Of a stretch of DNA of 64,000 bases, positions 1 to 64,000 are shown one piece after another. The stretch is from Cafeteria roenbergensis (taxonomy: Eukaryota > Sar > Bigyra > Bicosoecida > Cafeteriaceae), in assembly GCA_008330645.1 (NCBI GenBank), contig VLTN01000077.1:81894-145893 (forward strand), read 5' to 3'. Both the position numbers and the translations under genes were made by a program. Below the pieces are notes generated by a model that was not told the DNA's origin, searched no databases, and worked only from the letters and a program-made list of their open reading frames with translations. The first letter of the stretch is position 1. Every line of letters begins with the position of its first letter.

Positions 1-2481
1 GGCAGCGCTGCTGCAGGCTCCCAGAGGCGCCGCTGGCCCGCTGCCCTCGGACGTTGACCCCCGGCTGAGGAGCTGGACGAGCGGACTTCCAAACTCTGCA
101 GGGGGGCTCTCCGCGCTGCCCATGTCTACCAGCACAGGGGACGCCGAAGAGCTGGCCTCGCTCGTGGCGGCGGCTGCCGGCGCTGACGGCGTGACTCTGG
201 CCCCGGCAGCCGTAAAGCGCGACGCGAGGAAGCCCGGCGAGTGGTGGCCTATGCTCGACGCCTCGGACGGCGCGCTCTCGGCCGCCGCCGCAGCAGCATG
301 CTTGACCAAGTGAGGCGGCTCCGCCACGTCGGCGCCAGCCTGCAGAGCCGTCGCATTGAGCGACGCGCCGAGGCTCTCCAGGGCGTGGATGAGGCGCGCG
401 TGGGCCTGGATCGTGCCCTCCGGCAGCTGCTCGGGAGGTGCCGCGACTGAGGGCGAGCCTCTGTGCCCCCTCGCGGCAGCAGGTGGTTGGGCCCCTCCAG
501 AGGGCATGACAGCCTTTGCCGCAGCGGCCATGACCGGCTTCAGAGCGCGGAAGACTGCCAGTCGCGTGCCAAACGGAGCGCGTCGGCAGATGGAGTGCAG
601 CGTGTCCACAACGTCTTGCTCGTCGCCACCAGCGCTGTCAGCGGGCACGTCGCCGCGCTTGACTGCCGCGAGCAGCGAGCGCGCCATGACGGCAACCATG
701 CTGGCCAACGCCTGGCCTGACTCGTCGTGCGCCGTGGCCCAGAGCAGGGCATTGCGCCGCTGGCTCTCTTCAGCCACCTGCGCGCACACTGCTCCTGCGA
801 GGCGGCCGAGGCTTGAGTTCCAGGCCTGCTCGCGCTTGCATACTTCCAGCTCGCGCTCTGCTGCGTCGCGGGCTCGGCCTGCCTCCGCCAGGGCTGCCAT
901 GCTCAGGCTGCTGGCACGTCCCGAGGGCGGCGCCGTTTCAAGCGTCGCGGCGGCGTCCTGCAGCCTCACGCCGGACCCCGACTGCTCCAGGCGGCTCGCG
1001 AGCAAGTCCCCCTGCCTCTTCGCCTCAGCCCTCAGAGCGCGCTGCTCTTCGGCACGCCGCTCCCACTCGGCGGATCCATGAGCCGCCTGGGCCAGCACGC
1101 GGGCTGCGGTGGCCTGCGCAGCAGAGGAGGAGGCCGCGGCGCCGAGCCAGCAGCTGTGCGCTTCCTCCGCCACCGTGAGCAGTCGCAGACACGCGGCCCG
1201 CCTTTCCGTGGACCGAGGAGACGGAGCGCTCGACACGGAAGGGCCACCTGCAGCGCCTCTGGTCGGGCCACCGGTGCCACTTGGCGGAGGGGAGGGCGTC
1301 GCGGAAGCAGCGGAGGCAGGCGTGCAGGCGCCTCGCGCGCCCGGGAGCGCGCGAGGAGGCTCGCGGCCTTGGCCCATGGGCGCCGTGGAGGGGGGAGGGA
1401 CAGCCCGCGCGGCGCCACAGAAGGATCCCGAGGCTGGCACGGAGCTGAAAGACGAGGACGAAGCGGTGTGCGGCAGCGACGGCTGCAGCGAGGGCGGGTC
1501 CCGCGCACGGTTGGCTCCCCCCCCGACCGCGCTGGAAGCCTGGCTCCGCCCAGCAGTGCTGCCGCCTTCAGCCGTCGGCACCGCGCTGGGAGAGCCGTCT
1601 GGCTGCAGGCGAGCGCGCTGCGCCGGTGGCTCGAGTTCGGACGAGGCACTGCTGGAGCTGCTGCTGCGGCCACCGCCACCACCGCTGCTGGAACTGCTGC
1701 TGCTTGAGCTGCTGCTTGAGCTGCTGCTGCTGCCGCCGCCACCGCCACCGCTGCTGCTGCTACTGCTGCCGCCGCCGCCGCTGCTGGATGTGAGAGGTCG
1801 AGTCTCAGCCCCAACGGCGCGGCTGCTCTCCCCAGCCTGGCCGGAACCGTGCTCGTCGCAATCGGGGGATTCGGACCTGCTCCGGTAGCGCTTGCCACTC
1901 CGTGCCTGTCCGGCGGTTGCCGGTCCCATCGTGCGGAAGTCGAGAGGGTTTCGCAGCGGTGCGGCCAGAGACTGGCCGCGACGCACACCCTCCACACTGG
2001 GCATGCGAACTACGGCGTGCCCGTGATCACGCAGCTGGTCCCGCACAGCATCGTTGAGGCAGGCAAGCAGCGTGCCGCGGTCGCTGAGCGGCGAGTTCGC
2101 GCCTGCAGCGTTGCTGCCAGCGAGAGACAGTTTCGCCGATTTGTCCATGACCAGCGAAAAGCGTCCAGATGACGCCCTTGAGAGCCCGACCAGCATCTCA
2201 ACAGCGCTCATGAAGTCCTTGGAGCGGCCCTTTCGCCGCGACGCGCACGCCCGGTGCAAACGGGCACATGCTCGAGCGAGTTCAGGAAGCGGCTCGACCC
2301 CGACGCCGCGCTCAAGTGCCATTGCCCACCGCGCCAACAGTGCGCCGTGGTCGCCGGCATGTGCGTGTGCGCTGTCCGCTTGGGAGGGCTCTCGCGCCGG
2401 GCCTGCAGCGTCCGGGTCCTGGTTGAGCAGACGCGTCAGCCAGCGCCTGGCGTGTTGCGCCGGCTCCCTTCCCGCCGCCAT
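1..2481 (-). CDS. Orphan coiled-coil / low-complexity protein, 3' end outside the window
   Basis: An uninterrupted reading frame of 827 codons starts at ATG 2481 (context GGACC-ATG-GCG) and is still open at base 1, so the C-terminus is missing. The N-terminal ~200 residues are mixed and globular-looking. About residues 230-460 are low complexity: runs of Ser and Gly encoded by AGC/GGC repeats near 1650-1790, then Pro/Ser/Ala-rich sequence. About residues 440-620 are Ala/Glu/Arg-rich and look helical (for example AEWERRAEEQRALRAEAKRQ), suggesting a coiled coil. I recognise no family. Opposite-strand frames here mirror the Ser/Gly run as Leu/Pro and are judged shadows. The coding strand is chosen for length, good start context and natural composition outside the repeats. 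The function is unknown. Confidence 0.72.
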   Translation of the reverse strand, partial: MAAGREPAQHARRWLTRLLNQDPDAAGPAREPSQADSAHAHAGDHGALLARWAMALERGVGVEPLPELARACARLHRACASRRKGRSKDFMSAVEMLVGLSRASSGRFSLVMDKSAKLSLAGSNAAGANSPLSDRGTLLACLNDAVRDQLRDHGHAVVRMPSVEGVRRGQSLAAPLRNPLDFRTMGPATAGQARSGKRYRSRSESPDCDEHGSGQAGESSRAVGAETRPLTSSSGGGGSSSSSSGGGGGGSSSSSSSSSSSSSSSSGGGGGRSSSSSSASSELEPPAQRARLQPDGSPSAVPTAEGGSTAGRSQASSAVGGGANRARDPPSLQPSLPHTASSSSFSSVPASGSFCGAARAVPPPSTAPMGQGREPPRALPGARGACTPASAASATPSPPPSGTGGPTRGAAGGPSVSSAPSPRSTERRAACLRLLTVAEEAHSCWLGAAASSSAAQATAARVLAQAAHGSAEWERRAEEQRALRAEAKRQGDLLASRLEQSGSGVRLQDAAATLETAPPSGRASSLSMAALAEAGRARDAAERELEVCKREQAWNSSLGRLAGAVCAQVAEESQRRNALLWATAHDESGQALASMVAVMARSLLAAVKRGDVPADSAGGDEQDVVDTLHSICRRAPFGTRLAVFRALKPVMAAAAKAVMPSGGAQPPAAARGHRGSPSVAAPPEQLPEGTIQAHARLIHALESLGASLNATALQAGADVAEPPHLVKHAAAAAAESAPSEASSIGHHSPGFLASRFTAAGARVTPSAPAAAATSEASSSASPVLVDMGSAESPPAEFGSPLVQLLSRGSTSEGSGPAAPLGACSSAA

Positions 2482-3194
2482 GGTCCGGGCCGCTGCTTGC
2501 AAAGCCGGTGCGCTCTTGCGGGGTTGACTTTCGCGCGGGGCCTTGCCAGGTGCGGCTGGCTGCTGCCGGGCACATCCCACCAGCAGAGCTGCAAGCAACC
2601 CGCCGTTTGAACGTCGCAGCAAGTCGCCACCGCCACGAAAACACGCGCTCGGCGTGGAGCGGCGCCGGTGCAGGGTGGAGCCCGCTGGCCGGCCCTCGGG
2701 GGGTGGCTCGCGATCCGGGCGAAGCGGTTCCTGGGCGCGCGCGCGCACTCCGCGCAGTCGACGGGCTGCGGCTCGGCGGGTGCGTGCGCCGCGCGGCGGG
2801 AAGCGGGAGGCCCAGTCGGCTTGGCAGCAGCGCGCAGCGCGCCAACCAATTTGAACGTGACGCGCTCGCCGCACAACGTACACAAGCATCTGCTCAAATC
2901 AGGCTCGAGAACATTCCAAATGAATCCCAATCACAGCGGTGGCACATCGCCATGCGGAACGTCTCGGCTGTGAGCGGGGGACGCTGGAGGGCGGGTCACC
3001 GCGCATCGTGAAACCGCCCCGTGACGGCCAGAGCTGCAGCGCGTCGGGGCTGCGGGCTGACAAGGGCGGGCGGCCACACTCCTGGCCGATGCCAGCATTC
3101 CTCCCTCCTCGCTCAGAGAACCAAGGATGACAGGTCTCTGGCTAGCCAAGACTCGCCACGCAGGAAGGGCGCCGAGAGCTCTGCGCCCGGGACC
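2482..3194. other. Intergenic, upstream of the orphan gene and downstream of the phosphodiesterase
   Basis: This 713 bp stretch lies between the start of the leftmost minus-strand gene and the stop of the next minus-strand gene. It should hold the promoter of the first and the 3' UTR of the second. I see no convincing coding frame, RNA gene or repeat in it. The several open frames are expected by chance at this GC content. Confidence 0.5.
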
Positions 3195-5318
3195 CTACTC
3201 CGTGCGGCGCGGCGGCGGCGGCGGAGGGGGGGAGGTGGGTGCGGCAGCGGGCGGAGCCGCGGCGGGAGGAGCGACGGCCTCGGCGTCGGCGTCAAGGCGC
3301 GACTGCCACTCGGCGATGTTGGACTCGAGGTGGCTCAGGGGCTGCTCGACGCTGAACCAAGGATCGGCGTCCCCGCAAGTGACGTCGTCGCAGTTTGCGT
3401 CGTTGATCTGGCGGTAGAGGGGCTGGACGATGAACCGGATGAACCCGAGCTGGAACTTGCCCATCGGAATCTCGGACTCGCGGTCGAAGCCCGCAGCGAT
3501 GGGAAGGCCGAGGGAGCGCTCCTCGTCGCCCTGCTCGTAGAACTCGGCGCGCACGCGATCGGCCCACGCCGCCGCAGTGCCGAAGCGCTTGGCAGGGTTG
3601 CTGACGTCGGCTGCGTGCAGAGCGAGGCCCTTGACCAGCAAGCGGGCCTCCAGATCCGTGTCTAGGTCCAGCACAGCCGCCCCGCCGCCGCCGGCGGCGG
3701 CGGCTTCCACGGCAGGCGAGGCGGCCGCGGACGCCTCCTCGGGCGGAGCACCCGTGGGGGATGCGGGGGCGCTGCTGCCATGGTCCTCGCCGAGCTCGAT
3801 GCGCGCGCGCGCGGCCTCGATTTTGCGGCCGAGGGCGGCAACCTGGTTGAAGTGCTCCGCGTTGTCGGTGGCCAGGATGATGGAGATCATGTCGCGGCGG
3901 ACGGAGGTGCGCTGGGCCGGCTGAAGGGCGGAGATCCAGTCCATCGAGGCGTCGCGCATCAGCTCGAAAGCGCGCGCAGCGTGCATGTTCTCGAGCGGGG
4001 AGCGGTCGTTGTAGCGAAGCGCCAGCGGGTGCATGGTGGCCACCAGGAAGGGGTTGTTCCGGCCAATGTGGCCCGTGTCGTGGGCGGCAGCGCCCAGGAC
4101 GAGCGCAAGCTTCTCCTCGTCGCTGAGCCAGTGGCCCATGCCGCCGCCCTCTGCTTTGCCCGTCGCCGAGGTTCCGGACCAGGTGAACCAGAACGTGGTC
4201 TGCGTGACGTCCGCTCCGTGCACCCGGTTGTGGTACGGAGGGTCGCTGTAGCCCTCCTCTACGGCGCGTAGCCACGTGCGCACAGCGGGCTCGCTCAGGC
4301 CGAGGGAGGCCGGCAGGCCGTGGCGCTGGAGGGCCGCCCAGCCCACGGTCTCGATGACGTTGTGGGGGCGCGCTGCCGCGAGCGAAAAGATGTCGAAGGA
4401 CCAAGCGGTGAGCTCGGAGAGCAGCGCCGTGACAGCCGTGGTCACGCTGGCCGAGGGGGCGTGAGTTGGGCCTGGGGAGCCAGCTGCCTTGCTAGAGGGG
4501 TCGCTGCCGGTGGCGGGGCTTGCCGAAAGCACCGCGCGGGCGGCGGGAAGCGCGTCGAGCACTTGCCTGGCAGCTGCTGCGGCGGCAACCACGGCCTCGG
4601 CGGCTGCGCGAGCGGAAGCGCCCCCGGCTGCGGCAGCGGCCGCGGCCGCGGCAGGGCGGCCCTCCCCAGCTGCAGCCGCGCTGGGCTGCGGCCGTGCCCT
4701 GTCCGCGAATGGGATGTGGCGCGTGGCCACGGGCATCGCGCTGGAGACCGTGGTTCCGGTCACGTCGGCCACGTCCGAGTCGGTCGACGAGGGTCCCCCG
4801 GAGCCGGCTCCGATGGCGGCAGCCGTGATGCGCGTCTGGGCGCGGGCCGTGTCTGCCTCCGAGGCCGGCGCGCCGCGGAGGCGCGACGGCACGCCGGCGA
4901 GCTTGGTGCCGGCCACGCCGCCTGCTGGGCTGCCCGGGGTGGAGAAGGTTCCCGCCAGGTGCGAGACCAGCTGCGGGTCGCTCATGCGCAGCGTGTCGAA
5001 CCGCGATCGAATGGCGGCCGCGACAGCACCGGGCTCGGCGGCCCGGGCGGTCAGGCGCTCCACGAGGGCAAGCAGCGCTTGCACCTCCTTGAATGACACC
5101 CGCGCGCCGGCCTTGTCGGCCTGGCACCGGCGCTGGAGGTTGCGCAGCGCGCGGACGGCATCGAGGGCGTCCACAGTTCCCTCGACGCCGGCCATGGCCG
5201 CGCTGGCGACGGCAGCCAGGTGGGTCTCGGGCATGGAAGCGGTCCTGCGTCTGCGGCCGCGCAGGCCGGACGATTCCGCCATGGGCTTGCCCACCAGGGC
5301 GGGAGCAGCGTCACTCAT
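3195..5318 (-). CDS. 3',5'-cyclic nucleotide phosphodiesterase (class I)
   Basis: A 707-residue, apparently single-exon class I cyclic nucleotide phosphodiesterase that hydrolyses cAMP and/or cGMP. The catalytic domain occupies about residues 300-675. Visible metal-binding motifs are YHNRVHGADV (362-371), HDTGHIGRN (413-421) and LHAADVSNPAK (567-577). The glutamine of KFQLGFI (about 623) matches the purine-clamp Gln of the family. A ~50-residue Ser/Ala/Gly insertion (about 510-550) sits inside the domain. The N-terminal ~300 residues are Ala/Ser-rich with no recognisable GAF, PAS or membrane segment, and the C-terminus is a Pro/Ala tail. The frame is open upstream to 6188, but that part overlaps the first exon of the divergent gene on the other strand, so ATG 5318 is chosen. 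Substrate specificity cannot be read from the sequence. Confidence 0.93.
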   Translation of the reverse strand: MSDAAPALVGKPMAESSGLRGRRRRTASMPETHLAAVASAAMAGVEGTVDALDAVRALRNLQRRCQADKAGARVSFKEVQALLALVERLTARAAEPGAVAAAIRSRFDTLRMSDPQLVSHLAGTFSTPGSPAGGVAGTKLAGVPSRLRGAPASEADTARAQTRITAAAIGAGSGGPSSTDSDVADVTGTTVSSAMPVATRHIPFADRARPQPSAAAAGEGRPAAAAAAAAAGGASARAAAEAVVAAAAAARQVLDALPAARAVLSASPATGSDPSSKAAGSPGPTHAPSASVTTAVTALLSELTAWSFDIFSLAAARPHNVIETVGWAALQRHGLPASLGLSEPAVRTWLRAVEEGYSDPPYHNRVHGADVTQTTFWFTWSGTSATGKAEGGGMGHWLSDEEKLALVLGAAAHDTGHIGRNNPFLVATMHPLALRYNDRSPLENMHAARAFELMRDASMDWISALQPAQRTSVRRDMISIILATDNAEHFNQVAALGRKIEAARARIELGEDHGSSAPASPTGAPPEEASAAASPAVEAAAAGGGGAAVLDLDTDLEARLLVKGLALHAADVSNPAKRFGTAAAWADRVRAEFYEQGDEERSLGLPIAAGFDRESEIPMGKFQLGFIRFIVQPLYRQINDANCDDVTCGDADPWFSVEQPLSHLESNIAEWQSRLDADAEAVAPPAAAPPAAAPTSPPPPPPPRRTE

Positions 5319-5861
5319 TGCGCGCAGCACCGGTGCGCGGGTGCCGGACGGGGAGGAGAGGGCGCGGGGGGGTCGGGCGCAGCGGCTCCGGTGACGGGGC
5401 AGCGGCTGGTGCAAGGGGGTTGGCGCAAGATGTTGCCGGAGGTAACTGCGGGACTCGGCTGGCCGCGGGCTGCAAGTCTCGCGCACAGCCGGGCTGGCTG
5501 CCTCGGCGACAGGGGGGCGAGAGGGCGTGACCTGTGCGCCGGCTGGTGTGGGCTGCAAGCAGCCGCAGGGAGTGGTGCCGGGGGCTGGCGCGCCCGCACG
5601 CTGGTGGCTGGTTGTCAAGCGGCGATGCTGTTGCCCGTTTCTCTGCCTCCGCCGCGCGACTCTGCAGCCTGAGTTCGGGAGCCGCCACTCCAACTGAGGC
5701 GCTCTGCAGCTTGGAGAGTCGTGCGGACTTGGATTCGAGGTTTGAAGGGTGACGTCGTCGCGTTTGGGGGGAAAACCGAGGCTGCTGACTGCCGATGCCC
5801 GAGCGGCCCCCTCGGCCTCCTCCCGCCCCGGCACACTATCAGGGGTTGTGGGAGGTCCGCG
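5319..5861. promoter_or_regulatory. Divergent intergenic region, phosphodiesterase / PUR-RRM
   Basis: This 543 bp separates two divergently oriented start codons and so should contain both promoters and both 5' UTRs. I find no obvious TATA element. The minus-strand frame open through this stretch is interpreted as chance extension of the phosphodiesterase frame. Confidence 0.4.
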
Positions 5862-6706
5862 ATGGCTGCTTCTGACCGCCGGGGTGTGTCTGGGGAGGTG
5901 GAGATTTGCTCCAAGAGCGTGACGGTCGAGCAGAAGCGCATCTTCTTTAACCTCAAGCAAAACTCTCGCGGCAGGTTCCTCAAGGTGAGGCCGTGGGCGG
6001 GAGTGGGGTGCAGAAAGCATGTCGCTCGCGGCGCTCTTGCGGCTGGCAGCCCGGGCGACCGGGAGGGGGCGGTGATGGGTGCGGCGGGGGGATTGGGAGC
6101 AATTGAATGGCGGGCCTGCTGACCACCGGGCCGCGGACGCCTGCCGCGCCCGAACGCCGCGACGCCGCACCACGCCACGCTGCTCCAAGGCGCACGGGCG
6201 TGGCCGGGAGCACTGTGGCGTCCGAAAGCCGCCCCGCGCCGCCGTCCCTTCCCGCGAACGAGCCGCAGATCGCCGAGGTGTCGCGCTCCGGCAACAGGTC
6301 GACGATCATTGTGCCCGAGTCCGGATGGATGACCTTCCGCGACATGCTCAACAGCTTCATCACTGGCGAGGCCACCGAGGGCATCGCCATGCCTGAGCTC
6401 CCCGAGCCTGTGGCAGGCGCGGCCGGCGCTGGCGGCGCGGGCGCAATGCCCAGCGAGTCGTCCGGCCTGCAGCTCTGGGTGGAGAACCTCCCGTGGGACC
6501 TGACTGAGGAGGACCTCATGTCCTACTTCACCCCGGTGGGGCCTGTGGATGCGTGCGACGTGCAGCGCCGCGCGGACGGCAAGTCTCGCGGCACCGCCGT
6601 GGTGCGCTACACGTCGGCCGAGCACGCCACTCGCGCCATCGAGTCCCTCGACGGGTCCGACATCGGTGGGCGCAACATCCGCGTGCGCCTGGACCGCCGC
6701 GGGTGA
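5862..6706 (+). CDS. PUR-repeat plus RRM single-strand nucleic-acid-binding protein
   Basis: Two exons, 5862..5984 and 6269..6706, phase 0, with a GTGAGG...CAG intron of 284 nt; 186 residues. About residues 13-70 form one PUR-alpha-type repeat: SKSVTVEQKRIFFNLKQNSR and GRFLK end exon 1, then IAEVSRSGNRSTIIV and WMTFRDMLNSFI follow. The splice joins the repeat seamlessly (GRFLK-IAEVS), which supports the intron. About residues 102-183 are an RRM with RNP2-like LWVENL and RNP1-like KSRGTAVVRY. PUR proteins bind purine-rich single-stranded DNA or RNA, and RRMs bind RNA. Animal PUR-alpha has three PUR repeats and no RRM, so this single-repeat fusion is unusual. The likely role is RNA or single-strand binding; its targets are unknown. 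Confidence 0.88.
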
Positions 6707-7119
6707 GGCAGCCCCGGCAGCGCGGGCGCGCTGCTCGCTGCGCGCGGGGCGCCCCTCTCGCTGCCTGCAGCCGCAAGGGAGGCCTCTCCATGCATGGCTC
6801 GGCCGGCGACCCTTTAACTGTGTGCACGCCGCGGCTTGAAGCAGTCAAACCCAACAGAGACAACCGCGGCATGGTTCTTTCCGATGTGGCTGCCAGGTGT
6901 GGCCAAAGTTTGGCGGGCTGCGCGGCTGGCTGGGGGGCTGCCCCGGCGCCCGCGGAGTACAGCGTACACTCTTTTGATTCGTGAGCGCACGCGCGGCGCA
7001 AATCAGGCCGCCCGACTCGGCAGGAGTGGCGACTCGGGCGGCAGCAAGCAACACGGAAGGCCGACGCTGCGCCACAAACGGCCCACGGGGGAGCAAGCAG
7101 CAGCGGCGGAGCAGCGGGC
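6707..7119. other. Convergent intergenic region
   Basis: 413 bp between the stop codons of two converging genes, presumably both 3' UTRs and polyadenylation regions. No additional gene or repeat is seen. Confidence 0.45.
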
Positions 7120-9057
7120 CTAATGGCCGCCAGCCCCGGCGGCAGAGGCTGCGGCCGCGCCACCGGCAGCCGCCTCTGCTTCGTCGGGCGCCTCGCCAGC
7201 TGCCAGGCCGGACCCGCGCCCAAAGGCGCCCTCGGTGCCGCGCACCATGTCAGCGCTCTGCCCGGCGAAGTAGGTGTCGATGAAGCGCTGGGGGATCTTC
7301 TTCAGCATCGAGGCGCCCAGCACGCGCAGCAGCGACCACGCGCGGTCGAGGGAGTCGAAGATGGTCCGGGACTCGTCGTGGCCCTGGGAGAGGAAGTCCT
7401 CTTCAAAGAGCTGCATGAACTTGAGGTGCGTGCGCTGCTCCTCGGTGAGCGCCTCCACGCCCACAACTGTGCGCATGGCGTCTGCGTCCTTGCCTGCCGC
7501 ATACGCGGCGTAAAGCTGGTTGGACACGCTCGGGTGGTCCTCGCGGGTGAAGCCCTTGCCGATGGCGGACTTCATCAGCCGCGAGAGGGACGGCATCACG
7601 TTGATGGGCGGGTACACCTTGGCGTTGTGAAGCTGCCGGTCGATGTAGATCTGCCCCTCCGTGATGTAGCCGGTGAGGTCGGGGATGGGGTGGGTGATGT
7701 CGTCGTTGGGCATGGTCAGAATGGGCAACTGGGTGATGGAGCCGTTGCAGCCGCGGATGCGGCCAGCTCGCTCGTAGATGGTGGAGAGGTCGGTGTACAT
7801 GTAGCCGGGGTAGGAGCGACGGCCGGGCACCTCCTCGCGCGCCGCTGACACCTCCCGGAGCGCGTCGGCGTAGGAGCTCATGTCCGTGAGGATGACCAGC
7901 ACGTGCATCTCGCGCTCGTACGCGAGGTACTCCGCGGTGGTGAGGGCCAGGCGCGGGGTGATGATGCGCTCGATGGTGGGGTCGTCCGCCCGGTTGGTGA
8001 AGAGCACCGTGCGCGCCATGGCGCCGCTCTCCTCGAAGTCGTCCCTGAAGAAGCGGTCCGTCTCCTTGTTCACGCCCATGGCGCCGAACACGATCGCAAA
8101 GTTGTCCGGGTGGTGGTCCACGGTGCCCTTGCCCTCCACCAGCCCGGCCTGCCGGCAGATCTGCGCGCCAATCTCGTTGTGCGGCAGGCCTGCCGCCGAG
8201 AAGAGGGGGATCTTCTGCCCGCGAGCAATGCTGTTCATAGTGTCGATTGCGGAAATGCCAGTCTGGATCATCTCGCGCGGGTAGTCGCGAGAGTACGGGT
8301 TGATCGGCTGCCCCATGATGTCCTCCCACCGCTCTGCGAGCACGGGCGGCGCGCCGTCGGTTGGCTTGCCAGAGCCGTCGAAGCTGCGCCCCAGCATCTC
8401 CTCCGCGATGGGCATCTTATACACGTCACCGGAAAACTCGCAAGTCGTGAAAGTGTTGTCGATGCCGTCGGTGCCCTCGAACACTTGCACCACGGCACGC
8501 TTGCCCGAAATCTCGAGCACCTGGCCCTTGCGCTGGGTCCCGTCGCGCAGCGTAAGGTTCACGATCTCCGAGTAGCGCGGGGCCTGCGGGGCGGGCGGGG
8601 CGCGAGGCCGAGGCGGGGAATCGCGTGGCTGCGGAGAGGGCGCCCTGCAATCTGGACAGCAAGTCGGCTGCGCGGCTGGAGCCCTCGCCCCCTCGCGCGC
8701 CGGCGGGACGCAACAGCACGCGCATCTCAGGCAGAACGAACCTTGACGTTGTCCAGAATCACGAGGGGGCCGTTCACACCGGAGATGGTGCGGTAGTCTG
8801 CGCAAGAACATCCGAAGCGACACCGGAGAGCGCGAGGTTGAGGCTCGAGCGTGGCGAGCTGCTCGCGCGCCGGGCAGCGGCCCCACGGGGCAAGCCCCGC
8901 GCTGCGCCGCCGCCACGAGCCGACAGCCGGGCGCGCGCCGCCGCGTGCTCTCACCGATTCGCGGCGTCGCAGTGTAGTCGGCCATGGCCGCCATAGCATT
9001 GGCCAAATCGAGGCCATCTGCCCCGGGGAACCTGGCAGCCGCCGCAGACACGGACAT
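7120..9057 (-). CDS. VMA2: V-type H+-ATPase subunit B
   Basis: Three exons on the minus strand: 9057..8955, 8797..8742 and 8583..7120; 540 residues. The first donor is GTGAGA; the second is the less usual GTTCGT. Splicing joins [16 protein letters not shown] across intron 1 and [19 protein letters not shown] across intron 2, the continuous V-ATPase B sequence. The body carries family hallmarks: [73 protein letters not shown] and [19 protein letters not shown]. Subunit B is the regulatory nucleotide-binding subunit of the V1 head, which alternates with subunit A to drive proton pumping into acidic organelles. The C-terminus has an Ala/Gly-rich extension. The start is the ATG beginning [12 protein letters not shown]. 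Confidence 0.97.
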
Positions 9058-9778
9058 GCTGATCCTTGGGGTGAGGCGAGGAGCGGTCGGGGAGTCTCGG
9101 CTGCGCGGCGAGCCTGTCCCAGGGCGCTGTGGCCGTGTGTGGGCGGCGCGGCCCGCTCGCGGGCCAGCCGCGGCCGGCGATTGTTGCATTGCCGTCGCTG
9201 CTCGCAAGCTTGAAGGCCGGCTCTGCTGGGCTGCGCCGCGCGGACTCCGCGGCCGGCGCGCCCCCCCCCGCGCAGAATCGGCCCAAGTCTGCAGACAGCT
9301 GCGTTACAACCATGGCTCGCCCCAATAGCGGGGCAAGCTGCGCCGCTGGTGTCCTTCGTAGCGACCCAGGACCGCCGAGGGCCGCTGGCCGGTCGGGCAC
9401 GACCGGCGGCAGCACCCCGCCAGCGCGCGTTTGGTCAGTGTATCCTGCACCGCGGGAGGCGGCTGCGCCGGCCGCAGCACCCGCGAGCGCACGGAGGCCA
9501 CGCATTTGCCGCTTTTGCGTGTGCGTGCGCGCAAGCCAACAATTGCATTTCGCAAGCTGGGCAGAGCCGAGGCGATTTTCATCGCCGCCCCAGCAGGCTT
9601 CCCGCCAGCGCGCGCAGCTGACGGGCCACTCGACACCTGGAAGCCTGGGGTCGGCAGACTCCTCAGCGCTTGGAACCTGTTTCCCCTCTTTCCTGCGTCG
9701 CGAGGCAGCGGGGAACCGCTCGTGACGACTGCCAGCTGGGGCGTCTGAGGCCGGGCCTAACGGCGGAAATTGCACACC
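9058..9778. promoter_or_regulatory. Divergent intergenic region, VMA2 / ARMC6
   Basis: 721 bp between two divergent start codons. It should include both promoters. No clear core element, RNA gene or coding exon is seen. Confidence 0.4.
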
Positions 9779-11821
9779 ATGGACTCGCGGCGCATCCACC
9801 AGTCGACCTTTAACGAGGCCGTTGCGGAGAACATCGAGGAGTTTGAAATGGGCCTGGAAGAGGCCATCGCGGACGCCAAGGAGCAGCTGACCGCTGAGGG
9901 GGCGGACCTGACCGACCTCGTGACCGACGAGCTTGCGAGCTCCGTGGGAGACGTGGAAGGCGCCGAGGCGCTTGCGGCGGCTATCCGTGCGTTCAAGCAC
10001 CCCGTCAACGTCGTGAAGGATGCCCTGGCGCTCGCCGCGGCGAGCGACGGTGACGCTGCTTGCTATTCGTCGGCCGAGGCAGTGGCCGGTGCGGAGGCCG
10101 CGCTGAGCGCCACGGTCCGGCTCTTCGAGGAGGCCAGCAACAGGGACGAGCCGTCCCTGGCCCGTGCCGCCCGCATTGTGTCCCTCCGGGCCCGCTGCGC
10201 GAGCGCCGGCGTCGTGCCGCTCGTGTGCCGCATCGCCGGGCGCCTGGCCGCCACCACCGACACGGCCGCCACGGCTGCGGCGGACAGCTCGGAGCCCGAA
10301 GCGCCTACCGCCAGCGTCGGGGGTGGGGCGCCACCCGCCCCCACGGAGCCCGCAGTCGGGACTGCGGCAGCGTCCTCGGCCAAGGACGGCGAGGTGTCCG
10401 GCCCGGCCCGCGCCCTCGCCTTGCGCGCCGCCACTGCCACCGCGCTCGAGGAGGGGATGCACGCACTTCGCAGGCTCTGCTACCGAAGCGACGACTGCCG
10501 CGCCGCTGTGAGCACGGCCGCCGTCGACGCCATTGCCGGGGCCCTTGCCGCCCACGCCGCCCACCCCGCGCTGGCTTGCGCCGCGGGCAGGTGCGCCGGG
10601 ATGGTGGCCACCCGCGTGGAGGGCTTCAAGCGCCGGCTCTACGACCTGGGCGCCGCCACAGCGGCCCGCGAGCTTCTCGCAGCGCGCCCCGACGACGACG
10701 AGGCGGTCCGAGCCAGCTGCGCCACACTGCGCGCCCTCACGGCGCGCGACGACCCAACCGCGAAGATGGCGCAGGGCTTTGAGCACGCCAAGACCCTCAC
10801 CCAGGACGGCAAGACAGTGCCGCTGCTGGTGGCCTCGCTTGCGTCGACGGCTGGTCTCACTGGCCTCATGTCTCCTCGCTGGGCCCTGGCAGCAGACCTC
10901 ATGCTCGCCCTACGCTCGCTGCACGTGAACAACGACTCGTGCAACGCCCTGCTGGACGCAGGCGCCATCGGCACCGTCATCCTGCCGACGGTCACAGCCG
11001 CTCTGGACGCCGTCGAAGCCGCCGCGGCGGCGGAGGCAGCGGCGGCGGAGGCAGCGGCGGCGGAGGCAGCGGCGGCGGAGGCGCCCTCGGCGGATGAGGC
11101 CGGCGCTGATTCCGAGACCACCGAGCCCGCCTCCGGTGCCGGCGCCGTCCCAGACGGGGCGGCGGATGCGCGCGCGTTCCAGCAGGAGCCCGATGCGCAG
11201 CGATGCGTGCGCGTCGGGTTCGCTCTGCTCAAGGCGCTGACCAACTCGGACGCCGTGAAGCGGGCTATGGCGGATCCCGCGCTTGCGGCGGGCGGCGCCG
11301 GCGCGTCGGCCGGGGCGGACTGGTCTGGGGGCGGCTCTGCCAGCGCGATGGGGCTCGCCTCGACTGCCCCGGCCATGGCGGAGGCCACAGCCACGGCCGT
11401 GGCCGAGGCCGCGGCGGCGCGAGCTGAGGCGGCGGACGGCGACGGGACGGCCGGTGTGCCGGTGGGCATGCTGCTGATGCTGCGCGCGCTCCACCAGTGC
11501 AGGGACTCGCCGGCTACCGCCGACCAGGCCCTGGCGGCTCTGGCGAGCTCTGTGCTGCGCATCGAAGACAACGCGCGGTTTTTCGTGGCCAGCGGCGGGC
11601 CCACTGCCGTGGCGACGATCATGCGGCGCCACCCCGCTCTGGCGATGATCCAGCGCCACGGGGCGCTCACGCTGCGCAACACAGTCAGCTGGGACAAAAC
11701 CCTCATCGAGCCCATCGTGGCAGCAGGGGTGGAGCCGGTGCTGCGGGCAGCGAACGCGGCCCACCCGCACATCGCAGGGGAGGCGGCGCGAGCGGCGCTG
11801 CGCGACCTGGTGCTGGACTGA
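9779..11821 (+). CDS. ARMC6: Armadillo repeat-containing protein 6 homologue
   Basis: Single exon, 680 residues. The start is ATG 9779 in a strong context (CACC-ATG-GAC). The N-terminus [12 protein letters not shown] followed by [14 protein letters not shown] matches the conserved N-terminal signature of ARMC6 as I remember it. The remainder is built from armadillo-like helical repeats, ending with one containing [18 protein letters not shown]. It is longer than the ~500-residue animal protein because of Ala/Glu-rich insertions, including four copies of an imperfect GCGGCGGAGGCA unit near 11026-11085 and an Ala/Gly stretch near 11280-11430. The molecular role of ARMC6 is poorly known; it is probably a protein-interaction scaffold. 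Confidence 0.9.
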
Positions 11822-12065
11822 CCGGCGTGCTCGATGCGTGGTCGGGCGGGGTTCGGCGCCGAGCACGGCCGAGTCGCGCTCGCTCGGTCGCACCATTTCA
11901 TCGCGGCGACGCGGCAGAGCACACGAGCACGCACACATACATGCACAATGCACACAGCGCGGCGCATCGCACCGCCGTCCCTGTAACGAAGAGAGCCTCG
12001 CTGCCGCCAGCCGGGCGCGTCTGGCGCAAAATTGCAGGGCCGCCCTGCAACCTGGAGGCTGAGAC

Positions 12066-12935
12066 CTACGACTGTCCCTGTCTGCGAAGAGCGGCGCGGA
12101 GCATCAGCTCGCGTCGCTCCGACGCAGGCACCGACGCCGGTCCGCCCGAGGAAGCGCCGGCAGCAGCGGCCGGGGCAGGGGCGCCAGGGGCTCCGCTGCC
12201 GCCACCTCCCCACCATGAACCTCCAGGCGCGTCCCTGCTAGTCGCGGCGTCGTCGGACGAGGCGCTCGATGCCGCGAGGCTGCCGAGCCTGCGGCCGGTG
12301 CCCGCAGGGGCCGCCCTTGCCCGCGGTCCGCTGCTGCCGGCGTCCGGGTCGGAGAACGACGAGGACCCGCCACCTGCAAAGGACATCACTTCCCTCCTCG
12401 GAGGAGGCTTCTTGGCGGCGGCGCCGCGGCCGCGTATCACGTGGAAGCCGCTGCCCCCGGAAGGTTCGCTGCCGGCCGAGCCGTCCTGCACAGGCGCCTG
12501 CCCGGCGCCGTCTTCCGGCATGAAGCAGGAGCAGTACTGCCCGAGCGTGGCGCTGCGGTTCACCCACCCCGGGATGGACCTGTTGAGCAGCTTTCGCGCC
12601 AGGGCCTCGGAGAAACTGTTGCAGTTTTTCTTGAGCAGGTGGTACGTGCCGGCGGGAAAGTCGCGGCGCAGCTCGTCCACCATGCGCTCAACGTCACGGG
12701 ACCCCTCGAACGTCTCCCCAAGCACAATGGTCTCGCAGAGCGGCGCCCCGTTGGCATCCTTGGGCGTCGTGGAGAACACGCCGCCGTTGGCAAAGGTGTA
12801 CTCCGAGCCGAACACCTCGACGCCCGAGTGATACGCCCCCAGGCCGAGGAACCGCAGGTGTTCGTTCGCGGGATGGAGGTCGTACACGTTAAGCAGGACA
12901 GGCTCGCCCACTCGGCGGCGGGACATGGCGCTCAT
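12066..12935 (-). CDS. PPPDE-type deubiquitinase / deSUMOylase (DESI family)
   Basis: Single exon, 289 residues. Residues ~10-150 form a PPPDE thiol-peptidase domain. The catalytic pair is visible: His in GLGAYHSGVEVFG (about His36) and Cys in HLLKKNCNSFSEAL (about Cys105). Other conserved pieces are SEYTFANGGVF and TIVLGETFEGS. The family removes SUMO or ubiquitin. The C-terminal half is a Ser/Gly/Ala-rich, probably disordered tail. ATG 12935 is chosen; an in-frame ATG nine bases downstream (12926) is equally possible. It diverges from EMC3, with only 147 bp between the starts. Confidence 0.92.
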   Translation of the reverse strand: MSAMSRRRVGEPVLLNVYDLHPANEHLRFLGLGAYHSGVEVFGSEYTFANGGVFSTTPKDANGAPLCETIVLGETFEGSRDVERMVDELRRDFPAGTYHLLKKNCNSFSEALARKLLNRSIPGWVNRSATLGQYCSCFMPEDGAGQAPVQDGSAGSEPSGGSGFHVIRGRGAAAKKPPPRREVMSFAGGGSSSFSDPDAGSSGPRARAAPAGTGRRLGSLAASSASSDDAATSRDAPGGSWWGGGGSGAPGAPAPAAAAGASSGGPASVPASERRELMLRAALRRQGQS

Positions 12936-13082
12936 TGCCCCGCTCGGCGCGGGCGCGCGAGTGCCGGCCGGGCCTCGCAGTCGGGGCAGAGTTGGGCGGC
13001 CCCAAGAGGGGCAGAGTTGCAAGTCCCTGAGTTGAGGGCCGAGCAGGCCTCTTTGCCGCCACCCCTTTCCCCAAGGCTGGCC
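12936..13082. promoter_or_regulatory. Short divergent promoter, DESI / EMC3
   Basis: Only 147 bp separate the two ATGs, so the promoters must overlap or be a single bidirectional element. No TATA-like motif is visible. Confidence 0.45.
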
Positions 13083-14208
13083 ATGGCGGATGTGGGGAAC
13101 CTGACGCTCGACCCGCGGATTCGCGACTGGGTGTTGCTGCCCCTGACGGGCATCATCATTCTGGTGCAGCTGCTGCGCACCATCGTCGCACAGCTGCTGT
13201 CGAAGACGGCAAACAAGGAAGCCGAGGAGATTCAGCAGCGGTGAGCGGCCATCGAGGGGGTAGCCGATGCCTCGCGCGCGCCTGTGCGCGCGCGACCAGC
13301 CTGGAAGAGAGGTGCAGTCGCCTCTTGTCGTTGCCAGTGCGTGCCGGGTGGGCGCCGTCTGGGTGCGGGAGCCTCGCTGACGGTGGCCTCGGCGGCTCCG
13401 TGCGCTGTTCTCGCGTTCGTTCGCGCGCAGGGGCATCGTCGAGCGCTCCCAGCGCACGAGGACCATGGCCGGCCTGCTTGGCAAGGACGCCTTCCTGGCG
13501 CGCAAGGTGAGGCCCGGCAGACGCAAGCGCGGGCGGCCCTGCAAAGCAGCGCAGACCCGGCCTCCCCTCGCCCGCCGACGCGCGCAAGCACCCGCCCGAC
13601 CGCATTTGCGCCGCTCGCAGACGTGGTTGCTCGGCAAGAAGGGCCGTGGGCTCAAGGCCAAGGCCGAGGCCCCGCCCATGGACCCGTCTGGCATGATGGG
13701 GCCGATGCAGATGCAGGCTGTGTACTACCTGTCCAACATCGGCTCGCTGTACCTCGTGCAGTCCCTCTTCACTGGCTTCGTGCTGGTGAAGCTGCCCTTT
13801 TCCCTGACGGCGCGCTTCCGGGGCGTGACGCAGCGCGATATGGCGCAGGCGCTGGAGCTGCTCAACCCGGCCCTGGTCACCTCCTTTTCTTGGTACATGA
13901 TGTGCCTCTACGGCTGCCAGGGCATCATCACGCTTGTGCTTGGCGGCAAGAGCAGCGAGTTTGCCGACCAGTCTGCCATGATGATGAGCCAGATGGGCAT
14001 GGGCGGGGGCCGCCAGCAGCCGTGGAACCCCGGGGCGGCGTTCAAGGCGGAGCGGACGCAGCTCCGCATCGCGCAGCCAGGAGCGACCAACCTCATCGCC
14101 ACGGAGCGCGCCATCGTGGCCGCTGCGGCGTCCGGCCGGAGCGTGGAGGAGGAGGCCGCCGCTCTGGCCGAGCGGACCAAGCAGCTGAAGCGGGCAGCCC
14201 GCGCCTGA
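13083..14208 (+). CDS. EMC3: ER membrane protein complex subunit 3
   Basis: Three exons, 13083..13240, 13431..13506 and 13621..14208; 273 residues. Both introns are GTGAG...CAG (phases 2 and 0). The spliced protein aligns with EMC3 throughout: LDPRIRDWVLLPLTGIIILV (first membrane segment), EIQQRGIVERSQRTRTM across junction 1, KDAFLARKTWLLGKKGRG across junction 2, then VKLPFSLTARFRGVTQ, SFSWYMMCLYGCQGI and FADQSAMMMSQMG. EMC3 is the Oxa1/YidC-related core subunit of the ER membrane complex, which inserts transmembrane helices. The C-terminal tail is Ala/Glu-rich and differs from the animal protein. Confidence 0.95.
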
Positions 14209-14456
14209 CGCGGCCGCCGCCGGCCCGGCGCTGTGCGGGTTTGAGCGCAAGTCTGTCGGTGTGCGAGTGCGGGCCGCTGCGAGGCGCGACGCGCTCGGGT
14301 TCACCCGCTGCCGGCACGGCAAAGCGCTCCAAGCTGGCCCGCGCTCGGCCAGTCGCCCCACGCCAGCCACCGCCGCCACACGCACTGCACGACGAACGGC
14401 GAAGCGTATTAAGTACAGACCGCTCTCGGCTCACGACGCGCAACGCAGTTGAGCGC

Positions 14457-14934
14457 TCAGGCCAGGAGCGTCACCTCCTTCTTGGAGGCCGAGCCCCATT
14501 TCTGGAGCGCCGCCACAACCGCCTCGGCGGTGGCCGGCGGCGCGACCTTGCAGGTCACCAGCTTGTCCGCCACGCTCGTGGTCACGTCCGTCACGCCTGC
14601 GGCGTAGGGAAGCACGCTTTCACTGTCGAGATTCTCGCTGAAGCGAGCAAGTGCCGAGCGCGGCGCGGCGCGGTCAGTTGCGCAGGCGCAGCCACATCCT
14701 CACCCTCCAGCTTGCCGAGGATGCGCGTCACCGCGCCCTCGCACCCGCCACAGGTCATGCCCACGCGCAGGCGGATGGTTGACTGCGGCTCCGCGACATT
14801 GCAAAGCTTCAACGAGGGCGAGAACCATAGACGCAGATTTCGGTGGCACACGCTCCGCCCGCGCCTGCCCAGCTCCCCGCCAGCGCAGGCGCGCATGGGC
14901 AGGTGCTTACGCCAGTAGACGCAGCGTCGGCCAT
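14457..14934 (-). CDS. ATX1: ATX1-type copper chaperone (HMA domain)
   Basis: Three very short exons: 14934..14911 (24 nt), 14782..14704 (79 nt) and 14596..14457 (140 nt); 80 residues. Donors are GTAAGC and GTGAGG; both acceptors end GCCGCAG. The spliced product is one heavy-metal-associated domain with the copper-binding MTCGGC motif (residues 17-22), followed by EGAVTRILGKLEGVTDVTTS and LVTCKV across the second junction. The length and single-domain layout match ATX1/ATOX1, which carries Cu(I) to the secretory-pathway copper P-type ATPases. No single frame is long enough to show this gene; it was recovered by following the splice sites. Confidence 0.9.
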
Positions 14935-15083
14935 GCTGATTCAGTGGGTCGTGAGTGCGCGCCGCAAGGAGCTCGTTGGGATCGCAGCTTGCTGGGGACA
15001 CGGCTGGCAGAGCGGGAGCGCGGCGGCATGGAGCCTCGACGCCGCGGCGGCCACTCGCCCGCAGCACGCTGGGGGTCGCCGCG
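14935..15083. promoter_or_regulatory. Short divergent promoter, ATX1 / TBCCD1
   Basis: 149 bp between divergent ATGs. A shared bidirectional promoter is the simplest reading. No TATA-like element is seen. Confidence 0.42.
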
Positions 15084-18078
15084 ATGGCGACTTGGCGGCT
15101 GCGGTCCGACTGTTTCGACCATGGCATGGCCTTCCCCACCCCCAAGAGCGGCAGGCGCCCCACGGTCGAGGAGGGCAGCGATGCAGCAACGGAGCTCAAT
15201 CGCACGACGAGCGTCACGTGAGCTGCCGTGCCCCTGAGCGAGGCATGGAAACCGCCCGCGCCCCTGCCGGCGCCGCTTTCCGGTGTCGGGGGAGGGCTTG
15301 TTTGCAACGCGGCTGGCCCCGGCACGGACCTCTGCGGCAAACAATCATCCAGGACCGCTCAAAGCCCCGCCCTCGCGAGAGCGTTTGCTCCCACTGCCGC
15401 TCCCCTGTGCACCCCGCGCCCTCGCAGCCGGGACCAGTGGCACGAGATTGCCGCCAGGGTTCTGTCCTGGGACGCCGCAGCGGCGGACACGTGAGGAATC
15501 GCGAGCGCCGGCGGGCTGCAACGCAGGACCCCTCGCAAACGGCTGCGTGGCTTCGACAGGACTCCTCGCGCCCCCCCCTCCTCCCCCATCTCTCTCTCGC
15601 CGCCCATGTCGTGCCACGCGCGACTGCTCCCCGACCCCCCGCCCTTTGCGCTCACAAGCACACACGCGCACACGCACCTCGTGCGGGTGAGCGGTTGTGG
15701 CCCGCCCGCACTCGCCGCAGCCCCGAGCCCGCCGCCGCCTCGCGCTGCCCTCCCCTTCCGCAAGCTTGCGCAGAGTGTTTGACCTTTGCTGGTCCTTGAC
15801 CTGGGACGGCACGGGCCCCCCTTCTGGCATCGCCTCCGCGAGGCTTGCAGCCTTTGTGCTCCTCCAGACATATTCGCCGAAGCTGCGCGCGCAGCCGTCC
15901 AAGCGCCTCTGGAATGTCGACATCTCGTGGCCATCGCCGGAGGTGTTCGCCGCCCAGACCGGCCTCTCCGGCCTTCCGGGATCCTCTGCAAACTCCACGG
16001 GCTCGCCGAGCGGTCCTGCCGACCCCCCCGCCAGCCCCCACAGCGCAGCCCCGTCCACCGCGGCCCCCTCCGCCTCTGATGTCGCGGCCGCCGACTTCGA
16101 GAGCGAGCGCCGCTCCAGGGCGCGGTGGGCCCGCGCAGCCCTGTCCAAGGCTGTGGCCGCCTCCCCCTCGGGAGAGTCCGCCCTGCGCCTCGTTTCAGCC
16201 TTCGAAGACCTCGTCCTGGCTCAGTGCCGCCCTGCCCGGCAGAGCCGATCCTTTGAGGCCGACGACTCCGCCGCCGCCATGGCCGCGCCACATCTCGCCG
16301 AAGCGCTCGGGCTTCCCTCCGCTGACCCAGCGGCCGCCGCTAAGCTGGTGCACGCCACCCTCGCGGCGGACGGAGGCTCCTCCCATCGCGTGCTCCCCCT
16401 GGCCATGGGCGGGGAGGGCTACGTGACGTCATCCAGCCCGCGGAAGCGCGCGGCGCAGCCTACCATCCCGCCGCCGTCGCCGTCCTCAGGCGGCGTTGGG
16501 GCGACTCGGGAGTCGCTCTCCCACCCCGTGCCGGGCCTGCCCGTTCACCCGCCCTCCTCCCCCTCGGGCGGGGGCGCTCCGACCGGGTTCTCGTCCTTCG
16601 GCTCTCCAGCCACGCCCTCATCCTCCTCCTCCTCCTCCTCATCCACTGCAGCGGGCGCAGCTGCGCCGGAGACGGCCACTGCACCGGTGCCCGCTGTTGC
16701 GGCTGCCCCTGCCGGCAAGGCAGGCTCGCAGTCCTCATCCTCCTCATCCTCATCCTCCTCATCCTCATCCTCCGCAACCGCTTCAGCACCCTCCACAGCA
16801 GCTCCAGTCGACGTGGCTCCGGTGACCCCGGTTGGCAAGGGCCGACCCCCCTCCACAACGCCCGAGCCGCCTCGCGCGCACCTCATCCTCCGGCCCGCCC
16901 TCTCTGCCTCGCCCAGCTCCTCCCCGCGCGGCCTCGATGCCGAGTCGGACCGGGACGCCCCGCTTGGCGTGCTTCACGTGCGCAAGGGCAGCATCGTCCA
17001 CGCGGACGTCGACGCCTCTGCGCCAGGGGCGGATGCCGACACCACCGCCGCACCGTCATCATCATCATCGTCCTCCTCCGCAGCAGCAGCAGCAGCAGCA
17101 GCCACCGCCCCCGCCGCCTCTCCGCGGAGCGTTCACTCCCTGCGTGACCTCACGGTCGAGGGCTGCGCTGACGCATTCATCTACATCCTCCGGCCCTTCC
17201 GCCACGCGGCGGTGCGCGCCTGCTCCAACACCACCGTGGTTGTTGGCGCCGCCGCCGGCATCCTCACGGTGGACCTGTGCGAGGGGTGCCACGTCATCGG
17301 CGCGGCCCGCCAGGTCCGCATCGGCAACTCTGTTGCCACCACTGCATCGGTGTATTCCGTGCGGCCCCCGCTGGTGTACGGCGACTGCCGCGACGTCAGG
17401 ATCGGGCCTCACTGCGCTCCCTTCCGTGGGATGCAGGCCACCCTTCGAGGGGCTGGCCTGCTCGAAGCCGGCCATGCCAAAACGCCCGACTCGGGCATGT
17501 GGGCCAAGTTCGCAGTCCTGGGCAGACCGGAGGCAGGCGCGCCGCCGTCCGCGACGGGCGGCGCTGCTGGGGGGGCAGCCCCTGCAGCAGGCGCCCCCAC
17601 GGCAGCAGGCGGTCCGGACGAAGCAAAGGCGGCCGTCACGAACCCAGCTCGCGCGGTTACTCCCGCGGAGTTTAGCCTGATGGTTGTGCCTGCGCCTGCG
17701 GGCATGGCAGGGGCGGAAGACCAGGCCGTGCCGGTGCCGGGGCCTATGGCGGAGGCTACGCGCGCTGCCCGGGACAGGGTGGCTGCCGTGCGAGCGGAGA
17801 TCCGCGCGGCTGGCCTGCCTGCCGACCGGCAAGTCACGCTCCAGAGCTGCGTCGAAGGCGCCTTTAAGCAGTGGCTCGTCGCGTCTGGCAACATCCGCCA
17901 GGTTGCCGACTTGGTCAGGATGCAGGCTCGCGCCAGCTCGGTGGGAGAAGCAGTGCAAAGCCCTGGCGGCACGCAGCGAGTCATCATGGGCGTCATGAGC
18001 CCGTCCGTGCACTTCTCGTCCCCGGCTGGTGGCGCGTCTGCGAACGGAGGCGGCACCGTGGAGGCTCGGTCGTTTTAA
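15084..18078 (+). CDS. TBCCD1: TBCC domain-containing protein 1 homologue
   Basis: Three exons, 15084..15217, 15428..15490 and 15774..18078; 833 residues. Both introns are GTGAG...CAG, phase 2. The short exons give an N-terminus like that of TBCCD1 (FDHGMAFPTPKSGR, then DQWHEIAARVLSWDA), leading into LCWSLTWDG and LWNVDISWPSPEVF. About residues 515-620 are the TBCC/CARP beta-helix: LTVEGCADAFIYILRPF, TTVVVGAAAGILTVDLCEGC and VYSVRPPLVYGDCRDVRI. The conserved C-terminus CVEGAFKQWLVASGNIRQV is present. A large Ser/Pro/Ala-rich insertion (about 180-500) contains poly-Ser runs. TBCCD1 localises to centrosome/basal bodies and helps position organelles and Golgi in animals and green algae. Confidence 0.93.
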
Positions 18079-18282
18079 CGCCAGCATCCTTCACATGGGC
18101 GGCAGCAGGAGCAGTGAGATGCCGCTTGCCACAAGTGCTGCAGAGTGAATTTAGCTTGCGAGCCAGCGACTCGGCGACAGGGGCCACGACGGCTTTGCGT
18201 GGCTGCGCGAGCCAACGTAGTGGTGCCAAACGGCAAGCGGGAAGCGACTTCCAACCGGATGCCTGTCACACACACACAACGA

Positions 18283-18501
18283 TCATTCATCATTCAGCGG
18301 CTGGTACGCATGCGCGCTGCTTTCGCTGCTGCGGGAACTCGCGGTCGCGATATCGCGCACCACACGAATCTGAGACCAGTCCATATCCGGCACAGCCTGG
18401 GGCGGGCGGGAAAGGCAGGCAAGATCAACCGTAGCGTTTGTCGCCCTCGCGGCCGGCCACAGCGCTAGCGCCAGCGCCAGGGCAAAGCAAGGCACTAGCA
18501 T
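18283..18501 (-). CDS. Possible small secreted protein (72 aa)
   Basis: A 72-codon frame starts at ATG 18501. The first ~20 residues (MLVPCFALALALALWPAARA) look like a cleavable signal peptide, followed by a Ser-rich mature part with PDMDWSQIRVVRD. No family is recognised. The frame stays open far upstream on the opposite strand of the next gene, which is common here, so openness is weak evidence. A C12 tract lies just upstream at 18511-18522. It could equally be a non-coding part of the intergenic region between TBCCD1 and the following plus-strand gene. Confidence 0.3.
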   Translation of the reverse strand: MLVPCFALALALALWPAARATNATVDLACLSRPPQAVPDMDWSQIRVVRDIATASSRSSESSAHAYQPLNDE

Positions 18502-18714
18502 GAGCCAGCACCCCCCCCCCCCTCCCTGGCTCCAACCCGCTCGCACGCTGCCTGCCGTGGGGTGCTCGCAGCAAGCCGCGCAGAGACCTCCGGAGGCAGA
18601 GTGCAGAGCCTGTGCTGCCGCCGTGACCGGCGAACAACTCCTGGCGATCGGCTGGCGAGCCGACCACTCCGCCGGCTCCTCCACGTCGGGGCAGCCCGGA
18701 GTCCTGCCTTGCGA

Positions 18715-21369
18715 ATGGACGCTGTCCACGTTGTGCTGTGGGCCCTGCCTTTCCTGGGATGGGCGTGGCTTGTGGTGGTGCTGCTCGCAATTTTCGCTCG
18801 AGACTTGGCTCGGTGCGCCGAGCAGTGGAAGCGCAGCCTCCGGGAGGCAATCGCCCGCAGCCGGGCCCCCGCCAAGGCGCCCAGCATGGGCGCTGGTCCG
18901 TCTCCGGGGGCACCGACCAGGAGCGTGGGTGGTGCCGTGACGTGGTCCAGGGTGCTCGAGCTGGGCAACGGCGAGGCGCTGCCTGCCCGAATTGCTGCAA
19001 TTGTCCGCAAAGAACGGCCAGTGATCGCCTCCCTGGCGGCCCGCTGCCAAGTCCGCCCCACGGAGCGGACGCAAGGCCGTGCCAGTGCCCAGAGGGCGGC
19101 CGCTCCCCGCCGTGGCGCTGCTGTGGGGCTCTGCGAAGCGGCGGACAAGTGCGGCCCGGAGGACGACAGCGTCCGCGCCGAGGCTGCGTGGCGAAGCGTC
19201 CGCAGCCCGTCGCTCATCGTCTGCTCGTTCCTCGACGTGCCGTCCCTGGGCAACCTTGCGATGACGTGCCGAACCGCGGCATCTTGCCCCCCGCGAGTTC
19301 CGTTCCTGCACGTGCTGGACGTGGCGGCAGCGTCCGGGGCGACGGGGCGGGTGACGAGGCGGCTGTTTCAGCGCCCGCCCTTGACAAGCGCCCCGTCGTG
19401 CAGGGCCCGGAGCGAGTCTAGGCACGACGACGATGTCGAGGCTGCGGTTTGGTCCTTGGAGGCGGCCGCACGCGTCGTGAGGTCGGCGCAGGCGGCCGAG
19501 AAAAAGCGGGCCGGCAAGCCCCGCGGCCAGGCAGCGTCCACCGAAGGAGCGGGAGTCCGGGCTGCTTCCAATGCACAGACCGCCCTTGGCGAGAATCCAT
19601 CGCCGCTGGCGCTGCGCAGCGCGGCGGTGGCCTGGGCTTGCGCGGCGGGTGAGCCGGCGCTTGCCGGAGCCCTTCTGCAGCTCCAGACAAGCAACCCGGT
19701 CGGCGTTCGGCCGCGCGTGCCTCTGTCCCCCATGCATTGCACGGTGGCCGCCGCGTCCATGCGGACGCGCCAGCGGTGGCATAGCCGCGCGGCCACGGCC
19801 CGGGCGTTGCCTCCTGCGCCCACCTGCCACGCCGGACAGCTACCTCTCGCAGTGCTGCACGCCGCAGTGGAGCGCTCAGCGTGCGTCCCGCCGTCCGCGT
19901 GGGCTGATTGCATCATGTGCGCCATGGGGGCTGCGGGGCCCGACCCCCTGGCCGCGGCCCAGGCTGCCTCGCGTGCGCTGGCGCTGCTTGCCAAGCACTG
20001 GTCCGCCGGGCGTTGCACCGGACTGGCGTGGCACGCCGCCGGGTGGGACTCGGTCGCGGCAGCTGTCCTTGCCGCGCGGGTTTGCATGTCCGCGGGGCTT
20101 GCCCAAGTTTCCCACGCAGCCGCGCTTGCCTCCCGGCCAGTTCCCGGAAAGCTTGAGGCGCTGCCCCAAAGCAAGGCTCCGCCATGCTCTCCGCCGAAAC
20201 CCGCAGCGACAGCGTTGGCGGCTCCTGCTGCAGCTGTTCAGCTGCCAGCCGGCTCGCAGCTGATGGCTGGCAGCGATGCAGTGATCGCTGCCCTGGGCGA
20301 TGCAGCAGCAGCAGCAGCAGCAGCAGCAGCGGCAGCTGAACCTGCAGGAGCCCGGGTAGCCGTGGCTGGCAAGCACGGGCCTCCCGTCGCGGCCGACGGC
20401 TGTGCCCCCGACCGCTGGATGCGCCCGCTGGCCACTGCGATGGGCGTGGTCGATCTCCGCGCTCGAGGCCGCGAGCCGGCAGCCCTCTGCGCTGGATCGG
20501 CTGGAGCGCAGCCCAAGCACCGGAGACAGCGTCAGGCGCGAGCAGCGCCCCTGCCTCACTCTGCTTGCGTCGCCGCGGGCGGCGGTGCGCGCACGACAGC
20601 CGCGCAGTCCGCAAGCAGCACCGGCAGCTGGCGTGACACCCTCGTGTCGCGCCCAGCCGCCCGGATGCCCACTGCTTTGGCAGCTCGGGCACGGCCAGGC
20701 AAGCCCCCACCACACCTTCAAGGGCCAAGCCTCGGCGTTTCCAACGGAGGACAGCCCGTCCAGGGCGGCCCCGGTGCCGTCCGGCCGCCGAGCGCCTCCC
20801 CGTCCGCCAACGTCTCCCGGTCGTCAACAGCCTCTGCTGGACCGCTGCCGCGACAGGGCTCAGCCGGAACCTGCCGCCACGTCCACGCCTCGCAGCCCAG
20901 GGGGGGCATCCCGGGGCGGGACAAGGCGCCCGTTGCCGCGCTGCCGCGCCCACCTCGCGCGTCAACTCTCTCCTGGCGCCACGCCGCTGCCGCAGCGCCC
21001 TCCAGGCCCGCAACTGCCGCCCGGCCGCTCCCGAGCCGGGACACCTCCGAGGCCGGGCCGGCGACTCGGGGCGACCCTCCGTCGGGCGCTGACCCGGAGC
21101 CCCTTCCGGCCGACAACAGCGCGGCGCGCGACCGCAGCGCCTCCTTCGACACCGCGCCCCTCAGTTTGGCTATTGGAGACCAGCTCCGCCACGACGACGA
21201 GGAGCCGCACCTCCCCCGCCTGTCGCCCCCTTCCCCTGCTCTCGTGGGGCTCGGCCTGTGCTCCGGGGCGGGCTCGCCCCTGGCCCTCGGCAGCCACCTC
21301 GACTCGGGCTCGAGCGGCGTGCAGGTGGACCACGCGCTGCTCGAGCAGTGGGCAGCATCGACCGCGTAG
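18715..21369 (+). CDS. Orphan membrane-anchored protein with an F-box-like motif
   Basis: Single exon, 884 residues from ATG 18715. The N-terminus has a strong hydrophobic segment (VVLWALPFLGWAWLVVVLLA, about residues 5-28), suggesting a signal anchor. Around residues 160-185, SPSLIVCSFLDVPSLGNLAM followed by TCR resembles the start of an F-box; this is a weak, by-eye match. The middle is Ala-rich and helical-looking with an Ala run from GCA/GCAGCA repeats near 20300-20335. The C-terminal third is Pro/Ser/Arg-rich and probably disordered, ending in an acidic stretch. A frame this long without stops, with a sensible N-terminus, argues for a real gene. I recognise no family and assign no function. 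Confidence 0.65.
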   Translation: MDAVHVVLWALPFLGWAWLVVVLLAIFARDLARCAEQWKRSLREAIARSRAPAKAPSMGAGPSPGAPTRSVGGAVTWSRVLELGNGEALPARIAAIVRKERPVIASLAARCQVRPTERTQGRASAQRAAAPRRGAAVGLCEAADKCGPEDDSVRAEAAWRSVRSPSLIVCSFLDVPSLGNLAMTCRTAASCPPRVPFLHVLDVAAASGATGRVTRRLFQRPPLTSAPSCRARSESRHDDDVEAAVWSLEAAARVVRSAQAAEKKRAGKPRGQAASTEGAGVRAASNAQTALGENPSPLALRSAAVAWACAAGEPALAGALLQLQTSNPVGVRPRVPLSPMHCTVAAASMRTRQRWHSRAATARALPPAPTCHAGQLPLAVLHAAVERSACVPPSAWADCIMCAMGAAGPDPLAAAQAASRALALLAKHWSAGRCTGLAWHAAGWDSVAAAVLAARVCMSAGLAQVSHAAALASRPVPGKLEALPQSKAPPCSPPKPAATALAAPAAAVQLPAGSQLMAGSDAVIAALGDAAAAAAAAAAAAEPAGARVAVAGKHGPPVAADGCAPDRWMRPLATAMGVVDLRARGREPAALCAGSAGAQPKHRRQRQARAAPLPHSACVAAGGGARTTAAQSASSTGSWRDTLVSRPAARMPTALAARARPGKPPPHLQGPSLGVSNGGQPVQGGPGAVRPPSASPSANVSRSSTASAGPLPRQGSAGTCRHVHASQPRGGIPGRDKAPVAALPRPPRASTLSWRHAAAAAPSRPATAARPLPSRDTSEAGPATRGDPPSGADPEPLPADNSAARDRSASFDTAPLSLAIGDQLRHDDEEPHLPRLSPPSPALVGLGLCSGAGSPLALGSHLDSGSSGVQVDHALLEQWAASTA

Positions 21370-21790
21370 CCGGCCCTTGGCTGGCGCTGCAGGTCGGGGC
21401 GCCTGCGCACACCAGCGGCGCTGTCTGGCTCCCGCGCTGCGGACCGCGCCGGCTGCGGAGCTCGCCGCTGATCGGGCCCGCGCTGTGGACCAACGGCGGC
21501 CTCCGCTGCGTTTGCCGATGCCGAGCCAGACTCTGCCGGCGACCGTGGATGAGCTCGAGGGCGTTGCAGCTCGCCCCGATCCTTCGCTCTGTCTTTCTGT
21601 CCCCGCGCTCTGCCCTCGGGGCGGCGCTGCATTGTTGTTGCACGCGCGCGCCCAAGCGAGAGCGTGTCTGGCCCAAGCGACTGCCAAACTTGGGAAGTCA
21701 TGAATCAGCTCCGAATCACGCTGACAGACACACACAGGCACACGCACACCCAGTCGCACTCGCGCTCACATTCGATGCGCATCAAGCGAG
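21370..21790. other. Convergent intergenic region with CA-rich stretch
   Basis: 421 bp between the stops of converging genes. It contains a CA-rich microsatellite-like stretch around 21722-21762 and otherwise nothing recognisable. It presumably holds both 3' UTRs. Confidence 0.45.
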
Positions 21791-22240
21791 TCATGCGCGG
21801 CCAGCGGCCTCCGCAGCCGTGGGCTCGCGGAACCGCGTCTGACTCAGGTTGCACACCTCGCAGTCAGCTTTCTCCGCCATCTCCGCTTGCTCCTTCGCAA
21901 TCTCGCGAATGACTCCCTGGTGCATGCGCTGCGAGGGCGCGCGGCAGCTTGGACGGGCTCAAGGCGGCGGCGCTAGACAGCAGCTGGGGCGCGCCAGACG
22001 GCACGCGCTCCACTGCCAAGGCACCGGCCCGCCTGGCCTACACCCTGCCAGCATAAACCAGCGCCGGGACTGCTCTCTGCGCTTGGTGGGTTTGCAGGGC
22101 GAGCGGCTTCTCGGCGCCCTGGGAAGCTAGCGTCTCGCGACACTCACGGCCCTCTCGGTTGCTTTGCTGTCGTACACGTAGAGCGTAGCGCCAACAGCAA
22201 ACACGCACGAGGCCATCAGGACGATCTTGGCGCGGCTCAT
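21791..22240 (-). CDS. PET117: Cytochrome c oxidase assembly factor PET117
   Basis: Two exons, 22240..22148 and 21928..21791, phase 0, with a GTGAGT...CAG intron of 219 nt; 76 residues. The N-terminus MSRAKIVLMASCVFAVGATL is the short basic start plus single membrane helix typical of PET117, followed by a charged helical part containing HQGVIREIAKEQAEM, which matches the conserved GVIRDIE region. The usual length is about 75-85 residues. PET117 is a small mitochondrial inner-membrane protein that couples heme A synthase (COX15) to cytochrome oxidase assembly. The gene is too fragmented to show as one long frame and was recovered from the splice signals. Confidence 0.88.
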
Positions 22241-22386
22241 TCCGGCGCGCTGTGGACCTGAGGCTTCCGAGGAGTGCGCGGACGCTCGCAGCGAACCTAG
22301 CTGCAGAGCCAGCTGCGCGCCCGAGGCGGCGCTGCACCACACGTTCGCCAAGGGCCAGCGAGGAGGTCAGGGAACAGCTGCGCCCC
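22241..22386. promoter_or_regulatory. Short divergent promoter, PET117 / TPR-like gene
   Basis: 146 bp between divergent ATGs, probably a bidirectional promoter. No core motif is recognised. Confidence 0.38.
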
Positions 22387-24899
22387 ATGAGCAAGGCGCC
22401 GAGTCGAGGTGTACCGGCAAGTGGGCCGGACAAGGTCGCTTTGGACGCGCTGCTGGAAGACGTTGTGGCCAAGCTCCCGAGCGACCGCACCGAGTCTGTG
22501 AGCGCCTGCCCGGACCTTTGTAGCTGAGCACGGCGGAGTCGATGGTTCTGTCGTGCCATGGATGCGCTGGACCGTGGGCGGGTGGGGTGTTCGCCGAATC
22601 AGCGCTGTGGCTTGAGGAGCACAACGTTCGCCCCATCGCTTCCGTTCGCGTTGTTCGCACGCTTGTTGTCGCCCTCAACCATGCGCAGGGCCTGCCGTTC
22701 GGCGAGCTTGTATCTCGCAGCCTCCGCCGGCTGTACGATGACCCCCCGGTGACGGCATGTTCCATCTCCGCGGGTCGGCCCGTGGGCGGGCACGAGCTCC
22801 GTCGCGTTCTGTTTGCCCCGCAAGTGGAGGCCGGCGATGCCGCCGTGTACGCGTCCCTCCTCGCGCCCCTCCCTGCCAGCATGCCGGCCAGCAACCCTCG
22901 GAGGCGCCTGCAGAGCGAAGCGGTGGTGCTGCTTCAGCTCCGGCACGCGGAGCGATGGCCGCTGCTCTCCGCCTTGATCCAGCACGGCGCCCTCTCGTGC
23001 CTGGCGGCGGCGCTCAGCGACCGCAGCGAAGACCAGGCGGCAGCGTTCCGCCGTGCCCAGGCTCTCGACCTGCTCACCCGGGCCACCTCCCACCCCGCGT
23101 TCCCGTGGTTCGAGCCCGTCGCCGCAGCCGCCTCAAGGCTTGGGGAGGCAGCCACCCCGGCCGGCCGCCGGGCCGCGGTGGAGGAGGCGACGCGGTTGCA
23201 CTCGGCGATGCTGGCCCTGGCCCCGCCTCGCCCGTTCCTCGCCGACCTCATCCGCCTGGGGTCCGACCCCGCTCCAGGGGTGTCCAGCTCCGCGCTCCGC
23301 CTCCTCGCCTTCTGGCTCAGCTGGGCCCGCCGCATGCACACGGCCGACGGCGTCCTCCGCCTCTCCGCCCCCATGCTGGCCGCCCTCCGCTCCTGGGGAA
23401 ACATCCCCGACGCCGAGGGGCCGCCCCCGCTGCCGGAGCCGGGCAAAGAGGCCGCCGTCGCGCCTGCCGACCCCAAGGTCATCGAGGAGGACGACGTCGC
23501 GCTAGCCGCGACGCTCTGGCGTGACTTTTCGCGGTGGGGACCGGCAGAGCTCGCAGCGGCGCCGGGTGCAGCAAGCACAGCAGCTGGCGCTGCAGCGCGG
23601 GCCATCGACGGCGAGGCGGCTCCGGACGGCTCAGGGCCGGGGCCCGACAAGCGAGGGCGCGGCGGGGGCGGAGTCCCCGGCGCCGTGCACCTGGGCGGGC
23701 TCTCTGTCGCTCAGGAAGGCGACGACGGCGGCGACGAGGAAGCGGAAGGCGGCGACGCCGCCGGGGCTGGCACCTCTGCTCCGGCCGCCGCAGATTCCGG
23801 TGCAGGCGATGTGGCAGGGTGGCTGGCAGAGGCAGCGGACCTCAAGGCGAGGGGCAACGCGGCATTTGCTGCCGGGAAGGACCTGGCGGCGGCGGCCTGG
23901 TATCGAGCGGCGGCTGCCGCTGTGCAGGACGGGACCACGGCGGCAGGGTCGGCTCCTGCTGGGAGTGAAGGGCTCTTCGTGGACTCGCTTGCCAACTGCG
24001 CTGCGGCGCTGCTGCGGGCAGGCGAGGGCGGCGGCACTGCGGGGCCGGATGCGCACGGGCAGCTGGCGCTCGAGGAGGAGGAGGCGCTGTCCGAGGGCGA
24101 GCGGGCGCGAGCGACGACCGCCGCCGACGCCCTGCCCCCGCCGTCGGAGTGGCGGGAGCTTTTGCGCACTGCTGAAGACGTGTGCTCTGCACTGCTGGCG
24201 GGGTGCCCAGGGCACGCCAAGGGGCTGTGGAGGCGAGCCAGGGCACGGCGGGCGCTGGGCGGCGAGGAGGCGCTGCGGGGCGCTGCCGCGGACGTGGCAG
24301 CGGCTGTGAGTGTAATGGCCGGCGGGTCGGGTGTCGGGTCGGAGGCCACGGTCGTCTGCGCGCAAGCGCGGCGGTGCAACAGGCGGGTGGGGTCCAGCGG
24401 GCGGCAGCGCCAGGTCCTGCAGGCCCGGGCCCTCCAGCGCCTCATTGAGCAGGAGCTTTCAGACCTCAGCGCGGCAAGGGACGCAGCGTCGCTCGGACCT
24501 CTGGAGGCGGCCATATTCCGGGAAATGGCCCCAGACGCTGCTTGCCTCATCAGCTCGGAGGCCGCGCATTCAGACGAGCCCGCTGCCGGGACTGCGGTGA
24601 CAGGAGACGCCGCCCGAGACGCGCCTGGCTGCGAGCAGGCGGCAAAGCCAAGGGGTGCCGCGCTGCGCGAGGCGTCGCCCCTTCGCGCGATCCAGGGCCC
24701 GGTGGGCGACATCGCTGCGATCGTGGCTGCTGCGAGCGGCGAATCCGCGGCAGCTAGCGAGGCCTTCACCGGCCACAGGGCGGGCGCCGACCCCCAGGGC
24801 CGCAGCAAGAGAGCGGGGGCGAAGAAGCCCAAGAAGAAGCGGGGCGGGGCCGGCATCGCGGCGCTGGTCGCCCCCACCGGCCTGGCCGACCTGGAGTAG
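22387..24899 (+). CDS. Orphan helical-repeat protein with TPR-like region
   Basis: Two exons, 22387..22497 and 22689..24899, phase 0, with a GTGAGC...GCGCAG intron of 191 nt; 773 residues. Exon 1 encodes MSKAPSRGVPASGPDKVALD and continues to KLPSDRTES, joining GLPFGELVSRSLRRLYDD. About residues 90-290 are helical and repeat-like (HEAT/ARM-type guess). About residues 400-580 contain a TPR-like block: LKARGNAAFAAGKDLAAAAW, then NCAAALLRAGEG and HAKGLWRRARARRALGG, separated by a Gly/Glu-rich insertion. The C-terminus is basic (KRAGAKKPKKKRGG). An ATG at 22542 inside the intron opens the same frame but lies in T-richer, intron-like sequence. The function is unknown; co-chaperone-like TPR proteins are one possibility. 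Confidence 0.72.
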
Positions 24900-25315
24900 G
24901 GTGCCGCTGCTCGGCGCCACGGACCAAGGCGCAGGAGCTGCCCGGGGGGGGGGCGCGCCGGGCGGGGCTGGGGTGTCGCCTCGACCATTCCCCCGTCGCA
25001 AGCACCAGTGCCGCGGCGGGTTTGTGAGGTTGGGAGGCATGGCGTCAAAGCCGGGGCCTGCTGTCATTCGCGCCCGGGGCATACAACAAAGGCTCATTTC
25101 ACACATATTGCCATTCCAAATCAGTCGCAGGCTACCAGGGCATGCGATCCCCGCTCGCGCCACCACTCGAGCCGCTGGGGAAGTCGCAGCGGGCCTCTGG
25201 TCCTGATTCACACGTCAAGCCGCCGCATCGCGCGCTGCCCTGCTGGACGAGGCACGCTCCAAGCCAATGGCTGCGCGGATGCTCACACGCAGACGGCCGA
25301 CGGGGGCACGCCGCC
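24900..25315. other. Convergent intergenic region
   Basis: 416 bp between the stops of the TPR-like gene and the ETHE1-rhodanese gene. Nothing beyond presumed 3' UTRs is seen. Confidence 0.45.
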
Positions 25316-26838
25316 TCAGAAGCCGGCCTCGCGATAGGCCACCATGCCCCCCGTGAGGTTCTTGACGTTGCCGAAGCCGAGGCCAGTCAGAATCGCGGCG
25401 GCGGAGGTGGAGCGAATGCCGGCTCGGCAGACGACCACGACGGGAGTGCAGCGGAACGGGTCGAGCTCCGCGATGCGGGAAACGATGGACTGCACGGGGA
25501 TGTTGACTGCGCCGGGAAGGGCGCCCAGAGGGCCCTCTAGCTCCGCCGGCTCGCGGACGTCGAGCACGGCCAGGCGGTCCGTCCACCCCTCGCCCTTGGT
25601 CGCGTCGAAGAGCTGCTGCGGGGTCACCTGCCGCACCGCTGCAAGGTGCGAGTAGAGGGGAAGGTCCCCCTTGTCGTCGTCAAAGGCCGCCGCGTTCACC
25701 TGGATTGCCTCCATGATCTTCTCGGGCAGGGGCAGTCCGAGGTTGTCCATGATGTGCACGTACTCGGCCTCAGTCTTGCCGGCCAGGCGCGGGTTGCTGG
25801 CCTTCTCTTCCCCGATGGTTGACTTGGTGTTTCCGCGGTAGTCGTGGCCGGGGAGGACGATGGTCTCGTCGGGGAGGGCGAAGAGCTTCTCGGTGATGCT
25901 GCGGTACGAGTCCGACGCGTTGCCGCCAGCAAAGTCGGTGCGACCGGTGCCGCCGATCAGGAGGACGTCGCCTGTCATGACGTGCTCCCCATCATAGAGG
26001 GCAAGGTGGTCGCGCGTGTGGCCGGGGGTGTGCATCAGCGTGATGTCCACGCCGCCGATGCGGAACACGTCCCCGTCATGCACGTAGTGGTCGATGTACG
26101 GGTTGGGTGTGTACTGGGACATGACCGACTTGGACCCGGTAAGCGCCTTGAGCTCGCGCCTGCGCAGGGAGGGAGCCAGGGAATCACGGCAACAGCCTGA
26201 CAAGAAGCAGAGCACCTGGCCGGCAGGCCGCCTCCACTTGCCCCCCTGAGCAGCCGGGGCGCGAGGCGCGCTTGGACACGGCAGGTGTACACTTGTTTCA
26301 CCACTGCGTGCTCGCGGAGTCGGGGCAGCCACGCGTCGGAGGCGCGCGTCGGGGGCGCGCGCGCGGCAGGCGGGCGGCTCTCACAGGCAGGTGATGTGGT
26401 CGGCGTGCGTGTGCGTGTCGATGGCCGCGTCGAGGGTGCACCCATAGTACGACAGGACTCCGAGGTAGCGGTTGATGTGCTCCTTGACCGGGTCCACGAT
26501 GACCGCCCGTTTGCTGCGGTTGCAGGGGGCGCACGAAGCCGCGGTCAGCTGAGGCGTCGCGGAGCCATCAAGGCTGATCTGCAACTCCCGGCCTGCGTGG
26601 GAGGGCAGGCGGCCGCGGGCCCGCGCGCTCACGTGTACTTGTCGGCCACAAGGTATGTCTTGGTGCAGGACCGCTCGTCGTTGCCGTTCATCTCAACGAC
26701 GATTTTGTTGCCGTCGTCCGGATCGTCCCTCTGATACACCTGGGAGGCAGTTGAAGCCAGGCGTGCTGAGGGGCCGCTCGCGCTGGCGATCCGCGGCAGC
26801 ACACGACCCACGACGGAGCGGGCGCGCGAAGACAGCAT
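25316..26838 (-). CDS. ETHE1: Mitochondrial persulfide dioxygenase (ETHE1) fused to rhodanese
   Basis: Three exons, 26838..26633, 26513..26385 and 26159..25316, all junctions phase 2; 392 residues. Two donors are GTGAG and both acceptors CAG. The N-terminus MLSSRARSVVGRVLPRIASA is a typical mitochondrial presequence. Residues ~45-270 are the metallo-beta-lactamase-fold ETHE1 domain: THTHADHITC (across junction 2), TPGHTRDHLAL, TGDVLLIGGTGRTDF and LPGHDYRGNTKST supply the iron-binding His/Asp set. Residues ~285-392 are a rhodanese domain with LDVREPAELEG and the active-site loop VVVCRAGIRS (about Cys356). ETHE1 oxidises glutathione persulfide to sulfite; rhodanese transfers sulfane sulfur to sulfite or glutathione. 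The gene is head-to-head with SQOR, the preceding pathway step. Confidence 0.95.
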
Positions 26839-27672
26839 TGGCAGGGATCTGGCTGAGGGAGAGTCTGGAACACGGTTCGGAGTGCATGCGACGCCGGTTG
26901 CGGATGCAGGCCGCCACGGCTCTGCTGGGCGCGCGACAGCATTCGGTTCCATTGGGCGCAGCTGACGACGCTGTTTCCTCGCCGTTGCAACCGCAACTGA
27001 CTGGGTTTCTGCTGGACGGCCGCGCGCCCAGAGCGCAAGAGGCGTCCGGACTGGACGCCAGCTGCTGGTGCCATCCCCCTGTGTCCTTGCGCACGCACTG
27101 CAGCCGCCCAGAGAGAGAGAGAGTAGCTGCGGTCCGCAAGCGAAGGGCATCGTTGCTGTTCTTGCAGGCAGGTGCGTTTGGCCCTGCTGACAGCACTGTC
27201 CCAAGCGCGAGACCCATGCCCAGCCGCGGCACCGTTCAAGTGATTTCCACCCCCCCCCGGCCCCCTCCCGGGCCCAAAACCAGCCAACCCCCGCCCCTGG
27301 ACCTGAAAGCTTGCGGCTGCTGGTGGCATCTGCTGGCGGCGCGCCGGAACAGTGTCGGGCGGGAGCCGATGACGTGGGCGGGCCATCGCGTCGTCAGCGC
27401 CGCCTGCTGACGCACCCCCCCAAACGCCCTTTCCCGCAATCGGCCGCTGCGCGAGTGCAGGGGTCTGGCGCCGCGCGCGCTCCCTGCCGGCACCATGCCC
27501 TGCCCCACACGGGCCCACTTGCAATTCGCCGCAACCTCAACTCGCTCGACGCAGCCAGGTTGCACCAGCTGAGCTCGCTGCGGAGGGCGATCTGCTTTCG
27601 GCTCTGCGAGCGCGAGTTGCAGGTCTGCGACCCCCCGCGCTGGGGCACACCGCATCAGCAGCACGAGAAGGA
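26839..27672. promoter_or_regulatory. Divergent intergenic region of the sulfide-oxidation pair
   Basis: 834 bp between the ETHE1-rhodanese and SQOR start codons. It holds a short GA microsatellite near 27112-27124 and C-rich tracts near 27248-27275. No coding exon is convincing. The region should contain the promoters of both genes and could coordinate them. Confidence 0.45.
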
Positions 27673-29541
27673 ATGGCTGCCGTTTCCGCAAGGCTTGCAG
27701 CTCGCGCAGCCACCGCCACCGCCGGCGCGGCGCGGATGGCCCACACCGCGGCGGCCGGCGCCGGTGAACACTACCGAGTCTTGGTGGTCGGTGGCGGCGC
27801 CGGCGGGCTTGCAGTGGCCAGCTCGTTCGGAAAGAGCATTCCGGGCCAGGTTGGCGTCATTGAGCCGCGCAGTACCCACTGGTGAGGCTTGTCCCGGCAG
27901 TTGGGCCGTAGCCGCGCTCGGAACCGCGGCTCAAGCTGACGGGGGTGCCGAGGACCCGTGGCGCTTGCCGCTCCACGTCCTGGTCCACTTTGCAAGGCTC
28001 CCCGTGGCCCTAATTGCTTTGAAATCTGGCGTGCTGCAGGTACCAGCCGCTGTGGACCCTTGTCGGCGGTGGGGCGAAGCCCCTGTCCGAGAGCCGCCGT
28101 TCGATGGCAAGCGTCATGCCGGACGGCGCCAAGTGGGTCAAGGCAGCGTTTGAGGGTGTCGACCCGGACGCCAACAAGGTCACGCTTTCCGACGGGCGCA
28201 CTGTGTCCTACGACTTTCTGGTTGTGGCTGCGGGTGAGATGCTGCAACTGCACGCGCCGCGCAGCTGACGCTTGTTGCAGCGCTGCAACCGGCAGCGCGC
28301 GCAGGTACGCGGGCGGCGCCCTTGCGTGCCCGCGACCCACTGCCCCCCCCTCCCTGTGACCATCGTCGTGCCCGATCATCCCAGGCATTGACTCGAAGTG
28401 GGACGCGATCAAGGGCCTCCCGGAGGCGCTCGCAGCGAACAACGGCGTCAGCTCCAACTACAGGTGAGGGCCTTCCTGCAGGTTTCACCCGCCAGCTGCC
28501 CTGTGGTCTCTTGCCGGCAACCGCAGCGAGTGCCTCGCGTGCGCCTGCAGACATGTGGCACCTCCCAACCCCGGCCCCCTTTGGCATGGCGTGGCAACGA
28601 GCGCGCGAGAGGTGTGCGACCGGCCAGTTGAGTCCGTGCCCCCTTCCCCTTGCTCTTGCTGTTGCAGCCCCACCTCTGTCGAGAACACCTGGAAGAACAT
28701 CCAAGCCCTCGAGCGTGGCGACGCCCTCTTCACGTTCCCCAGCACCCCCATCAAGTGCGCCGGGGCTCCCCAGAAGATCATGTACCTCGCATCGGAGCAC
28801 TTTGCCAAGCACGGTCGCCCCGTGAACGTCGAGTACTTCAACGCGCTCGGCAAGATGTTTGCCGTCGACAAGTATGCGAAAGAGCTGAGCGGCATCTGCG
28901 ATGAGCGGAGCATCACGCGCCACTTCTTCCACAACCTCGTGGAGGTGGACGCAGTCTCCAAGCAGGCGACGTTTGCGAAGCTCGCCGACGGCGCCCCCAC
29001 CGGCGAAACCGTGACGCGCTCCTTTGACATGCTGCACGCGACGCCGCCAATGGGGCCTATCAAGGCGCTGGCCGACTCCCCCCTCGCCAACTCCGCTGGC
29101 TGGATCGACGTGAACCAGGAGACCTTGCAGCACACTCGCTACCCCAACGTCTTCTCGCTGGGAGACTGCTCCTCTATCCCGACCTCCAAGACTGCCGCCG
29201 CAGTTGCCGGGCAGAACGGGGTGCTGAAGGCGAACCTCCGCAGCGTGATGACGGGCATGGACCCCACTCAGAAGTACGACGGCTACACTTCGTGCCCCCT
29301 CGTCACCGGTCGCAACTCGCTCATCCTCGCTGAGTTCAGCGGCTTCACCGGCCAGCCCCTCGAGACGTTCCCATTCGACCAGGGCAAGCCGTCGGCCTTC
29401 GGCTACTGGCTCAAGGCAGAGGCCATGCCCACCCTGTACTGGGAGTTCCTTCTCAAGGACCGGTGGCACGGCGTGGCAAAGTACCGCAAGGCCCTGGCCT
29501 TCCTCAAGGACCCCGCCCACAACGTCAGCTCCCCGGCTTGA
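27673..29541 (+). CDS. SQOR: Sulfide:quinone oxidoreductase, mitochondrial
   Basis: Four exons, 27673..27881, 28040..28233, 28385..28463 and 28668..29541; 451 residues, the normal length of the eukaryotic enzyme. All donors are GTGAG. The N-terminal ~30 residues are Ala/Arg-rich, a likely mitochondrial presequence, followed by the FAD dinucleotide-binding motif VLVVGGGAGGLAVASSF. Junctions rebuild conserved sequence: HW-YQPLWTLVGGGAKPLS, VVAAG-IDSKWDAIKGLPE and NY-SPTSVENTWK. The two redox cysteines lie in KCAGAPQKIMY (about Cys191) and YTSCPLVTGRN (about Cys370), 179 apart, as in human SQOR. FSLGDCSSIPTSKTAAAVAG is the second FAD motif. The enzyme oxidises H2S, reduces ubiquinone and forms a persulfide that ETHE1 then uses. 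Confidence 0.97.
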
Positions 29542-29932
29542 GGCTTGACCCGGCGAGCAATCCGCAAATCGAAGGGCCCTGGCGACCCGCTCCAGGGCCC
29601 GGCCCCCGAGCCCTTCTGGGTCATCGTGACCTGGGTCCGCCGCCTTGGGCACATGCTGACCGCGCACGCAGCTGCCGCGGCCGATGCTTTGTGCGTTGTT
29701 AAATCCCTGCGCGGCGAGGTGTGTGCGTGCTTTTTCCTGTTGCGCGACAAACATGAAGCTTTTGCGCTGCACACTGGCTCGAGTGAGCGCCCGGCGTTGT
29801 TGGAGCTTGCTTGTGCGTCCTCGCAGCTCTGCAGCGCGCGGAAGCTGAGAGCAGCCGGGCCTCACCGCGCGTCAGCGAGTGGGGAAAACTGCACTCTGGG
29901 GGCGGTCGGGCGCCGGCAGGTTAGCCGTTTCG
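29542..29932. other. Intergenic region between SQOR and FIP1
   Basis: 391 bp between two plus-strand genes; it holds the SQOR 3' UTR and the FIP1 promoter. No further feature is supported. Confidence 0.42.
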
Positions 29933-31680
29933 ATGGAGGACGGCTATTTCGGCGCAGACAATGGCGCAGGGGAAGGGGTTGCATTGTTTGGCGAAGCTTT
30001 CGCTCCGCCGCCCGCGCCTGCTGCGCCTGCCCCCCATGGCGCTGCAAGCGCAGCCAGCACAGGCGAATCGGCGCACCATCATCATGGAGGGCGTTCTGAT
30101 GGGGGCGGTGAAGGTCACTACGGCCACGCAGGCATGCCTCCGGCGGCGGGCGGATTGGCATACGGCGGCGGCCACGACTCTTCCGGAGCCCACGGCGCCG
30201 CGGGAGGACAAGTCATGGCTCGCGGCGTGCGCAACAGGGAGCTTGGGTTCACTGCCAAGGCTCGCCTTCCCGAGCGGGAAGCCACGCAAGCCAGGATCGA
30301 CATCGCGCGAACCAACTTGGCCAACGTTCCCCGAGGCGTGAGCGACAGGCAGAGAGACATAGGGAGGAGGGCCGGCCCCTATGGATGGGGGCGCTCGCAG
30401 CGCAGGGAGCGGTGTCGCTGCGTGCGCGAGCCTGCGCCGGCGGTGTTGCGAGGCTTGCGCGAGCGCCCCTGCGCAACATCGTTGCTTTGCGCGCCAGCTC
30501 GGCCACAGACGAGGTTCCCGGCGCACCCTAGCGCCCTCCTATCGCCCCGTGACCGCAGACGGAACAGCACCAGGTTGATGACTCACAGGCAGACATTAGC
30601 GCGGCGTGCACTGAGCCCCGGAACCCCTGGGGACCGTACATGCGAAGCGACGGCGCATGGGTGACCCGGAGCGGCATTCTGCTCGAGCCCGGTACCATTC
30701 TCCCGCTGCCTTCCAAGCGGACCCACTTTGACATCCCGCTGCACGAGTACTCAAGCCACCCCTGGCGGGCCCCGGATGCGGACAGACTGTCGTTCTTCAA
30801 CTTTGGGCTGGACGAACCGGGCTGGGAAGCCTATGCCGCGTCCCAACGCCGGGTGCGGCGGGAGATGGAAGAGGCCATGGCAGCGGCCAGTGCGTTCAAG
30901 GCTGGAAGGCTTGGGCCGGAGCCGCCCCGCCTCGGCCGGCCGCCGCCGGAGTTCCTCGTGCATCTCGCGCGGGGAGCAACGACTGCGAGCTTCGCCGAGG
31001 CCGCTCTGCTTTCGCTGGGGGTGCACTTTGAAATTCCTGGTGCAGCGCAAGCGAACGCCCAGTTTCTTGCAATGCAGGGGGGCGGAGGGGCTGCGGCTCC
31101 TGCAGGGCCTGGCGGGCCGATGGGGCCTGGCGGGCCGATGGGGCCTGGCGGGCCGATGGGGCCTGGCGGGCCGATGGGGCCTGGCGGGCCGATGGGTCCT
31201 GGCGGGCCGATGGGTCCCGGCGGGCCGATGGGGCCTGGCGGGCCGATGGGTCCTGGCGGGCCGATGGGTCCTGGCGGGCCGATGGGGCCTGGCGGGCCGA
31301 TGGGGCCTGGCGGGTCGATGGGGCCCGGCAGGGCGGCGGGGTCGGACGAGATCCGCGCCATGCATGCTGCCCCTGATCACGGCCCTGCTAGTGGGGCCGC
31401 AGACATGGGCAGCGCTCAGCATAGGCCCGGCGGTGCAGGGGAGTTCTCCCGCGCTCCAATGCACGGCCACGCCGTCGGCAGCGACCGCCGGGGAGCACCT
31501 CCGCCTCAAATGAGTGGCGACAGGCGACGGGATGGCGGGCGAGGACACGGCTCTCGGGACGAAGATCGGAGTCACTCTGAGTACAGGGGTCACTCCCACG
31601 CTTCGGGCGCCTGGCAAGGTGCCCCAGCCTCGCGTGGTCCGCCCGACAGTGGCAGCGGTCGCCGTTTCTCGCGGGGCTGA
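29933..31680 (+). CDS. FIP1: Pre-mRNA polyadenylation factor FIP1
   Basis: Two exons, 29933..30337 and 30574..31680, phase 0, with a GTGAGC...CACCAG intron of 236 nt; 503 residues. The diagnostic FIP1 motif is [20 protein letters not shown] followed by [12 protein letters not shown] (about residues 178-210), equivalent to the PWR...DYFNYGFNE...W...Q block of yeast and human FIP1. The acidic/Gly-His-rich N-terminus and Arg/Asp/Ser-rich C-terminus ([19 protein letters not shown]) fit the family. A Pro-Gly-Gly-Pro-Met-Gly array follows the motif. FIP1 links poly(A) polymerase to the cleavage and polyadenylation factor in the nucleus. Confidence 0.88.
31108..31323 (+). repeat. In-frame minisatellite, about twelve 18-nt units (PGGPMG)
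   Basis: About twelve tandem copies of an 18-nt unit (consensus CCTGGCGGGCCGATGGGG, with GGT/GGG synonymous variants) lie inside the FIP1 coding sequence. The near-identical units indicate recent slippage or unequal exchange. The opposite strand reads as a collagen-like Gly-Pro-Ile/Gly-Pro-Pro frame, which I regard as an artefact. Confidence 0.95.
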
Positions 31681-31866
31681 TCGTAGATTGCTGGGCGCAA
31701 GTGCGGGTTGTGTGCGTTTCGAAGTGAATGGGGACAAGCCCAGGGTGAGCGGGCTGCTTTGGTAACGTTGCTGTCGCGGCAAAACTCACGTTGCAAATCA
31801 ATCGCACACCGAGCGTCGCGAGTGTGCACACCTCTGGCAGCGCTGGCGCGGCGGGATCCACGGCTA

Positions 31867-33672
31867 TCAAGTCCAGCTCTCCCGCCAGAAGACCAGGTGC
31901 CTTCTTCGAAACCACCGCTGGAGCACGGAAGCTGCTTCCATCACCGAGCGAGACTCTGGCACGGCCAGCTCCAGAGCCGTCTTGCCACTGGAGTCGACAG
32001 CAGTTGCGTCCGCGCCAGCATCGAGCAGCGCAATGCACTGCGCAGCGCGACCTCGTGAAGCGGCCTGCATGAGCAAAGTCCTTCCGTTGCTGCTGGCATA
32101 GTTGGGGCTCTCGCCGGCTTGCAAAATCAGCCTCATCACCTCGCCGTTGTCTCGCTCAAGCGCGCTGATAACTGGCTTGAAGCCTTGGGCACTTTCTTGC
32201 AAGGGGTCGGCGCCTGCCTCCAAAAGGATAGAAACGACGCCTGCCGCCCCGTTGGTTGCCGCGCAGTGCAGCGGCGCGAAGCCTCGCAAGCCCGGGGCAC
32301 CCGGGTCGGCCCCTGCGGCAATGAGAAGCTTCGCAATGGCCGCGCTGCCCTTGGTTGCGGCTTGGTGCAGAGGAAACCAACCGTCTTTCTTGGCAACGCA
32401 TGGGTCTGCGCCTGCAGCCAGACACATCTCGGCTAGCTCTACGCTCGGGACTTCGGCGGCGAGGTACATGCAGCCTTGGTGAAGCGTCCCCAGTAGCTTG
32501 GCGTCGGCTCCCCGTCGCAGAAGCATGCGCGCTGTCTCCACCTGATTCCCTCGGATCGCCTGGTGCAGCGGCGACCACTCGTGGTCCATGATGTCAATGG
32601 GCACGCCAGCATCCAGAAAAGCCTCACACAGCTTGGTTGCGCCGGCGTACGCCGCCTTCACAAGCGGAACGGACTTCTCAGTCGCCGCAGTCGCGTGAGA
32701 CGCACCTAGGGCTACGAGTTTGGCTGCGGTGTCCCAGTTCCCCTTGTCCACCGCCTGCTGCAGCGCTGTTCGCCCGCGACGGTCGGGCGCATCCACGACG
32801 CTCTTGGCCTCCGGAGTCAGCATCGCCTCGAGAATGTCATGGTTTCCGACCATGACTGCTTCAGCGAGCACGGATGTGCGGGTGGGCGCGGCCACGCTTG
32901 CCCCGGCTCTCAGGAGAAGCAAGACAAGCTCCGGTTGCGGGTGCTCTTCCTGGCTTTGCAGCGCCAGGGCGAGCGGCGTGTCTCCGTCGCCGTTAGCACG
33001 GTCCAAATCGGCGCCCGCCTCGATCAAGAGCTCCACCACCTCAAGGTGGCCCTCCATTGCAGCCAGCGAGAGTGCAGAAACGCCGTCATTGGCAAGCGCG
33101 TCGACCGCCGCGCCGTGTCTGAGCAGCAGCGCTACGGCTTCGGCTCGCCCGGACTCGGCAGCGCTGTGGAGTGCAGTGAACCCCTTGGCACTCGCTGCGT
33201 CTACTGATGCTCCACTGTCGAGCAGCAGCTCGGCGACGTCCACAGAGCCGTGGGTCGAAGCGCAGTGGAGTGCCGTGAATCCGGTCTTGCTTCGCGCGTT
33301 GGGGTCCGCACCCGCCTTGAGGAGTGCTGCAGCAGCGCCTGGCTTGTTAAACGTTGCGCACTGGTGAATGGGGAGCCATGTTCCGCGGCCCTGGTGGGTC
33401 ACATCAGCGCCCGAGTCCAGAAGAAGCTGAACAGTTTCGGTTGAGCAACACTGGCACGCCACGAAGAGCGGGGGGCCGGGAAGCGCTCCGGGCTGATTGA
33501 CGCGAGCACCGCGCTTAACAAGCAAGCGCACCACCTCGTCGTGTCCCTGGGCTGCCGCGCTGGTGAGCGCATGCGCCATTGACTCGTCGGAAGGCTCGGG
33601 GTTTGCCTCGAGGGCGTGCGCACATGCCTCCGAATCCCCACGCGACGCAGCAGTCACGAGGGCCGAGTCCAT
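31867..33672 (-). CDS. Ankyrin-repeat protein
   Basis: Single exon, 601 residues, almost entirely ankyrin repeats, about 15 by eye. Examples are GFTALHCASTHGSVDVAELL, GFTALHSAAESGRAEAVALL, GWFPLHQAATKGSAAIAKLL and NGRTLLMQAASRGRAAQCIA. It starts directly with a capping helix (MDSALVTAASRGDSEACAHA). The C-terminus ends in VLQRWFRRRHLVFW, which loosely resembles an IQ calmodulin-binding motif; this is inference. No catalytic domain or membrane segment is present. It is probably a protein-interaction scaffold; partners are unknown. Confidence 0.9.
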   Translation of the reverse strand: MDSALVTAASRGDSEACAHALEANPEPSDESMAHALTSAAAQGHDEVVRLLVKRGARVNQPGALPGPPLFVACQCCSTETVQLLLDSGADVTHQGRGTWLPIHQCATFNKPGAAAALLKAGADPNARSKTGFTALHCASTHGSVDVAELLLDSGASVDAASAKGFTALHSAAESGRAEAVALLLRHGAAVDALANDGVSALSLAAMEGHLEVVELLIEAGADLDRANGDGDTPLALALQSQEEHPQPELVLLLLRAGASVAAPTRTSVLAEAVMVGNHDILEAMLTPEAKSVVDAPDRRGRTALQQAVDKGNWDTAAKLVALGASHATAATEKSVPLVKAAYAGATKLCEAFLDAGVPIDIMDHEWSPLHQAIRGNQVETARMLLRRGADAKLLGTLHQGCMYLAAEVPSVELAEMCLAAGADPCVAKKDGWFPLHQAATKGSAAIAKLLIAAGADPGAPGLRGFAPLHCAATNGAAGVVSILLEAGADPLQESAQGFKPVISALERDNGEVMRLILQAGESPNYASSNGRTLLMQAASRGRAAQCIALLDAGADATAVDSSGKTALELAVPESRSVMEAASVLQRWFRRRHLVFWRESWT

Positions 33673-33912
33673 TTCCTACCTCGGGTGGCACGGGGGACGG
33701 GATGGCCCGCGGGCTGGGTGTGAACCGGCAAAGCGGTGGTGGGATCCGCCGAGCGAATTTTACGGTTGCTCTTGGGGGCCGAATATTACAAACCTTCAAA
33801 TATATCATCCCACACCAACTTTCCGGCCGTTGGCACCGTTGCTGGCCCTTGTAGGCACCCTCGGCTCGGGCCTACCTCAGCTGTCCGCCGCTGCGGACTC
33901 GGGAACTTGAGC
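33673..33912. promoter_or_regulatory. Divergent promoter, ankyrin gene / SUN-like gene
   Basis: 240 bp between divergent ATGs, noticeably richer in A/T than the surroundings around 33755-33830. It contains the CAAATATATC element listed separately. Confidence 0.5.
33797..33806 (+). promoter_or_regulatory. TATA-like element CAAATATATC
   Basis: The 10-mer CAAATATATC ends 107 nt before the ATG at 33913. The identical 10-mer ends 118 nt before the ATG at 55571. In DNA this GC-rich the recurrence at a similar distance suggests a core promoter element. Confidence 0.5.
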
Positions 33913-36900
33913 ATGTCCTCCAGGACTCGAAGGCGGCTGCAAACCGACAGGGGGGCGCCTCTGGACGGCGATGACGAGATTGCCGAGCTGCCTGGCTCTC
34001 GCTCGCTCGGCCGCGCAGCCCCTCGGGGGCGCTCTAGCCGTGCCCGCCGGGCAAGCACGCGGTCGGCTACCATTGCCACCGATGGTGCGGACACTCCGGC
34101 CGAGCCGGACGAGGAGTTCACGCCGGTGCAGACGCGATCGTCGTCCACTCGCCGCCGGCGCAGCCGCATTTCGTCCACAGAGGACGAGGGCGTGCTCGAG
34201 ACGGTCCGGAAAGCAATGTCCGCCAACAGGGAGCGCTCCGGCAACCGCTTCGGTGATGCCGCGCCGCCGCCGCTCCACGGGGACATGGGAACTCCGCCCG
34301 TCGAGTCCCTGGTCGACTTCTCGCGGCGACGAAGGGCCACCCCCACCCCCGCCCTCGGCACGCTCATCCAGGACCAGGTGGACCCGGATGTGTCCATTCC
34401 TGCTTCCCAGGCGAGAGGCCTCCCGGCGTGGATGATCGTGGCGCTGGTCCTGGTGGTCGGGCTGCTGTGGCAACAGCACTTGTCGTTGGCGACTCAGGTT
34501 CGCCAGCTGGGCGGTGGCGCGCGGGCTGGCCACACGATTGCGCCCGTCGAGGCCGCTCTGGACCGTTTGGCCAAGTTTGGGCAGTCGCTCGATGAGCAAC
34601 TCGCGCGGATGGACTCGAGCGTGGGCGGCGCTGGCGACCACGACGACGGGCAAGGTGCCGAGCCTGCGGCTGCAGCGTCGGGGGTGGCTGTGGAACATGC
34701 CCGCCACGTGGCAGCAAGCGTGGCTAGCATGGTCGCAAAGGCGCTCGAGGCATCGGATCTTGCCAAGAGCGTGGACGAGCTCCGGCAGCTGGTGGACGAC
34801 TCTCACAAGACTACGCAAGCCGCGGCTGAAGCGGCCTCTGCGTCCAAGGCTCGTGCTGAAGCGCTGGCTGATGAGTCAGCAGCAGCAGCAACCTCGGTTG
34901 AGGCGTCGGCCGCCGCGGCCACTGCGAGGGCGGCACACGCCGACGAGGCGGCCAGGACCGCGGAGCTGGCAGCGGGCCAGGCCGCCAGCTCTGCAAGCGA
35001 AGCGTCGTCCTCGGCTCATGCGGCTGGCACGTCGGCAACCGCAGCCGGGGCCGCGGCCTCCGAAGCTGCAGAGCGCGCGGCGTCGGCCGAGTTTGCCGCC
35101 GGCCAAGCCAGCGAGTCGAACCGTGCGGCTGCGTCTTCAGCCGAGCAGGCCGGCATGTCGGCCGAAGCGGCCTCTGCATCGGCCACGCAGGCAGGCGAGG
35201 CCGCCACCACCGCGTCCACTGCCGCCGCGGCGGCCGAGTTGGCGGCGTCCACTGCTTCGCAGTCGAGCGAGGCAGCGGCCGGCGCGGCCAGCTCGGCGAG
35301 CCAGGCTGGCGAGTTCGCGTCTCACGCGGAGGCGTCGGCCTCCAGCGCGGCGGAGGCTGCGGGGTCGGCGCGTCGGGCGAGCGAGTCTGCCACTGCCGCT
35401 GCTGCATCGTCCTTCCAGGCAATGGAATCCGCCTCCACGGCAGCCAACTCTGCGGAGCGGTCTGGCGAGTCAGCGGCATCAGCAGCCGACGCGGCGAGCA
35501 AGTCCGAGGCGCAGGCTGTCGCCGCCGCTGCTTCGGCCCAGAGCGCCAGCGACAACGCTGCGGCCGCTGCGTCTTCAGCCGAGCAGGCGGGCAAGTCGGC
35601 CGAAGCGGCCTCTGCATCGGCCACGCAGGCAGGTGAGGCCGCCACCACCGCGTCCACTGCCGCCGCGGCGGCCGAGTCGGCGGCGTCCACTGCTTCGCAG
35701 TCGAGCGAGGCAGCGGCCGGCGCGGCCAGCTCGGCGAGCCAGGCTGGCGAGTTCGCGTCTCACGCGGAGGCGTCGGCCTCCAGCGCGGCGGAGGCTGCGG
35801 GGTCGGCGCGTCAGGCGAGCGAGTCTGCCACAGCGGCAGCCAACTCTGCGGAGCGGTCTGGCGAGTCAGCGGCATCAGCAGCCGACGCGGCGAGCAAGTC
35901 CGAGGCGCAGGCTGTCGCCGCCGCCGCTTCGGCCCAGAGCGCCAGCGACAACGCTGCGGCCGCTGCGTCTTCAGCCGAGCAGGCGGGCAAGTCGGCCGAA
36001 GCGGCCTCTGCATCGGCCACGCAGGCAGGCGAGGCCGCCACCACCGCGTCCACTGCCGCTGCGGTGGCCGAGTCGGCGGCGTCCACTGCTTCGCAGTCGA
36101 GCGAGGCAGCGGCCGGCGCGGCCAGCTCGGCGAGCCAGGCCGGCGAGTTCGCGTCTCACGCGGAGGCGTCGGCCTCCAGCGCGGCGGAGGCTGCGGGGTC
36201 GGCGCGTCAGGCGAGCGAGTCTGCCACAGCGGCAGCCAACTCTGCGGAGCGGTCTGGCGAGTCAGCGGCATCAGCAGCCGACGCGGCGAGCAAGTCCGAG
36301 GCGCAGGCAGTCGCCGCCGCCGCCGCCGCCGAGCAGGCCGGCAAGTCGGCCGAAGCGGCCTCCGCATCGGCCACGCAGGCAGGCGAGGCCGCCACCACCG
36401 CGTCCACTGCCGCTGCGGCGGCCGAGTCGGCGGCGTCCACTGCTTCGCAGTCGAGCGAGGCAGCGGCCGGCGCGGCCAGCTCGGCGAGCCAGGCTGGCGA
36501 GTTCGCGTCTCACGCGGAGGCGTCGGCCTCCAGCGCGGCGGAGGCTGCGGGGTCGGCGCGTCAGGCGAGCGAGACTGCCACTGCCGCTGCTGCCCGCGTG
36601 GAGCAGGGTGTTGTGGCGCTTGGCCAATCCCAAAGCGAAGGCGACCCGAGCAGCTGCGTTGCCGGCGCTCCTTGCTGGGCCACGTCGCTTGCGCCGTTCC
36701 TTTCGCATGGCTGCCTTGAGGGGAGTCGCTGGGCCCATGACACGTCTGAGGGCCGCCTGGCCATGGTTGCACCGGCTGCAGCGAAGCAGCATGCGTTTCA
36801 GCAGTCCGCATGCTGGGTGGCAGGGTGCGGGTCCCCGCCTGCTTCAGCCAACTCCCAGCGCCCTTTCCCGCGCGCTCTCGGCTGCTTCCAGAGAAGCACC

Positions 36901-37176
36901 CCCAAGGCAGTTGTCGTAGCCGTATCGGCTGCCGAGTCGCGCAGCTGTGATGCCGGCGCTTTGCGCGAACTCGCGGTTGTCTTCCCTGCGACGGAAGAGG
37001 GCCTCAAGGTCACTGCGCGCGTGGCGCCAAGCGGCTTCAGCACCGACGGGCTCGTTGACGCATCTGGGATCGTCAGGCTGGACCTTGGTGGCGCAGCCGT
37101 GCAGCAACTTGAAATTTCGTGGACTGACGATGGAACCCCTGCTCCAGTCTGCATTGACAACATGTGGTCTCGTTAG
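33913..37176 (+). CDS. Single-pass coiled-coil protein with SUN-like layout and Ala-rich tandem repeats
   Basis: 1,087 residues from ATG 33913. Layout: a basic, Arg/Ser-rich N-terminus (~1-170), one membrane helix WMIVALVLVVGLLWQQ (about 173-188), a very long Ala/Ser/Glu-rich helical region (~190-895), then a Cys-containing, probably globular C-terminus (~900-1087). The helical region shows heptad-like spacing of Ala and contains four tandem repeats. This order (basic inside, one TM, coiled coil, beta-rich C-terminal domain) is that of SUN proteins of the nuclear envelope, but the C-terminus, with LKVTARVAPSGFSTDG and APVCIDNMWSR, is not recognisably a SUN domain. After the TAG stop the same frame is open for another 107 codons. 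The function is unknown; a nuclear-envelope or cell-surface tether is inference. Confidence 0.78.
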   Translation: MSSRTRRRLQTDRGAPLDGDDEIAELPGSRSLGRAAPRGRSSRARRASTRSATIATDGADTPAEPDEEFTPVQTRSSSTRRRRSRISSTEDEGVLETVRKAMSANRERSGNRFGDAAPPPLHGDMGTPPVESLVDFSRRRRATPTPALGTLIQDQVDPDVSIPASQARGLPAWMIVALVLVVGLLWQQHLSLATQVRQLGGGARAGHTIAPVEAALDRLAKFGQSLDEQLARMDSSVGGAGDHDDGQGAEPAAAASGVAVEHARHVAASVASMVAKALEASDLAKSVDELRQLVDDSHKTTQAAAEAASASKARAEALADESAAAATSVEASAAAATARAAHADEAARTAELAAGQAASSASEASSSAHAAGTSATAAGAAASEAAERAASAEFAAGQASESNRAAASSAEQAGMSAEAASASATQAGEAATTASTAAAAAELAASTASQSSEAAAGAASSASQAGEFASHAEASASSAAEAAGSARRASESATAAAASSFQAMESASTAANSAERSGESAASAADAASKSEAQAVAAAASAQSASDNAAAAASSAEQAGKSAEAASASATQAGEAATTASTAAAAAESAASTASQSSEAAAGAASSASQAGEFASHAEASASSAAEAAGSARQASESATAAANSAERSGESAASAADAASKSEAQAVAAAASAQSASDNAAAAASSAEQAGKSAEAASASATQAGEAATTASTAAAVAESAASTASQSSEAAAGAASSASQAGEFASHAEASASSAAEAAGSARQASESATAAANSAERSGESAASAADAASKSEAQAVAAAAAAEQAGKSAEAASASATQAGEAATTASTAAAAAESAASTASQSSEAAAGAASSASQAGEFASHAEASASSAAEAAGSARQASETATAAAARVEQGVVALGQSQSEGDPSSCVAGAPCWATSLAPFLSHGCLEGSRWAHDTSEGRLAMVAPAAAKQHAFQQSACWVAGCGSPPASANSQRPFPRALGCFQRSTPKAVVVAVSAAESRSCDAGALRELAVVFPATEEGLKVTARVAPSGFSTDGLVDASGIVRLDLGGAAVQQLEISWTDDGTPAPVCIDNMWSR
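35143..36600 (+). repeat. Four intragenic tandem repeats of 354-438 bp
   Basis: The segment beginning GAGCAGGC(C/G)GGCA(T/A)GTCG recurs at 35143, 35581, 35977 and 36331, giving spacings of 438, 396 and 354 bp, all multiples of three. Copies are nearly identical at the nucleotide level over long stretches and differ by in-frame deletions of 14 codons each. This is recent expansion by unequal exchange inside the coding sequence. Confidence 0.95.
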
Positions 37177-38164
37177 TTGCGCGACAAGAGCAGCTGGCGG
37201 AGCAGCCCCGCTTTCGCCCGGGCGCTGTCGTGTGGAAAGGCGCTGGCCCTGCGCTGGGAACCCGATCCACTGGATTATTTGCTTCAAAGGTGCGTGCGAG
37301 TGCGTGACTGTCGAGGCGAAACGAGTCGTTTGTCGCAATGTGCGGTGCTGGACGGCAGGCAGTGTGCCATCACTCTTCCTGTGAACGACGTCGCCGACGC
37401 GCTGCAACGAAACGCCTCGCGTGCCGACACTGCACCATGGGACAGCGGCCATTGGGTTGCACCGACACTGAGGCTGAGAAAGTCGCCCATCGATGATTGA
37501 TCACGCCAAGGCCGTTGCATAGCCCAGACAAGGCCTGGCGTGATCAATGCCATCTAATTGTTTTTCAGGGACAGTGGGCACGTGCCGCGCTCGGTGTGCT
37601 GCGCGAGCTTCGTGGTCGGCCTGCATGTTTGTGCTCGCCCCAGACGGGGCAGACACACGATGCTCGGGCCTCTGCGGGAAGGCGTGCGAATCGACCTTGG
37701 CCTGCCCTTCGGCGACGGCCGGTGCGACCGGGTCCGGCCGCCTGACGCAGGAAACTGCTGAACAAAACGGAGCCAAATGCGCCTGCCGCTGGCTGTGCTG
37801 TACGCTGGGGCGCCCTTGGCTGCCCTGGGCAACTCGTCGGGGGCACTGAGCACTCCGCAACGCGTGGCGTCACTCGGAACCCGGACGGCAGTGCGCCTCC
37901 CCGCGCTGCGCAAGTGTGTACAGGCAGCAAGATCTCCAGTGCTCGTGGCTGGAACTCGTGGCGGCGCCTGGCGGCGCGCCTCGGCAGCAGCGGACAAGGG
38001 CAAACGGAGATGTGGGTTTCGCAATGGGCGAGACGCCGGCGATTCCGGAGGCCGGCTCTGCCGGCAGCTGCGATCGCTCAATGGTCCGGCCAGAAGCCGC
38101 GGCCTGGTGCCGGCGGCCCCGGGGCACGGCGCGACTGCTCTGGCGTGCCCCCAGCCGCGGCAGA
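37177..38164. other. Intergenic region with an open frame and an inverted repeat
   Basis: 988 bp between two plus-strand genes. The first 324 nt continue the frame of the preceding gene after its TAG stop. A 17-bp inverted repeat lies at 37496-37548. The rest, with C-rich and T-rich patches, shows nothing I can assign and presumably holds the promoter of the next gene. Confidence 0.45.
37496..37548. repeat. Long inverted repeat / hairpin
   Basis: The left arm ATTGATCACGCCAAGGCC (37496-37513) and right arm GGCCTGGCGTGATCAAT (37532-37548) are reverse complements apart from one bulged A, giving a 17-bp stem with an 18-nt loop. It begins in the last codons of the 37177-37500 open frame. It could be a structured RNA, a 3'-end element or the trace of a small mobile element. 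Confidence 0.85.
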
Positions 38165-39402
38165 ATGCGGACCATCGTGATTGCCGTGCTTGCGCTCGTC
38201 GCTCTCGCAGGTGAGCACCGCTTGGTCCGGCGGAGTCGTCCCCCACGCGCTCGTCGCTCCGCGAGCCGCAGACAGACACCGCCGTCGGCCGCCTTGCGCC
38301 GTCCTGAGCGTGCCATGCCTCGCCATCACCGCGCGCGATGGGACGCGCCCCGTGTATGTCACCCCCCTTCCCCCCTCTTTGCTTCGCAGGGCGTGCGCTC
38401 TCTTCGCCCTCAGAGGGTGCCCGCGCCGCGAGCAAGCGCGACGAGCTGCGGTCCGCGCGGTTTGCAGCGGCCAACGACCCGCCTGAGGTGGTGCAGGAGG
38501 AGCAGGCCAACTGGTTCAACGGGGACGAGTCCGACGAGCTGTCTGAGGGCGACAAGGCCTTCATCCAAACCCTGCGGGCGATGGCGTGAGCGAAGCTCAT
38601 TCGCGCACTGGTGGTGCCGCGTTTCCCCAAGCCGCACCTGTTGCATGCGGCGCAGGCCGCCGAAAGGGAGCCCACTCCGACCTGCTCGCACCCCGTGGTG
38701 GATTGCTCCCGCAGTGATTGGGACGTGGACGAGCGCGCCTTGTTCAGCTGCGACCCGGACCGCACGTGAGTCGAGCGCTGGGGCCGCCTCCCACGCCGAG
38801 GCCGCCGTCGCCCTCTGTGGCTGCGTGCGCGCAAGGTCCCGGCCACCCTGCTGCGTGGCCACTGTCGCGCCCACGTCTTCCCCGGTCCCCCACTCCCCCC
38901 TACCGTGTCCTCTGGCCTTTCGTTTGCGGCCCGCAGGCATGTGCGCGTGGGCAACATTGAGGAGGTGAACGATCCTGCGACCACATCCAACCGGGAGCTC
39001 TCTCACTACATGCAGCGCTACAACCTTGCGGACGCGCCCCCCGACTGCTGCGAGCGTTTCGTCAAGCACGGCGGGTCGCGCATGCCCCTGCTCGAGTGGC
39101 TGGCCACCACCTACTTCAGCGTGGCGATGCACGACAGCTCGGGGCTGCGCGTGGAGATTTCGGACATGCTCCCGTCCTCCGTCCTCGGGTTCTGCCGCGG
39201 CCTCAACGGGGAGGACGGAACGATCAACACTGTGCACTCCGGGGTGCGCCGCGGGATGCAGCCGACGTCCAAGCTCGTGGGCTTCATGCACGAGACCGCT
39301 GCGCTCCTGGACGTGTGCTCGGGCGCGACTGACGGCCCCGCCAACGACGCCTGGATCGACAGCGCGACCAAGGTGCTCCGCTACGTCTGCACTGAGGAGT
39401 GA
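38165..39402 (+). CDS. Orphan secreted Cys-containing protein
   Basis: Four proposed exons, 38165..38210, 38390..38585, 38715..38765 and 38937..39402; 252 residues. All donors are GTGAG and all acceptors CAG. Exon 1 is a signal peptide (MRTIVIAVLALVALA). The mature part has DERALFSCDPDRTHVRVGNI across junction 3, then PPDCCERFVKHGG, LGFCRGLNGEDGTIN and a terminal YVCTEE. Several cysteines suggest disulfides outside the cytosol. Exon 3 is the weakest call: the acceptor at 38714 (GCTCCCGCAG) fits the phase, but the upstream sequence is also open in that frame after an in-frame TGA. I recognise no family and assign no function. Confidence 0.62.
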
Positions 39403-39882
39403 GTGATTGCTCCGCCCCAGCCAGGCGGATCTGCGTGTGGAGGCTCGTTTGGTAGCACCATCATTGCGTGTGTGTGTGAGGCGACGAATCAAGAGCCGTC
39501 TCTCCCTCTCGCCCTTGAGTCCCGCGGCGGGGCCGGTGCTTCGCGCGGTTCAGGAACTGGACGGTCCGTGGGGCGAAAGTCAGCCAGCCCGCGGCGAAAC
39601 ACCCAAACAACCCCCCCCCCCCCCCGGTACGATTTCCATGATCACGGGTGACGGCGGGCGACACGGGTCCGAGGGGTTGCCTCGCCAAACGTTCTCGGCG
39701 CCCACGTGTCTTTGAGCCCAGCGCCAATCAGCTCCCGCGCGGTCGAATCGCAGCACCGACAGCGCACCCCGCACCCCCGAGCCCTCGAGAAAGCGGCAGT
39801 GCGACGCTTCGGCGCGCCCGATCCGGGCGCTTGTCGCACGGCTCGCCAGAGACTGCGAGCAGCCCGCGCACCAGAGCGCAGC
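39403..39882. other. Convergent intergenic region with C15 tract
   Basis: 480 bp between converging stops. It contains a homopolymer of 15 C at 39611-39625. No gene is seen. Confidence 0.5.
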
Positions 39883-40756
39883 TCAGCTCAGCCGGTCGAG
39901 CGCATGCTGCACGTCGTCCAGCTGCTCCAGCAGCTGCAGCAGCCCCGCTTGCGACAGCTCCATTCGGATACGGTGGTCGCCTACGCCGCGCACGCCACCG
40001 CCGTCCTCTGCGGGCGCAGCTGATGTGCTCCGGGCCGCAGCTGCTGCGGCGGCGGCCGCGGCGCTTGCGGCAGTGGCGTCGCCCCCTGATCCCTCCAAGT
40101 CCATTCCTGGGCGCGAGGCCATGCCCCGCACATGCAGCTCAACGACGGCCGACGCGTCTCGCAGCAGCGTTGCGCCTGCGGAGCCCACCCGCTGGTGAAG
40201 CTGGAAGGCGCTGCCCACCAGCTCCGACGGTCCGCCAAGCGTTCGGGAGCGCATCCCGGAAATGACGGCCGCGCCCTGAGCCACCCACGCGTCGTGGAAC
40301 GCCGTGGCGCGGTCCGCGTCCATGCCTGCGCCGACCAGCTCGTCGGCGAGCGTCGCGGGCTTGGCCCCAACAAATCCTGCAGTCTCGAACACGTACACGG
40401 CTGCGCGCAGCACGGTCCCGAGCCGGTCAGCGTCGATGCCGAGCATCTTTGTGAGAGCTGCTTCCTGCTCCAGGGAGAAGAGCTTGCCGGCATCGCCGTC
40501 GCCGTCGGGGTCGGAAAAGGCGGCAGCCTTGGCGGCAATTTGGTCGAGCAGAATCGGAAGCTTGGGGCTCGTCAGGCCGTTAAACACCTTGATCGCCGCG
40601 TCAAACCTGCGTGAGCGCCGGCTCTCTCCCGGCACGCAAAGCGCGGCGAGTGGCGCGAGCGCGCTGGGGCAAAGGAAGCACACCGCGCGCGCGTTTGCAC
40701 CTTTGGCACTCGCCCGGGCCTCACCGCTGCGTCGACTTGAAGAGCGTGGATGACAT
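39883..40756 (-). CDS. COMMD10: COMM domain-containing protein, COMMD10-like
   Basis: Two exons, 40756..40725 (32 nt) and 40606..39883, phase 2, GTGAGG donor and ACGCAG acceptor; 251 residues. The N-terminal helical domain (RFDAAIKVFNGLTSPKLPIL, then LAAAVYVFETAGFVGAKP-like sequence) and the C-terminal COMM domain (FQLHQRVGSAGATLL, VVELHVRGM, HRIRMELSQAGLLQLLEQLD) match COMMD10 best by eye. A ~50-residue Ala-rich insertion splits the COMM domain. COMMD proteins form the hetero-oligomeric Commander complex, which acts with CCC/Retriever in endosomal recycling. Confidence 0.88.
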
Positions 40757-41090
40757 GGCGGCTTGACCCGAGGGGAAGGATGCAACGGCTTGCTTGCCAA
40801 GCGGGCGGGGGACACGCTCGCGCTGCGGCTGGTGCGTGCACGCCAGCCGAGGCGCGGCCCAAGTGCCGGCGGTTGTTGAATGTGCAGCTTGGTGATGAAC
40901 GGCTCGGGGCTCAACTATGGGCCGCTTTCAAGGGGCCTAGTTGAGGCGCATTTCGCGCCGACCGCCGCAAGGAGCAAAGCAAAACACTCGGCACAAGCCG
41001 TCGCCCGCAGCAGCCGGCACACCACAGCAACAAAGCGCGCACTGCGCGCCCTCCTCGAGAGAGGGCCTCCGGCATCGCGCGTTGGAGGCC
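40757..41090. other. Intergenic region, COMMD10 promoter and TMEM184 3' end
   Basis: 334 bp between two minus-strand genes. Nothing distinctive is seen. Confidence 0.4.
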
Positions 41091-43136
41091 TCAGTGCCGT
41101 CTGATGGCCTCGGCGGGCCGGGCAGGCTCTGCCGACTCAACGTCTTCGCCTGGGGCAGTCATGACGATGCCGGTGTCGCTGTGCTGCCGCGGGCCGAGCG
41201 CCACGGGGACCTCCCTGACGACGTCCACGGGCATCATGTGGCCGAGCGCCTCCATGAAAGGCCGACGACCGCTCGGGGCGGCAGGCCTCTGCGACGGGAA
41301 GGCAGCTCCGACGCCCACAGCAGGGGCTTGCCGCCGGCCGCCCTTTCCGTCGTCGCTGCCGTGTGCCACATCCAGCAGCGGCGCCTCCGTTGCGTCGGAG
41401 GGCACAAAGTCCCTGTACGAGTACACGGAGTGGTGGACCGCGGCGATGAGCGCCATCTCGACACAGATGAGGAAGTCCTGGAGCCCCCGCTCGATCTGCT
41501 CAGATGACCACGTGGCTGTGCCCTCCAGCCACCCCGCCTGGCCCATGCCCGCCACCACGAGGCTCTGCCACCAGCACAGGAACACGACGGCCTTGATCAC
41601 CAGGAACTTCTTCGTGGGCTGCAGGTCGCGCAGGGCCTCGTGGAAGTTGAGATAGACGAGGAGCAGACAGTAAAGGGCCCAGCACTGCGACAGGTTGATG
41701 AAGATGACCGACCACATGTAGAACTTGGCGGGGTTGGAGAACTCGCCCTCCCCGTACAAGTCGAGCGGCGTGAGGATGACGGTGAGCAGCGTGCACGCGA
41801 TGCGCACGATGACGTACTGGAACACAGCCCAGCGCGTCCAGTGGAGGAAGACAGTGCCCATAGGCCAGGCGGGGAGGCAGCAGAGCGGCGCGCTGTGCTT
41901 CACCAGCAGCGGCGCCTCCTCGGCAACCAGCGTCCCGCCGGCGACAGCACCAGCGGCCCCGCCCGACGACTCGGGGACGATAGCCAACGGAGTGGCGCCG
42001 TGGCCCGAGGCCGAGAGCAGGATTTCGTCGTCGCCGTCCTTGCTGCCCTGCCCGTCCTCCAGCGCAGCCTTCTTGCGCCTGAGTGCCTCGTCGCACGACC
42101 GCCGCAGCAACGCCCCCATCACCGTGTCGCTCCGCAGCCCCATGGTGACAGCCTGCCACCTGGTTTCCAGGCGAACGCGCGAGCCGTCGGGCTGCGTGAC
42201 AGTCCACCCCACCCCGTGCTCAGCCGCCAGGAACGACAGCAGCAGCCTGTAGAAACTCCAGAGGACAAACGCCTCATAGCACTCGCGCGCCGTTTCCCAG
42301 TAAATCGCGTAAGAGCGGAAGCGAAGCGACAGCCAGGACTCCACGGCGTAGATAGCAACCATCCACACTGCGGGCGGACGCGCGCACCCGGCCACAGCGA
42401 GCAGCGCCAGGGCAAGGTGGAATGGGAAGCAAGCAGGCTGCACCCGGCTTGGGTTGGTGCTTTTGGCTTTGCCTCTTTTTCCCCGTTTCGCTTCTTGGGG
42501 GGAAGAAGGCGCCATCGGCAATGGGTCCCTGAGCGACGGGGCGCACATCCCGGGACGGAGGGCAAGGCAAGGCTGAGGGAGCGCGCATGGTCGCGCTCCA
42601 GTCTCGCTGTCCTTCCCTTGTCCCTGGTCCCTGGCCCCTGGTGCGTGCAAAGCACCGCCCGCAGTAGTGCTGGTGCGAAGCGGGGCGAACAGGCAGCATT
42701 GCGACTACGCGACGCCGCGAGAAGAAACAAAAAAGGCAGGGCTTGTGTGACGAGGCCCGAGCACCTGCAGCCGGGCCGCGGGCTCACAGATTCGAACGTA
42801 ATGCAGCTGGAGCTCCGGCTGCACATAAAAGAGCAGGTGCCTGGTGATGTCGTACAGCGAGGTGATCGTGGCGACCGCAGCGAAGGCAAACGCAACGAAC
42901 CAGACAATGAGGTCAGCGCGGGCGCCGTTCTCGACCAGTAGGGAGCTGGCAACGATGCCCCCAATGACGGCGGCTAGGATGCCAGAGTACAACACCATTT
43001 TTGCCGCCAAGACGGACGGGCGGTAGGCTTTCCCGAAGACGTCCCGGCCGCAGCAGACGACGGAGCACGAGGCGTCGGCCTCAACGTACGCCTTGGCAGC
43101 GTCGTGCTGCGGGTTGTGGAACAGGCCCCAGCACAT
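41091..43136 (-). CDS. TMEM184 / organic solute transporter alpha-like membrane protein
   Basis: Two exons, 43136..42788 and 42367..41091, phase 1, with a GTGAGC...CGCAG intron of 420 nt; 541 residues. Splicing joins QPELQLHYVRI-LWMVAIYAV, the conserved YxQPELQ...RI(LIV)xMVPIY region of the DUF300/TMEM184 family. AIYWETARECYEAFVLWSFY matches its DxxRDxYEAxxxYxF signature. About seven membrane segments are visible: VLYSGILAAVIGGIVASSLL, VWFVAFAFAAVATITS, MVAIYAVESWLSL, YEAFVLWSFYRLLLSFL and three more. A loop insertion of ~110 residues lies between segments 4 and 5, and the cytosolic C-tail is long. Relatives move steroid conjugates or act in vesicle membranes; the substrate here is unknown. 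The N-terminus has a Cys pair (VVCCGRD). Confidence 0.92.
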
Positions 43137-43366
43137 GGCCGACAGAAAAAGTCAAGCCCAGCCACTTGCGGCCTGCGCCGGCTTGGGGTGTTTGATCTGT
43201 GCGCGCGCGCGGGCAAGTTGAATGCGTCGAGCGGCCTGCGGCAGAGCTTCACGCCAATTCCACGCAAAGTCGCCAATCTGGCTTGCCGCCGTTGCAAGCG
43301 GCGATGCTGCTGCCGCAAGGGCTCGCCGGCACGCGCGCGCGCTTGCGCTCGGCTGAATAATGCGCC

Positions 43367-46300
43367 TCACATGCCCCCAAAGAACCACTCGTCGAGAGTC
43401 TCGCCAGAGTCAGCCTGCTTGGCCTTGGCCGAGTTGCGCTCCGCCTGCCGAGCCGCCTGTGCCTCGGACACCGTGCGAGCTTCTGCAGCGGTGGTTGCCG
43501 CCGCAGCAGCTGCCATGGTGTCGAACGCCGGGCCGGAGCGGTCCGATCCCACCACGGCGGCGCCCTTTTCGAACCATTGTGCGAGTCGTGACTGTCCGCC
43601 AGGCACGGTTTTGCACCACCTGATGATCGTGGCCCGCGGCAGCAGCGCCATCACCGCCATGCTGCTCCGGGCAGACGCCGTGACCTCTGCCCGGGCTGCC
43701 AGCCGGTGGTGTCGGCTCAGCAGCGTGGAGCCGCCCGAAAAGTCCCCGCGCGTGAGCACCGTGGAGCTGTTTCCCGGCCTCCGAGCCTGTCGCTTCGAGG
43801 AGGGCCCGGGCGATTGGAGCGTGCGGCCGCTGCCTGTGCGGCCTGTGCGCCTCCCGCGGCCGGCAGAGGGTGCCGGGGCTGGCGTGGGCGCCTTTGAAGC
43901 CGCGCTCGCAGAGTCCTTGGCCGACGCCAGCAAGCCCTTGCCACGGGCGCCCGACGCGGCGCGCGCTGCGGCGAGCGCAGGGGGCACGCCCGCCTGCACC
44001 GCCTTGACCGCCGCGTCGGCTGCCGCAAGCTCCTGCCTCACGTGGAGCGAGGCCGCTCCGGCCAGGACGAGCAGCAGACTGTGCATGGCCTCGCCCTCCA
44101 CGCGACGCAGACACAGCGGGCCGACCAGCGTGGAGGCAGGCGCGGGGCCGGCGTGCACCAGCGGCACCGCCTCTACCAGCGCCTCCGCCCGCGCCTGCGC
44201 GACCAGCGTGTCGCCCCCGCTGCCCGCGGCGGCCTCCACGGCCGCTGCCCCAGCCCCCGCCGCCGCTGCCCGCCGCACGGCGCTGTCGGCAGCCTCGTCG
44301 GCAGCGAGCCGCCACTCCTCCTCGTCCACGTCCTCAGGGAAGCCAGCAGCGGCCGCGGCAGAGCCGTCGCCGTCGCCGTCCCCCGCGCCCGCGCACTCCC
44401 AACCAGGCTCCTCCACCCCGCCCCTGCGCAGAGCGCGGCAGCTCAGAGGCGGCGCCGTCACCGCGGGGGCCGGGCCGGAGTCCGCCCGCAGGCCCGCTGC
44501 CACGGCAGACGCCGGCCGGTTCCGGCCAAGCGACCGGGGCAGCGGGCCGTGGGAGGCCGCGTCTGCTAGCGTGGCACGCACGACCCCGTTGCGGACAACG
44601 CTGTCCGCAGCCGCAGCCGCCCGCGCGCCGGTGGACGCGTCGTCAGCCGACGATGCGCCCGACGCGAAACCGCTGCTCCGAAGGCCTCCGATGGCAGCGC
44701 CCTGCCCCGACGACGCGCTGCCCGCGGCTGCGGCGCCGCTCCCACCGCCGCTCCCACCGCCGCCGCCGCCGCCTCTGCCGCCATTGCCCCCAGCGCCAGC
44801 GCCGGCTGCAGCGCCAACAGCAAAGCCGCTGCCGCGCCTGCCGGCGCCGTCGAAGCCTGCCTGGTCGCCAGCAGTGCCAGGGTTGAGAAGCCCCGAGTGA
44901 ACGTCGCCGGTGCCGACGGGGCCCGACCCCACAGAGGGGGGCGGCGGCAGCGGCCGTGCGCGCGAGTGAGCCACGGTGACGCCCTGCCAGCACTCGCACA
45001 GCGGGGCGATCCTGTGGTCCTTGCCCTCGCCGCCCGCAATCCAGCGCAGCAGCGGGACGCGAATGAGCTGGGAGGGCTCGCGCCACACCACGGCCGACCG
45101 CACGGCTCGCCAGACCGGCGGCCGGTGGGCGAGGGTCCTGCGCACCGAGTCGTGGGTGACCCGCGCCAGGATGGTGGGGCTCAGCGCCACGGCCCGCGCG
45201 GCGCGCGGCGCCGGAACAACGAGGGCTTGCTCGCCCACGCACCCGCCCGGCCCCACGACGCGCAGCAGCGCCCAGCGGCCGGGCGAGTTGTGCACGGGAG
45301 CTGAAATCGCCACCCGCCCCGCCAGCACGACGTAGGCGCTGTCGCCCGGGTCCCCCTGCGCGAACAGCGAGCGGCCCGGCAGCAGCGTCACGGGCCGGAA
45401 CAGCGCGCCGAGCGACGCAGCGAGCTGCCAGGCCCGAGGAGGGCCGTCGGTGCCGGACGTGGAGGTGTCCGCGACCCCTGCGAGGAGGCACGGGACGCAC
45501 GCCACGAGGCGGTCCGGCCTGGCCATAGCCTCCAGGTAGGGGAGGGCGGCGGGGGCGCGGGGGCTGATGCGGCGGAGGAGGGGCAGTGACGGCCGCGAGA
45601 GCACGAGGAGCGACACGCCCGTGATGGCCACGATGGCAGACGGGGGCGGGCTGCCTCGCAGCAGCTGGCCCAGTCCCAGCAGGAAGGGCGCCGCCGTGGC
45701 GCCGACGTCGACCCACTCCGTGCGGGGAAGCGGGCCGTCGCCGGCGAGAGCCGGGCCGTCGCCGTCCTCGCCAGCCGCCTCGGCGAAGCTGGCAGCGATG
45801 GCGGCGGCGTGGCTGCCCGTGGGGGGAGCGGGGTCGACGGCCGAGGCTGCCTCTGGCGACGCCGCCCCGGCGGCGCCCTCGTCGCCGCCGCTGATCATGA
45901 GAGTGGGGCCCGAGCGCTGACTGGGCGCGCTCGCTCGCCGGCCCACGCCCTGCGGTGGGCCCGTCGCCGCAGACGCGGAGGCGAGCAGGGCCGCCCCGCC
46001 GGTGGCCGGCCGCCCTGTGACGCCGGCCGACGCGGCGCGGCCGAGGATCCTGCTGCGGCTGGGCGCGGCCGGCTCCGCGACGGACGCCGAGCGGCCGGGC
46101 ACGGGCTGCTGCTCCGCCTCGGCGCGCTGGCCGAGCCCCGAGCGGTTTCGCACCATGGAGGGCCCGCCGGCCTCCGCCGCAGCGCGGATCGGCGACCGCG
46201 CGGACGTCCTAGCGCGCGCCTCTGTGGGCCCCGGCGCCACGGGCAGACTGAGCGCCGAGGCGATGGCGTCGTCCACCTCGCTGAGGGGCGCCGATATCAC

Positions 46301-49300
46301 CCTGACACGGCCCCTCAGCAGCACGAAGGCCGCGTCGCGGCGGAGCAGGCGGCAGTCGGGGGGCAGCCTCGGGGGCCGCCCGGCGCCGGGGTACGGGTGC
46401 AGGAGCACCGTTCCGGCTGGCAGGGTCACCAGCGGCAGGGTTCGGAGGGCCGACGCGAAGGGGTCCGCTCGGAGCGTGGGCAGGGCAGGGGGCGCCTCCG
46501 CCACGCCCCCCTTCCACGCCGACGCGGCAGCGAAGATGGCTGGGCCGGCGCGAGTGACCTCCGCCACCCCAGACGCCGGAACGGGGCTCTGCGGTACGGG
46601 CTCCGCCACCTGGGCGGCGACGGTGGCCCGCACCGCGTCCTCCATCGCCCTGGCCATGGCGAGGGCGTCGGGGCGGCCGCCCGACACCGGCCCCCACCGC
46701 ACGTCCCTGGCCCCGCCGCCCCCCCCAATGGCCAGCGGCAGCACCGCGGCCTGCGCGAACGAGGACATGGCGTGCTGGCGAATGCCCATTTCAACCGCCT
46801 CTCGCCGGCAGAGCCGGTCCTGCGCCTGCCCGCGAACCACGGCCACACGGGCAGCGCGCCTCGCGCTGCTCGACGAGGCGCCGCCCCTGCCGCTGCCGGC
46901 CCCGCCAACCTCGCCGTCGGTGGAGTCGCTCGTGGCCGCCACGATGGAGCGGGCCCGCTCTGCGCCCGCGGCTGCGACCGCCACCGCGCTCGCGCCGGGG
47001 GCGGCGTGCCTGGCGCCACCGCCGACGCCGGAGCGGTCTCGGGACGTGCCACTCGCGCTCTCGTTCCCCCCTGAGGAGGCGTCGCTGACGAAACCGCTCG
47101 AGGCGCGCAAGTGCCGCATGGAGCGGCGGCGCCTGGCCGCGCGGTCGGGGCTCCCGGCGGCCGGGCCGGTCGAGCTGTCGTAGCCGTCGGGCGGGCGCTC
47201 GTGCGGGCTTCTGCCACCTGCGCTCGACGCGGACTCGTCCCCGGGGCCGGCGGTGATTCCCGGCACGTTGAGCGTTCGCATGCTGCGGCGGCGGGTGCGG
47301 AGGCGGCGCATCGCAGATCCGGCCGTGTCGGTGCCGCTGTCGGCTGCGGTGGACGGCACTGGCACGGAGGGGTGGGAGCCCGACCCTTCGGTGGCGCGGC
47401 GCGCTCCGGCAGAGCGCGCCCGCGGGCTGGGCGCAGAGCCCGACCCAGCCTCCGACTGGAACCTGACCCGGTGGGTGGGGGCGCCGGTGGACGAGGAGGA
47501 GCGGTGCTGCGCTGCCCCGCCGCCAGCGCCGGCCGCGCTTGACGCGGCCGGCGCGTTGTCACCGCCGCCGCCGCCGGTCAGCGCAGCCCCGCCCGCGCCA
47601 ACGGCACCGGACGGGCCCTCCGCGTCCTCGTCGGCGGCCGAGGCCCACAGAGCGCCCGGGGCGCCCGCTGCAGAGCCGCACCCCGGGCCGCGGCCGGCGC
47701 CGTCGCCGTCGCCGGGACTGCCCCGCATACCGGCCCCCCACGCCTGGACCGCGGCACGCAGAGCCGCGAGGCTCGACCCCGCGGCCAGCCCCAGCGGCCC
47801 CTGCGTCCCGTGCAGTCGCCGAACGGCGCCGTCCTCCGGCTCGGCCGCCAGCGCCTCCCTCGCCGCTAGCAGCACGCTGGCAGCCTCGCTGTCCGCGCTG
47901 CTGCCCGTGCGAGCGCGGTTGCGCGCGGCGGGCGGCGGCGCCACGCGCAGCGCCAGCGAGACGGACCGCCCCCGCCGGCGCCCCGTCGCAGCCATGGCCG
48001 CGACGGCGGAGCCAAGCTCCACCTCGGGCTCCTCTGACGACGACTGCGACGCCCGCGAGAGCCGCAGCGCGTGGCTGGGCCCGCTGCTCTTGCCCGTGAT
48101 GGACGAGCGGCCGCTGCCGGCCGCGCGGCCGCCCGTCACCAGCGCCAGGGGGCTTTGCGTCACGGAGGGCGGCGCCCGCGGCTGGGACGCCGGGGACCCG
48201 ACCACGGACGGGGACCCGCTGCGGATCGCGGAGTGGCGGGCCGCCTCCAGCGACGCCTGGGCGCAGCTCCGCATGGCGAGCGGCACGATTCGCACGGCGC
48301 GGAGGGGGAGCTGCCCCCCGGCAGATGCCGGAGCCGTCGCCGGAGCCGCCGCCGCCGGAGCAGCCGCCCCTCCGCCCGCGACAGCGGAGGCTGGGACTGC
48401 CCGGTCGAGACGGCACGACGCCACGACCCACGGGCTGCGCGCGGGCGCGGCTTCGCTGCCACCGGCTCGCGATCCTTCCGACGGTCCCTCCTGTTCCTTC
48501 GTCTCCCCGGCTGCAGCGCCGCTGCGCACTGCGCCGCTGGCTGCCCCCTCGCCGGCATGGTCGTCGTCGTCGTCGTCGCTGGACCGGCCGGCGTCGGACT
48601 GGCTGTCGTCACTGCCCCAGTCGGCGGCCAGGCGAAGCGGTTTCATGGCATCGTCGCCGTCGTGCCAGCTCACAACGCTGTCGGCCTCTTGCTTTGCCGC
48701 CTCGGCGGCCGCTCGGACCAGCGCCTCCACCCGCTTGGAGCGCCCCCCATCTGCGTTGGGAGTGTGGCGCAGAGCCATGGCCGAAGGCGGAACGCGGCTG
48801 GGGGTGGGGCCCAGCCCCACTCTGGCAGCGACGCTGCCACGTCTGGCCCGGGCACCGTGACGCAGAGCCGCGAGAGCAGCGATGGACGCGAGATGGAGCG
48901 CGCCAGCGCTTGCAAGGGCGTCGCTGGTGCCGCTGAGACCCGGCCGCAGCGGGCCCGACAGGCGGCTGCCGCTGCCGCCGCCGCCGCTGATGTCCCTTCC
49001 AGCGGCGCCGCTTGTCGCGCCGCTCCCCAGAGCCGCGTCTGCCGCCGCCTCGGCGCCCAGCTGCGCCCGAAGGCGCCTCAGGAACCGTGCCTGCCGCCGC
49101 ATCGACACGATAAAGGCTCGTTCCCGGGATGACATGGACAGCGCAGCGGCTGCCTGGGTCAGCGCCTCGGATGGCCGCACGTCAGCCAACGCCCTCGTCG
49201 CAGCGGCCACGGCCGACGGAACGGTCCGTTTCACGTTGATGACCGCCTCCGAGGCGCGGCGGCGCATGGGAGGGTGATCGTCGCCAGCTCCGCCGCCGCC

Positions 49301-52045
49301 GGCCCCGCCGCTCCCGCCCCCGCCGCCGCCTGCGCTCCCGGCCCCGCCGCCGCCCCCCGCCGCCGCCGAGTCCCGCTTGCTGAGCGCCTCGGCGCCATGC
49401 CCCATCACCAGCGCCAGCCAGTCCGTCTCCAGCCCCCCTGCCTCTGTGTCCAGGCTGGCCCCTCCGTGTGCGTGGGGGTCCACCTCGCGCGCCAGAACAG
49501 CGGCCGCAGCCGCTGCTTCCGCCCTGGCGCTCGACACGCCCGTGACTGACCCGGACCGGCGCACTCGGCGATCGGCCGCCGAAGCGGCTCCGCTCGCCCC
49601 GCTGCCGGCAGGGCTTCCCACCGCGGCCTTGTCTGGCGAGATCGCCCCGTTGCCAGCGGCTCCGGGGTACGAGCCGGCGTGCCGGCCCGCGCCGGGACCT
49701 GCCGCCGCCGCCGCTGCCGCCGCCGCCCTTGCCGCGTCCTTGTCGCCGCCAGACGCAAGAATGCGAGCCGCCGCCGCCGCCGCCCGCAGCTCCGACTCCC
49801 ACGCCTCCTCCTCATCGACCACCCACGCGGCAGTCGCCCCCGACCCCAGAACGGGCCGGCCCCCGCGCCCGCCAGCCGCGGTCGCGGCTCTGCCTGGACC
49901 GCCCCCGCCTGCTCCCGAGGCGGCTCTGCCGAGAGCAGAGCCGTTGACAGACAGGTCCCTGGCCCGCTTGGCCTGCTCCTCGATCTCCAGGGTGGCCTCC
50001 ACCTCGGCGGCAACGTGGCCCTCCAGCCAGGGATCCAGCTTCCACCCCCGGCCCTCCCCGGGGGCCGCCCCCTCAAGCCACCGGTGCAGCGGCTCCAGAC
50101 ACTCGCCCAGCGTGGCGACTCTCGCGGTCACCGCCCTCCTGATGGCGCGAGCGGCCGCCCGGCTGGCGGCTCGCGCCTGCCGCCGCTGGAATGTGTCCGC
50201 GCCGGCTGACCCGCCTCCGGCGCGCCGCCCCTCTGTCTCCGCCGCCGCCTCCTCCTCCGCCTCCTCCTCCGCCGCCGCCTCCGCCGCCGCCTCCTCGGCC
50301 TCCTCCTCCTCCTCCTCGGCCTCGCTCGTCAGGAGGAACCGGCCCGCAAACCGCTCCAGGCTCCACTCCAGCCCCGACGACGCCGCGCCCGCGGCGGGGG
50401 CCTGCGACAGCTCGCGAAGCGTCTCCTTCAGCGCCTCCGCCGCCCCCGCCGCCGTCCTCGCCGGGATGGAGTTCACGCCCGCGCTGTCTGCAGAGTCCAG
50501 ACCGCCGCGCCCCGCCCGCGCCTTCTTGATCTCCTTGAGACGCGTCTTCTCGGCCTTCTTCCGCCGCTTCAGCTCGTCCAGCGCGCGCCCCACGGCCGGG
50601 CGGGCGTGCCCGCCCAGCACAGGCGGTGCCCCCGGGAGCGGGAACAGGCCGCCGGGACGCGCCTCCTCGCCTAGGTCGGGGGCGGATACCAGGGGCGTCA
50701 GAACCCCCGTGTGGCAGAGCCGCGACGCCGACAGGAGCGACGCGCAAGACCTGGGAACGTTCCCGGAAATCTCCTCCCACCTGCTGGCGGGCTGGCGCGC
50801 CCGAGGGCGGTGGTTGTACACGTAGCTCCAGGCGGAGGATCCCGCCCTGGCCTCGTCCCCGGCGCCCGCGACGACGGCGGTTGGGGCTCTCGAACGACCG
50901 GAGGCGTGCCCGTCGCCGCCTCTGCCGCCCCCGCCCGCGGCGGCCCCGCCCGCGGCGGCAGCTGCGTCGGCCCCGCCCCTGCGGCCGCTGCTCCCGGCCT
51001 TCCGCTTGGCCGTCGCGGAGTTTGTCCCGCCGCCGATCGCCCCCGCGTCCGGGTCGATGGCGGGGTCGAGTTGGCTGAGAAGGCCCACCCCCGCGTTCCC
51101 CGCCAGCTGGGCAGACGCGCGGGCGGGGATGCGGCCCGCGTAAACGAGGGAAGGTCGCCTCCTAGACCCCGCCGCGCCGTCGGTCAGGGCCGCGCCCGTC
51201 GCATACATGCCCGGCAGGATCGCCGAGAGCTTGGACTCCAGCTCCCTGCTCCACCCGGCCGCCTCGGCCGAGGGCGCCTCGCCGTCGGGCTGCGCCCTGG
51301 CCGCCTCGTGCGAGGCGTCGAGACGCCGCTCCAGCAGAAACAGCAAGTCGCCGCCCCCGCCGCCGTGGCCGCCGCCGCCAGCGTGGCCGTGGCCGTGGCC
51401 GTGACCGCTGCTGGTGCCGGAGCCGCCCGCCGCCCCGCCGGGCGAGCGCGCGACGCCCTTGCCCGCATCGCCCTCGTCGTCTGTGGAGTCGTCCGCTCTG
51501 CTGGCCATGCGCCTGTGCGAGTGGCGGAGCGACTTGGTCACCAGACCGCGCCGCTTGTTTGCGTCCAGCACGGCAGAGAGGCGCATCTGCCAGTCCACGG
51601 ACTGCGTGTCCGACTCGGGCACGAGCGTAAACGTGCGAGCGTCCGTCTCAAGCAGCAGCGTGTGCCGGGGCAGGTCGTGGCGAAGCTCGGCGGCGCGCGC
51701 GGCGCCTGGCTCGCCAGGCCGCAATTCCGTCCGGTCCAGCCGCTTAATCGACCGCACGGTGCCCAGCTCGATCACCCCCAGGAACTCCTTCCTGGACTCG
51801 TCGCGGAAGTAGCGCAGGTCCTGCCCGTCGAGCACGAAGAAGCGGCGGTGCAGGTCGCCGCGCCGGCGCAGGGCCCGCCGCGCCCAGTTGCCGATGGACC
51901 GCATCGTCCGGCCGAGTGTCGCCGCCTTGTCCATGTCGGCGCTCTGGGGCGCCGTTTTCATCATCCAGCCGCTGTGCTCGGCGTCGGCGCGGTCTTGGCC
52001 GAGCGCCAGCCCGCCCAGCATGGGGTTGGCGCCGGCCAGGGCCAT
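43367..52045 (-). CDS. Giant PH-domain protein with cyclic-nucleotide-binding-like regions (2,892 aa)
   Basis: One uninterrupted frame of 8,679 nt from ATG 52045. Residues ~20-165 form a PH domain: SIGNWARRALRRRGDLHRRF, then FVLDGQDLRYFRDESRKEF and HTLLLETDARTFTLVPESD. Residues ~170-1830 are low complexity (Ala, Gly, Ser, acidic runs) with short helical islands. Three cyclic-nucleotide-binding-like folds follow: ~1855-2180 (TLPAGTVLL, FVLLRGRVRVI, split by a long insertion), ~2215-2310 (TLLPGRSLFAQGDPGDSAYV, then GEQALVVPAPRAARAVA, a good phosphate-binding cassette with Glu and Arg) and ~2640-2815 (LVLAGAASLHV, GDFSGGSTLLSRHHRLAARA, degenerate cassette). The second is the best candidate for real cNMP binding. 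A membrane-associated cyclic-nucleotide effector is inferred. Confidence 0.85.
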   Translation of the reverse strand: MALAGANPMLGGLALGQDRADAEHSGWMMKTAPQSADMDKAATLGRTMRSIGNWARRALRRRGDLHRRFFVLDGQDLRYFRDESRKEFLGVIELGTVRSIKRLDRTELRPGEPGAARAAELRHDLPRHTLLLETDARTFTLVPESDTQSVDWQMRLSAVLDANKRRGLVTKSLRHSHRRMASRADDSTDDEGDAGKGVARSPGGAAGGSGTSSGHGHGHGHAGGGGHGGGGGDLLFLLERRLDASHEAARAQPDGEAPSAEAAGWSRELESKLSAILPGMYATGAALTDGAAGSRRRPSLVYAGRIPARASAQLAGNAGVGLLSQLDPAIDPDAGAIGGGTNSATAKRKAGSSGRRGGADAAAAAGGAAAGGGGRGGDGHASGRSRAPTAVVAGAGDEARAGSSAWSYVYNHRPRARQPASRWEEISGNVPRSCASLLSASRLCHTGVLTPLVSAPDLGEEARPGGLFPLPGAPPVLGGHARPAVGRALDELKRRKKAEKTRLKEIKKARAGRGGLDSADSAGVNSIPARTAAGAAEALKETLRELSQAPAAGAASSGLEWSLERFAGRFLLTSEAEEEEEEAEEAAAEAAAEEEAEEEAAAETEGRRAGGGSAGADTFQRRQARAASRAAARAIRRAVTARVATLGECLEPLHRWLEGAAPGEGRGWKLDPWLEGHVAAEVEATLEIEEQAKRARDLSVNGSALGRAASGAGGGGPGRAATAAGGRGGRPVLGSGATAAWVVDEEEAWESELRAAAAAARILASGGDKDAARAAAAAAAAAGPGAGRHAGSYPGAAGNGAISPDKAAVGSPAGSGASGAASAADRRVRRSGSVTGVSSARAEAAAAAAVLAREVDPHAHGGASLDTEAGGLETDWLALVMGHGAEALSKRDSAAAGGGGGAGSAGGGGGGSGGAGGGGAGDDHPPMRRRASEAVINVKRTVPSAVAAATRALADVRPSEALTQAAAALSMSSRERAFIVSMRRQARFLRRLRAQLGAEAAADAALGSGATSGAAGRDISGGGGSGSRLSGPLRPGLSGTSDALASAGALHLASIAALAALRHGARARRGSVAARVGLGPTPSRVPPSAMALRHTPNADGGRSKRVEALVRAAAEAAKQEADSVVSWHDGDDAMKPLRLAADWGSDDSQSDAGRSSDDDDDDHAGEGAASGAVRSGAAAGETKEQEGPSEGSRAGGSEAAPARSPWVVASCRLDRAVPASAVAGGGAAAPAAAAPATAPASAGGQLPLRAVRIVPLAMRSCAQASLEAARHSAIRSGSPSVVGSPASQPRAPPSVTQSPLALVTGGRAAGSGRSSITGKSSGPSHALRLSRASQSSSEEPEVELGSAVAAMAATGRRRGRSVSLALRVAPPPAARNRARTGSSADSEAASVLLAAREALAAEPEDGAVRRLHGTQGPLGLAAGSSLAALRAAVQAWGAGMRGSPGDGDGAGRGPGCGSAAGAPGALWASAADEDAEGPSGAVGAGGAALTGGGGGDNAPAASSAAGAGGGAAQHRSSSSTGAPTHRVRFQSEAGSGSAPSPRARSAGARRATEGSGSHPSVPVPSTAADSGTDTAGSAMRRLRTRRRSMRTLNVPGITAGPGDESASSAGGRSPHERPPDGYDSSTGPAAGSPDRAARRRRSMRHLRASSGFVSDASSGGNESASGTSRDRSGVGGGARHAAPGASAVAVAAAGAERARSIVAATSDSTDGEVGGAGSGRGGASSSSARRAARVAVVRGQAQDRLCRREAVEMGIRQHAMSSFAQAAVLPLAIGGGGGARDVRWGPVSGGRPDALAMARAMEDAVRATVAAQVAEPVPQSPVPASGVAEVTRAGPAIFAAASAWKGGVAEAPPALPTLRADPFASALRTLPLVTLPAGTVLLHPYPGAGRPPRLPPDCRLLRRDAAFVLLRGRVRVISAPLSEVDDAIASALSLPVAPGPTEARARTSARSPIRAAAEAGGPSMVRNRSGLGQRAEAEQQPVPGRSASVAEPAAPSRSRILGRAASAGVTGRPATGGAALLASASAATGPPQGVGRRASAPSQRSGPTLMISGGDEGAAGAASPEAASAVDPAPPTGSHAAAIAASFAEAAGEDGDGPALAGDGPLPRTEWVDVGATAAPFLLGLGQLLRGSPPPSAIVAITGVSLLVLSRPSLPLLRRISPRAPAALPYLEAMARPDRLVACVPCLLAGVADTSTSGTDGPPRAWQLAASLGALFRPVTLLPGRSLFAQGDPGDSAYVVLAGRVAISAPVHNSPGRWALLRVVGPGGCVGEQALVVPAPRAARAVALSPTILARVTHDSVRRTLAHRPPVWRAVRSAVVWREPSQLIRVPLLRWIAGGEGKDHRIAPLCECWQGVTVAHSRARPLPPPPSVGSGPVGTGDVHSGLLNPGTAGDQAGFDGAGRRGSGFAVGAAAGAGAGGNGGRGGGGGGGSGGGSGAAAAGSASSGQGAAIGGLRSSGFASGASSADDASTGARAAAAADSVVRNGVVRATLADAASHGPLPRSLGRNRPASAVAAGLRADSGPAPAVTAPPLSCRALRRGGVEEPGWECAGAGDGDGDGSAAAAAGFPEDVDEEEWRLAADEAADSAVRRAAAAGAGAAAVEAAAGSGGDTLVAQARAEALVEAVPLVHAGPAPASTLVGPLCLRRVEGEAMHSLLLVLAGAASLHVRQELAAADAAVKAVQAGVPPALAAARAASGARGKGLLASAKDSASAASKAPTPAPAPSAGRGRRTGRTGSGRTLQSPGPSSKRQARRPGNSSTVLTRGDFSGGSTLLSRHHRLAARAEVTASARSSMAVMALLPRATIIRWCKTVPGGQSRLAQWFEKGAAVVGSDRSGPAFDTMAAAAAATTAAEARTVSEAQAARQAERNSAKAKQADSGETLDEWFFGGM

Positions 52046-52340
52046 TCGCAGCCTCCGCGCTCAAGGACGCGCGCGGCGTCGCCGAATCCCGAACGACGGT
52101 TCGGCGGCCCGAGGCCAAGCGCGGCACGCCCTGGCGTGTCCGGCCTTTGCGGCAACGGGGCACCCGCCGCTAGACCCGCCCTCGGATGCGCTCGCAGCAG
52201 CCGCTGGCGCCTCGCCCGCGCGGCGATTGTGCGCAGCCGCCGGCTGTTGCTGTCGGACCGGTGCAGAGCGGCCACCCTCCGGCGGCGCGCCCACTCGCGC
52301 GCAGGGCCGAAGCAGCCCCACCGGCGCGGCCCGCGCTCCA
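52046..52340. promoter_or_regulatory. Divergent promoter, giant PH gene / MORN3
   Basis: 295 bp between divergent ATGs. No TATA-like element is seen. Confidence 0.4.
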
Positions 52341-53790
52341 ATGGCAGCGACAGCGGGAGCCACGTCGCTCTCTGGCACCGAGCCCTTGTGGCGGAGCCGG
52401 GACCGTGCGGCCCAAAAAAACGGACCCAGACGCACGGCCTTTTCGGTGGCGCCTGCGGCCAGGAAGGTTGTCAACCCGCACCGGATCTCGGCGGCAGGCC
52501 CGGACGGACCCATCTCGTCCTTCAAGGCGACGGGAAGCTACCAGGGCGAGTGGCGCAACAACGAGCGCCACGGCTTTGGCACCCTCACCACAAGCAACGG
52601 AAGCAAGGTGAGCGCCCCCGCTGCCGACCAACCGCGCGCGACTCCATGTCGTCAGTTTGGCGGATAGGGCCTGCGCTCTTCGCGGCGCTGAGGGCGGGCG
52701 CTGAGGGCGGGCTTTGCCTGGGGCGGCGGCGTCTCGCTGCTGCGCCCACGCTGCGCTCACGAGCGAGCTGCCCGCCCCCGCCCCCCCAGGTGCACTCTTT
52801 TGCGCGCGCGCGCGCGCACACGCACACACACATAGACACCGCTCCCTCCCCCCCTAGCGATCCCCGCCCCGCCAACCCCCCTACACCGCCCTCCCGTCCG
52901 TCGCCCTGCCGCAGTACGAGGGCGAGTGGGTCGCCGGCAAGCGCCACGGGCGCGGCACGCAGTGGGTGATGCGCGACGGCGAGCTGCAGAAGCAGTACGC
53001 TGGCGACTGGTTCGAGGGCCGCAGGCAGGGGTTCGGCGTCTTCTTCTTCCCCTCGGGGGACCGGTACGAGGGCGAGTTTGTGGAGGGGAAGCGGTCCGGG
53101 CAGGGGACCATGGCCTTCGCGGACGGGAGCGTGTACGAGGGGCGCTGGGTTGAGGGAAAGCGCGAGGGTGTGGGCGTGTTCACCACGGCCGACGGCGACG
53201 CCTTCGAGGGGCACTTCAAGGCTGACGTCAAGCACGGCCCCGGCAGGCTCTTCTACAGGCGCACGCGCAAGATGTACGAGGGCGAGTGGGTGGACGGCAC
53301 GCCCAAGTGCGGCGTGTTCAGCGCCATCCCGGCCCCGGGGGGCGGGCCCGCGGAGGCGGACGAGGACGACGACTTCGTGCTGCCGGAGCTCGCGCTGCGG
53401 GACCCGGACAGCGTGATTATGGCAGCCGTGGACGAGGCCCGGGCGGCCGCGGCCAGGGCCAGGGGGGAGGCGGGCGAGGCTGGCCCCGCAGCTGCGGCCG
53501 TGCGCGACGAGGGCGAGGCAGGGCCGGTCGGGGGCGAGGACGCGTGGGGGGCGGCCAGCGGGCTGAGCGACGAGGAGCTGGACGAGCTGTGGGCCGCGTT
53601 CCAGTCCGCGCCCGGCGGGCTCCTGGACAACAACTGCGTGGACCCGCTCGACTTGGGAGCGATTCTTACAGCCCTGGGGCTCTCGCCTGGCGAGGACGAC
53701 GTCGACAGGATTCTTGGCATCGCACGGCTGTCTGACGACGGGCTGTCGTTCGAAGCGTTTGCAGATGTGATGGCCAGGCTGCGCGAATGA
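52341..53790 (+). CDS. MORN3: MORN3-like protein with C-terminal EF-hand-like pair
   Basis: Two exons, 52341..52607 and 52915..53790, phase 0, GTGAGC...CCGCAG; 380 residues. The N-terminus EPLWRSRDRAAQKNGPR matches the conserved start of MORN3, and the end of the repeat region (MYEGEWVDGTPKCGVF, then VLPELALRDPDSVIMAAV) also matches it. About seven MORN repeats are visible, such as YQGEWRNNERHGFGTLT, YEGEFVEGKRSGQGTMAF and YEGRWVEGKREGVGVFTT. Beyond the normal MORN3 end, residues ~305-380 (SDEELDELWAAFQS, LDLGAILTALGLSPGEDDVD, GLSFEAFADVMARLRE) resemble a calmodulin-like EF-hand pair with degenerate loops. MORN3 is an axoneme/flagellum-associated protein. The intron holds a GC/CA dinucleotide repeat at 52800-52832. 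Confidence 0.92.
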
Positions 53791-54045
53791 GGTCGGGCTC
53801 GCGAGCAGCTGCACCCGGCTCCCCACCCGCAAAGCTGCCCGCGCTGCAGTGCCGGCACCGCGGCGCGCCCGTGGGCCTGTGGGCCGAAGAAAGCAAACTA
53901 AGTATGTGTCGTTGAGCGCGCGCACGCGAAAAAAAAATGGGCGCAGCGCGGTCGGCAATCTGGCGCTCTGCCTGCGCTCCGCCCGGCACGGAGCGCCCCA
54001 ACAGGCCCCGTCAGCGCGCGCGGCAGTTGCACCTCGGGGCCGGCC

Positions 54046-54846
54046 ATGGCAGGAGCCGCAAGCAGCGCATCGCTCGCCCTGCGCCGCGCAGGCGCAGCCC
54101 TTGGGGCTCGGCCTGCGGCCTCTCGCTTGGCTTGCGCGGCGTTCGCCAGCGAGTCCCGCATGTACTCGTCCCGGGGCGCGTGGCCTGGCCATGCCCCGGC
54201 GTCGAGCGACCCCATGCACATCGAGGCCGCAACGCACGGGTGGGCGGCGGAGCCGTCGATGCTGGCGCCGCGCCACGCCACGACGATCATTTCCGTGCGC
54301 AAGGACGGCAAGGTGGCCGTGGTCGGCGACGGCCAAGTCACCCTCGGATCGCAGGTAGTGAAGCCGAACGCGCGGAAGGTGCGGCGCATCGGCGCGGGTG
54401 ACGTGATCGTCGGGTTTGCGGGGGCCACGGCCGACGCCCTGACGTTGCTGGAGCGCCTCGAAGGCAAGCTGGAGGCGCACTCGAATCAGCTGCTGCGCGC
54501 CAGCGTGGAGATGGCAAAGGACTGGCGCACGGAGCGTTACCTCCGCAAGCTCGAGGCGGTGATGCTGGCGAGCGACGGGACGGTGACGCTTGAAATCACG
54601 GGCAACGGCGAGGTGCTCGAGCCGCACGACGGCATCATGGCCATCGGGTCCGGGGGCGCCTTTGCCCGCGCGGCTGCCAAGGCGCTCATGTCCACCGACC
54701 TGTCCGCCATGGAGGTTGCCACCAAGGCCATGGAGATCGCCTCTGAAATGTGCGTCTACACGAACTCCAACTTCATCAAGGAGGAGCTCGACATCATTGC
54801 GCCGGCCGCGACGGACGCCGACGATGCCGGCGGGGACCGCTCGTGA
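54046..54846 (+). CDS. hslV: HslV-type threonine protease, mitochondrial
   Basis: Single exon, 266 residues. A ~78-residue Ala/Ser/Arg-rich N-terminal extension looks like a mitochondrial presequence; the mature protease would begin at the catalytic threonine in [20 protein letters not shown] (about Thr79). [63 protein letters not shown] and [13 protein letters not shown] are all HslV hallmarks. HslV forms a double hexamer that degrades proteins unfolded by the HslU ATPase; HslU is not in this window. In eukaryotes the system is patchy and derives from the mitochondrial ancestor. Confidence 0.96.
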
Positions 54847-55570
54847 GGCGCCTGCGTTGAGGCGGAATGGCATCCTCCTGGGCCCCGTCGCTTGCGCACG
54901 CGCGCCTGCCCTGAGTGTGCCCGAGTGACTGTGTCCCTGGGTGGGTCTGATTGGGCGCCAGCGCGCTCTGACTCTGACACGTTCCATGCGTCAAAGCTGG
55001 CCGAAATGAAAGCGCCCGCCGCCCTGAGCGCCGCCCCGCTCGCACACGTTGGGCGCCTCCTTCCTCCGCTCTCTGGCGGCCCAGGGCGGGTTGGGGGGGG
55101 GCAGGCCGCCGACCGCGTGCGGCCGCCCCAGCGAGCAGCGACGGCCACCCGACGGTGCTGAGCTCGCTGGAAGGCGGCAGCAGCGCTCCATGCCACTCCC
55201 CGCTCGACCCCTGCGCCAAGAGGCCTCCAGGACTGCGGCCCCGCAGGCCCTGCCTTCGGAGCCTCGCACGACTCCGCCGCCTGGAGCCCCACGGCGGCTC
55301 GCTGCAGGCTGCGCGGCCCAGGGGCGCTCTCCCCCGCCATGCTCCAAGCGCGCTCCCACGCCCCGCCGCTGCGGTTGGCCAGCTGCGCTCTCGAGCGCGC
55401 CGCCAGGGCAGCCTGCTCCCAGTTGAAGTTCGCACTTCCCCGCCAAATATATCGAGAGCTGCAAACACTTCCTGCCTTGGCAGAGTCTGCAGATCGAACA
55501 AGGCGCTTCAACCAGCTGGCGCGTGCGCCCTATCGAGCACTCTCGCCTCCTCCGGAGCGCGAACCTCACG
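54847..55570. other. Intergenic region between HslV and the PhoPQ-related gene
   Basis: 724 bp between two plus-strand genes. Several chance frames are open, but none has a recognisable product. A TATA-like element lies at 55444-55453 near the downstream gene. Confidence 0.42.
55444..55453 (+). promoter_or_regulatory. TATA-like element CAAATATATC
   Basis: Same 10-mer as at 33797-33806. It ends 118 nt before the ATG at 55571. It is one of the few A/T-rich patches in the window. Confidence 0.5.
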
Positions 55571-57711
55571 ATGAAGGGCGCCTTCAGCATCGTTGCGATG
55601 CTCTCGGCGGCCATGGTGGCCACCGCGAGCCCCCTGTGGGACTACGTCAACGCCCAGGACGACGCGTTCAAGTGGCACCCGACCGGCTTCGTGCTCAACA
55701 ACACTGGCCTCGGCTGGACTGGTGAGTCGCCCAGGAGCCCTAGAACGGGCGTTGTCGGCCTTTTGGCGGGAGGGGGGCGTTGGGGGGGCTCAAACGGCCC
55801 GCCAGGACGTGTCGCGCGCCCTGCTTTGGCGCCAAGTTGACGACCGTGCCATTTGCCAGCGAGGCCCCGGCCGCCGCCCCGGGCTCGAGCCCGCGCTCGG
55901 GCCGCGCCAGGGAGCAGAGCGCGGGTGAAGCTCCCCGCTGCTGGGCGACGCGGCGTCCGGAATGGCCGGCACAGCGCTCGCGGGCGGCAACTTTCCGACT
56001 CGGGCCGCGATCGTTGTCCTCGGTCGCTTCCGCCCTCGCAGGCTACCTCCTGAACGTGACCTCCGGCAACTGGATGACCCCCGAGTACTCCAACCGCTAC
56101 ACCTGGACCCACCAGCTGCTTGTGGTGGTGCCCGACAAGGTGGCCGACACCACCCACGCCGCCCTGTACATCACCGGCGGATCCAATGGCCAAGGCAACC
56201 CCAAGGTGGACAGCGAGGACACCCTCTTCTGCGGCGTGCTCGCGGCCTCCACCGGCACCGTCTGCGGTGTCTTGTGGCAGATCCCCAACCAGGACATCAT
56301 CTTCCCCAGCGACCCCGTGCAGCCCCCCAAGAGCCGCGGAGAGGACGCCGCTGTTGCCTTCACCTGGTGGGATTTCCTGCGCCACCAGGACCAGCCCGAG
56401 CGCATCCTGTACTTCCCCATGACGCGCGCTGCTTCCCGCGCCATGGATGCTATCGCCCAGTTCGCTCCCACCAGGGTGCCGGGCGCCAAGCTTGACAAGT
56501 TCCTCGTCTCGGGAGCGTCCAAGCGCGGATTCATCACCTGGTTCACCGCTGCGGTCGACTCGCGCGTTGTGGCTGCTGCCCCCATCGTGATGGACCTTCT
56601 CAACATCCAGGAAAACATCATGCACCTGTACCGCGACTTTGGAGGCTTCAGCTTCGCCTTCAAGGACTACTGCGACCTCAACCTCACCCAGTACCTGCCC
56701 ACCGGCGAGTTCGCCCCGCTTGCCAAGCACATCGACCCGCTCGAGTTCAAGGAGAACCTCACCATGCCCAAGCTTGTGATCGACTCCACCGGCGACGAGT
56801 TCTTCGCCCTCGGTGAGCCCGTGTCTCGCCACAGCAGCAGCAGCGCGTTGTTTCCGCAGCGCTGAGCGCCGCCCCCAGCTGGCTGCTTCATGCCTGTCAC
56901 TCACTCGCTCCCCCGCCGTGCCGCGCTTTTCTTCTTCCACCGCCCCCCCCCCCCCCCCCCCTCCCGCCTCCGGTCGCAGACGACGACCACTACTGGTGGG
57001 GCATGCTTGAGGGAGAGACCAAGCGCCTCATGGTGGCCAACGCCGAGCACAGCATGGCAACCGGCGTCATCCCCCTCATCACCGGCCTCGACGCCTTCTG
57101 GCAGTCCATCATCTCCAACACGCCGCGCCCCGAGATCTCCTGGACCATGGCCCCGGACTCTGGTGTCATCGACTTCTACACCAACGTCAAGCCGAACAAG
57201 GTCGTCATGCGCTTCTCGCAGACCCTCGACGGCAAGCGCCGCGACTTCCGCCTCGTGCGCGGCGACACCCCCGCCGACCCCTGCGAGCCCCAGGGCATCC
57301 CCGTCAAGATCTTCGGTGACGGTGAGCCTCCCCTGCCGCCCCGCCGCGGCCTTGACGACCACCCGCGCTCGCTTGCGTCGTATCCCAGACTGGCCTCCGC
57401 GCCAGCCGCTCGCCAACCCTCCCCCTCCTGCTCCCTGCCCACCCCCCACCCCCGCTTCCCGCCCGCCCGCAGCCTGCCTCGTGCCCATCATCTGGCTCGG
57501 AGAGGACATCGGCCTCGTCGGCCAGGACGAGAAGGGCTACCACTACCAGGCCGTCATGCCCATCCCGGGCGTCGGATGGCGCGGCTTCCTTGTCGAGGGC
57601 TACTGGCCGGGACCCAACGACTCCACGTTCCAGTTCACCTCTCAGGTGTCCATCATCCCCCAGACGCAGCCGTACCCCAACTGCACGGTCTGCAACTGTG
57701 TGCTGGTCTGA
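55571..57711 (+). CDS. Secreted PhoPQ-activated-related / AprA-like protein
   Basis: Four exons, 55571..55721, 56042..56812, 56980..57321 and 57473..57711, all junctions phase 1; 500 residues. All donors are GTGAG. A signal peptide (MKGAFSIVAMLSAAMVATA) precedes a PhoPQ-related domain: WTHQLLVVVPDKV, ALYITGGSNG, KFLVSGASKRGFITWFTAAV (nucleophile-elbow-like GASKRG), VIDSTGDEFFAL joined to DDDHYWWGMLEG, and PNAEHS-like VANAEHSM. Relatives are the bacterial PhoPQ-activated pathogenicity-related proteins and the secreted proliferation repressor AprA of Dictyostelium; the fold is alpha/beta-hydrolase-like. Enzymatic activity is unproven. The C-terminus is Cys-rich (PNCTVCNCVLV). Intron 2 contains a C19 homopolymer (56943-56961). 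Confidence 0.93.
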
Positions 57712-58110
57712 GCGGCCTCGCGCTGCCAGCAGCCTGCCCGCCCGAGGGCCTGGCTTCCACCTCAATGTCAACGTCGCGCGGCTCGCGGTACGACAGCGGC
57801 AAGGCTCTCCGCGGCCTCGTCCTGCTTCCTTTGAGTGACGCGTGCCTGCAGCGACGAATGCCGCTGAGGCAAACTCGTGCGCCTTGCCGCGGCGAAGCGC
57901 AATGGACGCCGCACCTTCGCACAGCCGCGTGTGTGCTTGCCGGTCGCAGATTCCGGCGGTGGGGAAGACGCTGACCTTGCTTGCTCGAGTTCAGGGCATG
58001 GGCCGCGCGCGCACGAGAAACACACACTCGCAGCTCAGCACTGAACAAGAGCGCCGCAGGTCGCCCTGGGAGGAGTGCCGGGTCTGCTCACCTCAACCCT
58101 CGAGTACCGC
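57712..58110. other. Convergent intergenic region
   Basis: 399 bp between converging stops; presumably both 3' UTRs. No feature is recognised. Confidence 0.42.
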
Positions 58111-58732
58111 TCAGGCGGAGGCCTTCTTGACGTGGGCAAGCAGGATAGCGAGCTCCTTGCTGTCCTCGCCGAAGTCGGTGATGGCGGCAACGGAGGTCTT
58201 GACCGCCTTGCGCACCTCGCCCTCCTCGTTGAACTTGGTCAGGCCGCACCACTGGCCGAGCACCTCGCGGGACTCGATCTCGAGGAGCGCCACCTTGGTG
58301 CCGCAGAGGGCCTTGATGAGCTTCACGTACTCGGGGTTGTCGCAATCGGCGGCGAGCAGGCAAAGGCGGGCCGTGCCGTTGTCGAGCACCTTGGCGGTCT
58401 CGTGGAGGCCGCGGCGCAGGCCGTTGATGGCGGCGGACTTGCGCAGCACGACCTTGAGGGCGTCGAGGTGGGTGATGACCTCCTCCTTGCCGACCTCCGT
58501 GGTGGTGGCGGCGGCGGCCGGGGCGACCTCCTCAGTGGCGACAGGGGCAGCGGCGGGGCTGCGTGGGCGGGGTGGGGGCGGGCAGACGGGGCGCACAGCA
58601 GTGGCGGCGGCGGCGCGAAGCACGACCGGAAATGCAAGGCTCCTCGCTCGAGGGTTCCGCCCGCTGCGGCGCGCGCTGCGCTCCCCGGGGCCGGTCGCCA
58701 CGGAGCGCCACCACTCACGCGTCCTCGGCCAT
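58111..58732 (-). CDS. RPS12: 40S ribosomal protein eS12
   Basis: Two exons, 58732..58719 (only 14 nt) and 58558..58111, phase 2, GTGAGT donor and CACGCAG acceptor; 153 residues. The spliced start MAEDAPAAAPVATEEVAPAA is the usual acidic/Ala N-terminus. The body matches eS12: ALKVVLRKSAAINGLRRGLH, ARLCLLAADCDNPEYVKLI, KVALLEIESREVLGQWCGL and VAAITDFGEDSKELAILL. It is a small-subunit ribosomal protein. A first exon carrying just ATG and four more codons is typical of ribosomal protein genes with a near-start intron. Confidence 0.95.
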
Positions 58733-58982
58733 TTTCTGGCGTCCTCAGACTGCTGGGAGAGGCTCGAAAAAGCCTGCAAGGGTGGAGCGGCGGCTGCGCA
58801 AGCTCAGCGGAAGCCGCGCCGTCACGTCCGGCGTCCTGAGCTCTGCCGGCCGGCTCGGCTCTGCCAAGGCTCCGGTTGCAGCGGGCGTGCGTCGCACCCG
58901 CGCGTGGCCTCTGTGTTTGCCGGCGGCGCGCCAGTTTGCTGCAGCACGTTCGGGCGCTGGAGGCGCGCAGGCGCCGCGCTCG

Positions 58983-61900
58983 TCATCGCAGCCTGCCGGC
59001 AACGGCGTCCTCGCGAGCGGCCGCTGCGGCCCGCGCCTCCGAGCGCGTGCGCGCGCTGTCAGCCTGCTGAGCCAGCGCCTCGCCTCGCCCCAAGGTGTCC
59101 GGGCGCGCGCTTGCGCCTTGCGTCAAGGCTGCGGGCTGGAGGGCGGGAGCGCTGGCCCGCTCTCGCAGCGCTGCCGCGTGCGCCGACGTGGTGCCGCACG
59201 TGCCGACGCGCGGCGCGTCCCTCTGGTCCCAGGGTTGCCCCGGATGCGCAGCGGCGCCTGATTGTGCGCCCGCGCCGCACGCCGTTCTCGGGGTCGGCGG
59301 CAAGTAGGCCTCGCTGCCCCTGCGCTGATAGAAGAGCAAGTAGGCGGATGACGTCACGGCGCCACTGCCGTCGTGGCCCGCGGGCCGCACCACACTGTCG
59401 TCGCAGTCGTACCACTGCCCATCCGCGACGCTTCGGACCTGTGCGGTGTAGTGGCCACCGCCGAGCCCTCCCATGTGCTCCGACACGGCGAAGAGGTCGT
59501 ACACGGCCCCGCCAGCTGCAGGCCCGGCAAGAAAGGGCCCCATGTCCAGCCCTGACACAGGGAAGTCGACGGTGGTGTTGATGCGGCTGCGCTGGTGGCG
59601 CGAGAAGGCGAACCGCTTCAGCTGCACCACCAGCACGGGCGGCGCGCTCCACAGCGTCAAGGCCTTCGTGGCCCGCACGTGCTCCTTACACCCGGAGCAG
59701 AACCACGCGTCCGCCTGGCCCAGCCGCTCAGGCGCCCCAAACATGCGCAGGCAGTCGTGCAGCGTGGGCACTGCGGGCCGCATCGCCGCTCGCTCGCTTG
59801 ACAGCAGCGACGCTGCCACTGCGATCCAGCGAGCAGCCGGCGCTGCGCCGCGGGTGTCCTCTCCCGGCAGCCCGTGCCCCTCACTGCCCACTGCTGCACC
59901 GCCACCTGCTGCAGAGCCCGACCCACTCGACCCGCCGGCCGGCGTGCCTGGCGTGCCCGGCGACACGGCGTCCGCCAGGGCAGGGTGCAGCAGCACCCAC
60001 ACCCGCAGTGGTTGGTACACGCGCCGCCGCTCGCCAGCAAAGCGTGCCTCTGCCGGGGGGGGCAAGGCTATCGTCTCATCCCCCGGGAGAAGCAGAGACA
60101 CGCCCGCCAGCTGGGGCGGGGCGTCGAATCGCCGGTCAATGGCCAGACGGAACGGCAGGGAGAGAAGCAGCTCGCCCAGCGAGCATGTCAGCGGCGCCTC
60201 GGGGGGCATGTGCGCGCCGTGTGCTGACGACGGGTTGCCATTGCCGCTGCCGGCCCTGTGTGGTGCTGTCGTCATTTGCGGGACTGTCAGGAGCTGCTGG
60301 CGCCGCCGCGGCGCTGGCCCACTCCAACGCTGCATGAAACCGCTGCGGCAGCGCTGCCAGCCGCAGCAGAGGCGCCAGCGCAGCAAGAACCGAGCCATAG
60401 AGCCTCCTTGGAGTGATTCCGTCGCCAGGGCAGGCCACCAGTGGGTCTGGGCACAATGGCGCGTGACCGCTGAATCCCCACGGGGCTTCTGGGGATGGGG
60501 CTGCAGCAGGCCGATCCGACGCCGCCGCGCTCGTAGGGGCTGCCGGGAAGGCTGGCCCATTTCCAGCGCACGCGCGCTTTGCCTGCGGTTCCGGTGGCTG
60601 GTCTGCATCCGGGGGAGCTTGCTGCGACGCGGGCGGTTCGACGGCGCTGTTGCTCCGGCTCCGCTTGCGAGGGCGGGAAAGCGCACCGGCAGGGTTGCCA
60701 GCGGTGGGCAGGAGTGGCGGGAAGAGGACGAGGGGCAGGCCAACCGGCCTTGGAGGGCTGCCGAGCAGCAAGTCGTCGGGCGGCAACGTCGAGGGCGTGG
60801 CGTCAAACATGGCTTCCGGGGCGCGAGTCAGCCGCGCGCTGACCCACGCCCACGATGCCCAAGTTGGCGTGCCAGGCCCGACGGTGGCTGCACCTCTGGC
60901 TTCGCCGGGATCGCTGCCCTCCCGCGGTGAGCTTGCGACTTGCGCGACAGCGGGGGGAACCCCGCTCGCCCAGGTGTTTGAGCGCGAGGCGCTGCAAGCG
61001 ACCCTGAGGACATCGGGGCTGCGCCCGGGGTGCTGGGGCCCGATGCGCAGACCGGGCCGCCGGCAAGTCGCGTGGCAAGCACTCGAGGCAAGGCCAGCGC
61101 AACGGCGTGGACTGCAAGCCCCTCGACTGGGTCCGTCGCGGCCGCGGCCCTGCCAGGCGCGTGGGGCCTTGGGTCGGCCTGCGCCTGGCACCAAGCTGGA
61201 AGCGACGGGGGCATGGATGGGGGCGGCGTGGTCGAGCAGCCAGGGCTACCAGCTGCTGGCGGAAAGGCGCCGATATCCAATGCCAGCGTCGCCCTTCCAG
61301 CGATGGGCAGCGCGCCCCTGGGTACCAGCGAAACGTCCACGAACGGGGACTGCCCTGGCGCCCAGAATCGCGCCGAGCGAGGCGATGCTGGTGATGACGA
61401 CGATGACGACGACGATGACGAAGTGGAAGAGGAAGACGCGGCTCCTAGTGTGCCGGAGCCGGCGCTTCGGGACGGGCGGGGAGGCGCTGGCCCCATGTTC
61501 TCCGGGGGATAGAACAACGATACCTGGTCGAAAGCCAGGCCCAACTGCTTGTGGGCTGCTGCTGCCACTCTTGCGGCGTCTAGCGAGCCAGGCCGGCTCT
61601 TGACTGCAGCACAGGGGACCCCAACGAGTGCGGCGTCGCTCGAAGACCCCCCAAGCGAGGCTGCTTGAACAGACCCGGCGCCGGTGAGACAGAACTTCAT
61701 GCCTGCGTGGGCTGACAAGGCAAGCACGCGCGCGCAGGGCCGCGCGGGGAGCTGGCACAGGCACCCCGAGAAATAAATAAGGATCAAACGTCACGGACAC
61801 CTGGCCACAGCTGGGGCACTCGAGCCTGGAGCGCAGCTGGCCCTGGAACAGGTCCACAATCACCGACTGGTTGCGCCGCAGGTGCGTTTCCCACGACCGG

Positions 61901-64000
61901 GTCGCCAGCTCAGCGTCGTCGGCCGAATCGTCTCCGGTCGGCGCCTCGGTGGGCGGCTTCTCGAGCACGCGGTTCAGATCTTCGTGGATCCCATCGAGGA
62001 GGAACGCCGTCAGCTCCTGGCTGTCCTGCTGGCCGAAGCCGGCGAATTGAGGCGCAAACCTGGCAATGACTGCCTTGAGCACCGAGGGCACGAGCGCGCG
62101 CTGGTGGGGAGCCTGCGGCGGCCTTGCCGGACGCCCGCTTGTCCTCTCGCCGAGCACCCCGCTTGAGGGACCGGTGCCTCCTGCAGCGCCACCCGGCTCG
62201 GAAATGGCACCTGCTTCGCCGGGCACCTGCACGTCGCCAGCGTCTGGCGGGCCGTCGAGCAACCCCATGCCATCCCAGACGTCTTGCGCGAGGGCAGCAA
62301 ACGTTGCGGCCAGGGCACCGCCCTGCCCAAGGGGGTTGTCGATGTTCGTTTCGAGGTTGGTGCCGCTGCTCCAGCAAGTACCTGACGAGCGGCTGAGTCG
62401 CGAGGAGGCACTGCACTGCGCTGTTGAAGAAGCACGTGTTGCCGAGTTTCATCAGGCCTCGGACCGCGCTGCCCCTTGGCGCCGCGCCACCAGGGGGCGG
62501 GCCAGTTGGCCGACACGCGCAGTGCAGCGCGCTCAACCGCGGCGGCCCCCTCCGGTGTGGCGAGCGCTCGGCGTAGCTCGCGCTGCGAGCAACGTCCAGC
62601 GCTCCGCGGGTGACGCGCCGAGAAAGACGCCAGCCCAACCCCAGACGATGCCGTCTCGCAGCCAGCAGCGCCAGAGGAGGCACGCGCGCCGGAGCCTGGA
62701 AGCGACCGCCCTGCCAACAACGCCAGGGCTCGCTCAGCCTTGGTCCGGTCGTCAGCCTGGCACGCCGGCAAGACTGTGGAGGGGCCCGCCGGTTCCTCGG
62801 CTTGGCTCTTAGGATCGCCCCGTCGCAGACGCCTGGTCTGCGCATGCGTCTGCAAGCTGACGGCGCCATTCGGCCGCTGGGCAGACAACGATCTGGCAGC
62901 CCTCGCGGAGGCAGGCCGCACCCTTTCGAGCGTCTGGCGGCGGGCTCGGCTGCAAGCTGGCGCCACCCCGCCCCGCCCAGGTCAAGGATCAGCACAATGG
63001 CACCTGGCGACGCTGACGCGCCCGCCGCGGCGTCGACCAGCGCCCTTTGGGGCGAGCTCGGCAGTTGCCGCCTTGGACGGCAACGAAATGACCGAGCAAA
63101 CGTCGGCAGGCAGGGGAGCAACGCTGCCACTTGCGGGCAGCGGTGCGCCTGTCAGCTCGGGATGCGCAGCAAGCTGTTCCCCAGTGGCAGGGGTCGGGAG
63201 GAGAACGCAGGAGCGACGGCGAAAACTGAGCAGGCATGGTGTGGAGTCTCGGCAGCGCGGGGCGTCACACTTCTGGCTGATGGGGGAGACAGCGGCCCGC
63301 ACATACGCAGCGCAACGCCGGCATCCACGGCGCGCGGCGCCGAGGGCGGCACTGGACGTGGTGCGTCGGCTCACAGCGCGCAGGATGAACTCGGGCGGCA
63401 GCAGCTCCACGAACGCTCCGTCAAGACGCGCGACCACCGGCCGTTTCACGGCCCGGTCCGCCCCCAGCCTGCACTCTTTCACTCGAGACAAGAGGCACCG
63501 AACGGTTGGGTGTAAGCGCGTTTCGACACGGCAGCAGCGAGGAACGGTGCGATTCAAAACTCAAGCGCAACTGCACATTGTTCGACGCACCAGCTTCCAG
63601 CGCATCCCAGTGCGGCTTGTGAGCATCAAAAACGCCCGTCCGGACAACGAGTGCTCGCGGCAGCTTGTTCTTGCACGGGGCCGAGGAGGAATCTGCGGGA
63701 GCGCAAGCAACCTCGCGGCGGGAGGCAACGTTGATGCGCGGAGTCGCAGCTCGTTCGCCGGCGGAAGGGCTCGCTTAGCCAATGATTCGCCGCGCAAAAG
63801 CTCACGAGAATGGAGCTGGTGCGGATTGGGCCAAGCGCGAGGCCGTTGCCGGACGCCAAAGGCCGCACCTCGGCGCGCAAGGAGATGGGCGCGGCAAACC
63901 AGGACTTCGCCCGGGGCGCGGGCAGCTTGCAAGAAGCGCGTGAAAGCAACGCAGCAGCCATCTCTCGACCCGGCAGCTCAGGCTGCGGGGAGTGCGCCAT
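58983..64000 (-). CDS. DUSP-containing ubiquitin-specific protease (USP4/15 type), multi-exon
   Basis: The gene runs from the right edge to TGA at 58983. Blocks on the minus strand: 64000-63806 (ATG at 64000, possibly not the true start; KSWFAAPISLRAEVRPLA, then ALGPIRTSSIL, donor GTGAGC) plus ~63680-63600 (VFDAHKPHWDALEAG) and ~63450-63375 (PVVARLDGAFVELLPPEF, donor GTGAGC) form a DUSP domain. ~63160-62980 is UBL-like (VDAAAGASASPGAIVLILDL). ~62460-61790 has the Cys box GLMKLGNTCFFNSAVQCLL, then FAGFGQQDSQELTAFLLDGI and RLECPSCGQVSVTFDPYLF. 61650-60300 covers the insert (PLVLFPP, RRLYGSVLAAL). ~60290-58983 has WFCSGCKEHVRATKALTLWS, VVQLKRFAFSRH, GGLGGGHYTAQV (His box) and YDCDDS. Exact internal junctions after 63375 are unresolved, and one frame change at 62366-62381 has no normal intron. 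Confidence 0.8.

What the first reader, a model, noticed from the sequence alone, without database searches (positions are those of the whole stretch)
25316..29541. Head-to-head nuclear gene pair for mitochondrial sulfide oxidation
SQOR and an ETHE1-rhodanese fusion, which catalyse consecutive steps (H2S to persulfide to sulfite/thiosulfate), are divergent neighbours sharing an 834-bp intergenic region. Such clustering is normal in bacteria but not expected for nuclear genes of unrelated fold. Both carry mitochondrial-type N-termini and introns, so this is not a recent bacterial insertion. A common promoter could co-induce the whole pathway, making this the best candidate here for a functional module.
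Basis: partly seen in the sequence, partly recalled or inferred. Interest (0 to 1): 0.75.

Follow-up and report, generated by a model that had tools for sequence, protein, structure and literature searches.

The report
Linked sulfide-oxidation gene pair in Cafeteria
A marine flagellate carries, back to back in its nuclear genome, the genes for two successive steps of mitochondrial hydrogen-sulfide removal, one an ordinary eukaryotic gene and the other a bacterial-type double enzyme, and a distant relative appears to keep the two genes linked.

Summary
The pair is real. A four-exon sulfide:quinone oxidoreductase gene (SQOR; + strand, 27673-29541) and a three-exon persulfide dioxygenase-rhodanese gene (PDO-Rhd; - strand, 26838-25316) lie head to head, 834 nt between start codons, in Cafeteria burkhardae, probably strain BVI. 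Active-site motifs are intact in both. SQOR is the ordinary eukaryotic enzyme. The partner is not ETHE1: its dioxygenase domain joins bacterial-type PDO-rhodanese fusions (54-58% identity; branch support 100/100), apart from human and plant ETHE1 (45%, 41%). No canonical ETHE1 was found in the assembly. Likeliest history: a captured bacterial fusion gene took over ETHE1's mitochondrial role beside the resident SQOR. Introns shared with metagenomic relatives make it old. Linkage seems conserved: a 66%-identical fusion and a 64%-identical SQOR from a metagenome both report 3 contigs, longest exactly 32,347 bases; order and orientation there are unseen. A shared promoter is not supported: the gap is ordinary for this genome and its repeats are at chance level. 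Bacteria show the same neighbourhood (SQR-like gene near the fusion in 7 of 80 loci, one head to head). Known parts, unusual combination; co-regulation untested.

The parts
27673..29541 (+). Mitochondrial-type sulfide:quinone oxidoreductase (SQOR), 451 aa, 4 exons (27673-27881, 28040-28233, 28385-28463, 28668-29541)
   Evidence: Splicing; human SQOR 446.6 bits; away from 3 bacterial SQRs at 100/99
25316..26838 (-). Persulfide dioxygenase-rhodanese fusion of bacterial type, 392 aa, 3 exons (26838-26633, 26513-26385, 26159-25316)
   Evidence: Splicing; Pfam; BpPRF over residues 51-391; tree
26839..27672 (.). 834-nt region between the two start codons; no repeat above chance found
26740..26838 (-). 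Probable mitochondrial presequence of the fusion (first 33 residues: 5 Arg, no Asp/Glu)
   Evidence: absent from the public model P0001, which starts at Met50
27673..27771 (+). Probable mitochondrial presequence of SQOR (first 33 residues: 3 Arg, 1 Glu); relative P0122 also carries a basic N-terminal extension
26514..26632 (-). Intron 1 of the fusion (119 nt); position and phase appear shared with relative P0002, whose reading frame runs through the same acceptor (NRSKK)
   Evidence: by eye
26160..26384 (-). Intron 2 of the fusion (225 nt); position appears shared with relative P0004, whose reading frame runs through the acceptor (CRREL)
   Evidence: by eye

Best explanation
The locus is a working two-gene module for mitochondrial H2S disposal. 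SQOR oxidises H2S, passes electrons to quinone and puts the sulfur on glutathione. The fusion's dioxygenase domain oxidises glutathione persulfide to sulfite, and its rhodanese domain moves sulfane sulfur between persulfide, sulfite and thiosulfate. The SQOR is the lineage's own eukaryotic gene. The fusion descends from a bacterial PDO-rhodanese gene that entered before the window's lineage split from metagenomic relatives of about 65% protein identity, gained introns and very probably a presequence, and stands in for the ETHE1 that this assembly lacks. The two genes have stayed linked since. Shown: gene structures, families, conserved motifs, tree positions, no other type I PDO found in the assembly. 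Inferred: direction of transfer, import, activity, replacement of ETHE1, conserved adjacency. Not shown: co-regulation.
For: Gene models. SQOR: GGGAGG at 40 and cysteines C191 and C370, in motifs that align with human SQOR (their roles recalled). Fusion: H103, H159, D176, GRTDF at 184 and rhodanese loop C356-RAGIRS. 25-row PDO-domain tree: one branch, 100/100, parts 20 rows (window, P0002, P0004 and 17 bacterial-type fusions) from 5 rows (human and plant ETHE1, BpPRF, Myxococcus PDO, 9rhq). 201-row tree: window, P0002, P0003, P0004 one clade, SH-aLRT 100. SQOR tree: 21 rows (window, relatives, fungi, animals, unnamed) against 3 bacterial rows at 100/99. A human ETHE1 query in the own genome gives 5 rows: 2 are the window gene, 1 is the C5 gene of type II (247.5 bits to 4ysk), 1 is glyoxalase II-like (C4) and 1 looks glyoxalase II-like by eye (C70). 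The fusion query gave 6 rows: 3 window stretches, the C5 gene, the same C4 glyoxalase and a LACTB2-like gene. Conserved linkage: P0004 and P0242 both list 3 contigs, longest 32,347; I ran to look for this, though no note recorded the expectation beforehand; about 0.008 exact matches are expected by chance among contigs of 20-50 kb. Fold: the first six Foldseek matches are BpPRF chains over the full length.
Against: Direction of transfer is inferred: only the 120 best of 7914 hits plus 80 bacterial loci were sampled, and the window clade is a long-branched group of unresolved place among the fusions, so other eukaryotes with this fusion may exist unseen. The shared contig length shows linkage within 32 kb at most, not adjacency or orientation, and no hit comes from the 7,818-base contig of the SQOR relative P0123. 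No evidence for a joint promoter: gap ordinary, best inverted repeat reached by 44 of 60 shuffles. In a 70% GC genome non-coding frames also read Ala/Arg-rich, so presequence-like composition is weak evidence. Other pathway genes are unlinked.
Confidence: 0.62

Rival explanations
1. Coincidental neighbours: both genes work in sulfide oxidation but became adjacent by chance and stayed so by ordinary slow rearrangement; each has its own promoter.
For: Divergent gaps like this are normal: 19 divergent coding-block gaps in the window plus twenty 10-kb stretches, this pair included, have a median of 1177 nt, and the pair measures 1289 by the same method. No repeat above chance in the gap. With 8483 proteins (PMC6972860, passages) two given genes are neighbours with a chance of about 2/8483, but a genome has many consecutive-step pairs, so one such pair somewhere is not startling. 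Linkage in a relative could be plain synteny.
Against: Apparent linkage in a relative of only about 65% protein identity, and the same pairing in bacteria.
Confidence: 0.33
2. The pair entered together as a bacterial SQR-PDO unit.
For: Bacteria have such units: an SQR-like gene lies within the fetched flanks of 7 of 80 bacterial fusion loci, and L057 has SQR and PDO-Rhd head to head with 105 nt between starts.
Against: The window SQOR falls with fungal and animal SQOR, with the SQRs of three fusion-bearing bacteria outside at 100/99; the organism names given among the 120 best SQOR hits are Cafeteria, fungi and animals.
Confidence: 0.04
3. The fusion is a eukaryotic ETHE1 that gained a rhodanese domain inside this lineage.
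For: Same general fold and motifs; mitochondrial-type N-terminus.
Against: The dioxygenase domain alone groups with bacterial-type fusions at 100/100 and is 9-17 points closer to them than to human or plant ETHE1; linker and rhodanese align end to end with bacterial 345-aa proteins.
Confidence: 0.02

Closest known systems
BpPRF, PDO-rhodanese fusion of Burkholderia phytofirmans (PDB 5ve3-5ve5)
   Same: Same domain order; aligned over residues 51-391; first structural match over the full length; rhodanese Cys loop kept
   Different: In the tree it sits with ETHE1, not with the window's subfamily (it is a long branch). By the title of Motl et al. 2017, seen only in reference lists, it functions in sulfur assimilation
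Bacterial 345-aa PDO-rhodanese fusions (Acidiferrobacterales, Burkholderiales, Binatia and others)
   Same: 54-58% identity in the PDO domain, end-to-end alignment; some lie beside SQR-like genes
   Different: Bacterial and uninterrupted frames; most start where the window protein's residue 46-50 lies, without a presequence
Human/plant ETHE1 (4chl, 2gcu)
   Same: Same reaction expected, same metal-site motifs
   Different: No rhodanese domain; other side of a 100/100 branch
Human SQOR (6oi5 and others)
   Same: 446.6 bits over residues 32-437; both cysteine motifs kept
   Different: Gene neighbourhood in humans not examined
Bacterial SQR-PDO gene neighbourhoods
   Same: Same two activities close together; L057 head to head
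   Different: Bacterial SQRs are on the other side of the tree
Adjacent co-regulated gene pairs of eukaryotes (PMC3500266, abstract)
   Same: Functionally related neighbours, divergent orientation among the kinds known
   Different: Co-regulation unknown here

Membership tests
Eukaryotic mitochondrial SQOR | Sequence and tree placement with eukaryotic SQOR | tested here: met
Eukaryotic mitochondrial SQOR | Two redox cysteines and FAD-binding motif | tested here: met
   C191, C370, GGGAGG at 40, aligned with human SQOR; roles recalled
Eukaryotic mitochondrial SQOR | Import into mitochondria | tested here: inconclusive
   Basic N-terminus, relative P0122 too; no localisation data
ETHE1 | Groups with human/plant ETHE1 | tested here: not met
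   Other side of a 100/100 branch
ETHE1 | Stand-alone dioxygenase without rhodanese | tested here: not met
   Rhodanese domain, Pfam 6.2e-13
Bacterial-type PDO-rhodanese fusion | PDO domain followed by one rhodanese domain, end-to-end homology | tested here: met
Bacterial-type PDO-rhodanese fusion | Metal-site residues and rhodanese cysteine | tested here: met
   H103, H159, D176, C356; two-His-one-Asp iron site per PMC6060420 passages, residue assignment by alignment with recalled human positions
Bacterial-type PDO-rhodanese fusion | Persulfide dioxygenase and sulfurtransferase activity | not testable with these tools
   Needs assay
Co-regulated divergent gene pair | Unusually short shared region or shared element above chance | tested here: not met
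   Gap ordinary; inverted repeat at chance
Co-regulated divergent gene pair | Linkage kept across species | tested here: inconclusive
   Same contig count 3 and longest contig 32,347 for P0004 and P0242; adjacency unseen
Co-regulated divergent gene pair | Correlated expression | not testable with these tools
   No expression data

The most novel reading that the evidence does not exclude
A eukaryotic 'mini-operon' assembled by gene transfer: a captured bacterial PDO-rhodanese fusion landed beside, or was brought to, the resident mitochondrial SQOR, displaced ETHE1, and has been held there by selection for joint control from one intergenic region, converging on the head-to-head layout seen in a bacterium.
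Probability: 0.22. Interest if true: 0.65.

Novelty: new variant of a known kind. Interest (0 to 1): 0.45.

Why it matters
It suggests that a core mitochondrial detoxification step can be handed over to a bacterial two-domain enzyme, and that the newcomer can end up next to its metabolic partner in a nuclear genome. That makes the question why functionally linked eukaryotic genes become neighbours testable in a free-living protist, with a clear substrate (sulfide) as the trigger. I saw no report of such a case in the listings of my full-text searches: 14 of 14 papers listed; 0 papers; 20 of 106; 10 of 14; 10 of 41; 0; 15 of 1,942. Only titles and the starts of abstracts were seen there, and the library holds only open-licence papers.

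Tried and rejected
Rejected: ETHE1 identity; joint transfer of both genes from bacteria; a common promoter element. The only inverted repeat reported in the gap (26955-26971 / 27388-27404) carries the 11-mer GCGTCGTCAGC in the orientation of each gene; the 11-mer occurs 3 times in the window against 0.21 expected and in 3 of the 20 other stretches of this genome, but an inverted match at least as strong appears in 44 of 60 shuffles, so I do not count it. Other metallo-beta-lactamase hits as a second ETHE1: glyoxalase II-like or LACTB2-like.

Led nowhere: three viral-contig scans for relatives' DNA (0 relatives); Rfam and tRNA scans of the window (0 hits); the order of L057's genome (2 of 53 genomes hold the fusion at E <= 1e-70, L057's own included); the MAST-3 genome paper for five sulfur terms (0 occurrences).

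Full report
Where it is. The window is G000:C77:81894-145893 of an assembly of 36,303,456 bases in 167 contigs. The SQOR protein matches hypothetical protein FNF29_07816 of Cafeteria roenbergensis (now C. burkhardae, PMC8547959 passages), whose contig is 145,893 bases long, the end coordinate of the window. The published CrBVI assembly has 36,327,047 bases in 170 contigs and 8483 proteins (PMC6972860, passages), so strain BVI is likely.

The observation. Splicing at GT-AG sites gives a 451-aa SQOR on the + strand and a 392-aa PDO-rhodanese protein on the - strand, with 834 nt between start codons. GC3 is 0.85 and 0.88. Public models are shorter: P0121 lacks the first 91 residues of SQOR and P0001 the first 49 of the fusion. 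A full-length, unbroken relative of SQOR on a 1460-base contig (P0122, probably a transcript) supports the exon model and also has a basic N-terminal extension.

What the enzymes are. SQOR: 446.6 bits to human SQOR, cysteine and FAD-type motifs kept. Fusion: metallo-beta-lactamase plus rhodanese, best solved relative BpPRF over residues 51-391. AlphaFold on the 343-aa form P0001 with 18 rows gave mean pLDDT 79.8 and pTM 0.71, and the first six Foldseek matches are BpPRF chains over the full length (TM 0.56 and rmsd near 19, so the relative placement of the domains is not reliable).

Bacterial type, not ETHE1. Of the 120 listed hits to the fusion (7914 in all), those carrying an organism name are bacterial apart from P0001; most carry none. 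PDO-domain identities: 54-58% to the 17 bacterial-type fusion rows, 49% to Myxococcus PDO, 45% to human ETHE1, 42% to BpPRF, 41% to Arabidopsis ETHE1. One branch at 100/100 puts the window and its two relatives with the bacterial-type fusions and the other five rows apart. In a 201-row tree the window and three metagenomic relatives form one clade at 100, on a long branch among bacterial fusions. Searches of the own genome with the fusion (6 rows) and with human ETHE1 (5 rows) found, besides the window gene: a C5 gene nearest to type II PDO (4ysk, 247.5 bits) without an obvious presequence, a glyoxalase II-like gene on C4, a LACTB2-like gene on C4, and a C70 gene that reads like glyoxalase II by eye. 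So the fusion is the only candidate found for ETHE1's mitochondrial role; a gene in an assembly gap cannot be excluded.

How old. P0002 and P0004 read through splice acceptors at the positions of introns 1 and 2 (NRS-KK and C-RREL against NRS-KR and R-RREL in the window), so these relatives seem to be eukaryotes with the same introns (by eye). The fusion has then been a nuclear gene at least since those splits (77% and 66% identity).

Linkage in a relative. I ran, with the last SQOR exon as query, to see whether an SQOR fragment comes from the 32,347-base contig of P0004. It did: P0242, 64% identical, 'eukaryotic sulfide quinone oxidoreductase', 3 contigs, longest 32,347; P0004 also lists 3 contigs, longest 32,347. 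Among the 120 fusion rows and 150 SQOR rows (9 without a contig) one other length coincides, 1508, where lengths are crowded; about 0.008 matches are expected at 20-50 kb. At 36.3 Mb for 8483 genes such a contig holds some seven or eight genes, so linkage is close, but order and orientation are unseen, and whether the whole region is collinear is untested. Against this, no fusion row comes from the 7,818-base contig of the SQOR relative P0123; that contig may end too soon or carry the fusion in short exons.

Is the arrangement special? A crude codon-score map of the window plus twenty 10-kb stretches found 134 coding blocks and 19 divergent gaps, median 1177 nt; the pair itself, one of the 19, measures 1289 because small exons are missed. 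So the 834-nt region is not unusually tight. Repeats in it are at chance level. Other pathway genes are elsewhere: two rhodanese domains close together on C20 and a sulfite-oxidase dimerisation domain on C50.

Bacterial parallel. In 7 of 80 bacterial fusion loci (the best 80 of 237) an SQR-like gene lies within the fetched flank (a lower bound, as flanks vary). In L057, a gammaproteobacterial MAG, they are head to head with 105 nt between starts, next to a gene that looks like a SulP transporter by eye. In L022 and L033 the SQR-like gene is downstream on the other strand, some 4.5 kb and 0.2 kb away; L072, L073, L079 and L085 have a weak SQR-like gene (22-25% identity) just upstream on the same strand. 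The SQRs of L057, L022 and of L041's genome (L096) lie outside the other 21 rows at 100/99, so the Cafeteria pair was put together from two sources.

Mechanism. SQOR makes persulfide and feeds electrons to quinone; the fusion turns glutathione persulfide into sulfite and can exchange sulfane sulfur with sulfite or thiosulfate (unit of SQR, PDO, rhodanese and sulfite oxidase as in PMC12856154, introduction passages). With a sulfite-oxidase domain encoded, both sulfate and thiosulfate are possible end products. This is inference from family membership.

Verdict. A real, probably functional and apparently linked-by-descent pair, made of a eukaryotic SQOR and a bacterial-type fusion enzyme.

Noticed in passing
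25316-26838 and 27673-29541: Public gene models of both genes look truncated at the N-terminus (P0001 starts at Met50, P0121 at residue 92 of the spliced model), which would hide the presequences from targeting predictors.
   Followed up: partly
L002 1-3153 (G000:C5:871120-871554): A second persulfide dioxygenase gene, type II-like (4ysk 247.5 bits), apparently with introns, no rhodanese seen and no obvious presequence; perhaps cytosolic.
   Followed up: partly
L057 1988-4351: Gammaproteobacterial SQR and PDO-rhodanese genes head to head, 105 nt apart, with a SulP-like transporter beside SQR.
   Followed up: partly
window 7126-8574: V-type ATPase subunit-like gene on the minus strand (Pfam ATP-synt_ab and ATP-synt_VA_C).
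   Followed up: no
window 56023-56823: PhoPQ_related domain (Pfam 3.5e-73), a family named for bacteria, in this nuclear contig; possible further transfer.
   Followed up: no
window 43913-52045: Two very long minus-strand coding-like blocks in the most GC-rich part of the window (75-79% GC); not identified.
   Followed up: no
window about 31080-31330: Run of MGPGGP hexapeptide repeats in a + strand ORF (30640-31680).
   Followed up: no
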